A stretch of 34,984 nt of DNA from Candidatus Gastranaerophilales bacterium (GTDB lineage Bacteria > Cyanobacteriota > Vampirovibrionia > Gastranaerophilales > Gastranaerophilaceae): positions 1 through 34,984 of the forward strand of contig JAFQHZ010000002.1 in assembly GCA_017415185.1 (NCBI GenBank). Direction: 5' to 3'. The notes under the pieces were generated by a model. The model had not been told where the DNA came from. It saw nothing but the letters and a program-made list of their open reading frames with translations, and did not search any database. The position numbers were made by a program, and so were the translations under genes. Positions 1 through 34,984 of the stretch are shown here, piece after piece (within the stretch, counting starts at the first letter, position 1; each line of letters begins with the position of its first letter).

Positions 1-497
1 AAGTCTCCCCATCTTCATCAGGAACAATAACAGTAGATGGATGTGAAATGTCTAAATCCCTCCTTGGAATCATAACAGTAGATATCAATGGCGAAGAAGA
101 ACCCAACACCCCCTACAAAGACCAATTCAACTTCCCCATAAGCTCTAAGGGGATTGAGTATGAAATGATGTGTCAGGAGGGAAGTGCTGAAGAAGAAAAA
201 GAAGACATTACTTGCGAAGAAGCTTATGCTATTCAGTTGCAAAATTGTGAAAAAATATCAGAATTTGTTACTCCTGAATTTTGTGCTACTTTGCCCGGGG
301 TGTGGGTGTATGAGCGCGGGTATACGAGTTGTAGAAACCCTAGTAAATGTGGTCTTGATTCATGTTATTTTGATACAGAGGAAGAATACAAGGCTCTACA
401 GCCTTGCAGTGTTTCAGGTATAGAGGGGGATCCATCTTGTAAACACAAAAAGTGTAATGCTGGGGTTGGCTCTTCTTATGCTTGTCCTCTTGATTAA
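1..497 (+). CDS. Cysteine-rich pilin-like protein, C-terminal part (5' end outside window)
   Basis: The frame is open from base 3 to the TAA at 495-497, so this is the last 164 residues of a gene that begins before the window. An ATG at 48 has no convincing ribosome-binding site and is probably internal. The fragment has the motif DINGEEEPN, then an aromatic/acidic stretch and a PISSKGI segment. The gene at the right edge of the window has the same order, and the motif resembles the D-x-D/N-G loop near the C-terminus of the prepilin at 17041. The tail is rich in cysteine (ten in about the last 95 residues), suggesting a disulfide-stabilised exported domain. I infer a pilin or pseudopilin-like surface protein. 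The N-terminal type III signal that would prove it is not visible. Its stop codon directly abuts the stop of the convergent spmB. The first 150 bases use far more C-ending codons than the rest. Confidence 0.6.
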   Translation, partial: VSPSSSGTITVDGCEMSKSLLGIITVDINGEEEPNTPYKDQFNFPISSKGIEYEMMCQEGSAEEEKEDITCEEAYAIQLQNCEKISEFVTPEFCATLPGVWVYERGYTSCRNPSKCGLDSCYFDTEEEYKALQPCSVSGIEGDPSCKHKKCNAGVGSSYACPLD

Positions 498-1031
498 TCA
501 CAAAAAGAACACAGAACACACCCAAACTGCTGCAATTAATCCAACAATATCAGCTAAAATTCCAGCAAGGAGTGCATGGCGGAATTTTTTAATTCCAATT
601 GCTCCAAAATACACGCTTGCAACATAAAAAGTTGTTTCACTGCTTCCTGTGATTACTGCTGCAAGCTTTGTTGCATAAGAATTCACGCCTGTTTGATTGA
701 TTATATCAGCCAAAACCCCCAATGTTGCAGAACCAGACAAAGAACGAGTTAGCATAATAATAGTTGTTTCTATTGGAATTTTGAAAAAATTCAAAATTGG
801 CGATAATAAATTTTGAGCCATTTCAATTGCTCCGCTTGCTCTAAGGACGGCAGTGCATACCATTATGGCTATTAAATATGGAATAATTTTAATTGCGATG
901 TTAAAGCCTTCTTTTGCGCCAATTGTAAATTCTTCATAGGCCGGAGTTTTCTTATAAAGCGCATGTATTAAAATGATTGCAATTATAAAAGGCAAAATAT
1001 ATACAGAAAGCGAGTTTAAAAAATTAATCAT
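498..1031 (-). CDS. spmB: Spore maturation protein B-like membrane protein (nucleoside-recognition/Gate family)
   Basis: This 177-residue integral membrane protein matches the usual length of SpmB (about 178 residues). It has several hydrophobic helices, and the segment around residues 80-140 (TIIMLTRSLSGSATLGVLAD, later TGSSETTFYVASVYFGAIGI) is the conserved Gate/nucleoside-recognition core. It directly follows spmA with a 4-bp overlap, and the pair is conserved as SpmA-SpmB in Firmicutes. In Bacillus the pair affects spore core dehydration, but homologues occur widely in non-sporulating bacteria, where they are presumed to be transporters of unknown substrate. Nothing else here points to sporulation, so I infer a membrane transport role rather than spore maturation. 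Confidence 0.82.
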   Translation of the reverse strand: MINFLNSLSVYILPFIIAIILIHALYKKTPAYEEFTIGAKEGFNIAIKIIPYLIAIMVCTAVLRASGAIEMAQNLLSPILNFFKIPIETTIIMLTRSLSGSATLGVLADIINQTGVNSYATKLAAVITGSSETTFYVASVYFGAIGIKKFRHALLAGILADIVGLIAAVWVCSVFFL

Positions 1032-1603
1032 TTAAACATCCTTTCTAATATTTTTGAGAAAAATAATGCACTAATAAAGGCAATTGTTGTAACTATTAAT
1101 GTTGGAATGATGATTTGGCTTGGGTTTTCCATTCCGTTTGCGCTTAAAATTGCAATAACGACTGCTGGAACAATTTGGAAGCCTGCCGTATTTATTGCAA
1201 GAAAAGTACACATTGAGTTTGTTGCGTGTTCTTTGTTTTGGTTTTTTTCTTGCATGTTTTCCATTGCTTTAATGCCGAAAGGTGTTGCAGCATTCATTAA
1301 ACCAAGTGCATTTGCACTGATATTAAGAGCGATATTACTGATTGCTTCATTGTTTTCTTTTAAATCTGGGAAAATTTTAAGTAATGGTTTTTTGATAATA
1401 TTTGAAAAAAAATCCATCAAGCCTGATTTTTTGGCGATGTTCACCATTCCAAGCCAGAATGCCATAATGCCGATTAAGCTTAGCGCAATTTCAACTGCTT
1501 TTTGGCTGGATTTTAATATTGCGTCAACCACTTCTGCCATTGTGCCGTTAATAATTGCGCAAATGAACGATATTAGAATTAGAAAAATAAAAATGTAATT
1601 CAT
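1028..1603 (-). CDS. spmA: Spore maturation protein A-like membrane protein (nucleoside-recognition family)
   Basis: The protein begins MNYIFIFLILISFICAIING and carries the SpmA-type N-terminal pattern of a hydrophobic helix, N-G-T, a short amphipathic stretch, then a second helix with FWLGMVNIAKKSG. A frame open to 1642 allows 13 more residues. The ATG at 1603 is preferred because AAGGA lies just upstream, it starts right after the stop of the preceding gene (1605), and it gives the normal family length (191 residues). The later segments NALGLMNAATPFGIKAM and NTAGFQIVPAVVIAI are typical of the family. It is translationally coupled to spmB (4-bp overlap). The substrate is unknown. Confidence 0.82.
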   Translation of the reverse strand: MNYIFIFLILISFICAIINGTMAEVVDAILKSSQKAVEIALSLIGIMAFWLGMVNIAKKSGLMDFFSNIIKKPLLKIFPDLKENNEAISNIALNISANALGLMNAATPFGIKAMENMQEKNQNKEHATNSMCTFLAINTAGFQIVPAVVIAILSANGMENPSQIIIPTLIVTTIAFISALFFSKILERMFK

Positions 1604-1604
1604 T

Positions 1605-3086
1605 TTATCCTTGGAATTTTTCTGCAAAATGGCCTTCGCCATCCATTGTTATTGAATATTTTTTACCTTCCTCGGTGTCTATTACTCTAATATATTCTTT
1701 AGATATTAATTCGTCAATAACTGACATGTCAGCAATTTTGCCAGTTGCTTGGAAAAGTTTTGAATTTATATATTTCATTGTGAAATCGTTTTGCTTTAAA
1801 ACGTTTTTAATGAAATATGCGCAAACTAAAAATTCGTCTGCTAATTCTTCACAAGCAAAGCCCATTAAAAATGGTTTGAAATCTATTTGTGAAGCCATTG
1901 CGGATAATGGCGTTCTTTGTGGTTGAATTAATGATTCACTAACTGGAAGTTCGTCGATTTCTTCTTGTTTTTGATTTTGAATTGGTGCTTGGGTTGTTTC
2001 AATATTAAGAGAATATTGCGAAACTTCGTTTGCTGGTTCTTGAGAGATTGTTGGTGTATTTTCTTCTTGTTTTAATTCTAAATTTGATTGCAGTGATAAC
2101 TCGATATCTGCTAATGTTATATCAGGCAAAATTTCAGGCATTGAAGAGTTGATTGGTGAATCACCATCAAAAACCAATGGAGTTTGAATTTCGTTTTCTT
2201 CTTCTTGGGTTGGTTGTTCTTCTTTTTTTTCTTCGTAATCGATTGGTTCTTGGAAGATTAATTCGCTTGTGTTTTCTTCTTGTGAAATTGGTTCTTCAAA
2301 TTTTAATTCGTTATTTTTAATTTCAACAATTTCTTCAATTTGAATCGCTTCTTCTGGGGATGTTTCGTTTGTTTGCGTTGGTTCAACAAGAATATTTGAA
2401 TCAATATTTTCAAGAGAATCGATTTTCTTTTGAGCAAGGTTGATTAATTCTTCAATATCGTTTATTGGTTCGCAAACTTCTTGAATTGCTTCAGTGGTTT
2501 GCATTTGTGAAACAGAAACAACTTCTTCTTTGATTATCGCTGGCTCTTTATAGTTTTTTATGTTTATAATCGTTGGTTCATTTTGAAACTTGATTATTGG
2601 GCTTGGTGTTGGAATTGGTTCGGTTGGTTCTGGCGGAGCTTGTGTTGGAATAGGAGTAATTTCGGGTTCATTTTTGAAAGTGCCCGACAAAACACTTGGC
2701 TGTGGAGCTTCGTGCGTGATGATTTCTTGTGTTTTAAGATTTTCTTCTTGTTTTGCAATTAATTCTTGAGCTTTTTTTTCAAGTTCTTCAATTTTTGCTT
2801 GTTGCGCTTTGATTAATTCTTGCGCTTTTAATTGGGCAAGCTCTTCGATTTTTTCTTCTTGTGTTTTTTGAGGTTCAATTTTTGTTTCTTCTTTAGCTTC
2901 AACCTCGTCAATTGATTTGACGTTTTCGTTAGTAATTTCAACTTTTTTAATTTTGGATTTAAATTCTTCGCTAACATTAAAAACGCATGCAAAATATAAG
3001 TCCATTTCTCTTTCAAGGACTTCTTTGTGGGATGTTTCTAAACTAAATTCTGATCCATTTGATTTGATTTTAATGTTGTAATACAC
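1605..3086 (-). CDS. Unknown 493-residue protein with long acidic/proline linker and C-terminal winged-helix-like domain
   Basis: I do not recognise a characterised family. The start is a GTG at 3086 with AAGGA a few bases upstream. Residues 1-55 form a small mixed alpha/beta segment. Residues about 60-125 are Lys/Glu/Gln-rich with coiled-coil character. Residues about 130-390 are low complexity, rich in Glu, Pro, Thr, Ile and Gln (repeated EEP, QEE and PTP-like patterns), and look disordered. Residues about 400-493 form a compact domain (FKPFLMGFACEELADEFLVC ... VIDELISKEYIRVI) resembling a winged-helix or small helical regulator. There is no signal peptide or membrane segment, so it is probably cytoplasmic. 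It lies between a 41-aa ORF that resembles its N-terminus and spmA, with 1 base to the spmA start. Function unknown. Confidence 0.75.
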   Translation of the reverse strand: MYYNIKIKSNGSEFSLETSHKEVLEREMDLYFACVFNVSEEFKSKIKKVEITNENVKSIDEVEAKEETKIEPQKTQEEKIEELAQLKAQELIKAQQAKIEELEKKAQELIAKQEENLKTQEIITHEAPQPSVLSGTFKNEPEITPIPTQAPPEPTEPIPTPSPIIKFQNEPTIINIKNYKEPAIIKEEVVSVSQMQTTEAIQEVCEPINDIEELINLAQKKIDSLENIDSNILVEPTQTNETSPEEAIQIEEIVEIKNNELKFEEPISQEENTSELIFQEPIDYEEKKEEQPTQEEENEIQTPLVFDGDSPINSSMPEILPDITLADIELSLQSNLELKQEENTPTISQEPANEVSQYSLNIETTQAPIQNQKQEEIDELPVSESLIQPQRTPLSAMASQIDFKPFLMGFACEELADEFLVCAYFIKNVLKQNDFTMKYINSKLFQATGKIADMSVIDELISKEYIRVIDTEEGKKYSITMDGEGHFAEKFQG

Positions 3087-3105
3087 GTTTTTTCCTTAAT
3101 TAAAT

Positions 3106-3231
3106 CTATGCGTGTTTTTTGAGTATTTCTTCACGCCATTTTTCAAGTTGTTGTTCAACGAAATCCGCATCGTCTGAAGAAAATTCTATCTCTAAATCAC
3201 CTTTTTTCATTTTGAAAACATATTGCGGCAT
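3106..3231 (-). CDS. Small 41-residue protein, unknown
   Basis: This short ORF starts at ATG 3229-3231 and ends with TAG at 3106-3108. A strong ribosome-binding site (TAGGAG, 7 bases before the ATG) supports translation. The product starts MPQYVFKMKKGDLEIEF, contains SSDDADFVEQQLEKW and ends in a basic KKHA tail. The predicted fold is a two-strand hairpin followed by an amphipathic helix. The pattern (aromatic-x-K-x-K/S-G, E-x-x-F-S, then a V-E-x-x helix) resembles residues 1-35 of the 493-residue protein encoded 19 bases downstream, so this may be a stand-alone version of that N-terminal domain. A TATAAT lies at 3258-3263 on this strand inside a palindrome. Function unknown. Confidence 0.6.
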   Translation of the reverse strand: MPQYVFKMKKGDLEIEFSSDDADFVEQQLEKWREEILKKHA

Positions 3232-3250
3232 ATATAAACTCCTAGTAATC

Positions 3251-3270
3251 TTTGAATATTATAATTCAAA
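3251..3270 (-). promoter_or_regulatory. Palindrome over a TATAAT -10 element, upstream of the 41-aa ORF
   Basis: TTTGAAT (3251-3257) and ATTCAAA (3264-3270) are perfect 7-bp inverted arms separated by six bases that read TATAAT on the minus strand. No good -35 sits 16-18 bases upstream. The element could be a promoter with an overlapping operator for the unit 3231-498, or a chance AT-rich palindrome. Confidence 0.35.
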
Positions 3271-3429
3271 TTTTTTCAATAGTGTTAGTTCTTTAAGTAT
3301 TGTTAAATTAATTTTAATCAATTGATTTTTGAAAAAAAATAGTTAAATTGTTGGTATAAAGAGCTAATTTTAATATATTTGTATGACTAAATAATAAGAT
3401 ATTTTTCCTATAATACTTATGGGGAAAGC

Positions 3430-4905
3430 ATGGGGTTTAATTTGTATAATTCAATTTATCCTATAAATATTAATTATCATAATCAATATCGCAAAGCCGA
3501 AAGCAAGCCTTCTGGTGCTCAGGATGCTGTGGATTCTGATGCTCAAAAAAATCAAAACACTTTTCCAAATGGCACAAAAGTTGCAATTGATTATACAAAA
3601 GGACAAATTAATATTTCCCAAGTTTTAACAGATTTTAGAAGTACTATTGTTGCAATTAATGCCCCTGACGATGTTAGAGACGAGGTTAATTTATATCTTA
3701 GTCTTGTTGAGAAAGAATCTTTGAAAGAAAATCCTTCTCGAGAAATCATCGTTTCAAATTTGAAAAATGCTTCAAGAATTTCTGATTCTTATATTTCTTC
3801 TGCTTTGAATAAACATTCCGATGTTGTTCAAAAGTGGATTGATACATTATTTTTGCAAAAAATAAACCTTAAAGCTGACCCAAACGAAATTAATCCTGAT
3901 TTTCAATTGGAATTTCCTCAAAAAGCGCAAGAAAGAATCGAAGCCCAAAAAATTGCCCAAGAAGAAACCGAGCCAGAAATTTCAATTGAACAAGAACAAC
4001 AACCAATCGATGTTGTTGAATTTGAGCCTGAAGAAATAAAAATTTCTGATTCAAGCGAAGAAATTAAAGTTGAAAATGAGTTCGAAATTTCTTCTCCTGA
4101 AGCGGTTGAAAAACCTCCTGTTGTTTCAAATGGCTTATTTGCTCCTGTTTGCGATGCAGACATTAAAGCAAGAGATTTATTTTCTCAAGCAAAAAGAATG
4201 CCTCAAACTAACCAAGGGGATATTGAAGCGATTAACCTTTTGAATGAGGCTCTTGGAGTTATGGCGCAGGATTCAAATTCAAATCAAAATATTAGAGCGG
4301 CAATTCATATTGAACGTGGAAAAATATTTGACAGTTACGATTATGTTGATTACGCTCTTCGTGATTATTATGAAGCAACAAAAGCCCAAGATTTCAATTT
4401 GAAAGCTCAAGCTCATTTTAAATCTGGTCAGATTTATGACGAATTTAGCGAATTTTATCCTGCTATGGATAATTATTTATCAAGTGTCGCATATAGTGCT
4501 GAGGCGGAAAATTCTGATGCTCAATCAAGAATTTTGTCTAAAATTGCAAGTTTATACACAAGACAATACGATATTCAAAATGCACTTGAATATGGAACAT
4601 TAGCAATTGAAACTGCAAAAGAAACAAACAACGATGCTTTGATTGCAAAAACATATTCTGCTGATGCGCAAAATTCACAATATCTTGGCGAAAACGATAG
4701 AGCGATTGATAGTTATAAAAATGCGCTTAGCGTTTTTTCAAGAAGCGATGAAAGTTTTGAAACAATGGCTTATAATTATGAACAGGCTGCAATTGTCATG
4801 AGGAAATTGGGAAATCATGCTAAAGCAGCGAAGCTTCAATTGAAGGCAAATCTATATTATCAAAAAGCCCAACTTCCGCAGGCGCAGTTGGAAGAAGTAA
4901 GTTAA
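3430..4905 (+). CDS. Tetratricopeptide-repeat protein with acidic central linker
   Basis: This 491-residue protein has no signal peptide and is probably cytoplasmic. Residues 1-60 are polar. Residues about 60-150 form a helical domain (VLTDFRSTIVAINAPDDVRD ... VVQKWIDTLFLQKIN). Residues about 160-235 are a Glu/Pro-rich linker. Residues about 240-480 are helical repeats with TPR spacing (A-x-x-x-x-x-G-x-x-x motifs, for example IHIERGKIFDSYDYVDYALR, AHFKSGQIYDEFSEFYPAMD and TYSADAQNSQYLGENDRAID). TPR arrays are protein-protein scaffolds and no specific partner can be read here. The ATG at 3430 follows GGGGA, with a TATAAT at 3409-3414. Its last 86 bases lie antisense to the end of aroB, and both reading frames look intact. 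Confidence 0.75.
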   Translation: MGFNLYNSIYPININYHNQYRKAESKPSGAQDAVDSDAQKNQNTFPNGTKVAIDYTKGQINISQVLTDFRSTIVAINAPDDVRDEVNLYLSLVEKESLKENPSREIIVSNLKNASRISDSYISSALNKHSDVVQKWIDTLFLQKINLKADPNEINPDFQLEFPQKAQERIEAQKIAQEETEPEISIEQEQQPIDVVEFEPEEIKISDSSEEIKVENEFEISSPEAVEKPPVVSNGLFAPVCDADIKARDLFSQAKRMPQTNQGDIEAINLLNEALGVMAQDSNSNQNIRAAIHIERGKIFDSYDYVDYALRDYYEATKAQDFNLKAQAHFKSGQIYDEFSEFYPAMDNYLSSVAYSAEAENSDAQSRILSKIASLYTRQYDIQNALEYGTLAIETAKETNNDALIAKTYSADAQNSQYLGENDRAIDSYKNALSVFSRSDESFETMAYNYEQAAIVMRKLGNHAKAAKLQLKANLYYQKAQLPQAQLEEVS

Positions 4906-5881
4906 TTTTTGAATTTTCAACTTTTTTGTCTTGAAGCATTAAATTAACAACATCTTCTTTTTTAAATTTAATTTTTTTGTCTATTAATTCATATTTTTCT
5001 AATAAGGCTATAATTTGCTTATAATAGTCGTTTGAAATTATATCTTTTATGACAGCAAGTTTGCTTGCATGTTTGATGCCGTGGGCAACTGCTTCGCCGT
5101 GAGATAGTTTTTTGTAGTTTGATAATGTTTCAAATGAATGCGCATAAGTATGACCAAAATTAAGAATTTTTCTTAATCCGCCTTCGAGTCTGTCGTTTGT
5201 AACGACTTTTGCTTTAAGCGTTGCGCAGGCTTTAATTATAAAATCCATTTGTCTTTTAACATCTTCTTTTTGATTTTCTTGAAGGAAATTTAATAAGTTA
5301 TATTCACAGGTTTTATTGCAAGATTTTTCTATGAAAGCATATTTTAAAACTTCGCCCATTCCGCATTTTAATTCATATTTATTTAATGTGTTTAATAAAA
5401 GAGGGTCGATTAAAATTTTGCTTGCGCAATAAAATGAGCCAATTAAATTTTTGCCATATTTTGTATTAAAGCCAGTTTTTCCTCCGATTGAAGAATCACA
5501 CATTGCAAGAAGGGTTGTTGGAAATTGAATTAGTTCAACTCCTCTTAAAATTGAGCTTGCAATATATCCTGCTAAATCTCCAACAACGCCTCCACCAAAG
5601 GCAATTATTGCGTCTTTTCTTTCAATTTTTTCTTTTAAAAGTTGATTTAAAATATATTCAAAAGTTTTGATGTTTTTATATTTTTCGCCGTCTTTTATTA
5701 TGATAACTCTGTTTGTGCTGAATTTGTAAATGAATTCAGGATATAGCTTTGCTAGTTTTGTATTTGTAATTAAAAAATATTTTTTATCTTCAAGATGTTC
5801 TTGAAAGGTGTTTTTCAAGTCTTCTTGAATTAAGATTTCGCTTTTTATATTTTCGCTTGTTGCAATAATTATTTTATCCAT
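4820..5881 (-). CDS. aroB: 3-dehydroquinate synthase
   Basis: AroB converts DAHP to 3-dehydroquinate, the second step of the shikimate pathway, using NAD and a divalent metal. The 353 residues match the usual length. The NAD-binding glycine motif is at residues 95-101 (FGGGVVG). The signature PTTLLAMCDSSIGGKTGFN lies at 121-139 and GMGEVLKYAFI at 174-184. The metal ligands Glu177, His244 (NFGHTYAH) and His261 (HGEA) are all visible. It is the last gene of the aro operon and its start overlaps aroK by 13 bp. The C-terminus, with an L-P-x-x-x-x-E-V segment, is normal for the family, so the 86-bp tail-to-tail overlap with the TPR gene is real and not a missed stop. Confidence 0.96.
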   Translation of the reverse strand: MDKIIIATSENIKSEILIQEDLKNTFQEHLEDKKYFLITNTKLAKLYPEFIYKFSTNRVIIIKDGEKYKNIKTFEYILNQLLKEKIERKDAIIAFGGGVVGDLAGYIASSILRGVELIQFPTTLLAMCDSSIGGKTGFNTKYGKNLIGSFYCASKILIDPLLLNTLNKYELKCGMGEVLKYAFIEKSCNKTCEYNLLNFLQENQKEDVKRQMDFIIKACATLKAKVVTNDRLEGGLRKILNFGHTYAHSFETLSNYKKLSHGEAVAHGIKHASKLAVIKDIISNDYYKQIIALLEKYELIDKKIKFKKEDVVNLMLQDKKVENSKINLLLPTAPAEVGLFDNIDLPSIEASLL

Positions 5882-6372
5882 TGTTCAATTTCTTTTATTA
5901 TTTCTTCTTTTGTTTTGTTGTCTGTTTCGATTGTTTGTTTTGCTTTTGAGTAGTATTGCTCTCTTGTTGATAATATTTTTTCAATTTCTTTTTTTGGATT
6001 TTGAGTTTGCAAAAGTGGACGAGAATTGTCGTTTTTTAATCTTTCAAAAAGCGTTTCAGGACTTGCTTTAAGATAGATTGTGAAATAATTTTCAAGTAAA
6101 TCTCTATTTTCTTTTTTTAGAACAATCCCTCCACCAGTTGAAATTATAGAATTTTGTTTTTCTAGCGCTTTTTTTAGGATTTCAGTTTCAATTTGTCTAA
6201 ATTTTTCTTCTTTGAATTCTTTAAAAAAATCTTTTATTGAAATATTTTCTTGTTTTTCAAAGATTTCATCAAGCTCTATTAATTCAAGGTTGTTTTTTTG
6301 TGCTAGAGCTTTTGATATTGTACTTTTTCCGCTTCCCATCATTCCGATTAATATAATTTTGTTATGTTTCAT
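5869..6372 (-). CDS. aroK: Shikimate kinase
   Basis: AroK phosphorylates shikimate to shikimate 3-phosphate with ATP. The Walker A motif GMMGSGKS is at residues 10-17, the substrate-side Asp is in IELDEIFE (about 35), the FRQIE motif follows at about 58-62, then STGGGIV, and RPLLQ marks the lid region. The frame is open to 6396, but the ATG at 6372 has GAGGA just upstream and gives a normal N-terminus (MKHNKIILIG) and length (167 aa), so I use it. It overlaps the aroC stop by 11 bp and aroB by 13 bp, implying translational coupling of the three aro genes. Confidence 0.95.
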   Translation of the reverse strand: MKHNKIILIGMMGSGKSTISKALAQKNNLELIELDEIFEKQENISIKDFFKEFKEEKFRQIETEILKKALEKQNSIISTGGGIVLKKENRDLLENYFTIYLKASPETLFERLKNDNSRPLLQTQNPKKEIEKILSTREQYYSKAKQTIETDNKTKEEIIKEIEQWIK

Positions 6373-7483
6373 TAATCCTCTTTTGATAGTTTTCAAACGC
6401 TAAATCAATATCTTGTTTGCAATCTTTTCCGAATTTTTCTAAAAATTCATCAAGAATTATAATTGCACACATATTTTTTGCAACAACTCCGCAAGCTTCA
6501 ACAGCGCAGTTGTCTGCTCTTTCAAAGTGTGCTGAAGTCGGAGTGTGGGTTTTGATTTTAACTGAATTCAAAGCTTTTTTCATTGTTGGAATTGGCTTCA
6601 TTGCAATTGTTAAAACAATATTTTCTCCGTTAGACATACCGCCTTCGATACCGCCTGAATTGTTGGTTTTGTGGTAATATTTTTCGTCGTAATATATTTC
6701 ATCGTGTGAATTTGAGCCCGATTTGGTTGCGTATTCTTTTCCTAAACCAACTTCAACAGATTTTATAGCTGGAATCGACATTAAAGCGCCTGCAAGTTTT
6801 GAATCAAGTCTTTTATCCCAATGAATAAAACTGCCAAGCCCAATTGGCGTATTTTTGATTGTTATTTTGATTATTCCACCAAGAGAATCACCTTGTTCTT
6901 GGTATTCTTTGATATAATTTTCGAAATTTTCTTTGTCTTTACATTCGCCAATTTGTAAAATTTCAAAATCAAATTCAATATGGTAATTTTTTAATATATT
7001 TTGACAAATTGCACCTAGCGCAACTCTTGTCGCTGTTTCCCTTGCGCTTGAACGCTCAAGAGAATTTCTGATGTCATCAAAATTATATTTTATTGCAGCA
7101 GCCAAATCAGCGTGAGAGGGTCTAAATTTTGAGATTTTTTTTTCTTCGATTTTTTCAATAACTTGGGCTTTTGTTTCATCATCCAATAAATCAAAATCTA
7201 TTTTTTTAACGCTCATTGGATAAATCCAATTTTGCCAATCTTTGTTTTTAATTTCTATACAAATTGGGCTTGCTGTTGTAATTGAGTGGCGAACTCCTGA
7301 TTTTATTTCTATTGTATCTTTTTCAATTTGCATTCTGGCGCCCCTGCCTGCGCCTTGTTGGCGTGCAGAAAGTTGCGAATTTATAAAATTAAAATCAAGT
7401 TCATATCCATAGGGAATCCCTTCAATAATTGCATTTAGCGATTGCCCATGAGATTCGCCAGATGTTAAAAAACGTATTGCCAT
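6362..7483 (-). CDS. aroC: Chorismate synthase
   Basis: AroC makes chorismate from EPSP using reduced FMN, the last step of the shikimate pathway. The protein (373 aa) begins MAIRFLTSGESHGQ, with the signature G-E-S-H-G-Q at residues 9-14. The conserved RPSHADLAAAIKYNFDDIRN follows, then RSSARETATRVALGAI, which holds flavin and substrate contacts, and GGIEGGMSNGENIV. Two overlapping AGGAT units directly upstream act as ribosome-binding site. It lies 8 bases after the NIF3-family gene and overlaps aroK. The family normally needs a separate NADPH:FMN reductase, and none is seen in this window. Confidence 0.97.
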   Translation of the reverse strand: MAIRFLTSGESHGQSLNAIIEGIPYGYELDFNFINSQLSARQQGAGRGARMQIEKDTIEIKSGVRHSITTASPICIEIKNKDWQNWIYPMSVKKIDFDLLDDETKAQVIEKIEEKKISKFRPSHADLAAAIKYNFDDIRNSLERSSARETATRVALGAICQNILKNYHIEFDFEILQIGECKDKENFENYIKEYQEQGDSLGGIIKITIKNTPIGLGSFIHWDKRLDSKLAGALMSIPAIKSVEVGLGKEYATKSGSNSHDEIYYDEKYYHKTNNSGGIEGGMSNGENIVLTIAMKPIPTMKKALNSVKIKTHTPTSAHFERADNCAVEACGVVAKNMCAIIILDEFLEKFGKDCKQDIDLAFENYQKRINET

Positions 7484-7491
7484 ATCCTATC

Positions 7492-8229
7492 CTAAACTAA
7501 TATCCAGGGTTTTTCTTCTTTTGCTATAATTACTTCCACTTTTGTTTTTGCAATTAATCCTTGCATTAAAGGTAAAATTGGTAATTCTGATTCAAAATGT
7601 CCGATGTCGATTACTGCAAAACCTTCTACTTCTAATGCTTTATGGAATTTGATGTCGCCTGTAATATAAACATCGACATCGTAATCTCTTAGTTTGTCTA
7701 TAAATGAACCACCTGCACCTGCGCAAATTGCAATATTTTTAACGATTTCAATGTTGTTCGGGTTGATTAATTTAACTTGTTCAAGGTTGAGTGTTTGCTT
7801 AACGTTTTGAATCAATTGTTCAAGGGCTAGTTCGTCTTTAAGGCAAACATTTTTCACATAGTTATCAATTGAAACGGGATTTTGAAAGCCTAAAACGCCG
7901 CATAATTGATCTGTTGTTGAACCGCTTGTTTTGTCGAGATTTGTGTGTGCGCTATATACGCAAATATTGTTTTTAATTGTGTCTGTGATTAAATCGTTAT
8001 CGATTTTTTTCATTGAATTGAAAATCATTGGATGATGCGTAATGATTAAATCGCAATCGTTTGTGATTGCTTGTTCTAGGACATCTCTTGTCATCGAAAG
8101 GGCAACAAGCACCTTGTTTGTGTAATCATGACCAAGATTAATTTGCCAACCTGAATTATCCCAAGGCTCTGCAAGTTCTAATGAAGCATATTTTTCAATT
8201 TTTGAAATAATATAATCTGTTTTAATCAC
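7492..8229 (-). CDS. NIF3/YbgI-family dinuclear metal protein
   Basis: The protein has the NIF3 signatures AEPWDNSGWQ (about residues 20-29), THHPMIF with the metal-binding His pair at 65-66, SAHTNLD (about 93-99), a GAGGSF loop, and the C-terminal GHFESE motif completing the dinuclear site. The length of 245 residues fits the short YbgI-type version. Family members form toroidal hexamers. The reaction is not settled, although some are annotated as GTP cyclohydrolase I type 2. The frame is open to 8256, but the GTG at 8229 has a perfect GGAGG seven bases upstream and gives the normal N-terminus, so I choose it. It overlaps the coaBC stop by 8 bp. Confidence 0.9.
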   Translation of the reverse strand: MIKTDYIISKIEKYASLELAEPWDNSGWQINLGHDYTNKVLVALSMTRDVLEQAITNDCDLIITHHPMIFNSMKKIDNDLITDTIKNNICVYSAHTNLDKTSGSTTDQLCGVLGFQNPVSIDNYVKNVCLKDELALEQLIQNVKQTLNLEQVKLINPNNIEIVKNIAICAGAGGSFIDKLRDYDVDVYITGDIKFHKALEVEGFAVIDIGHFESELPILPLMQGLIAKTKVEVIIAKEEKPWILV

Positions 8230-9400
8230 AAACAACCTCCAAGATTTTTTTTGCAATATTTTCTTTTGTATCTAAATCTATATCTATAATTTTACCACTT
8301 TTTTCAATTATTGTAACCTTGTTTTGGTTTGTGTTAAGTGCCGTTTTAACATCGTTTGCGATTATGTAGTCGAGATTTTTGTTTATAAGTTTGTTTTTTG
8401 CGCAATTTATTAAATCTTTGTCTGTTAAGCAAAAACCAATTATTTTTTGATTTTCTTTTTTGTTTTTTGCAATTGTTGCAACAACATCGGGATTTTTTGT
8501 TAATTTTAAACAAAAATCACCTTCGATTTCTTCTTTTGAAATTTTTGTTTCAGATTCGTTTTGCACTTTAAAATCACCAACTGCTGCTGCCATAATTAAA
8601 TAATCATAATCTTGATTTTGAAGCTGATTGAGCATTTCAATGGCTGAATTTACTTTTGTTGTTTTATAGTTTCTTTCAAGTTCAATTGTTGAAATTGCGT
8701 TCACTTCAAAACCAAAATAGTATGCCCAGTCTGCAATTGCTGTTCCCATTTTTCCTGATGAAGAATTTGTTATATAGCGAACTGAATCGATTTTTTCTTT
8801 TGTTCCGCCCATTGTCACAATAATTTTTTTAGAATTATTGTTTTTGTTTTGGTGTAAATTTCTTAATGTTTGATGATATATTAAATTAACATCTGCAAGT
8901 TTGCCTTTGCCTTCTGTTCCACAGGCTAAGAAGCCATTTTGAGGTTCAACAAAGTCGCAATTTAATTTTTTTAATTTTAAAATGTTTTCTTGAATAATTG
9001 GATTTTCCCACATTCCTGTGTTCATAGCAGGCGCAAACAAAATTGGCTTTTTGTATCCAAGATATGCGCAAAAAACACTTGTCAAAAGATTATCGGCTAT
9101 TCCTTGTGCGCATTTTGAAATCGTATTTGCGCTTGATGGTGCAATTACAAAAATATCCGTCCAAGTTGCAAGTGAAATGTGTTCAACATTGTCTCGGGGT
9201 TCAAATTGATTATAGAAACATTTATTTTCGCTTAATGTTTCTAGGACTAATGGCGAAACAAAATTGAGCGCATTTTTTGTTGTAACAATTTTGACATTGT
9301 AACCATTTTTTTTATAAAGTCTTATTAATTCATAGATTTTATACGCTGCAATTGATGAAGTTATTCCTATTAAAATATTTTTATTTAAGGAAGTATTCAT
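8222..9400 (-). CDS. coaBC: Bifunctional phosphopantothenoylcysteine decarboxylase / phosphopantothenate-cysteine ligase
   Basis: CoaBC adds cysteine to 4'-phosphopantothenate (CoaB, CTP-dependent) and then decarboxylates the product (CoaC, FMN-dependent) in CoA synthesis. The CoaC half (about residues 1-185) shows GITSSIAAYK, catalytic His74 in VEHISLA, PAMNTGMW at 124-131 and the active-site Cys160 in LACGTEGKG. The CoaB half starts at about 195 with IVTMGGTKEKID and NSSSGKMG, followed by AAAVGDFK, KNPDVVATI, GFCLTDKD and IIANDV. The frame is open to 9430, but the ATG at 9400 lies directly after the gmk stop, has AAGGA upstream and gives the expected start. The total of 392 aa matches the family. 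Confidence 0.95.
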   Translation of the reverse strand: MNTSLNKNILIGITSSIAAYKIYELIRLYKKNGYNVKIVTTKNALNFVSPLVLETLSENKCFYNQFEPRDNVEHISLATWTDIFVIAPSSANTISKCAQGIADNLLTSVFCAYLGYKKPILFAPAMNTGMWENPIIQENILKLKKLNCDFVEPQNGFLACGTEGKGKLADVNLIYHQTLRNLHQNKNNNSKKIIVTMGGTKEKIDSVRYITNSSSGKMGTAIADWAYYFGFEVNAISTIELERNYKTTKVNSAIEMLNQLQNQDYDYLIMAAAVGDFKVQNESETKISKEEIEGDFCLKLTKNPDVVATIAKNKKENQKIIGFCLTDKDLINCAKNKLINKNLDYIIANDVKTALNTNQNKVTIIEKSGKIIDIDLDTKENIAKKILEVVCD

Positions 9401-9401
9401 T

Positions 9402-9971
9402 TTAATTTGTTTCCTTGTTGTATATTTCAATTAATTCATCGACCGCTTTTTCGATGACATCGTTTTCAATTGTGTAGTGGAATTTGTCTGCGTTTTTTAA
9501 TTCTTCCTTTGCGGCTTCTAGCCTTTTTTGGATTGCTTCTTCTGTTTCAGTGTGTCGACCACGAAGCCTGTTTTCTAATTCATCAAATGTTGGGGGTTTG
9601 ATGAAAATTGTAACCGCATCAGGGCGTTTTTCCATAACCTGAAGTGCGCCTTGGAGTTCGATTTCAAGCAATACGCTTTTTCCTTGCGAAATTTTTTCAT
9701 CAACAAATTTTTTGTTTGTGCCGTAGTAATTTCCGCTATAACATGCGTGTTCAAGAAATTCGTCCTCTTGAATCATTTGTTCAAATTCGTTTTTTGAAAT
9801 AAAGAAATAATGCATTCCGTTAATTTCGCCATCTCGAGGGGCTCTTGTTGTGCAAGAAACAGAATAAACTATTTTGTTATTTACACGCTTAAAAAAGTCT
9901 GCAAGCATTGTGCCTTTGCCGACACCAGATGGACCAGTAAAAATTATTAATTTTGCTTTGTTCTTTGCCAT
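9402..9971 (-). CDS. gmk: Guanylate kinase
   Basis: Gmk phosphorylates GMP to GDP. The P-loop GPSGVGKGT is at residues 13-21, followed by the GMP-binding signatures VSCTTRAPRDGEINGMHYFF and FLEHACYSGNYYGT, and a helical lid with RLRGRHTE. The length of 189 aa is usual. The ATG is preceded by AGGAAG, and a TATAAT reads on the minus strand at 10006-10001. This makes gmk the probable first gene of the six-gene leftward operon ending in aroB. Confidence 0.96.
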   Translation of the reverse strand: MAKNKAKLIIFTGPSGVGKGTMLADFFKRVNNKIVYSVSCTTRAPRDGEINGMHYFFISKNEFEQMIQEDEFLEHACYSGNYYGTNKKFVDEKISQGKSVLLEIELQGALQVMEKRPDAVTIFIKPPTFDELENRLRGRHTETEEAIQKRLEAAKEELKNADKFHYTIENDVIEKAVDELIEIYNKETN

Positions 9972-10111
9972 ATTCTTCCTAATGGGTTTATTTTTTAATG
10001 ATTATACACTAAATTTGATTTTTAATAAATATTTACATTTGTTAATAATTCTATCAATTTTAAAAAGTATATAAACTTTATCTATTTAAGAGAGATTTGA
10101 GAGGATAAAAT

Positions 10112-10768
10112 ATGACAACTACACCTGTATTCACTTCATTTAATGGCAAACAATTTTTTGGCGATGAGTATTCAACCAGCACTTCAAGTTGGTGGAATGA
10201 TAATGATACTACAAATGTTTATGATTCTAATGGAAAAATTGTTTATTCTGAAACAACTGGAGAATCTTCAGAATTTGCTGAAACTTATACATACGATAGT
10301 GACGGTTTATTGTCTGAAAGAAGACATGATTGGTATGAATGCGGATTTGAATGTGACGATGAAAGACAACATTCTGTATATATAGAGCACTTTAATCAAC
10401 TTGGACAAAAGACAATGGCGACTCAGGATTATTGTAATGATGGTACTTTAGATTATGTTTATTATTATAATTACGATGATCAAGGAAGAATAACCATGGA
10501 GACTGTTGATGAAGGTAATAATGGTTTAGATTCCATTACTTATTTTAACTATAACGAAGACGGCTCTTATTCGCAATGGACTGATGCTAATATGAATGGC
10601 AAAAAAGACGAAGACGAATTGGCTACAATGCGAGATGCGGATGGGAATTATATTGCATCAGAAGATAAATTAAAAGATTCCCTTGCTCCGATTGAAGAAG
10701 TTGAGCAAAGAACGCAAGACTTTTTTGGTATAGTGAAAGATTTTTTTGCTGGAATTTTTAAAAAATAA
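10112..10768 (+). CDS. Unknown acidic repeat protein with EF-hand-like loops
   Basis: This is a 218-residue protein of no recognised family. GAGAGGA precedes the ATG. There is no N-terminal signal peptide. From about residue 35 to 180 it has irregular repeats with aromatic/acidic strands (YTYDSDGLL, YYNYDDQGR, YFNYNEDGS) similar to YD/RHS-type short strands. These alternate with Asp/Asn-rich loops (DYCNDGTLDYV, DEGNNGLDSI, DANMNGKKDEDE). The last loop fits an EF-hand calcium loop (D, N, N, K, D, E at positions 1, 3, 5, 7, 9, 12). The C-terminal 20 residues form a hydrophobic amphipathic helix (TQDFFGIVKDFFAGIFKK). I infer a calcium-binding protein that is possibly exported without a cleaved signal. 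Codon use is normal for the window. It stands alone between gmk and the terminator repeat. Confidence 0.7.
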   Translation: MTTTPVFTSFNGKQFFGDEYSTSTSSWWNDNDTTNVYDSNGKIVYSETTGESSEFAETYTYDSDGLLSERRHDWYECGFECDDERQHSVYIEHFNQLGQKTMATQDYCNDGTLDYVYYYNYDDQGRITMETVDEGNNGLDSITYFNYNEDGSYSQWTDANMNGKKDEDELATMRDADGNYIASEDKLKDSLAPIEEVEQRTQDFFGIVKDFFAGIFKK

Positions 10769-10785
10769 TTAAATAATAATAATTA

Positions 10786-10852
10786 AATTATTACGCAAAA
10801 ATGCCATCGCTCTACGCAATGGCATTTTGTGCTTCATTCTGGCTTGCGCTTT
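10786..10852. repeat. 67-bp direct repeat, copy 1
   Basis: This stretch matches 10932-10998 at an offset of 146 bp with two mismatches in 67 positions. Each copy carries the same terminator-like stem. This copy lies just after the 10112-10768 gene. Confidence 0.9.
10798..10828. terminator. Stem-loop terminator after the EF-hand-like gene
   Basis: AAAATGCCAT (10798-10807) and ATGGCATTTT (10819-10828) form a perfect 10-bp stem with an 11-nt loop. The stem ends in T runs on both strands, so it could end transcription in either direction. Confidence 0.7.
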
Positions 10853-10931
10853 GGCTCCTGTGGGTATCTCGTAAAAATTTACTATCACTTCGTTGTCGTA
10901 AATTTTACTCGATTATCCTACGTCGCCTATC
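10853..10931. repeat. Spacer between the two 67-bp copies, containing an inverted repeat
   Basis: GTAAAAATTTAC near 10871-10882 and GTAAATTTTAC near 10898-10908 are inverted arms with one bulge. The block begins GCTCCTGTG (10854-10862) and ends CTACGTCGCC (10918-10927). The same two boundary words frame a different hairpin at 23978-24009, suggesting a dispersed non-coding element family. Confidence 0.5.
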
Positions 10932-10998
10932 AATTATTACGCAAAAATGCCATCGCTCAACGCAATGGCATTTTATGCTTCATTCTGGCTTGCGCTTT
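10932..10998. repeat. 67-bp direct repeat, copy 2
   Basis: Second copy of the repeat at 10786-10852. Its last two bases fall inside the rpoD stop codon (10997-10999). Confidence 0.9.
10944..10974. terminator. Stem-loop terminator after rpoD
   Basis: The same 10-bp stem as copy 1 (10944-10953 with 10965-10974). On the minus strand it is followed by TTTTT and lies 23 bases after the rpoD stop, so it is the likely end of the dnaG-rpoD transcript. Confidence 0.7.
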
Positions 10999-12070
10999 AT
11001 ACTTCGACATATTCTTTTAAACGTTTAGAACGATTTGGATGACGAAGTTTTCTTAAAGCTTTTGCTTCAATTTGACGAATTCTTTCGCGAGTTACGCCAA
11101 ATAATTGTCCAACTTCTTCTAATGTTCTTTGTCTACCGTCATCCATGCCAAAGCGCAATCTTAAAACATCACGTTCTCTTGGAGATAAAGAACCTAAAAC
11201 TTCTGCTAAGTCTTCTCTTAAAAGTTCATGTGCAACGGTTTTAACAGGAGCATCGGCGTCTTTGTCTTCGATGAAATCTCCAAGTCTTGAATCTTCTTCT
11301 TTTCCGATAGGAGTTTCAAGTGATAATGGTTCTTGAGCAACTTTGATGATTTCTCTTAATTTATTAATAGAAATCCCCATTTCTGCTGATAATTCTTCTT
11401 CAGATGGTTTTCTTGCTAGCTCTTGAGCTAATTTTCTTGTAACTTTTTTAAGTTTGTTGATTGTTTCAACCATGTGAACTGGAATTCTGATTGTTCTTGC
11501 TTGGTCGGCAATTGCACGAGTGATTGCTTGTCTAATCCACCAAGTTGCATAAGTTGAAAATTTGTAACCTCTTTCGTGGTCGAATTTTTCAGCAGCTCTG
11601 ATTAAGCCTAGGTTGCCTTCTTGGATAAGGTCTAAGAAAAGCATACCTCTTCCAACATATTTTTTGGCAATTGAAACAACTAAACGCAAGTTTGCTTGAA
11701 CAAGTTTTCTTTTTGCAACTGCGCCAGAATTTCCGCCAGCAACAATTTTTCTTGCTAAATCGATTTCTTCGTCAGCAGTTAAAAGTTTAATTCTGCCGAT
11801 TTCTCTTAAATACATTCTAACTGGGTCGTCTACTGAAATACCTCTTGGAACAGAGATATCATTCTCGTCTTGAGAATCTTCTTCGTCGTGATGGTCAAAA
11901 AAAGTTGACACAGAAGATGTTTCAACTGTGGTAACACCTTGAGTTCTCATAATGTTTGAGATGTTATCGGTTTCAAGGCCTGTGCCTTCGAAGTATTCAT
12001 CTTCTTCTATCATTTCCGATTTATCTAAAACACTGATTGTTGAACTTTCTGGATTTCTTTTTCTGCTCAT
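10997..12070 (-). CDS. rpoD: Primary RNA polymerase sigma factor (RpoD/SigA)
   Basis: This is the housekeeping sigma-70 factor. Region 1.2 begins at [21 protein letters not shown]. Region 2 has [24 protein letters not shown] and [20 protein letters not shown] (the -10 recognition helix). Region 3 follows ([13 protein letters not shown]). Region 4 ends with [20 protein letters not shown] (the -35 recognition helix). Region 1.1 is replaced by a short acidic stretch of about 75 residues. A TTG at 12085 could add five residues, but GGAG overlaps it and serves the ATG at 12070, which I use (357 aa). It follows dnaG by 18 bases, the common dnaG-rpoD arrangement. Confidence 0.97.
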
Positions 12071-12088
12071 TAATTTATTCTCCAATCT

Positions 12089-13948
12089 TTATTGATTTTT
12101 TAGTTCTTGAAATATTTTTGTTGAAATTTGAAGCTTTTCTTCAGCAGACAAGTTTTCATTTTTCAACAATTTTTTGAGTTCATTTCTCTTTTGTTGTTCA
12201 TTCAGCTTATTTAATCTTGATATAGTTTCATCTATCGCCTTTTTATAATCCTCATGGGATAAGTTGTTAAATACTTGCGAAGAAAAAATATTGTCTGAGA
12301 TTTTCTTTTGAATGTGCTGTTCATTATAAAACTCGAGAAAAAGTTTTTTTGCTAATTCATTAACATTATTTACCTCATAAAAATTTTTGTCAATGGAATC
12401 AAGTATTTTGGTGTTGTCCTCGTTTTGACACTTATAGCTTGAAGCTTTTTCTTTGAAGTAGTTTCTTTTTTCTATGCTATCGGCTGCAAAAGCAAGTTTC
12501 AAAAGGTTTTCTTCCATCAAATCAAATTGATTATCAGATGTCACTTTTTTAATATTAAGATGTTTTTCGTCATTTACTTGTAAAACTTCAAAATCTTCAC
12601 TTTGTTTATTTTGAATTTGCGTTTTTAAATTATTTATCGAAACATCTAATTTAAAAGAAGCAACTTTAATATATTCGTCCAAAATCACTGGATTTTTAAT
12701 TTGACACAAAATATCAGCAATTTGGATGACATATTGACTTTTTTCTTGAGGAGATAATTTTCCTTCAATCGATGAATAGATTTTATCTAATTGATAATCA
12801 AGCAATAATGGCGCTTTTGCCACTTTTTTTAAATATTCTTCACCTCCAAACTCACGAATAAATTCATCAGGGTCCTTGCCTTCAATTTCTGATACAACTC
12901 TTATTTCGCACACATTGTCGTTATTATTATAATTTGAGTCGTATTGTTTTATATCGCCAAGTGCATTAAATATGTTTTTAATTACTTCTGCGCCGTGCTC
13001 AATTGCTTTTTTGCCGGCTGAATCCGTATCAAAGGCAAGAAATATTTTTCTTGATTGATTTAGCCTGCTAATAAGTTTAATATGTTGAGGAGTTAGCGCT
13101 GTTCCGCATGTTGCAACAGCATTTTCAACACCGCCAAGATGTGCGGAAATTACATCAAAATAGCCTTCCATAAAAATTGTGCCATTTTCTTTAATGCTTT
13201 CTTTAGCTCTATTTAAACCAAATAAAACAGAGCTTTTGTTGTATATAATGCTTTCAGGTGAATTGATATATTTTGGCATTTGCCCTTCTAAAATAGCACG
13301 AGCGCCAAAAGCAATTGTGTTAGAATTTATATCTTTAATCGGAATTATGATTCTGTTTTTAAATCTGTCTAAATAATTTCCTTCTTTTTCATATACTAGA
13401 CCAGCATTAAGTAATTCTTTGATTGTGAAACCAAGTCCTGTTAGATAATTTTTTAATTCAAAATTTCCTTTAGGGGCAAGTCCTAGTGAAAATTTAGAAA
13501 TTGCAACTTCGTTTATTCCTCTTTTTTCAAGATATTCTAAAGCCTTTTGGTTTGATTCTAGATTTTGTTTGAAGAATTTTGTCGCTAATTCCATTGCATC
13601 ATAGAGTCTTTCTTTTTCGGCTCTAAAATTTGCTGAATCTTTTGAGCTTTTTTTTGGTAATTCTATTCCTAAAATTGATGCTTGTTCTTCAATTACTTCT
13701 GAAAATGTTTGGTTTGTAATTTTTTCTAAAAATGATATAACGTCTCCAGCTTCACCACAACCAAAACATTTAAAAATTTGCTTGTTGCCTGATACAACAA
13801 AAGATGGCGTTTTTTCATTGTGAAATGGACAAATACCTTGGTAATTGCTGCCTGTTTTTTTCAGCACAACATACTTGGATACGACATCTACTATATCCAA
13901 CTTTTCCTTAATTTGTTCGACTGCTTGCTGATATGAAATTTCCGACAT
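12089..13948 (-). CDS. dnaG: DNA primase
   Basis: DnaG makes RNA primers at the replication fork. The N-terminal CHC2 zinc domain has Cys40, His43, Cys61 and Cys64 (CPFHNEKTPSF and KCFGCGEAGD). The catalytic core includes YLEKRGI and the TOPRIM metal motifs in FMEGYFDVISAH and AFDTDSAGKKA, followed by DPDEFI. The C-terminal third (about 430-619) is Lys/Glu/Asn-rich and helical, consistent with a diverged helicase-binding domain. The length of 619 aa is normal. It heads a two-gene operon with rpoD. An extended -10-like TGTTATAC lies upstream on the minus strand near 13980. Confidence 0.96.
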   Translation of the reverse strand: MSEISYQQAVEQIKEKLDIVDVVSKYVVLKKTGSNYQGICPFHNEKTPSFVVSGNKQIFKCFGCGEAGDVISFLEKITNQTFSEVIEEQASILGIELPKKSSKDSANFRAEKERLYDAMELATKFFKQNLESNQKALEYLEKRGINEVAISKFSLGLAPKGNFELKNYLTGLGFTIKELLNAGLVYEKEGNYLDRFKNRIIIPIKDINSNTIAFGARAILEGQMPKYINSPESIIYNKSSVLFGLNRAKESIKENGTIFMEGYFDVISAHLGGVENAVATCGTALTPQHIKLISRLNQSRKIFLAFDTDSAGKKAIEHGAEVIKNIFNALGDIKQYDSNYNNNDNVCEIRVVSEIEGKDPDEFIREFGGEEYLKKVAKAPLLLDYQLDKIYSSIEGKLSPQEKSQYVIQIADILCQIKNPVILDEYIKVASFKLDVSINNLKTQIQNKQSEDFEVLQVNDEKHLNIKKVTSDNQFDLMEENLLKLAFAADSIEKRNYFKEKASSYKCQNEDNTKILDSIDKNFYEVNNVNELAKKLFLEFYNEQHIQKKISDNIFSSQVFNNLSHEDYKKAIDETISRLNKLNEQQKRNELKKLLKNENLSAEEKLQISTKIFQELKNQ

Positions 13949-14022
13949 TCTCTTTAAGATAAACTCTATTCTTTATTGGTATAACACCTAATTAGCATGA
14001 CTTGAAGAGTATTAAAGCAAAA

Positions 14023-14042
14023 AGTTTACAAGAGTTTACAAG
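14023..14042. repeat. Tandem 10-bp direct repeat in the dnaG / HEAT-gene intergenic region
   Basis: AGTTTACAAG occurs twice head to tail (14023-14032 and 14033-14042) between the divergent starts of dnaG and the HEAT-repeat gene. One helical turn of spacing would suit a dimeric regulator, but no regulator is identified. Confidence 0.5.
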
Positions 14043-14088
14043 TCTTGGTGTTTGTGTTTAAATTTTCGTGGGGATTGAAGTTAAAAAA

Positions 14089-14994
14089 ATGGATAAAGTT
14101 TTATCGAAAGATATAATTTCATACATTGAAAAAGAGATAAAAAAGAGTGATAATTCTGCGGTTTTTTTCAAAAAAATCAAAGAAAAATATCGTGCAATCG
14201 ATGTTGCTCTTATTTGTAACTATCTTCTTGAAAATTCGGATGATGAAAAGCTTTTAGATATTACAATAAGAGAAATTAAAAATAATAAATATAGACAAAA
14301 TTTTGATTCTCTTTTGAATTTTATTAAAAATTCTTCGTTTGATAATTTAAGAGCTTTGGCAATTAAAACAATTTGTGTTTATAAAGATTCGAAGGCTGTC
14401 GGCGTTCTTTTGGAATGTTTGCAAAATAAAAATTCTAATTACAAAGTTCGTTTTTGCGCAGCAGACGCCTTGGGAAAAATTGGCGGAAAAAATACGTTTG
14501 AAGCTTTGACTTATGTTGTTTGTGATGAAGAAGAAAAATCTGCTTATGTTAAAGAATCTGCCGTTGTTGCTCTTGGCAATTTAGGAGACAAAAGAGCAAT
14601 TGATGTTTTTTCTTCTATTATGTCTAGCAAGCAGATATTTCTTGAAAAATTTTCTTTTTTAAAGGAAAGAGTTGTTGAAGCTTTATCAAAATTAAATTTA
14701 AAAGATGCAAAATCGATGGAAATTTTAAAAAAATCTTTATTAGAATCTTCTCCTCGAATTAGAATTAGCGCTATTGAAGCAATTATGAATATTGAAGTTA
14801 AAGAAAGTTATGAATTAATTTATGAAAGATTGCTTCATGATGACGATTTTGAAGTTCGAAAAAATGCCTTAATTGCGCTTTATAATCTTTCAGATAGAAA
14901 TATTTTGGATGAAGTTAATCAAGGGGATTTTCCTTTTGAATTGAAAATGGTTGCTCAGGAGTTAATTGACGAATATGAGGGCGATGATGAGTAG
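14089..14994 (+). CDS. HEAT-repeat protein
   Basis: This 301-residue cytoplasmic protein has HEAT/PBS-lyase-type helical repeats. Visible units include VRFCAADALGKIGGKNTFEA, VKESAVVALGNLGDKRAIDV, RIRISAIEAIMNIEVKESYE and VRKNALIALYNLSDRNILDE, spanning about residues 100-285. The first 90 residues are helical without clear repeats. Such proteins are usually binding scaffolds, and in cyanobacteria relatives act in phycobilin attachment, but no catalytic residues for that can be claimed here. A GTG at 14068 is in frame but lacks a ribosome-binding site. The ATG at 14089 has GGGGA/GAAG upstream. It heads a four-gene overlapping operon and overlaps queC by 8 bp. Confidence 0.8.
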   Translation: MDKVLSKDIISYIEKEIKKSDNSAVFFKKIKEKYRAIDVALICNYLLENSDDEKLLDITIREIKNNKYRQNFDSLLNFIKNSSFDNLRALAIKTICVYKDSKAVGVLLECLQNKNSNYKVRFCAADALGKIGGKNTFEALTYVVCDEEEKSAYVKESAVVALGNLGDKRAIDVFSSIMSSKQIFLEKFSFLKERVVEALSKLNLKDAKSMEILKKSLLESSPRIRISAIEAIMNIEVKESYELIYERLLHDDDFEVRKNALIALYNLSDRNILDEVNQGDFPFELKMVAQELIDEYEGDDE

Positions 14995-15640
14995 CGCAAT
15001 TGTTCTTTTGTCGGGCGGTTTGGATAGTTTTGTTGCGCTTGATATTTCAATTAAAAAGTTTAATAGCGTTTCTACTATATTTTTTGATTATGGTCAAAAA
15101 GCTTATGAAGAAGAAAAAAAGGCGGTTGAAAACATAATTAAAAAATATTCTTTAAAAAATCACGAAATAAAATTACCCTTTTTAAAAGATATTACCTCTA
15201 ATTCTTTAATTTTAGAGGATAAAAACGAATTTAATGATTTAAAATCTGTTTGGATTCCAAACCGAAATGGTCTATTTTTAAATATCGCTGCTTCATATTG
15301 CGACTCTTTCGGATATGATTTTATTGTTTTTGGCGCAAACAAAGACGAAAGCACCTCTTTTAGCGATAATCGACAAGGTTTTGTTGAAGTGATTAACGAA
15401 TGTTTCAAATATTCGACCTTGCAAAAGCCAAAAGTTTTTGCGCCTTGTGTTGAAATGAATAAAACTGATTTGGTTAATTATATAATTGATAACAATTTGG
15501 ATATAAAATTAATTAAAAGCTGTTATCAAAATATTAAAACAACAAATAAAAAACATTGCGGCAAATGCATGTCTTGCAAGTTTTTGTATGATGCAATTTT
15601 AAACAGTAAAAAACCCGAATTAATAAAGGAAATATTCTAA
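14987..15640 (+). CDS. queC: 7-cyano-7-deazaguanine (preQ0) synthase
   Basis: QueC converts 7-carboxy-7-deazaguanine to preQ0 with ATP and ammonia in queuosine synthesis. The PP-loop LLSGGLDSF lies at about residues 6-14. PNRNGLFLNIAASY and FGANKDESTSFSDNRQGF are the family substrate region (usually Y-P-D-C-R, here F-S-D-N-R). The C-terminal zinc cluster is visible as SCYQN followed by HCGKCMSC. At 217 aa it has the usual length. The ATG at 14987 has GAGG six bases upstream, and longer in-frame starts would run further into the HEAT gene. No queD, queE or queF is in this window. Confidence 0.9.
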   Translation: MSSAIVLLSGGLDSFVALDISIKKFNSVSTIFFDYGQKAYEEEKKAVENIIKKYSLKNHEIKLPFLKDITSNSLILEDKNEFNDLKSVWIPNRNGLFLNIAASYCDSFGYDFIVFGANKDESTSFSDNRQGFVEVINECFKYSTLQKPKVFAPCVEMNKTDLVNYIIDNNLDIKLIKSCYQNIKTTNKKHCGKCMSCKFLYDAILNSKKPELIKEIF

Positions 15641-16197
15641 TGGAAAAATTATTTATTGATAAAGAAATCAAATATATTGGTTCGCAACTTTCTCCTCATT
15701 GGATTTATAAAAATTTCAACTTGCAAGGCGATGCAATTGTTTCGTTTATTGGCGAAGTTGATGTTAAGCTTGATGAAATGGTTGATATTGAAGATGTTAT
15801 TAATAATGAACCGATATATTCTAAAAAAATGCTGAATTTTATTATTGAAATTTTTAATTGCCCATTAGAGCAAATGGTTTGGACGCAAAGATTGTTTATG
15901 TCTATTATAAAAGAAGAGCTTGAAGGATATGGAATTTCTTTGAAACGAGATGGGGATGATTTGTTTTATGATAATCGCAAGCTTTCTGTTTCGATTGCAA
16001 CAAAATCTATAACTTCTTGCCTTATTCATAGTGCATTGAATATAATAAAAGAAGGAGCGCCAATTAGCGTTTCTGATTTAACCGAAATGGGGATAAAAGA
16101 TGTTGAAAAATTTGCTTTGGATGTTATGCAAAAATTTCAACAAGAAGTTAAAAGTATTAGAATGGCAACATATAAGGTAAGAGGCGTAATTGAATAA
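15640..16197 (+). CDS. DUF366-like conserved protein
   Basis: This is a 185-residue soluble protein. From memory the pattern (QLSPHWIYKNFNLQGDAIVSF near residue 20, MVDIEDV near 47, MLNFIIEIF near 64, then RDGDDLFYDNRKLSVSIATKS near 105-125) fits DUF366, a family of unknown function known from archaea and some bacteria. The start codon shares its A with the queC stop (TAATG), and its own stop overlaps the next start the same way, so it is co-translated with queC and the SPOR gene. Linkage to queC hints at nucleotide or tRNA-modification chemistry, but this is inference only. No signal peptide or membrane segment is seen. Confidence 0.65.
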   Translation: MEKLFIDKEIKYIGSQLSPHWIYKNFNLQGDAIVSFIGEVDVKLDEMVDIEDVINNEPIYSKKMLNFIIEIFNCPLEQMVWTQRLFMSIIKEELEGYGISLKRDGDDLFYDNRKLSVSIATKSITSCLIHSALNIIKEGAPISVSDLTEMGIKDVEKFALDVMQKFQQEVKSIRMATYKVRGVIE

Positions 16198-16952
16198 TGA
16201 ATTTTAATTCTTCTGGATATTTTGCATATAAGAAAAATAAAATTCAAAGAGAAATTGAAGAGCAAAAAAAGCCAATTTCAAGGGTTAGTTTTTTGCTTCA
16301 ATTATTTGTTGCAACATTTATCATTATTTTTATAATTTTTGCTGTTAGTTTTATGAAGTTTTCTTCAAAAATGGATATTGAATATACAAAAGGCGAGCTT
16401 CAATTTAATCCTAATAATATGACTAGCATTCCAAATTATTCAGTAGCTTCTGATGAAGAACCACAAAGAAAAATTGACAAAAGATTATTATTAATTCAAC
16501 AAGAAGAAAATGCTCCAAGCGAGGCTAGAATTATTGAAAAAAATAAAAATCCTGAAGTAATTTCAAGGGCTCATTTGGAAAATAATAAAAAAATTGAAAA
16601 ATTAGAAAAGCAAAAAAAACTTAATGCTCAAATTGAAGAAAAACAAAATAAAATTTCAAATATAATCGAAGAAGTGAAATTTCAAAAAAAGATTCCAACA
16701 GAACAAATTTCTGTTGATAACAATGTGACGATTATATCTAAAGTTTTGATTGGTCGATATAATACTTTTGAAGAGGCGCAAAAGCTTCAACTCCAAATTA
16801 AAGCTAAAAATCATAAATTGCAACCTTTTGTTCGAAAAGTTGGAAATGTTTATAGTGTTCAAATGGGCTCATATCAAGATTTTGATGTTGCAAAAAGCCA
16901 CGCACATGTATTAAGAAACCAAGGCTTTGATGTTTGGATTTATCAACAATAA
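16197..16952 (+). CDS. Membrane-anchored SPOR-domain protein
   Basis: This 251-residue protein has a cytoplasmic N-tail of about 31 residues, one transmembrane helix at about 32-53, a Lys/Glu-rich coiled-coil linker (about 100-165) and a C-terminal SPOR-like domain (about 175-251: VLIGRYNTFEEAQKLQLQIK ... VYSVQMGSYQDFDVAKSHAH ... GFDVWIYQ). SPOR domains bind denuded septal peptidoglycan glycans, so a role at the division site is likely, similar in architecture to FtsN or DedD. It is the last gene of the HEAT-queC-DUF366 operon (TAATG overlap). No terminator is evident before the prepilin gene. Confidence 0.82.
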   Translation: MNFNSSGYFAYKKNKIQREIEEQKKPISRVSFLLQLFVATFIIIFIIFAVSFMKFSSKMDIEYTKGELQFNPNNMTSIPNYSVASDEEPQRKIDKRLLLIQQEENAPSEARIIEKNKNPEVISRAHLENNKKIEKLEKQKKLNAQIEEKQNKISNIIEEVKFQKKIPTEQISVDNNVTIISKVLIGRYNTFEEAQKLQLQIKAKNHKLQPFVRKVGNVYSVQMGSYQDFDVAKSHAHVLRNQGFDVWIYQQ

Positions 16953-17015
16953 TTTTCCTTCGTTTGATTTAGTTTTGTAGCTTCGCATTGCAATATATAT
17001 ATATATATTAGAATG

Positions 17016-17031
17016 CTCCTAAAATTAGGAG
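17016..17031 (+). promoter_or_regulatory. Hairpin containing the prepilin ribosome-binding site
   Basis: CTCCTA (17016-17021) and TAGGAG (17026-17031) form a perfect stem with a 4-nt loop. The right arm holds the AGGAG ribosome-binding site of the ATG at 17041, so the hairpin would mask it. An alternating TA run at about 16993-17009 sits just upstream. Confidence 0.55.
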
Positions 17032-17040
17032 TGTTTAAAC

Positions 17041-17793
17041 ATGAAAAAAGCTTTTACTTTGGCGGAGTTGATGATTGTTTTGTCTGTAATTGGGGTTTTA
17101 ACTGCGATTTTGTTGCCTGCGGTTCGAAATGCAATGCCTGATAAGGATGTTATGAAATTTAAAAAGGGGCACAGGGCTTTTGTTGAAGCAGTTAGAGAGA
17201 TGGTTAATTCTGAAAAATATTACTACAATGGCGATTTGGGGATGAGAGCAAATAAACAATTGCTTGATACTACGCATGATGGCGATGAAGAGTATTTTTG
17301 TGAAACTTTTGCTGATATTGTTAATGTTAAAGAAAAGAATTGTCAAAATTCAATAACGCCAATAGCAACAGGTGTGGCGCCAAATCATGATGACGAAAGT
17401 CATAATGTAGTTATTAAACATCTAGATTCTGAATGTAAAAGATATCAAACACAAGGTTATCTGCCCGATTTGATGATTGATGAAAACATTTTGTTTTATC
17501 AAACAACTCCTTATTTTCCAATGGGGGCAGCGCACAAAGTCTTTCATTTAAATGTGCATGGTGATTTGGATGATTGCATTGCGGACTCTAATTCTTGCGA
17601 ATGGAGAAGGTACGATATTAATTACAAAAATTGGGTTGGTACGACATATCGATATAAGGCTTTTTGTATGGATATTGATGGTTTTAATGAAGGGGAAGAC
17701 CCGTTTGGATATGGGATTCGTGCAGATGGAAGGATTCTTTTTGGGCAAAGAGCTTCTGAATGGATTAAAAAATCTGTCCAAGGAAATGATTAA
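17041..17793 (+). CDS. Type IV prepilin-like protein
   Basis: The N-terminus MKKAFTLAELMIVLSVIGVL is a classic type III (prepilin) signal. It has a short basic leader, cleavage expected between Ala4 and Phe5, Glu at mature position +5, and a hydrophobic assembly helix. The remaining 220 residues form a soluble head with six Cys and a C-terminal CMDIDGFNEGEDPFGYGI loop, related to the D-x-N-G motif of the pilin-like genes at both window edges. The protein is expected to be cleaved and methylated by PilD and assembled by the PilB/PilC/secretin machinery encoded at 24092-30761. AGGAG lies nine bases upstream inside a hairpin. A strong terminator follows. Confidence 0.92.
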   Translation: MKKAFTLAELMIVLSVIGVLTAILLPAVRNAMPDKDVMKFKKGHRAFVEAVREMVNSEKYYYNGDLGMRANKQLLDTTHDGDEEYFCETFADIVNVKEKNCQNSITPIATGVAPNHDDESHNVVIKHLDSECKRYQTQGYLPDLMIDENILFYQTTPYFPMGAAHKVFHLNVHGDLDDCIADSNSCEWRRYDINYKNWVGTTYRYKAFCMDIDGFNEGEDPFGYGIRADGRILFGQRASEWIKKSVQGND

Positions 17794-17800
17794 AATAGTA

Positions 17801-17836
17801 AAAAGCGCTTGACTTTTGTCAAGCGCTTTTGTTTTT
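17801..17836. terminator. Bidirectional terminator between the prepilin gene and tpsA
   Basis: AAAAGCGCTTGAC (17801-17813) pairs with GTCAAGCGCTTTT (17818-17830), a 13-bp stem with a TTTT loop. It is T-rich on the plus side and has A/T flanks on the other. It serves the convergent prepilin and tpsA genes. Confidence 0.88.
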
Positions 17837-17849
17837 ATCTAACTGTGAT

Positions 17850-20800
17850 TTATTTTTCTTCTTCATCATCATTAGTGTAAGTAGCTTCTGCTGCTGCGTC
17901 TAGGTCAACTTTAGCTGCTGCTGACATAATGCTTGATGTTTGATCAACTGTGTTGTCTGAAACTTTTGAAGTTTTTGAAATTTCAACTTGTTCTTTTGGA
18001 AGTTTGATGATATTGATGAATGAATCAATTTCGTCTTCTTCTGGTTCAATTTCAGGTAATTCAGGACAGATTGATTCAACTCTTGTAACTGTTCCTGGGG
18101 TGTCTTCAACTTGAACATCTTTCTTTTCGTAAACAAGTTTGAATTGTTCTTCGCCATTGTCGCCAAATGTGATTTCGTGTTCTCTGTCGATTGTTGTAGT
18201 AGTTGTTCTATCTACATAATCTTTGCCGTAAACAGTTTCATTATCTGTTTTAGAAATTACATATTCGCCTTTTTCTTCATCCCAGATACGAACAGTTTCA
18301 GAAGATTGTTCTCTATCTGTATGTTTGCCATAGTCAAATCCGTCTGGTTCTGGATCGTAGCCTAAGTTTGGATCCATATTGAAACCACCTTGGTCTTTAA
18401 CTGTGATTGTTGGCATAGAGCCATCTTTAGTGTCTTTGCCTGCGATGAATGCATCGTTTTTGTCCAAAGTTAATTTATCTGTGTAGATGTTTGTGATTGC
18501 AACTTTGTTGTCTGCTGCATTCAAATGAACTTCAGGACCTTCGCCTTTATCGATTTGTTCATCCCAAGAGTCATTTTGAGCTGTTAAATCAAGACCAGCG
18601 TGTGCATTGTCTGCATTTTTAACTGTTAAAGTAATGCTTCCGTTATCGTTGTTTTTAGGAGTTGTTTTGTTTACTTTTGTTTCAACGATAAGTTTTGTTT
18701 GATTGATGTCAAGAACTGTATCAGGAGTTGTTTTGTCTGTTACAGAGCCATCAAAGTCAACGCTTTGTGGGAATGTTTTAGCTGCTGCTGCAACGTCTGA
18801 TGAAGCTGTTCCTGTTACATCTTTTGTTGTTACATTGCCTTTAGCGCTGATTTTTGTAACTGTATCTTTTGGATTTGCAGTTGCTGATTTGATTGTTAAG
18901 TTGTTCATAATAACATCTCCGCCTTCTTGAGTTGTTGTGATGTTATTATTTTTAGCTTCTAATGAAGAATTAACAAATTGAATGTCGCCTTTTGTTGTGA
19001 AATTGTTAGCTTTGCCTGCAATGAAATCAACATTTACTGCTTTTAGTGAATCTTCAGAAGTGAAGTTGTTGTTGCCTGCTGCATTGAATGTTAATCTATC
19101 GCCATAAGTTAATGTAGGCATTGTTGTTTTTTCGCCGTTAATATCGCCTGCAAGTGAAACAATGTTCATATCTTCGCCAGCTGTTAAGTTTGAAGAATTG
19201 TCGATATTAACATTAGCTGCGCCTTGTGCGCCAAATGTAATTGTTTCGTAAGCTGTTACATTAACGTCTTTGCCTGCGATGATATTTGAACCATCTTTAA
19301 TATTTACAGAACCTTTTGAAGCTGTTAAATTAACATTTTCAGATGTTCCTTTTAGAGTTGAATTGTTTACATTAACATTTTTATTGTCTGAAGTTAATGT
19401 GATATTTTTGTTTGTAGCAATATTTGAGCCATTGATTGCATTAACGTTTCCTTGAGTTGATTTTGCGTTAATATTGTCGGCTTTGCCTGTTGAGAATGTT
19501 AAATTATATTCATAAGCTCCAGGTGTGCCATCATCAATGATATTGCCAGCATCGTCTCTTTTGAAGTTGAAGTTGTAGCCTGCAATTTTAGCAGTTGCAT
19601 TGTCAAATGTTAAGTTGCCATTTGTTTCAAGATTTACATCTTTAGATAATGCACCATTAACAATTGGAGTAAATGTTGTATTGTTTGCGATAGTTACATT
19701 GTTTGTGCCTTGTGTGCCATCGTTGTAGAATTTGATTTCGCCATAAGCAAGGCCAACATTGTCAACTTTTGTATCTGTTGCTTGAATTGATAATTTGTCA
19801 CCTGCAAGGATTAATGATTGATTTTTGCCATCTTTTAAATCACCTGATAAGATAACATCGCCTTGAAGAGTGCCATTTCCGTCAACTGATCTAATATCTA
19901 CATCGCCAGTTGCTATAATGATTGAATTGTTTGATTTAATATCGCCTTTAGAAGTGATATTAACATTTTTTGTTGAATTTGCAGTTAAAGCATTGTCTGC
20001 TTTAATTAATGAGCTGTTTACATCAACTGAACCAATACCTTGAATATCTGCATTGCCTTGAGCAACTGCTTTAGTGTTGTTGATTGTAACTTTGTCATTA
20101 GCATAAATTCTGATTGCGCCAGCGTTAGCACCTGCTTTTGTGCCATCAATAGCGCCAGCAGTATGAATTAAAGAATCTTTGATTGTGATGTTTTTACCTG
20201 ATTCGATATAAACTTCACCACCATTGTCTTCTCTTGTATTTTTGTCAGCAATTGTTGTGTTTTCTGTTTCTAAACGAGCATTGTCAACATTAACATCGCC
20301 TGTTGCAGAGATAAAAATGTTACCATTTTCGTCGTTGATAAGTTTTGTTGCTTTGATAACAGAATTGCTGATTTTAATGCCTGAGTTTTTGTTTGCTGAT
20401 TGATTTACGATATCTACGCTACCAGCTTTGATTGAAGTTTCATTTGCTGCAAGACCAGAGTTGTCGATTTCGATTTTTCTTTCAACATTTTTAGTATCTG
20501 CTGCAACTTTATATCCATCAACATAGCCGTTTGCAAGATATGTGAAAGTTACACCGTCAGCAGTGATTAATCTTACGTTTGAGTTAGAATATGCATTGTT
20601 TGGTGTAACATAGTTGTGGTTTTCGCCTGTTCTGATTAAAGAATCTTTGTATTTGATGTTGTCAGAAACAATTGCGATTGATTTATTTGGATTTGCATCA
20701 GCAAAAGAGCCATCTTGGTTAAAATGAGCGAATGTTGTACCATCTAGGACGATTTGCGTTTCACCAGGTTTTAATTCAATGCCTGCTTTTTCGAATGCAT

Positions 20801-21395
20801 CTGTATAATTTGAGTCAAATTTAATATCGCCATAATTTCTTCCTTCGCCATTTACTTTAGCAATAGGAGAAAGTTTATTTAAAACACCGCTTTGATAGTT
20901 TGCTAAGTCGCTTTCGCTCATTCCTTTAAGGTTTTTAGCACCTGTAAAGTCAAATGTTGAAGCTGTAAATGAGTTTAAATCAACGCTTGAACCTTGACCA
21001 AACATAATACCTGATGGGTTGATAAGAATAACTTTGCTTGTTGCAGCAAAAGAAGTACAAGCTCCTCCGCCTACGCAAGAATTTGTTAATTTACCTAAAA
21101 TTTCAGATTCTTGACCGCCTAAAACACGGTTAATTATTGTTTGAGATAGACCTGAAAACCCGAAGTTTACTTGTTGGGTGCCAGGTACATTGAAGTTATT
21201 CCAGTCAACTTGTCCAACATCGCCATTCACTTTTGAAGTGATATCAATGTCTAATTTAACGTTATTTCCTGAAATGCCGACATTGCCTGTTTTTCCAATC
21301 ATATCTGCTTCAGTAACAGCCATTGCTGCACCAGAAAATGATAGAAAAGCTAGCATAGCGGTAAATGCAGTTATTTTCTTCTTAAATTGACTCAT
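17850..21395 (-). CDS. Two-partner secretion exoprotein (filamentous-haemagglutinin-type TpsA)
   Basis: This 1181-residue exported protein has a signal peptide at residues 1-26 (basic MSQFKKK, hydrophobic core, cleavage after AMA). The TPS secretion domain follows: VDWNNFNVPGTQQVNF, then INRVLGG at about 88-94 and NPSGIMFG at 126-133 (the NPNGI-type motif). These are recognised by a TpsB transporter. A Cys pair (Cys107, Cys113) sits in an insert of this domain. The middle is a long Asn/Thr/Asp-rich beta-helix of degenerate repeats (KNVNVNNSTLKG-like). The last 230 residues are acidic and non-repetitive, with no anchor recognised. Longer in-frame starts (to 21461) lack a ribosome-binding site, whereas AAGGGA precedes the ATG at 21395. 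It is divergent from its probable transporter. It likely mediates adhesion, which is an inference. Confidence 0.9.
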   Translation of the reverse strand: MSQFKKKITAFTAMLAFLSFSGAAMAVTEADMIGKTGNVGISGNNVKLDIDITSKVNGDVGQVDWNNFNVPGTQQVNFGFSGLSQTIINRVLGGQESEILGKLTNSCVGGGACTSFAATSKVILINPSGIMFGQGSSVDLNSFTASTFDFTGAKNLKGMSESDLANYQSGVLNKLSPIAKVNGEGRNYGDIKFDSNYTDAFEKAGIELKPGETQIVLDGTTFAHFNQDGSFADANPNKSIAIVSDNIKYKDSLIRTGENHNYVTPNNAYSNSNVRLITADGVTFTYLANGYVDGYKVAADTKNVERKIEIDNSGLAANETSIKAGSVDIVNQSANKNSGIKISNSVIKATKLINDENGNIFISATGDVNVDNARLETENTTIADKNTREDNGGEVYIESGKNITIKDSLIHTAGAIDGTKAGANAGAIRIYANDKVTINNTKAVAQGNADIQGIGSVDVNSSLIKADNALTANSTKNVNITSKGDIKSNNSIIIATGDVDIRSVDGNGTLQGDVILSGDLKDGKNQSLILAGDKLSIQATDTKVDNVGLAYGEIKFYNDGTQGTNNVTIANNTTFTPIVNGALSKDVNLETNGNLTFDNATAKIAGYNFNFKRDDAGNIIDDGTPGAYEYNLTFSTGKADNINAKSTQGNVNAINGSNIATNKNITLTSDNKNVNVNNSTLKGTSENVNLTASKGSVNIKDGSNIIAGKDVNVTAYETITFGAQGAANVNIDNSSNLTAGEDMNIVSLAGDINGEKTTMPTLTYGDRLTFNAAGNNNFTSEDSLKAVNVDFIAGKANNFTTKGDIQFVNSSLEAKNNNITTTQEGGDVIMNNLTIKSATANPKDTVTKISAKGNVTTKDVTGTASSDVAAAAKTFPQSVDFDGSVTDKTTPDTVLDINQTKLIVETKVNKTTPKNNDNGSITLTVKNADNAHAGLDLTAQNDSWDEQIDKGEGPEVHLNAADNKVAITNIYTDKLTLDKNDAFIAGKDTKDGSMPTITVKDQGGFNMDPNLGYDPEPDGFDYGKHTDREQSSETVRIWDEEKGEYVISKTDNETVYGKDYVDRTTTTTIDREHEITFGDNGEEQFKLVYEKKDVQVEDTPGTVTRVESICPELPEIEPEEDEIDSFINIIKLPKEQVEISKTSKVSDNTVDQTSSIMSAAAKVDLDAAAEATYTNDDEEEK

Positions 21396-21769
21396 TATAT
21401 GGTTCCCTTTCATGAAAAAATTATTGTCAATCCATATGCTTATACATGTAATAAAAACCACGTAAAAGCATAAAATTTACACATACGATACTCAACTTTA
21501 CAAAATTTTACATTAAAAATTCTGTATTTCAATACTAACAGAAAAAAAATATTTTTTTTGAAAATATATAATATATATATCTATAAATATGTATGAATTT
21601 AATAAATATTAACAAATCCGCAAAATATTTTTCTTACTTTCTTTTTATAGTAAGATAAAAATCATCAATATAATTTATTGTTATATAATATTTAATATTA
21701 TATGATAGTATTGCACACTAGTATAATTGTGCGCAGTTCCGCAGTTAAAAATAAAGGAATTTAAGAAAA
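21396..21769. promoter_or_regulatory. Divergent tpsA/tpsB promoter region
   Basis: This is 374 bp of very AT-rich DNA without a gene. Toward tpsA, TTGAAA (21532-21527) and TAAAAT (21510-21505) on the minus strand are separated by 16 bp and form a plausible promoter with a leader of about 100 bases. Toward tpsB, TATAAT at 21722-21727 lies between GCACA and TGTGC arms (21713-21717 and 21728-21732), a possible operator. Long A/T runs (about 21541-21600) suggest bent DNA. No small ORF with a ribosome-binding site was seen. Confidence 0.45.
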
Positions 21770-23545
21770 GTGCATAACAAATTAAAAATCAACAAGTTAA
21801 AAATGGGCTCAATTGCTTTTGCTGCTTGTTTGGTATTAGGTTCAGGCGCAGTTTTTGCGGGTCCTGAGGCTGGTATTGGTATCAACCCTATGTTTGGTAA
21901 TTTTGATGCTGGGGTTATTGACCAAACAAATTTGCGTCAAATTAAAGACTATGAGCAAAAAGTTAGAGACGATAGAGAACAAGAACATCTCGAGCAAGAT
22001 ATCGAGATGAATAAAGAAATGAAAGACAAAATGAAAGATCTTCCAAACAAGGAAGTTAGCTTCATTTTAAATTCAATTCATATTACAGGAAACACTGAGT
22101 ACACCGAAGAACAATTGATGAATCTTGTTTGTCAAAAAGTTGGCGACGAAGTTACAATCGATGATTTAATCGGTATGGCAAATACAATTACTGAATATTA
22201 CCAAAAGAATGGTTATATTTCTACAACTGCTTACCTTCCTCCTCAAAAAGTTGAAGATGGAAATGTTGAAATCGTTGTTATGGAAGGAAAATATGGCAAC
22301 ATAACAATCGAAGGAAACAAATGGGCTAGAAAAAAATATTTAAATGCAACTTTCTTAAAAGACAAAAATATACAAGAAGACAAAGTTTTAAACGTTGCCG
22401 ATATTCAAGAATCTCTTCGTGAACTAAATGCAACAGACTATATTAAAGGCGCAGTTGCACTTCAAGACAATGAAGATTCCGAACAATATACTGATTTAAC
22501 TTTAAATGTTAAAGACAGATTCCCAATTGACTTTGACTTCCGTTTTGATAACCAAGGAAGAAGCTCTGTTGGTTTAAATAGATTTGTTATTTTTGCGGGT
22601 ATGAGCAATTTGACAGGTTTTGGTGATCAATTATTGTCTACAACATCAATTGCTAGAAGTTCAATTGGTCAAGGTGTATTTTATTCTGTTCCAATCGGCA
22701 GACACGAAACAAAATTAAACCTTGGTTATTCATATTCTGGAACTGAGCTTGATAGAGGCGAATTTAAAGATTTAAATGTTGAAGGTAAATCTCACAGTTT
22801 CTATGTTGATTTATCAAGAAGATTAGTTAAAACAGAAAACTATAAATTATATGGCGATATCGCTTTTGATTTAAGAAACACCGAAACAACTTTGCAAGGA
22901 GTTGAATTATATGGATATAGAACACGTTCTATTAAATTTAATTTGACAAATGTTAAAGACGATTTCACTGGTAAATGGTTTGCAAATTTAGGCATTGCAA
23001 AAGGTATTGATGTGTTTGGTGCATCTAATGACTATATGGGCGTTTATAATAGAAGAACTCCAACCAATAAAATGGTTAAATTGCAGGCTTCAGTTGCTCG
23101 TTTACAAGTTTTACCTTGGAGAATGATGGGTATATTCTCTGCTAATGGTCAATGGACAAACAGAAACGTTTGGTATTCTGACAAAATGCAAATTGGTGGT
23201 ATTTCATCAGTTCGTGGTTTTGAAGAAGGCTATTTCTTAAGAGACTATGGTGCTACTGCTTCATTAGAATTAAGAGCCCCTGTTCCATTCTTGAACAAAC
23301 TTCCTGGTAAATTAAGATTTATCGACGACTCAATCAGATTAGCTGCGTTCTGCGATGCTGGTGTATTTGGTGATTATGCTCGTGGCGTAAGTTCTGATTT
23401 TGTAATGAGCGTTGGTGGCGGTCTTGTTTTGAAAATGACAAGATATTTGTCAGGAAACGTTTATATTGGTGTTCCGATTGTTAATCGTCCTGATGACGCT
23501 TCTAACCTTCGTGTTCACTTTATGATAACTTCAAATATTTTATAA
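21770..23545 (+). CDS. Two-partner secretion outer-membrane transporter (TpsB, FhaC/ShlB type)
   Basis: This 591-residue outer-membrane protein starts at a GTG with AAAGGA upstream. It has a signal peptide at 1-30 (cleavage after VFA), a charged helical stretch (about 50-85), then POTRA domains (IHITGNTEYTEEQLMNLVCQ at about 102-121, EYYQKNGYISTTAYLPPQ, and VMEGKYGNITIEGN). From about 250 there are amphipathic strands of a 16-strand barrel, including the L6 lid motif VRGFEEGYF with its Arg and a terminal strand ending in Leu. Omp85-superfamily TpsB proteins secrete their cognate TpsA across the outer membrane, and here the partner is the divergent tpsA. A hairpin terminator follows. Confidence 0.93.
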   Translation: MHNKLKINKLKMGSIAFAACLVLGSGAVFAGPEAGIGINPMFGNFDAGVIDQTNLRQIKDYEQKVRDDREQEHLEQDIEMNKEMKDKMKDLPNKEVSFILNSIHITGNTEYTEEQLMNLVCQKVGDEVTIDDLIGMANTITEYYQKNGYISTTAYLPPQKVEDGNVEIVVMEGKYGNITIEGNKWARKKYLNATFLKDKNIQEDKVLNVADIQESLRELNATDYIKGAVALQDNEDSEQYTDLTLNVKDRFPIDFDFRFDNQGRSSVGLNRFVIFAGMSNLTGFGDQLLSTTSIARSSIGQGVFYSVPIGRHETKLNLGYSYSGTELDRGEFKDLNVEGKSHSFYVDLSRRLVKTENYKLYGDIAFDLRNTETTLQGVELYGYRTRSIKFNLTNVKDDFTGKWFANLGIAKGIDVFGASNDYMGVYNRRTPTNKMVKLQASVARLQVLPWRMMGIFSANGQWTNRNVWYSDKMQIGGISSVRGFEEGYFLRDYGATASLELRAPVPFLNKLPGKLRFIDDSIRLAAFCDAGVFGDYARGVSSDFVMSVGGGLVLKMTRYLSGNVYIGVPIVNRPDDASNLRVHFMITSNIL

Positions 23546-23569
23546 GATTCTCGTAAAAAATATAAATTA

Positions 23570-23600
23570 AAACCCTTCTTTATTGAAGGGTTTATTTTTT
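23570..23600 (+). terminator. Rho-independent terminator after tpsB
   Basis: AAACCCTTC (23570-23578) pairs with GAAGGGTTT (23585-23593), followed by ATTTTTT. Confidence 0.88.
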
Positions 23601-23693
23601 AATATATTTATTTTTATGATTATCGCTCCTTGGGTGTTTGTTTTTTGTCTTGTAGCGTTGTTATTGTTATACGTTTGATTTTATGGGTAAAGT

Positions 23694-24050
23694 TGCCCTC
23701 GCTTTGCTTAGCTAGTCCATCGGACTACGCTTCGCTTCGCTCGGGTACGGTTTTCGCTCTGTCCGCCAGACCTCATCGGTCTGCCGTCACGAGCTTCACA
23801 CACCTCTGCCCTCGCTTTGCTCAGCTAGTCCATCGGACTACGCTTCGCTTTGCTCGGGTTTAGTCCAGTATTCGCGCTAGCCCACCGCTTCATCAGCGCT
23901 GTGCAAGCGCTTCACATCCTTATGCTCTCGCTTGTTTCGCCAAGCTCGGCAGAGCTAGGCTCAACTTCGCTCGAGTTGCTCCTGTGAAATCGAGGATTTC
24001 TACGTCACCCATCTAAAGTCTTCGTGCTCGGCATCGGCTCGACACAGCCG
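23694..24050. repeat. GC-richer intergenic array of short hairpins with a 53-bp direct repeat
   Basis: The 546-bp gap between tpsB and pilC is non-coding and clearly richer in G and C than its surroundings. A 53-bp unit occurs twice (23694-23746 and 23807-23859, two mismatches). Seven small stems follow one another: TAGTCC/GGACTA (23713-23727 and again 23826-23840), CAGACC/GGTCTG (23767-23783), AGCGCT/AGCGCT (23895-23911), CAACT/AGTTG (23962-23978), GAAATC/GATTTC (23986-24000) and CGGCT/AGCCG (24035-24050). Words such as CTTCGCTTCGCTCGG and CATCGG recur. This looks like a composite REP/BIME-like element. A 77-codon frame at 23630-23863 inside it has no ribosome-binding site and is not a gene. 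Confidence 0.75.
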
Positions 24051-24091
24051 CCGTCGCACTTCACGCAGCTATGCTTCATTTTGTTCTTGTT

Positions 24092-25315
24092 TTATTGTTG
24101 GTAAGCTTGGAATAATGGCAAGTATAATGCCAAACCTAAAACCGCAACTAATATACCGATACCAATCATCAATGCTGGTTCGATTAATTTTGTAAAGTTG
24201 TCGATTGTTGCGTCAAGCTCTTTATCAATATAGTTTACGCAGTGATACAATGAATCACCCAAACGACCAGATTGTTCACCAGTTGCAATCATAAATGTCA
24301 ACATTGTTGGAACTTGGTTTGCATTTTTCAGAGCTGTTGAAAGGTGCATACCTTGTTGAACCTTTGTTGCTGCTTCCATGATTGTCATTTTCAATAAATA
24401 GTTATCCATTGTCAAATTTGCCAAGAATAAACAGTCGACAATTGGAATACCTGCTTCGTATGAAACTTGCAAAACTGCAATAAAGTTTGAAAAGTTAGAA
24501 TATTTAAGCATTTTTGAAATAACTGGCACATGAAGCACGATGCCATCAATTCTGTTTCTTATTGCGGGTTGCTTATATAAATTTACTAGTATGAAAATTG
24601 TTGTTGCTGAACCAACAAGGCAAGCAATCCAATAATCTTTCATAAAAGTTCCTGCATCCATACAGAATTGCGTGATTGGAGGCAATTCTTTACCTAAGTT
24701 GTTGAACATTTCTTGGAATGCTGGGAATACGAAGATTAACATTACCAATACTGCTACAAAAGCAAGCAATACAACTACTGTTGGATATACTAACGCACCG
24801 ATAACTTTTCCTTTAACTGCGTCTTGTTTCTTTAATAATTCCAACATACGAGTTAATGTTTTATCAAGTTCCCCGGAGTCTTCACCGGCTTTTACAAGAC
24901 CAATATATACTCTTCCGAAAATTTCTCTATATTTTTCTAATGTTTCACCAAGGGTTGTACCGCCAATGATTTCTTTTCTAAAATTGTGCGCCATTGTTCT
25001 GATTCTTGCGGAATCAGAGTTTTGCTCAATAAACAATAAAGCTTCAATGATTGGAATACCAGTTGAAGTAAGCATTTCAAGTGTTGAAGTGAAATCAATT
25101 TTTTCTTTTAAGCTAAGAGCTGTAACTTTTCCGTTGTTTGCAAGAGAGGAAAGACCTGATTTTTTCCCTTCAGCAGATTCAACATCAACAATTGAAGTTG
25201 GCAAAAGACCCATAGCACGAATTTTTTTGCGTGCTTCAGCAACGTCACGACCTTCTATTCTGCCTGTAACGGTAACTCTATTGTCTTTTAATGCTGTGTA
25301 TGTATATGTTGCCAT
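24092..25315 (-). CDS. pilC: Type IV pilus / type II secretion inner-membrane platform protein (PilC/GspF)
   Basis: PilC is the polytopic inner-membrane platform that couples the assembly ATPase to pilin polymerisation. The 407-residue protein begins ATYTYTALKDNRVTVTGRIE, the standard N-terminal segment. It then has two homologous T2SF cytoplasmic domains (about 70-190 and 275-395) with SGIPIIEAL and AGIPIVDCL marks, each followed by hydrophobic segments (about 170-200, 225-245, 375-400). It ends with GLALYLPLFQ, the family C-terminus. It lies 6 bases after pilB and is the last gene of the pilus operon. The hairpin array begins just beyond its stop. Confidence 0.94.
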   Translation of the reverse strand: MATYTYTALKDNRVTVTGRIEGRDVAEARKKIRAMGLLPTSIVDVESAEGKKSGLSSLANNGKVTALSLKEKIDFTSTLEMLTSTGIPIIEALLFIEQNSDSARIRTMAHNFRKEIIGGTTLGETLEKYREIFGRVYIGLVKAGEDSGELDKTLTRMLELLKKQDAVKGKVIGALVYPTVVVLLAFVAVLVMLIFVFPAFQEMFNNLGKELPPITQFCMDAGTFMKDYWIACLVGSATTIFILVNLYKQPAIRNRIDGIVLHVPVISKMLKYSNFSNFIAVLQVSYEAGIPIVDCLFLANLTMDNYLLKMTIMEAATKVQQGMHLSTALKNANQVPTMLTFMIATGEQSGRLGDSLYHCVNYIDKELDATIDNFTKLIEPALMIGIGILVAVLGLALYLPLFQAYQQ

Positions 25316-25321
25316 TTATTT

Positions 25322-27628
25322 CTATTCGCCTGCCAAACCAAGTATTCTAACTTGTTCTTCAATTGATGTATTTCCTTCAAGAATATGTCTTAAACAAGAC
25401 ATTCTTAATGTTTTCATACCTTGCTTAATTGCATAATCTTCAAGCTCAACATCGTGCGCACGTTGCGCAATCATTTTTCTGATTTCATTGTTAATTACCA
25501 TGATTTCTAAAACCGCCAAACGTCCAAGATATCCAGAGTTTTTGCAGTTTGGGCAACCATGTGGTCTATATAATTTTGTTTTTGTTAATTTTTGTATTTC
25601 AACAGGATCGGTTAAGATTTTTCTTGCCTCTTCAACTGATGGGAAGTATGCCTCTTTGCAGTTAGGACATAGCTTTTTAACAAGACGTTGTGCAATAACG
25701 CCCGATAATGTTGAAGAAATTAAGTAGTCTTTAGCACCCATCTCGATTAAACGTGTAATTGTAGCGGCTGCTGAGTTTGTGTGGATTGTTGATAATACTA
25801 AGTGACCTGTTAGAGAGGCAGAAATTGCAACTTCTAATGTTTCATAGTCACGAATCTCCCCGATTAATATTGTGTCAGGGTCTTGTCTTAAGATTGCACG
25901 AAGTGAATTTGCAAATGTAATCCCTGCCTTTGTATTAATAGACGATTGATTTATGCCCTCAAGTTTAATTTCGACAGGGTCTTCGATTGTTGTAATATTT
26001 ACATCATCGGAGTTCATGTATCTTAAAAGTGCATAAAGTGTTGTTGTTTTACCTGAACCTGTTGGACCTGCTGTTAAAACAATTCCGTTTGGAGAGGAAA
26101 CAAGGAATCTGATTTTTTTGATATCGTCCTCTGAAGCCCCTACTACTTCGATTTTGTCAGCTTTTGCTTGTTTTGAGTCCATTTGAGGCGCAAGTACACG
26201 AATTACCATCTTTTCACGTCCAGCAACAGGCAGTGTGTTTACACGGAAGTCTTGCGCTTTATTTTTGTATTTTAGCGTGAAGGAACCGTCTTGCGCACGT
26301 CTGTGTTCTGCGATGTTCATTTTTGATAAAACTTTGAACCTTGAAATTACTGCACTATCAACTTTTGCAGGAATTTGAATAGCTTCTTGCAAAGAACCAT
26401 CGATTCTCATTCTAACTCGATAGCCAACATTTAAAGGCTCAATATGAATATCGGATGCACGTCTGTCGATTGCCATTGTGATGATTTTATTGGCAAGTTG
26501 CGAAACTGCGCCATCTGAATCTTGAATTTCTTGTTCAACTTGGTCCCATAACTCTCCGCCATTGGATGTTAAAGATTCATCCTCGTTGATTTGTTGAAGA
26601 AGTTCATTTGTTTCTTCTTTATCAGCAGAGTAGTATGTATTTATAAAGTTTTCAAACTCAACGTGTGTAACAAGCATAACCGTTGGTTTTAAACCTGTTT
26701 GATAAACAATTTCGTTGATAACTTTAGTATCGTTAGGATTTACCATACCGATTACTAAAGATCTATCAGTCATACTTAATGGAATAACTTTGTTAAATCT
26801 GATGAAATCTTCAGGTAGGATTGAAATTGCTGTTGGCAGAGTTTTTAATTGCTCTGCTGTTGCATATTTTAGACCCATTTGTGCACCCAAGGCTTCTTTT
26901 AAGTCTTTGATTGTAACAAAGCCTAATTTAACCAATATTGAACCAAGGGGAATGCCTTGAGATTTGCTTTCAGCAAGTGCAATTTGCAATTGTTCTTCAT
27001 TGATTAATTTTTCTTCGATAAGAATTTCGCCAAGTTTTTTTGTTTCAGGCGCTTTTACTTGAGTGATATCTGCTTTTGGTTTTCCATCAAGTCCGTAATC
27101 TTCTTCGTCTTCTTCTTGATTGAAATCATCATCGTCCAATTGGTTATCATAGTCTGAATCAAAGGCAGAATCTGATTCATTGCTTTCTTTTGAGTCTTCA
27201 GCAAATATATTGTCGCCAGATATTTCGTCTTCAATTTCTAAATCTTCATCAAGAATATTTAAATCGTCGTCGTTATCTAAATCAATAGTATCTTCTATAT
27301 TTGTTTTTAAAGATGGCGGAAGTTGCCCCCCATGGATTTCAGAAAATCTTTTCAAAAAAGTGTCATACAAGGTGTTGAAATCTTGTGGAGACATTTTAAT
27401 GAAACTTACTGAATTGCTTATGTATTTTGAAACATAATCTTTGATTTTTGTTTGGTCTGAATTTTTGCATACCGCAACAAAGAATACATCTTCGCCTGTT
27501 GTGATATTCTTTTGCATATTTACCGGCACAAAAGAAAGTTCTTTTGTTGCCGATAATTCAAAATGATTTGCTAAATCAAAGTTGATTTTTTTTATAAGTT
27601 TTGTGATTGTACTGTTATCCATTGCCAT
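25322..27628 (-). CDS. pilB: Type IV pilus assembly ATPase (PilB/GspE)
   Basis: PilB is the hexameric cytoplasmic ATPase that powers pilus extension. At 768 residues it is longer than usual (about 570). Residues 1-110 form an extra alpha/beta domain and residues about 112-180 a highly acidic linker. A MshEN-type N-domain (about 195-330) and the ATPase core follow. The Walker A GPTGSGKTTT is at 521-530, the Asp-box region at about 545-555, Walker B RQDPDTILIGEIRD at 581-594, and the His box STIHTNSA at 613-620. A zinc site with two CPNC pairs lies in the C-terminal domain. The ATG at 27628 is used, and an ATG six bases downstream is also possible. The retraction ATPase PilT is not in the window. 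Confidence 0.94.
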   Translation of the reverse strand: MAMDNSTITKLIKKINFDLANHFELSATKELSFVPVNMQKNITTGEDVFFVAVCKNSDQTKIKDYVSKYISNSVSFIKMSPQDFNTLYDTFLKRFSEIHGGQLPPSLKTNIEDTIDLDNDDDLNILDEDLEIEDEISGDNIFAEDSKESNESDSAFDSDYDNQLDDDDFNQEEDEEDYGLDGKPKADITQVKAPETKKLGEILIEEKLINEEQLQIALAESKSQGIPLGSILVKLGFVTIKDLKEALGAQMGLKYATAEQLKTLPTAISILPEDFIRFNKVIPLSMTDRSLVIGMVNPNDTKVINEIVYQTGLKPTVMLVTHVEFENFINTYYSADKEETNELLQQINEDESLTSNGGELWDQVEQEIQDSDGAVSQLANKIITMAIDRRASDIHIEPLNVGYRVRMRIDGSLQEAIQIPAKVDSAVISRFKVLSKMNIAEHRRAQDGSFTLKYKNKAQDFRVNTLPVAGREKMVIRVLAPQMDSKQAKADKIEVVGASEDDIKKIRFLVSSPNGIVLTAGPTGSGKTTTLYALLRYMNSDDVNITTIEDPVEIKLEGINQSSINTKAGITFANSLRAILRQDPDTILIGEIRDYETLEVAISASLTGHLVLSTIHTNSAAATITRLIEMGAKDYLISSTLSGVIAQRLVKKLCPNCKEAYFPSVEEARKILTDPVEIQKLTKTKLYRPHGCPNCKNSGYLGRLAVLEIMVINNEIRKMIAQRAHDVELEDYAIKQGMKTLRMSCLRHILEGNTSIEEQVRILGLAGE

Positions 27629-27641
27629 CGGTTGTTAATCT

Positions 27642-29528
27642 CTATAAATCGTAAATTTGTTCATCCATAATGTCTTGTGAATCTTTAACTATGTGTGGAG
27701 TTACAACGATTACTAATTCTTCGCGTGATTTGTTAGCTGCATTACTTCTAAAGAATGCTCCAATGAATGGAAGATCGGATAAAATAGGCATTTTCTTAAC
27801 TGATTGTGTTTCTGTTTCTTTGATTAAACCAGCCAGTACTAATGTTTCACCATCTTTGATTCTTATATTTTTTAATTCTAAGTCACGTCTTTGTAATAAT
27901 GTTGCTGCTAATTCATTTTGACCAGTTGAGCCAACAGCGAATACTTGGCTTTTTATTGTTGCAAACTCTGGTGTAATATTCATTGAAACATAGCCGTCAG
28001 GTGAAATGAAAGGTATGATTTCAATTAATAAACCTTCGTCTGAACCGATATCGTAAGTTTTTTGTGTTGCACTTGTTACGGTATCAGAGCCTTGTAAAAT
28101 TTGGCTTGTAACTGATTTTACATAGTCTGAAGTCATATCAATTGTGGCAGTTTTGCCGTTTGTAACCATAATTTTTGGATTTGTAAGTACTCTTCCGTTA
28201 CCGTTTTCAACCAAATATTTTAATTGATAAATTAATGCTGAATTGTTTGATTTTGTAACTGTTTCTTGAGAAGTTGAAGTAGTTGTTCCTCCAGTTCCTG
28301 CAGTTGTATTTGTTACAGTTGCTTTACCTTCATCACCCCAAATAAAGAATGGAGAAGATGTTGTTAAACCATTTGTTTGGTCGAAACCAAGTGAAATAAA
28401 TGGTGTCCATAAGTTCCAAGTGTTTGAGAAATCTTTTGAACCTGTTTCATTTAATTCGATAACTGATAGCTCAATGTATGCCATAAGTTGTTTTTTGTCA
28501 TGTTCTTTGATAAAGTCTCTAATTACTTCAATCTGTTCAACTGATCCACCGTATGTGTTGATTTTTCCTAATTCTGGGAAATATGCAACGGTTAGAGGAG
28601 TGTTTAAAAAAGAAGTAATTGATGTATTTGGGCTTAAATCAGCAGTTGATCTGCAAGCTATTCTTCCTTCACCAAGGGCAATCCTGTCATCAGAAGAATT
28701 ACCTCCCCCTCCGCCTGAAGCGCCTCCTTGTTGTGCGCCACCTGCTGCACCTGGTGTATACAGGATTGATTGGCATAGTAAATTTGCCATTTCTTCAGGT
28801 GTAGTATGATTAACTTTAAAGCTATTAACCATAGGTTTTGTATCAATCATTGGAAGAATGCGCTTAATTGCTTGAACATCTGTTGATGTACCGAATACGA
28901 TAAGTTGGTTTGTGGTTGGGTTTGCTGTAACAATATTTTTTGTTGATAAACCAAATATTTTTGAGTTAAAAATGTTGCCATTTAAGAAATTTGCAATATT
29001 TTCTGCACTTACATATTTAACAGGAATAACAGTCATTGTTTGTTGAGTATAAGCAAGGTTTTTTGCAGCCTCAAGAGTCATTACATTGATTGTGTTTCCA
29101 TCAAGAGTGTATGTAAGTTGTGCAGATTTGAAAATGATGATAAATGCATCGTTTATTGTAACGTTGTTTAAATCAAGTGTAATTTTACCTTCAACTGATT
29201 TATCAAATACAATATTTAAGCCGCCTTTGTCGGCAATCATTCTTAGAGTCTGTTTTAAATCGGAATCTCTCAAAGAAAGATTTATTCTTGAACCGGAGTT
29301 GCTGATTATAGGAATCGCATCAAGCTTAAGTGTTGCTTCAACGCCTCGTGCATCAAATGAATTCATATCTATGATACTTTTTTCTGGAGTATTTAAATAT
29401 GAACTTGAAACACTGTCTAAATATGTGATTTTATTTTCATCATATCCAAAAACTGTTTGCGTTAATAGCGACAAGCTTAATAAAGATAAACATATTTTAC
29501 CTATATTGCCCGGTCTAAATTTTTGCAT
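27642..29528 (-). CDS. pilQ: Outer-membrane secretin (PilQ/GspD family)
   Basis: The secretin forms the outer-membrane channel for the pilus or pseudopilus. It has 628 residues: signal peptide about 1-28, an N0/STN domain at about 82-150 (LRDSDLKQTLRMIADKGGLN), and N1-type domains at about 163-250 (KYVSAENIANFL, NQLIVFGT). A Gly/Ser-rich insert follows at about 260-280, then the secretin core (about 320-625) with RVLTNPKIMVTNGK, DLELKNIRIKDGETLVLAGL and the C-terminal SDLPFIGAFFRSN and LVIVVTPHIV motifs. There is no AMIN domain, so PilQ versus GspD cannot be settled. It sits between the PilP/GspC-like gene and pilB. GGGAG precedes the ATG. Confidence 0.93.
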   Translation of the reverse strand: MQKFRPGNIGKICLSLLSLSLLTQTVFGYDENKITYLDSVSSSYLNTPEKSIIDMNSFDARGVEATLKLDAIPIISNSGSRINLSLRDSDLKQTLRMIADKGGLNIVFDKSVEGKITLDLNNVTINDAFIIIFKSAQLTYTLDGNTINVMTLEAAKNLAYTQQTMTVIPVKYVSAENIANFLNGNIFNSKIFGLSTKNIVTANPTTNQLIVFGTSTDVQAIKRILPMIDTKPMVNSFKVNHTTPEEMANLLCQSILYTPGAAGGAQQGGASGGGGGNSSDDRIALGEGRIACRSTADLSPNTSITSFLNTPLTVAYFPELGKINTYGGSVEQIEVIRDFIKEHDKKQLMAYIELSVIELNETGSKDFSNTWNLWTPFISLGFDQTNGLTTSSPFFIWGDEGKATVTNTTAGTGGTTTSTSQETVTKSNNSALIYQLKYLVENGNGRVLTNPKIMVTNGKTATIDMTSDYVKSVTSQILQGSDTVTSATQKTYDIGSDEGLLIEIIPFISPDGYVSMNITPEFATIKSQVFAVGSTGQNELAATLLQRRDLELKNIRIKDGETLVLAGLIKETETQSVKKMPILSDLPFIGAFFRSNAANKSREELVIVVTPHIVKDSQDIMDEQIYDL

Positions 29529-29552
29529 TTTTTATATTCTCCCAAATTTAAA

Positions 29553-30761
29553 TTATTTCGCTTTAATTGTTATTTCTTCTTCTGAAACATATCTTAGTTT
29601 ATTAGGTTTTTTATCTTCGTCTGATCCTTCTGATACAGAGCGATATTGTCTTCCACCGCCTTTATCTGCTGAGATAAATTCTGCGCTTCCATCAAAATTA
29701 GAAGTGATTTTAAATTCTTCTCCGATATTAGCTTTATATGTATTATTGCCAAGAGCAATGGTTACATAATTTCTTGCGATGTCTGTGATTTTGTAGTTGT
29801 CTAGTTTGTCACCTTTTTGAACAAAGTAATCATTGTCGTTAAAAGTGATAATTGCTGAAGGTTTAATTTCGTCATACATTATGCCTGAAACAGCAATTGT
29901 CATCATTTGTGTTGTTTCTTCTTCTTGAATTCCATAAGTTTCAGGTGGTTTTGGTATTCCTGATTTATCATATAAAATTGTTGTTTCTGGAATAGAAGTT
30001 TGTGCATATTTTTGAATAGGCATAAAAGGATTTGATCTGCCTGTTGGAGTAACTTTTATGACTTGTTTTTTCTCTTCTTCTTTTTTCTTTTCTTCTTCTT
30101 CAACTTTAACTTCGTTTGCTTGTTCTTCATTTACAACAGGAATACTTTCTTGAACAGCTTGACGTTGTTGAATGTCTTCTTGGGTAATATTGTTCATTTC
30201 TTGTTGTATTGTTGGTTTTGGTGCAATTTCTTTTTTGGAAACTTGTTGCAATAGCTCATTTTCTTCAAGATAAAGCATTCCGTAATATATCCCACCACCA
30301 AGCAATGCAACTACTAACAAAATTATCATTAAAGGCATGCTTGAAGAATTTTGTTTTTTCTCATTTTTTCTTGGAGTATGCGTTTGACCATCTTGATTTT
30401 GTTCAAGAACAACATTTGCAAGCTGACTATCAATATCAAAATCTTCTTCGCTTGTTAGCGAGGCTGTGTTTGTTTGCTGTGTTTGTGCTTGCGGTTTTGA
30501 ATCTGCAAGTTGTTGTTCTTGCACATTGTTAAGAATATTGAGAAGCTCTTGGTCGTTGACGTCATCCTCATTATCTTCAACAAGTTGAAGTTCGTCACCT
30601 AAATCAACAGTATTTTTCTGTTGTGATTTCGAAGGTGTGTTGTCGATTATGGGTATGTCGTCTTCGGTATTTAATACGTCTTCCCAAGTCACTGTGCCGT
30701 CTTCATCGATTCTAATATCGGCACCTTCTCTTATGATATCTTTTTCATCCTCAAAAAACAT
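29553..30761 (-). CDS. PilP/GspC-like secretin-partner membrane protein with acidic cytoplasmic domain
   Basis: This 402-residue protein has an acidic cytoplasmic N-region (1-140, with WEDVLNTEDD and Gln-rich stretches), one transmembrane helix at about 142-163, and a Glu/Lys-rich coiled linker (about 165-235). It ends in a periplasmic domain: GRSNPFMP at about 240-247, then AVSGIMYDEIKPSAIITFND and YFVQKGDKLDNYKITDIARN at about 290-335. That last region matches the small beta-domain (HR/PilP type) of GspC and PilP, which docks on the secretin N0 domain. Its position directly before the secretin gene supports this. The cytoplasmic part is not standard for PilP and might stand in for missing PilM/N/O connections. 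It is the first gene after a good promoter at 30824-30851. Confidence 0.72.
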   Translation of the reverse strand: MFFEDEKDIIREGADIRIDEDGTVTWEDVLNTEDDIPIIDNTPSKSQQKNTVDLGDELQLVEDNEDDVNDQELLNILNNVQEQQLADSKPQAQTQQTNTASLTSEEDFDIDSQLANVVLEQNQDGQTHTPRKNEKKQNSSSMPLMIILLVVALLGGGIYYGMLYLEENELLQQVSKKEIAPKPTIQQEMNNITQEDIQQRQAVQESIPVVNEEQANEVKVEEEEKKKEEEKKQVIKVTPTGRSNPFMPIQKYAQTSIPETTILYDKSGIPKPPETYGIQEEETTQMMTIAVSGIMYDEIKPSAIITFNDNDYFVQKGDKLDNYKITDIARNYVTIALGNNTYKANIGEEFKITSNFDGSAEFISADKGGGRQYRSVSEGSDEDKKPNKLRYVSEEEITIKAK

Positions 30762-30823
30762 TAATGTTAAACTCTTATTCTAATACTATCTTTGGGCTTT
30801 TGCCCCTACTAAAATCTATTTTA

Positions 30824-30851
30824 AGTGTACTATGATTTTTCCTTTTGTCAA
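30824..30851 (-). promoter_or_regulatory. Promoter of the pilus operon
   Basis: On the minus strand TTGACA (30851-30846) and TACACT (30829-30824) are separated by 16 bp, a good sigma-70 pattern. It lies about 60 bases before the start of the PilP/GspC-like gene and just after the obgE stop, so the pil genes can be expressed independently of obgE. Confidence 0.65.
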
Positions 30852-30862
30852 AATGTAACTTT

Positions 30863-32152
30863 TTAGTAATATTCTTCATCGTATGAAAGTTCAATTCCAG
30901 ATACGATTATTGTGTCTCCGTTTTGTACTCCGCATTCTCTAAGCTTGTCGTAAACCCCCATGGAATCTAATATATTTGTGAATCTTTTTATTTGTTGTGT
31001 GTTTCTAATGTCTGTTACAGAGGCTAATCTTTTTAATTTGCCTCCAATAATATTATATGTATTTTTGTTAAGTTTTTCAATTTCAAAATCTGAATCGTCA
31101 TTATCGAATGCTTCAAAATCTTCTTCTATATCAAGCTCGATTTGAATGTCTTCAATTTCTTCTAATTTTGTATATAAATAATTTAATAAATCTTTTATTC
31201 CTTCTTGCGTTGCTGTTGAAATAATAAAAGAATTGTTTTTGATTGAATATTTTTCGCAAAATTCTTTTTTAATTTCTTGAGCATGTTCAAAATCCACTAA
31301 ATCTAATTTGTTAAGAACAAGAATTTGTTCTCTTGTGGATAATTCTTCGTTATATTTTTGAAGTTCTTTGTTTATTTTTTCATAGTTTTCTTGTGAATCT
31401 TCTTTTGATATATCTACAACATGTAATAATAATTTGCATCTTTGAACATGACGCAAAAATTCATGTCCTAGACCAAGACCATCAGATGCGCCTTCGATTA
31501 ATCCTGGTATGTCTGCAACAACAAAACCATCTCCTTGTGGCTTTTTAACAACTCCAAGATTGGGAGTCAATGTTGTAAAAGGATAATCTGCAATTTTTGG
31601 TTTTGCTGCGCTGATAACTGAAATTAAACTTGATTTTCCTGCGTTTGGCATGCCAACAAGTCCAACATCTGCAAGTAATTTTAATTCAAGTTCTAATTCG
31701 CGCTCAATTGAGGGTTCTCCTGGTTCACAAAATTGAGGTGCTCTTTTTTGGCTTGTTGCAAAACGTGCGTTTCCTCTTCCGCCTCTTCCGCCCTTTGCCA
31801 TTAAAACTGTTTTTCCATCTTTGTTTAAATCGGCAATTAATTTGTTTGTTTTTAAATCTTTAACTATTACGCCAACTGGCATTTTGATATATAAATCTTT
31901 TCCATTTTTCCCATGGCAATTTTTGTTTTGACCATTTTCGCCACGTTCTGCTTTATATACTGATTTATGTGTAAAATCTAATAAAGTTGACATATCTGAT
32001 GTTGCAATAAAATAAACATCTCCGCCTTTGCCTCCATCGCCACCAGCGGGACCTCCTTTATCAACATATTTTTCTCTGCGCCAAGCCATTGCGCCATTGC
32101 CGCCTGCCCCAGAGATAATTTTTATTTTGGCTTTGTCGATAAATGCTGTCAT
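30863..32152 (-). CDS. obgE: Obg-family GTPase
   Basis: ObgE is an essential ribosome-associated GTPase in 50S maturation and stress response. The glycine-rich Obg domain covers residues 1-158 (GGPAGGDGGKGGDVYF at about 33-48, KGGRGGRGNARF at about 120-131). The G domain has G1 GMPNAGKS at 167-174, DYPFTTLTPN (switch I), DIPGLIEGA (G3) and NKLD (G4). The C-terminal OCT domain covers about 345-429, after an acidic linker. The length of 429 aa fits the OCT-containing class. The start follows the previous stop with no gap. Confidence 0.96.
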   Translation of the reverse strand: MTAFIDKAKIKIISGAGGNGAMAWRREKYVDKGGPAGGDGGKGGDVYFIATSDMSTLLDFTHKSVYKAERGENGQNKNCHGKNGKDLYIKMPVGVIVKDLKTNKLIADLNKDGKTVLMAKGGRGGRGNARFATSQKRAPQFCEPGEPSIERELELELKLLADVGLVGMPNAGKSSLISVISAAKPKIADYPFTTLTPNLGVVKKPQGDGFVVADIPGLIEGASDGLGLGHEFLRHVQRCKLLLHVVDISKEDSQENYEKINKELQKYNEELSTREQILVLNKLDLVDFEHAQEIKKEFCEKYSIKNNSFIISTATQEGIKDLLNYLYTKLEEIEDIQIELDIEEDFEAFDNDDSDFEIEKLNKNTYNIIGGKLKRLASVTDIRNTQQIKRFTNILDSMGVYDKLRECGVQNGDTIIVSGIELSYDEEYY

Positions 32153-32707
32153 TTATATTGCGATTCTTTCGTTTTTGGAATGTAATATACTTTCCAGTTG
32201 TTTTCTTAATTCAATTAGACTAATGTCTTTTTGAGTTTCGGATTCAAAATTCTTAAATACGTCATCCGTAATCAATTGTAACATCAAGGCATAAGAAATG
32301 CTATCAATCTTTTTATTTAAAAATTTATCCATAATTTCCATTAAAAATGGATAATACTCAATTTTATAGCAAGAATTAACACTGACAATTGTGTTTAAAA
32401 GAACTCTATCATTTGTTTCTTCAAAAATTAAAGTTATATAATAATTTGCATAATTTATTAGTTTTTTTATGAAGCTTGTTTTGTTTTTGTTGTTCTCAAA
32501 ACAAATAACAAAATCATTATATAAATTATCATCGCTTGGAATATTTCCATCTAATTCCAAAGTAAGATAATCTTTAATAAAACCGCCAATAAGATTTAAA
32601 TCGTTATTGAAAATCTTTTTAAGTTTTAATATTGCTCTTGCTTCGTGCAATTCTGTGTTAAATTCTAGGAATTTAAAAATTTTTTCTGTTTGTATAGTGT
32701 AGTCCAT
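32153..32707 (-). CDS. Unknown helical protein upstream of obgE
   Basis: This 184-residue protein is predicted mostly helical and cytoplasmic, with no signal peptide, membrane segment or recognised motif. It is rich in Ile, Leu, Asn, Lys and Glu. Its TAA is immediately followed by the obgE ATG with no spacer, so the two are translationally coupled and may act together in ribosome assembly or stress control, which is inference only. The ribosome-binding site is weak (GTAGAA). It is separated from the upstream membrane-protein gene by 51 bases without a clear promoter or terminator. Confidence 0.65.
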   Translation of the reverse strand: MDYTIQTEKIFKFLEFNTELHEARAILKLKKIFNNDLNLIGGFIKDYLTLELDGNIPSDDNLYNDFVICFENNKNKTSFIKKLINYANYYITLIFEETNDRVLLNTIVSVNSCYKIEYYPFLMEIMDKFLNKKIDSISYALMLQLITDDVFKNFESETQKDISLIELRKQLESILHSKNERIAI

Positions 32708-32758
32708 GATTAATATTCTACATTTTTGTTTTTAAAAATATCAAATTATTAATAAAAC

Positions 32759-33739
32759 TTAATTCCTATATCCACTTCCTGCTTTATAGCCTGAAACACT
32801 GTATAAAATTGGCAATGCAGGTTCTATCCATTTTAAACCTGATAATAGTGAAACCGTTGCAATGTCGTCTGTGTGTAGACAAACATCAAGTGCCTCTGGT
32901 TTTCTTTCTTTCTGTTCTGATTTTGTTATTGGAGCTATTAGCTTTTGTGAAATAAAATTGGCAATTTTAGACCCGCCAATTACTCCTGTTAAAATAATTC
33001 CAGACACCATGCCCACTGCTCTTGCTGTTTTTGAAGTTATGTTTAGTTTTTCAAGCAGACCTAATGCGGCTCCTGCTCCAATGTTGCACATAAATATATT
33101 TGCAAGATATTGATATATTCCTTCGTTAATTTTATCGGGAATTGTTTTTTTACAATCTTCTTTTGTCATGATATCAGCCGCAATTCCGCCGCTAATTCCT
33201 CCAATTACCGGCATTGCGCCGTATATTGATAAATATCCGATTTCAGAAAAAATATCTTTTGCTTTAATATTTTGTGGGTCTGGAATTAATTCATTAAATA
33301 ACTCTTCGCCATTTTTGTTTTGCATAAGTTCAAATGAAAGCTTTTTAATTTCTGATAATGATAAAATTTTGTTTTTTGCTTTTTCAAGTATTGGCGCAAT
33401 TTCTTCATTAATTGAATTTTTGTTCAAAAAATCTTTAATTAAATTTTCGTTTTTTGCGTTTATTTTTTCAAATGTTTCTAATGGTTCTCTTTTGACGATT
33501 TTTGATGCAATTTTTGGTGCAATCAATGCGCTTGCGATTGATGTTGCCATGATTATGCCTTTTTTAAAAATTTCTTTTTTGGCATTTTCTTTGTTTTCGC
33601 TTTTTTTAAATGTATCAATGGCATTACTTGTTAAAATAGCCCCTGCTCCAATTGTCATAATTGCTGGCATGGCTTTATCTAGTTTTGAAATTAATATCGG
33701 CTGGTCTAAAAATTTTCCTAATACTTTTAAATTATTCAT
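32759..33739 (-). CDS. Unknown glycine-rich membrane protein coupled to the DtxR/MntR-like regulator
   Basis: This 326-residue protein matches no family I recognise. Hydrophobic, small-residue-rich segments lie at about 24-41, 61-82, 166-190 (YGAMPVIGGISGGIAADI), 211-229 and 238-264 (AVGMVSGIILTGVIGGSKIA). Some are marginal as true membrane spans and resemble glycine-zipper helices that insert or oligomerise. A Lys/Glu helical stretch (about 84-145) and a C-terminal region with CLHTDDIATVSLLSGLKW follow. No transporter or ferritin motif is seen. It overlaps the regulator gene by 8 bp and lies in its metal-regulated transcript, so I infer a role in metal handling or the envelope response to metal. 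This is unproven. Confidence 0.65.
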   Translation of the reverse strand: MNNLKVLGKFLDQPILISKLDKAMPAIMTIGAGAILTSNAIDTFKKSENKENAKKEIFKKGIIMATSIASALIAPKIASKIVKREPLETFEKINAKNENLIKDFLNKNSINEEIAPILEKAKNKILSLSEIKKLSFELMQNKNGEELFNELIPDPQNIKAKDIFSEIGYLSIYGAMPVIGGISGGIAADIMTKEDCKKTIPDKINEGIYQYLANIFMCNIGAGAALGLLEKLNITSKTARAVGMVSGIILTGVIGGSKIANFISQKLIAPITKSEQKERKPEALDVCLHTDDIATVSLLSGLKWIEPALPILYSVSGYKAGSGYRN

Positions 33740-34100
33740 GGCTTTTTGTATATTCGTTTATTTTGTTAATTAATTCGTCGTCTATTACATGTTCGATTTT
33801 GCAAGCGTTTTTGTCTGCTAGTGTGTTGTCAATTTTTAAAATTTTAGTGAAAAATTCTGTTAAAATTTTGTGTTTTTTGACTGTCTTTTTTGCATACTTA
33901 ATTCCTTTTGGAGTAATTTTTATTCCACGTCTTCCTTCGTAGATAATTAAATCCATATCAGCCAGTCTAATTAATGCTTCTGAAACTGAAGGACGAGAGA
34001 TGTTAAATTTATTAGCAATGTCAATTGCTTTAATTTCTTTGTCTTGAGAAATTTTGTTGTGAATAAATTCTAAGTAATCCTCTAAGCTTGAAGTAATCAT
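33732..34100 (-). CDS. DtxR/MntR-family metal-dependent transcriptional regulator
   Basis: This 122-residue repressor-type regulator has a winged helix-turn-helix at about 22-65 (IDIANKFNISRPSVSEALIR) and a dimerisation/metal domain after that. Metal-ligand positions match the MntR layout: Asp8 and Glu11 (EDYLEF), His77 (KKHKIL), Cys100, Glu103 and His104 (ACKIEH). Asp8 rather than Met favours the manganese-type (MntR) over the iron-type (DtxR) site, while Cys100 is as in DtxR, so Mn versus Fe is left open. It lacks the SH3-like third domain, as in MntR. AAGGGA ten bases upstream lies within the operator arm. It is translationally coupled to the glycine-rich membrane protein and probably autoregulated. 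Confidence 0.93.
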   Translation of the reverse strand: MITSSLEDYLEFIHNKISQDKEIKAIDIANKFNISRPSVSEALIRLADMDLIIYEGRRGIKITPKGIKYAKKTVKKHKILTEFFTKILKIDNTLADKNACKIEHVIDDELINKINEYTKSHE

Positions 34101-34101
34101 T

Positions 34102-34147
34102 GTTAGGCTTCCCTTACGAACATGATTAATTGTAAGGGAAGCCTAAC
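34102..34147. promoter_or_regulatory. Perfect 16-bp inverted repeat: probable metal-regulator operator
   Basis: GTTAGGCTTCCCTTAC (34102-34117) and GTAAGGGAAGCCTAAC (34132-34147) are perfect inverted arms separated by 14 bp. The TTAGG/CCTAA ends resemble DtxR/MntR-family boxes. One arm lies in the promoter spacer and the other in the early leader, over the ribosome-binding site. In RNA the arms could also form a strong hairpin just before the start codon. Confidence 0.8.
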
Positions 34148-34157
34148 TAAATGTCAA
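34129..34157 (-). promoter_or_regulatory. Consensus promoter of the DtxR/MntR-like gene
   Basis: On the minus strand TTGACA (34157-34152), a 17-bp spacer and TACAAT (34134-34129) form a near-perfect sigma-70 promoter. It gives a leader of about 20 bases before the ATG at 34100. The spacer is occupied by one operator arm. Confidence 0.85.
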
Positions 34158-34208
34158 GTTTTGATTTACGCAATTTTTGATGTATGCAAATAATATTATA
34201 TTTTGCAG

Positions 34209-34984
34209 CTACCATGTGCAAACACCATAATATTCACAATCAAAATATTCGCTTTCATCCGAATTCAATGTTGTCCCGTTTTCTTCAAGGGCATTGAACT
34301 CAGCTTCTGAAATTATTTGTATTTCTCCATTAACTACTTTGGCGTAAATTTGCAAGAAGCACCCACCAACGGGACATTGGTAGTAATTGCCACTAAAGGT
34401 ATCTTTCGGGATATCGCATTCGGTTGTTAAAATTGCATTTCCGCTAACATCAAATGCGTTGCGAGTTGGTGCGTTATATGATTCAAAAAGAGGCGCTCCG
34501 CATCTACCAGAATAAGGTCTAGGGTCAAAGCCAAATTGTTCTTTAAATTGCTCTGTTGCAATATCATCTAATTCATCCTGGAAGGCAATATAATCATCAA
34601 TTTTTTGCATTGGGCTTCCAGGAGTTTCAGGTTCAGGTTCTGGAGTAGGTTCAGGTTCTGGTGTTGGCTCAGGTGTAGGTTCAGGAGATGGACTTGCTTC
34701 AGCTACAATATCGGTATCCGATTCATAAGCAATACCGCTTGAATCAATTGGAAGAATGAATCTATCTACACCTATTGTGTTTGGTTCTTCTTCTCCGTTT
34801 GTATCAAAGAGTAATAATCCTTGAGAAGCATTGCTTTGTTTTGTTGTTGTTTCTCCTGGAAATATTGTTTGTGCATTTGTTGTTTCAGAATCATATATTC
34901 CAATACAAGCACCATCTTTTAAATATACTGCCTTAGCATTTCTTGATGAATCTCCTGTAATGCAAAATGAAGTTGAAGGTACTA
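34209..34984 (-). CDS. Pilin-like surface protein with Pro-Glu-Thr linker, C-terminal part (5' end outside window)
   Basis: The frame is open from the right window edge to the TAG at 34209-34211 (257 residues). The ATG at 34610 is internal. The visible part starts with a globular segment containing FDTNGEEEPNTIGVDRF and ILPIDSSGIAYE, the same motif order as the left-edge gene. A (P-E-P-T)-rich linker of about 30 residues follows. Then comes a C-terminal domain with six Cys (GRCGAPLF, TECDIP, YYQCPVGGCF, DCEYYGVCTW). I infer a pilin-like or pseudopilin-tethered exported protein with a spacer-displayed disulfide domain. The N-terminal signal is outside the window, so this is not proven. A short gap separates its stop from the regulator promoter. 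No terminator hairpin is seen. Confidence 0.62.
   Translation of the reverse strand, partial: VPSTSFCITGDSSRNAKAVYLKDGACIGIYDSETTNAQTIFPGETTTKQSNASQGLLLFDTNGEEEPNTIGVDRFILPIDSSGIAYESDTDIVAEASPSPEPTPEPTPEPEPTPEPEPETPGSPMQKIDDYIAFQDELDDIATEQFKEQFGFDPRPYSGRCGAPLFESYNAPTRNAFDVSGNAILTTECDIPKDTFSGNYYQCPVGGCFLQIYAKVVNGEIQIISEAEFNALEENGTTLNSDESEYFDCEYYGVCTW

Follow-up and report, generated by a model that had tools for sequence, protein, structure and literature searches.

A probable autoregulatory operator of a DtxR/MntR-family regulator, laid over its own promoter in a Gastranaerophilales bacterium, leads to an undescribed protein family

The window analysed here, i.e. the whole stretch of 34,984 nucleotides from a Candidatus Gastranaerophilales bacterium, carries on its minus strand a gene for a DtxR/MntR-family regulator, a gene for a protein of an undescribed family (D326) whose start codon falls within the last codons of the regulator gene, and a gene for a 184-aa protein (Table 1). 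Upstream of the regulator gene lies a perfect 16-bp inverted repeat, the arms of which are exact reverse complements separated by a gap of 14 bp, and the minus-strand order of the elements is TTGACA-TTTA-GTTAGGCTTCCCTTAC-AATTAATCATGTTC-GTAAGGGAAGCCTAAC-A-ATG. Within a gap limit of 60 bp, the window contained no other perfect inverted repeat of 16 bp, 100 windows simulated with a first-order Markov model gave none, and the exact arm word was found at these two places only across the 1.87-Mb genome. Arm 1, which starts 4 bp past the -35 hexamer, occupies the 17-bp spacer between the -35 and the -10 and overlaps the latter by 3 bp (the TAC of TACAAT). Arm 2, which contains the purine-rich TAAGGGA, leaves one base before the regulator ATG at 34100. 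The initial annotation had described a perfect repeat of this size and gap on a TTGACA-17-TACAAT promoter, with one arm in the spacer and the other on the leader and ribosome-binding site, and the checked coordinates agree with this description. Its statement that the repeat flanks the -10 is right as to the position on the promoter, but not as to mere flanking, since arm 1 runs into the hexamer. Elsewhere in the window (17850-23545), a reading of the translations revealed a 1203-aa filamentous-haemagglutinin-like protein, divergent from an adjoining 591-aa protein that resembles a two-partner-secretion outer-membrane transporter.

Table 1. Features of the regulator-D326 locus and the basis of each assignment
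Feature	Position	Strand	Basis
-35 hexamer TTGACA	34152..34157	(-)	sequence; at least 5/6 matches, 4 bp to arm 1, in 63/70 related loci
Operator arm 1, GTTAGGCTTCCCTTAC, in the -35/-10 spacer (putative)	34132..34147	(-)	sequence, conservation, one-dimer IdeR/DtxR consensus
-10 hexamer TACAAT, TAC in common with arm 1	34129..34134	(-)	sequence; TACAAT in 51/63 related loci
Expected transcription start region	34121..34123	(-)	inferred from distance to the -10
Operator arm 2, GTAAGGGAAGCCTAAC, in the expected leader (putative)	34102..34117	(-)	second copy in 17/17 genus members
Likely ribosome-binding site TAAGGGA within arm 2, 9 nt from ATG	34110..34116	(-)	sequence; inference
DtxR/MntR-family regulator, 122 aa; metal site D8 E11 H77 C100 E103 H104	33732..34100	(-)	Pfam, alignment
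D326, 326 aa, all-helical, probably membrane, undescribed family	32759..33739	(-)	start overlaps regulator stop
184-aa protein, probable third operon gene	32153..32707	(-)	relatives downstream in genus

The conservation of the repeat was examined in two sets. The genus set comprised the window's genome and 27 others, and a regulator orthologue was present in 17. The strict word GTTAGGNNNNCCTNAC was found in 15 of the 17 genomes with the orthologue and in none of the 11 without it (Fisher p 3.6e-6), always at the regulator gene, and the remaining two genomes showed near variants. The other set consisted of 80 loci from a GTDB genome scan with D326 as the query, and hence selected independently of the operator, many of which were labelled Candidatus Gastranaerophilales or Melainabacteria; since some loci belong to the same genomes, the genus count and the 80-locus count are not independent. 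The regulator gene was located directly upstream of D326 on the same strand at 70 of the 80 loci, and a site preceded it at 66 of these 70, in two copies at 15 of the 66. At 63 of the 70 loci, an arm was placed exactly 4 bp past the -35 (at least 5/6 matches) with its last three bases within the -10, and the hexamers formed from the arm end were TACAAT (51 loci), TACTAT (7), TACATT (4), and TACACT (1). Every one of the 17 genus members had the second dyad, which agreed with GTAAGG...CCTnAC at 10-11 of the 11 positions counted and was separated from arm 1 by a gap of 8-18 bp, and arm 1 stood alone at most loci outside the genus. Exact identity of the arms was peculiar to the window's species (1/17 genus members), and the conserved feature is two copies of GTnAGG-N4-CCTnAC rather than identical arms. 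The arms had been expected to persist upstream of orthologues, as they do (15/17 in the genus with the strict word, 66/70 loci), and this conservation backs the earlier proposal of a regulator's own operator upon its promoter with two possible dimers. In L067, L052, and L065 (genomes G091, G105, and G069), a half-site had become GTTCGG and the opposite half CCGTAC or CCATAC, which looks as though the halves of the dyad changed jointly; two sites of this kind, directly oriented, are present in G091.

A crystallographic and binding study of Saccharopolyspora erythraea IdeR proposed the 14-bp TTAGGNNNNCCTAA, bound by a single dimer, as the one-dimer form for iron-dependent IdeR/DtxR proteins, next to the 19-bp operator TTAGGTTAGSCTAACCTAA (PMC8464063). 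Each arm is this one-dimer consensus with one base changed; compared with TTAGG-N4-CCTAA or the 19-bp double form, the word agrees with an IdeR/DtxR operator apart from that base, and symmetric copies exist elsewhere. The word had been called unlike the classical boxes, which is true of the 19-bp DtxR double box and untrue of the 14-bp TTAGGNNNNCCTAA. We attribute the one-base change to the promoter, because the end of arm 1 has to provide the first three bases of the hexamer (TAC). Were the asymmetry imposed by the -10, spacer sites should end in TTAC, which they did in 83 of 84 cases, and the symmetric GTTAGG-N4-CCTAAC was common among sites outside spacers. The arms would then appear inverted because their inner ends double as the -10 (arm 1) and as the ribosome-binding site (arm 2). 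For most of the genus, no purine-rich stretch other than the GTAAGG end of arm 2 stood at a suitable distance from the ATG to bind the ribosome. An AAGG end is, however, also kept in three members that have another purine-rich stretch downstream of arm 2, so the ribosome-binding duty is a likely, not a certain, explanation of the orientation of arm 2. One-mismatch matches in the window's own genome (C15:1030 and C21:28242) were both inside coding sequence, and a reversed control pattern outnumbered such matches (21 vs 4 per strand), so that no second target is claimed there.

The regulator combines an N-terminal winged-helix domain with a metal-binding and dimerisation domain, as is usual for the DtxR/MntR family, with matches to PF01325 (residues 1-60, 46.1 bits) and PF02742 (residues 63-118, 61 bits) above the curated cut-offs. 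It stops at 122 aa, without the C-terminal SH3-like domain of IdeR/DtxR. The primary-site ligands of DtxR/IdeR are M10, C102, E105, and H106. Set against these residues, the C, E, and H columns of the regulator agree and the M10 column is Asp. Five of the six MntR ligand columns (D8, E11, H77, E99, E102, and H103) are retained, the E99 column being Cys, and Cys occupied the column of Bacillus subtilis MntR Glu99 in 65 of 69 aligned proteins. The predicted metal site combines MntR-like with DtxR-like ligands. A distant second DtxR-like paralogue without the Asp8, Glu11, and Cys100 ligands was observed in L086 (G011), L087 (G007), and L085 (G085), and may be a relative unresponsive to the regulator's metal.

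Could the operator be the same and the regulator a true MntR sensing Mn(II)? Its nearest solved proteins were MntRs, followed by SloR and DtxR, and like B. subtilis MntR it is a two-domain protein with MntR-like D8, E11, H77, E102, and H103 columns. However, the Cys at the Glu99 column is shared by nearly all the relatives, the scores were well under both MntR equivalog cut-offs of NCBIfam (PRK11050, 79.2 against 153 bits; PRK03902, 69.1 against 138 bits), and the operator word differs from AAAATAATTTGCCTTAAGGAAACTCTTT, which B. subtilis MntR recognises at mntH (PMC9861239). The window's genome has no mntH; no match to Nramp, ZnuA/TroA, or Fur was found in it, nor was the FeoB C-terminal domain, and its FeoB_N matches were weak and fit general GTPases, e.g. 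the Obg in the window. Since the assembly is 97.5% complete, each single absence carries a small risk. The neighbours and additional sites in relatives also argue against Mn(II). In related families, feoA-feoB directly follows the regulator gene in G108, where the regulator gene and feoA are each preceded by a near-perfect site; feoB follows the regulator gene in G091 (then D326) and G105, and after a small gene in G106; and G045 has a full site before feoAB. A comparable arrangement is known from Porphyromonas gingivalis PG1042-44, where feoB1 adjoins a DtxR-family regulator (PMC10434189), as the DtxR-family gene does feoB in G091, G105, G106, and G108; unlike there, the phylum is another one, and D326 occupies the place of feoB in the window. 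DUF2023 genes in several genomes were likewise preceded by sites, and in G104 the cluster also includes flavodoxin. In Bacteroides thetaiotaomicron, iron starvation raised DUF2023 598-fold and flavodoxin 326-fold, and the DUF2023-flavodoxin pair is one of the strongest responders to iron starvation in Bacteroidetes (PMC10434189). Only about one third of the DUF2023 genes had a site, and several feoB genes in relatives had none nearby. Of the sites examined in relatives, some preceded feoAB, DUF2023, or D326 and the rest fell within coding sequence or at places without an assignment, none being seen before an Mn importer; of the Mn and Fe transport genes at which sites had been anticipated, it was only at some of those for iron (feoAB) that sites were seen. 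Taken together, the neighbours and the DtxR-like Cys suggest that Fe(II) rather than Mn(II) is the better reading, and a true MntR is unlikely.

There is also the question of how many dimers the repeat serves. Arm 2 might be a by-product of leader and ribosome-binding constraints, arm 1 being the only working operator. Arm 1 by itself is retained over most of the order, and the GTAAGG end of arm 2 also serves as the predicted ribosome-binding site, as this reading would expect. Nevertheless, the second dyad is invariably present in the genus (17/17), the three members with a separate ribosome-binding site still have arm 2 (11-12 bp from the ATG), and other genera and a DUF2023 gene likewise show double sites, which makes a single working arm in the window distinctly unlikely. 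Two dimers nevertheless appear inessential to the design, because most relatives outside the genus carry arm 1 alone.

The initial annotation had also suggested that the repeat folds in RNA and hides the ribosome-binding site, giving a second layer of control. The arms are fully complementary here, the ribosome-binding site is within arm 2, and a read-through transcript of the same-strand upstream gene (34209-34982) would include both arms. However, the predicted transcription start falls downstream of arm 1, and a transcript initiated there would carry arm 2 only; arm 2 is missing in most relatives; and perfect complementarity was observed in 1 of the 17 genus members, with the gap ranging from 8 to 18. 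The arm centres vary freely in the genus (TTTA, TATA, CTTC, and others in arm 1; CTTC, CTCT, TACC, and others in arm 2) without co-variation (43 of 68 pairs vs 41.1 when shuffled, P 0.26). These variations in centre and gap, together with the lack of co-variation, suggest that the perfection of the arms is a coincidence of two conserved dimer sites, the sites themselves not being coincidental, and an RNA hairpin is highly improbable. A mobile or repetitive element (REP or MITE), for which perfect inverted repeats are typical, was rejected as a practically negligible possibility, the word being confined to a single locus without a further exact copy in the genome and its position against the promoter being fixed to the base in relatives.

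We consider it very probable that a small DtxR/MntR-family repressor controls its own gene through this repeat, binding as two dimers and probably responding to Fe(II). Each 16-bp arm would form one imperfect dyad (GTnAGG-N4-CCTnAC) for one metal-loaded dimer, and the two dimers, with centres 30 bp apart, would cover the DNA from just downstream of the -35 to the start codon. When the metal, most likely Fe(II), is plentiful, the arm 1 dimer on the spacer and part of the -10 would block RNA polymerase, and the arm 2 dimer would add occupancy on the initial transcribed region. When the metal is low, the dimers would depart, and the regulator, D326, and the 184-aa protein would be expressed. Such a design would require arm 1 to finish in TTAC, as its last three bases open the -10 hexamer; arm 2 opens with GTAAGG, the likely ribosome-binding site.

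This arrangement resembles IdeR/DtxR systems in the arm core TTAGG-N4-CCT(T/A)A, the DtxR-family regulator, the Cys ligand column, and the linkage with iron genes. It differs in that two one-dimer sites lie 30 bp apart here, whereas two dimers are interleaved on 19 bp there, in the missing SH3-like domain, and in the one base explained by the -10. Streptococcus mutans SloR represses sloABC and mntH cooperatively from several adjacent promoter-overlapping sites, one of them over the -35 (PMC12096823). The dimers predicted here would likewise occupy adjacent promoter sites; in contrast, the SloR words are different, SloR senses Mn and its targets are transporters, whereas the present operator is fused with the -10 and the likely ribosome-binding site of the regulator's own gene.

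As judged from sequence, the operator belongs to a known type (DtxR/IdeR), and the lead that had not been anticipated is D326. Full-length D326 occurs in the same 17 genomes of the genus as the regulator, and in G059 and G043 the D326 gene has an operator of its own. Relatives of the 184-aa protein were found downstream in genus members with enough sequence, and the threshold applied gave none at the loci outside the genus. Hydropathy indicated about five to six membrane-length helices in D326, and the AlphaFold2 model was all-helical with a mean pLDDT of 91. No Pfam match was obtained for D326, and its relatives gave only scattered weak matches, none to FeoB; the FeoB GTPase, Gate, and FeoB_C domains were absent from D326. 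A sequence search for a solved relative gave none that was convincing, and a Foldseek search of PDB chains and viral models gave no match at E below 0.001. The best VIA-align Z of 6.1 (viral rhodopsin and membrane pyrophosphatase) is a level common for helical bundles; the missing fold matches do not prove a new fold. The invariant residues include D12, E206, N214, C218, N219, E282, D285, H289, D291, D292, and E306, and many relatives end in histidine-rich C-terminal tails (11.2% His vs 0.8% in the core), of which the window's D326 stops short. At L179, L186, and L201, where no regulator adjoins D326, a variant such as GTTAGGAGTGCCGAAC occurs 17-20 bp before D326, near its ribosome-binding position. 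At nine loci (L150, L160, L169, L172, L188, L190, L193, L200, and L202), a GTTAGG-N4-CCTAAC-like word lies just past D326 (near 4000), before an opposite-strand gene (in L172 desulfoferrodoxin by Pfam), and may serve as an operator or form the stem of a terminator.

Because of its gene company, namely the regulator, the sites, and the linkage, D326 may handle iron; that it transports metal is a guess. Full-length D326 was present in 5 of 11 FeoB-bearing and 34 of 53 FeoB-free genomes of the family in a hand tally, an anticorrelation too weak to argue that D326 replaces FeoB. No paper naming Melainabacteria together with FeoB was found among those searched. Since the window's genome gave no match to FeoB, Nramp, ZnuA/TroA, or Fur, D326 is a candidate new iron-uptake protein, and we tentatively raise the possibility, less likely than not, that it represents a new membrane family for the uptake of ferrous iron (or Mn) in the place of FeoB behind an iron regulator in Gastranaerophilales. 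If this is true, the D326 operon would be the repressor's only unit in that genome.

These results make the metal-regulon word of an uncultured gut lineage, a relative of Cyanobacteria, readable, and give an example of an operator, a -10, and a likely ribosome-binding site sharing bases. The word leads to a widely conserved unnamed protein family directly behind an iron-type repressor, and D326 makes iron uptake testable in these bacteria, many of which are without FeoB.
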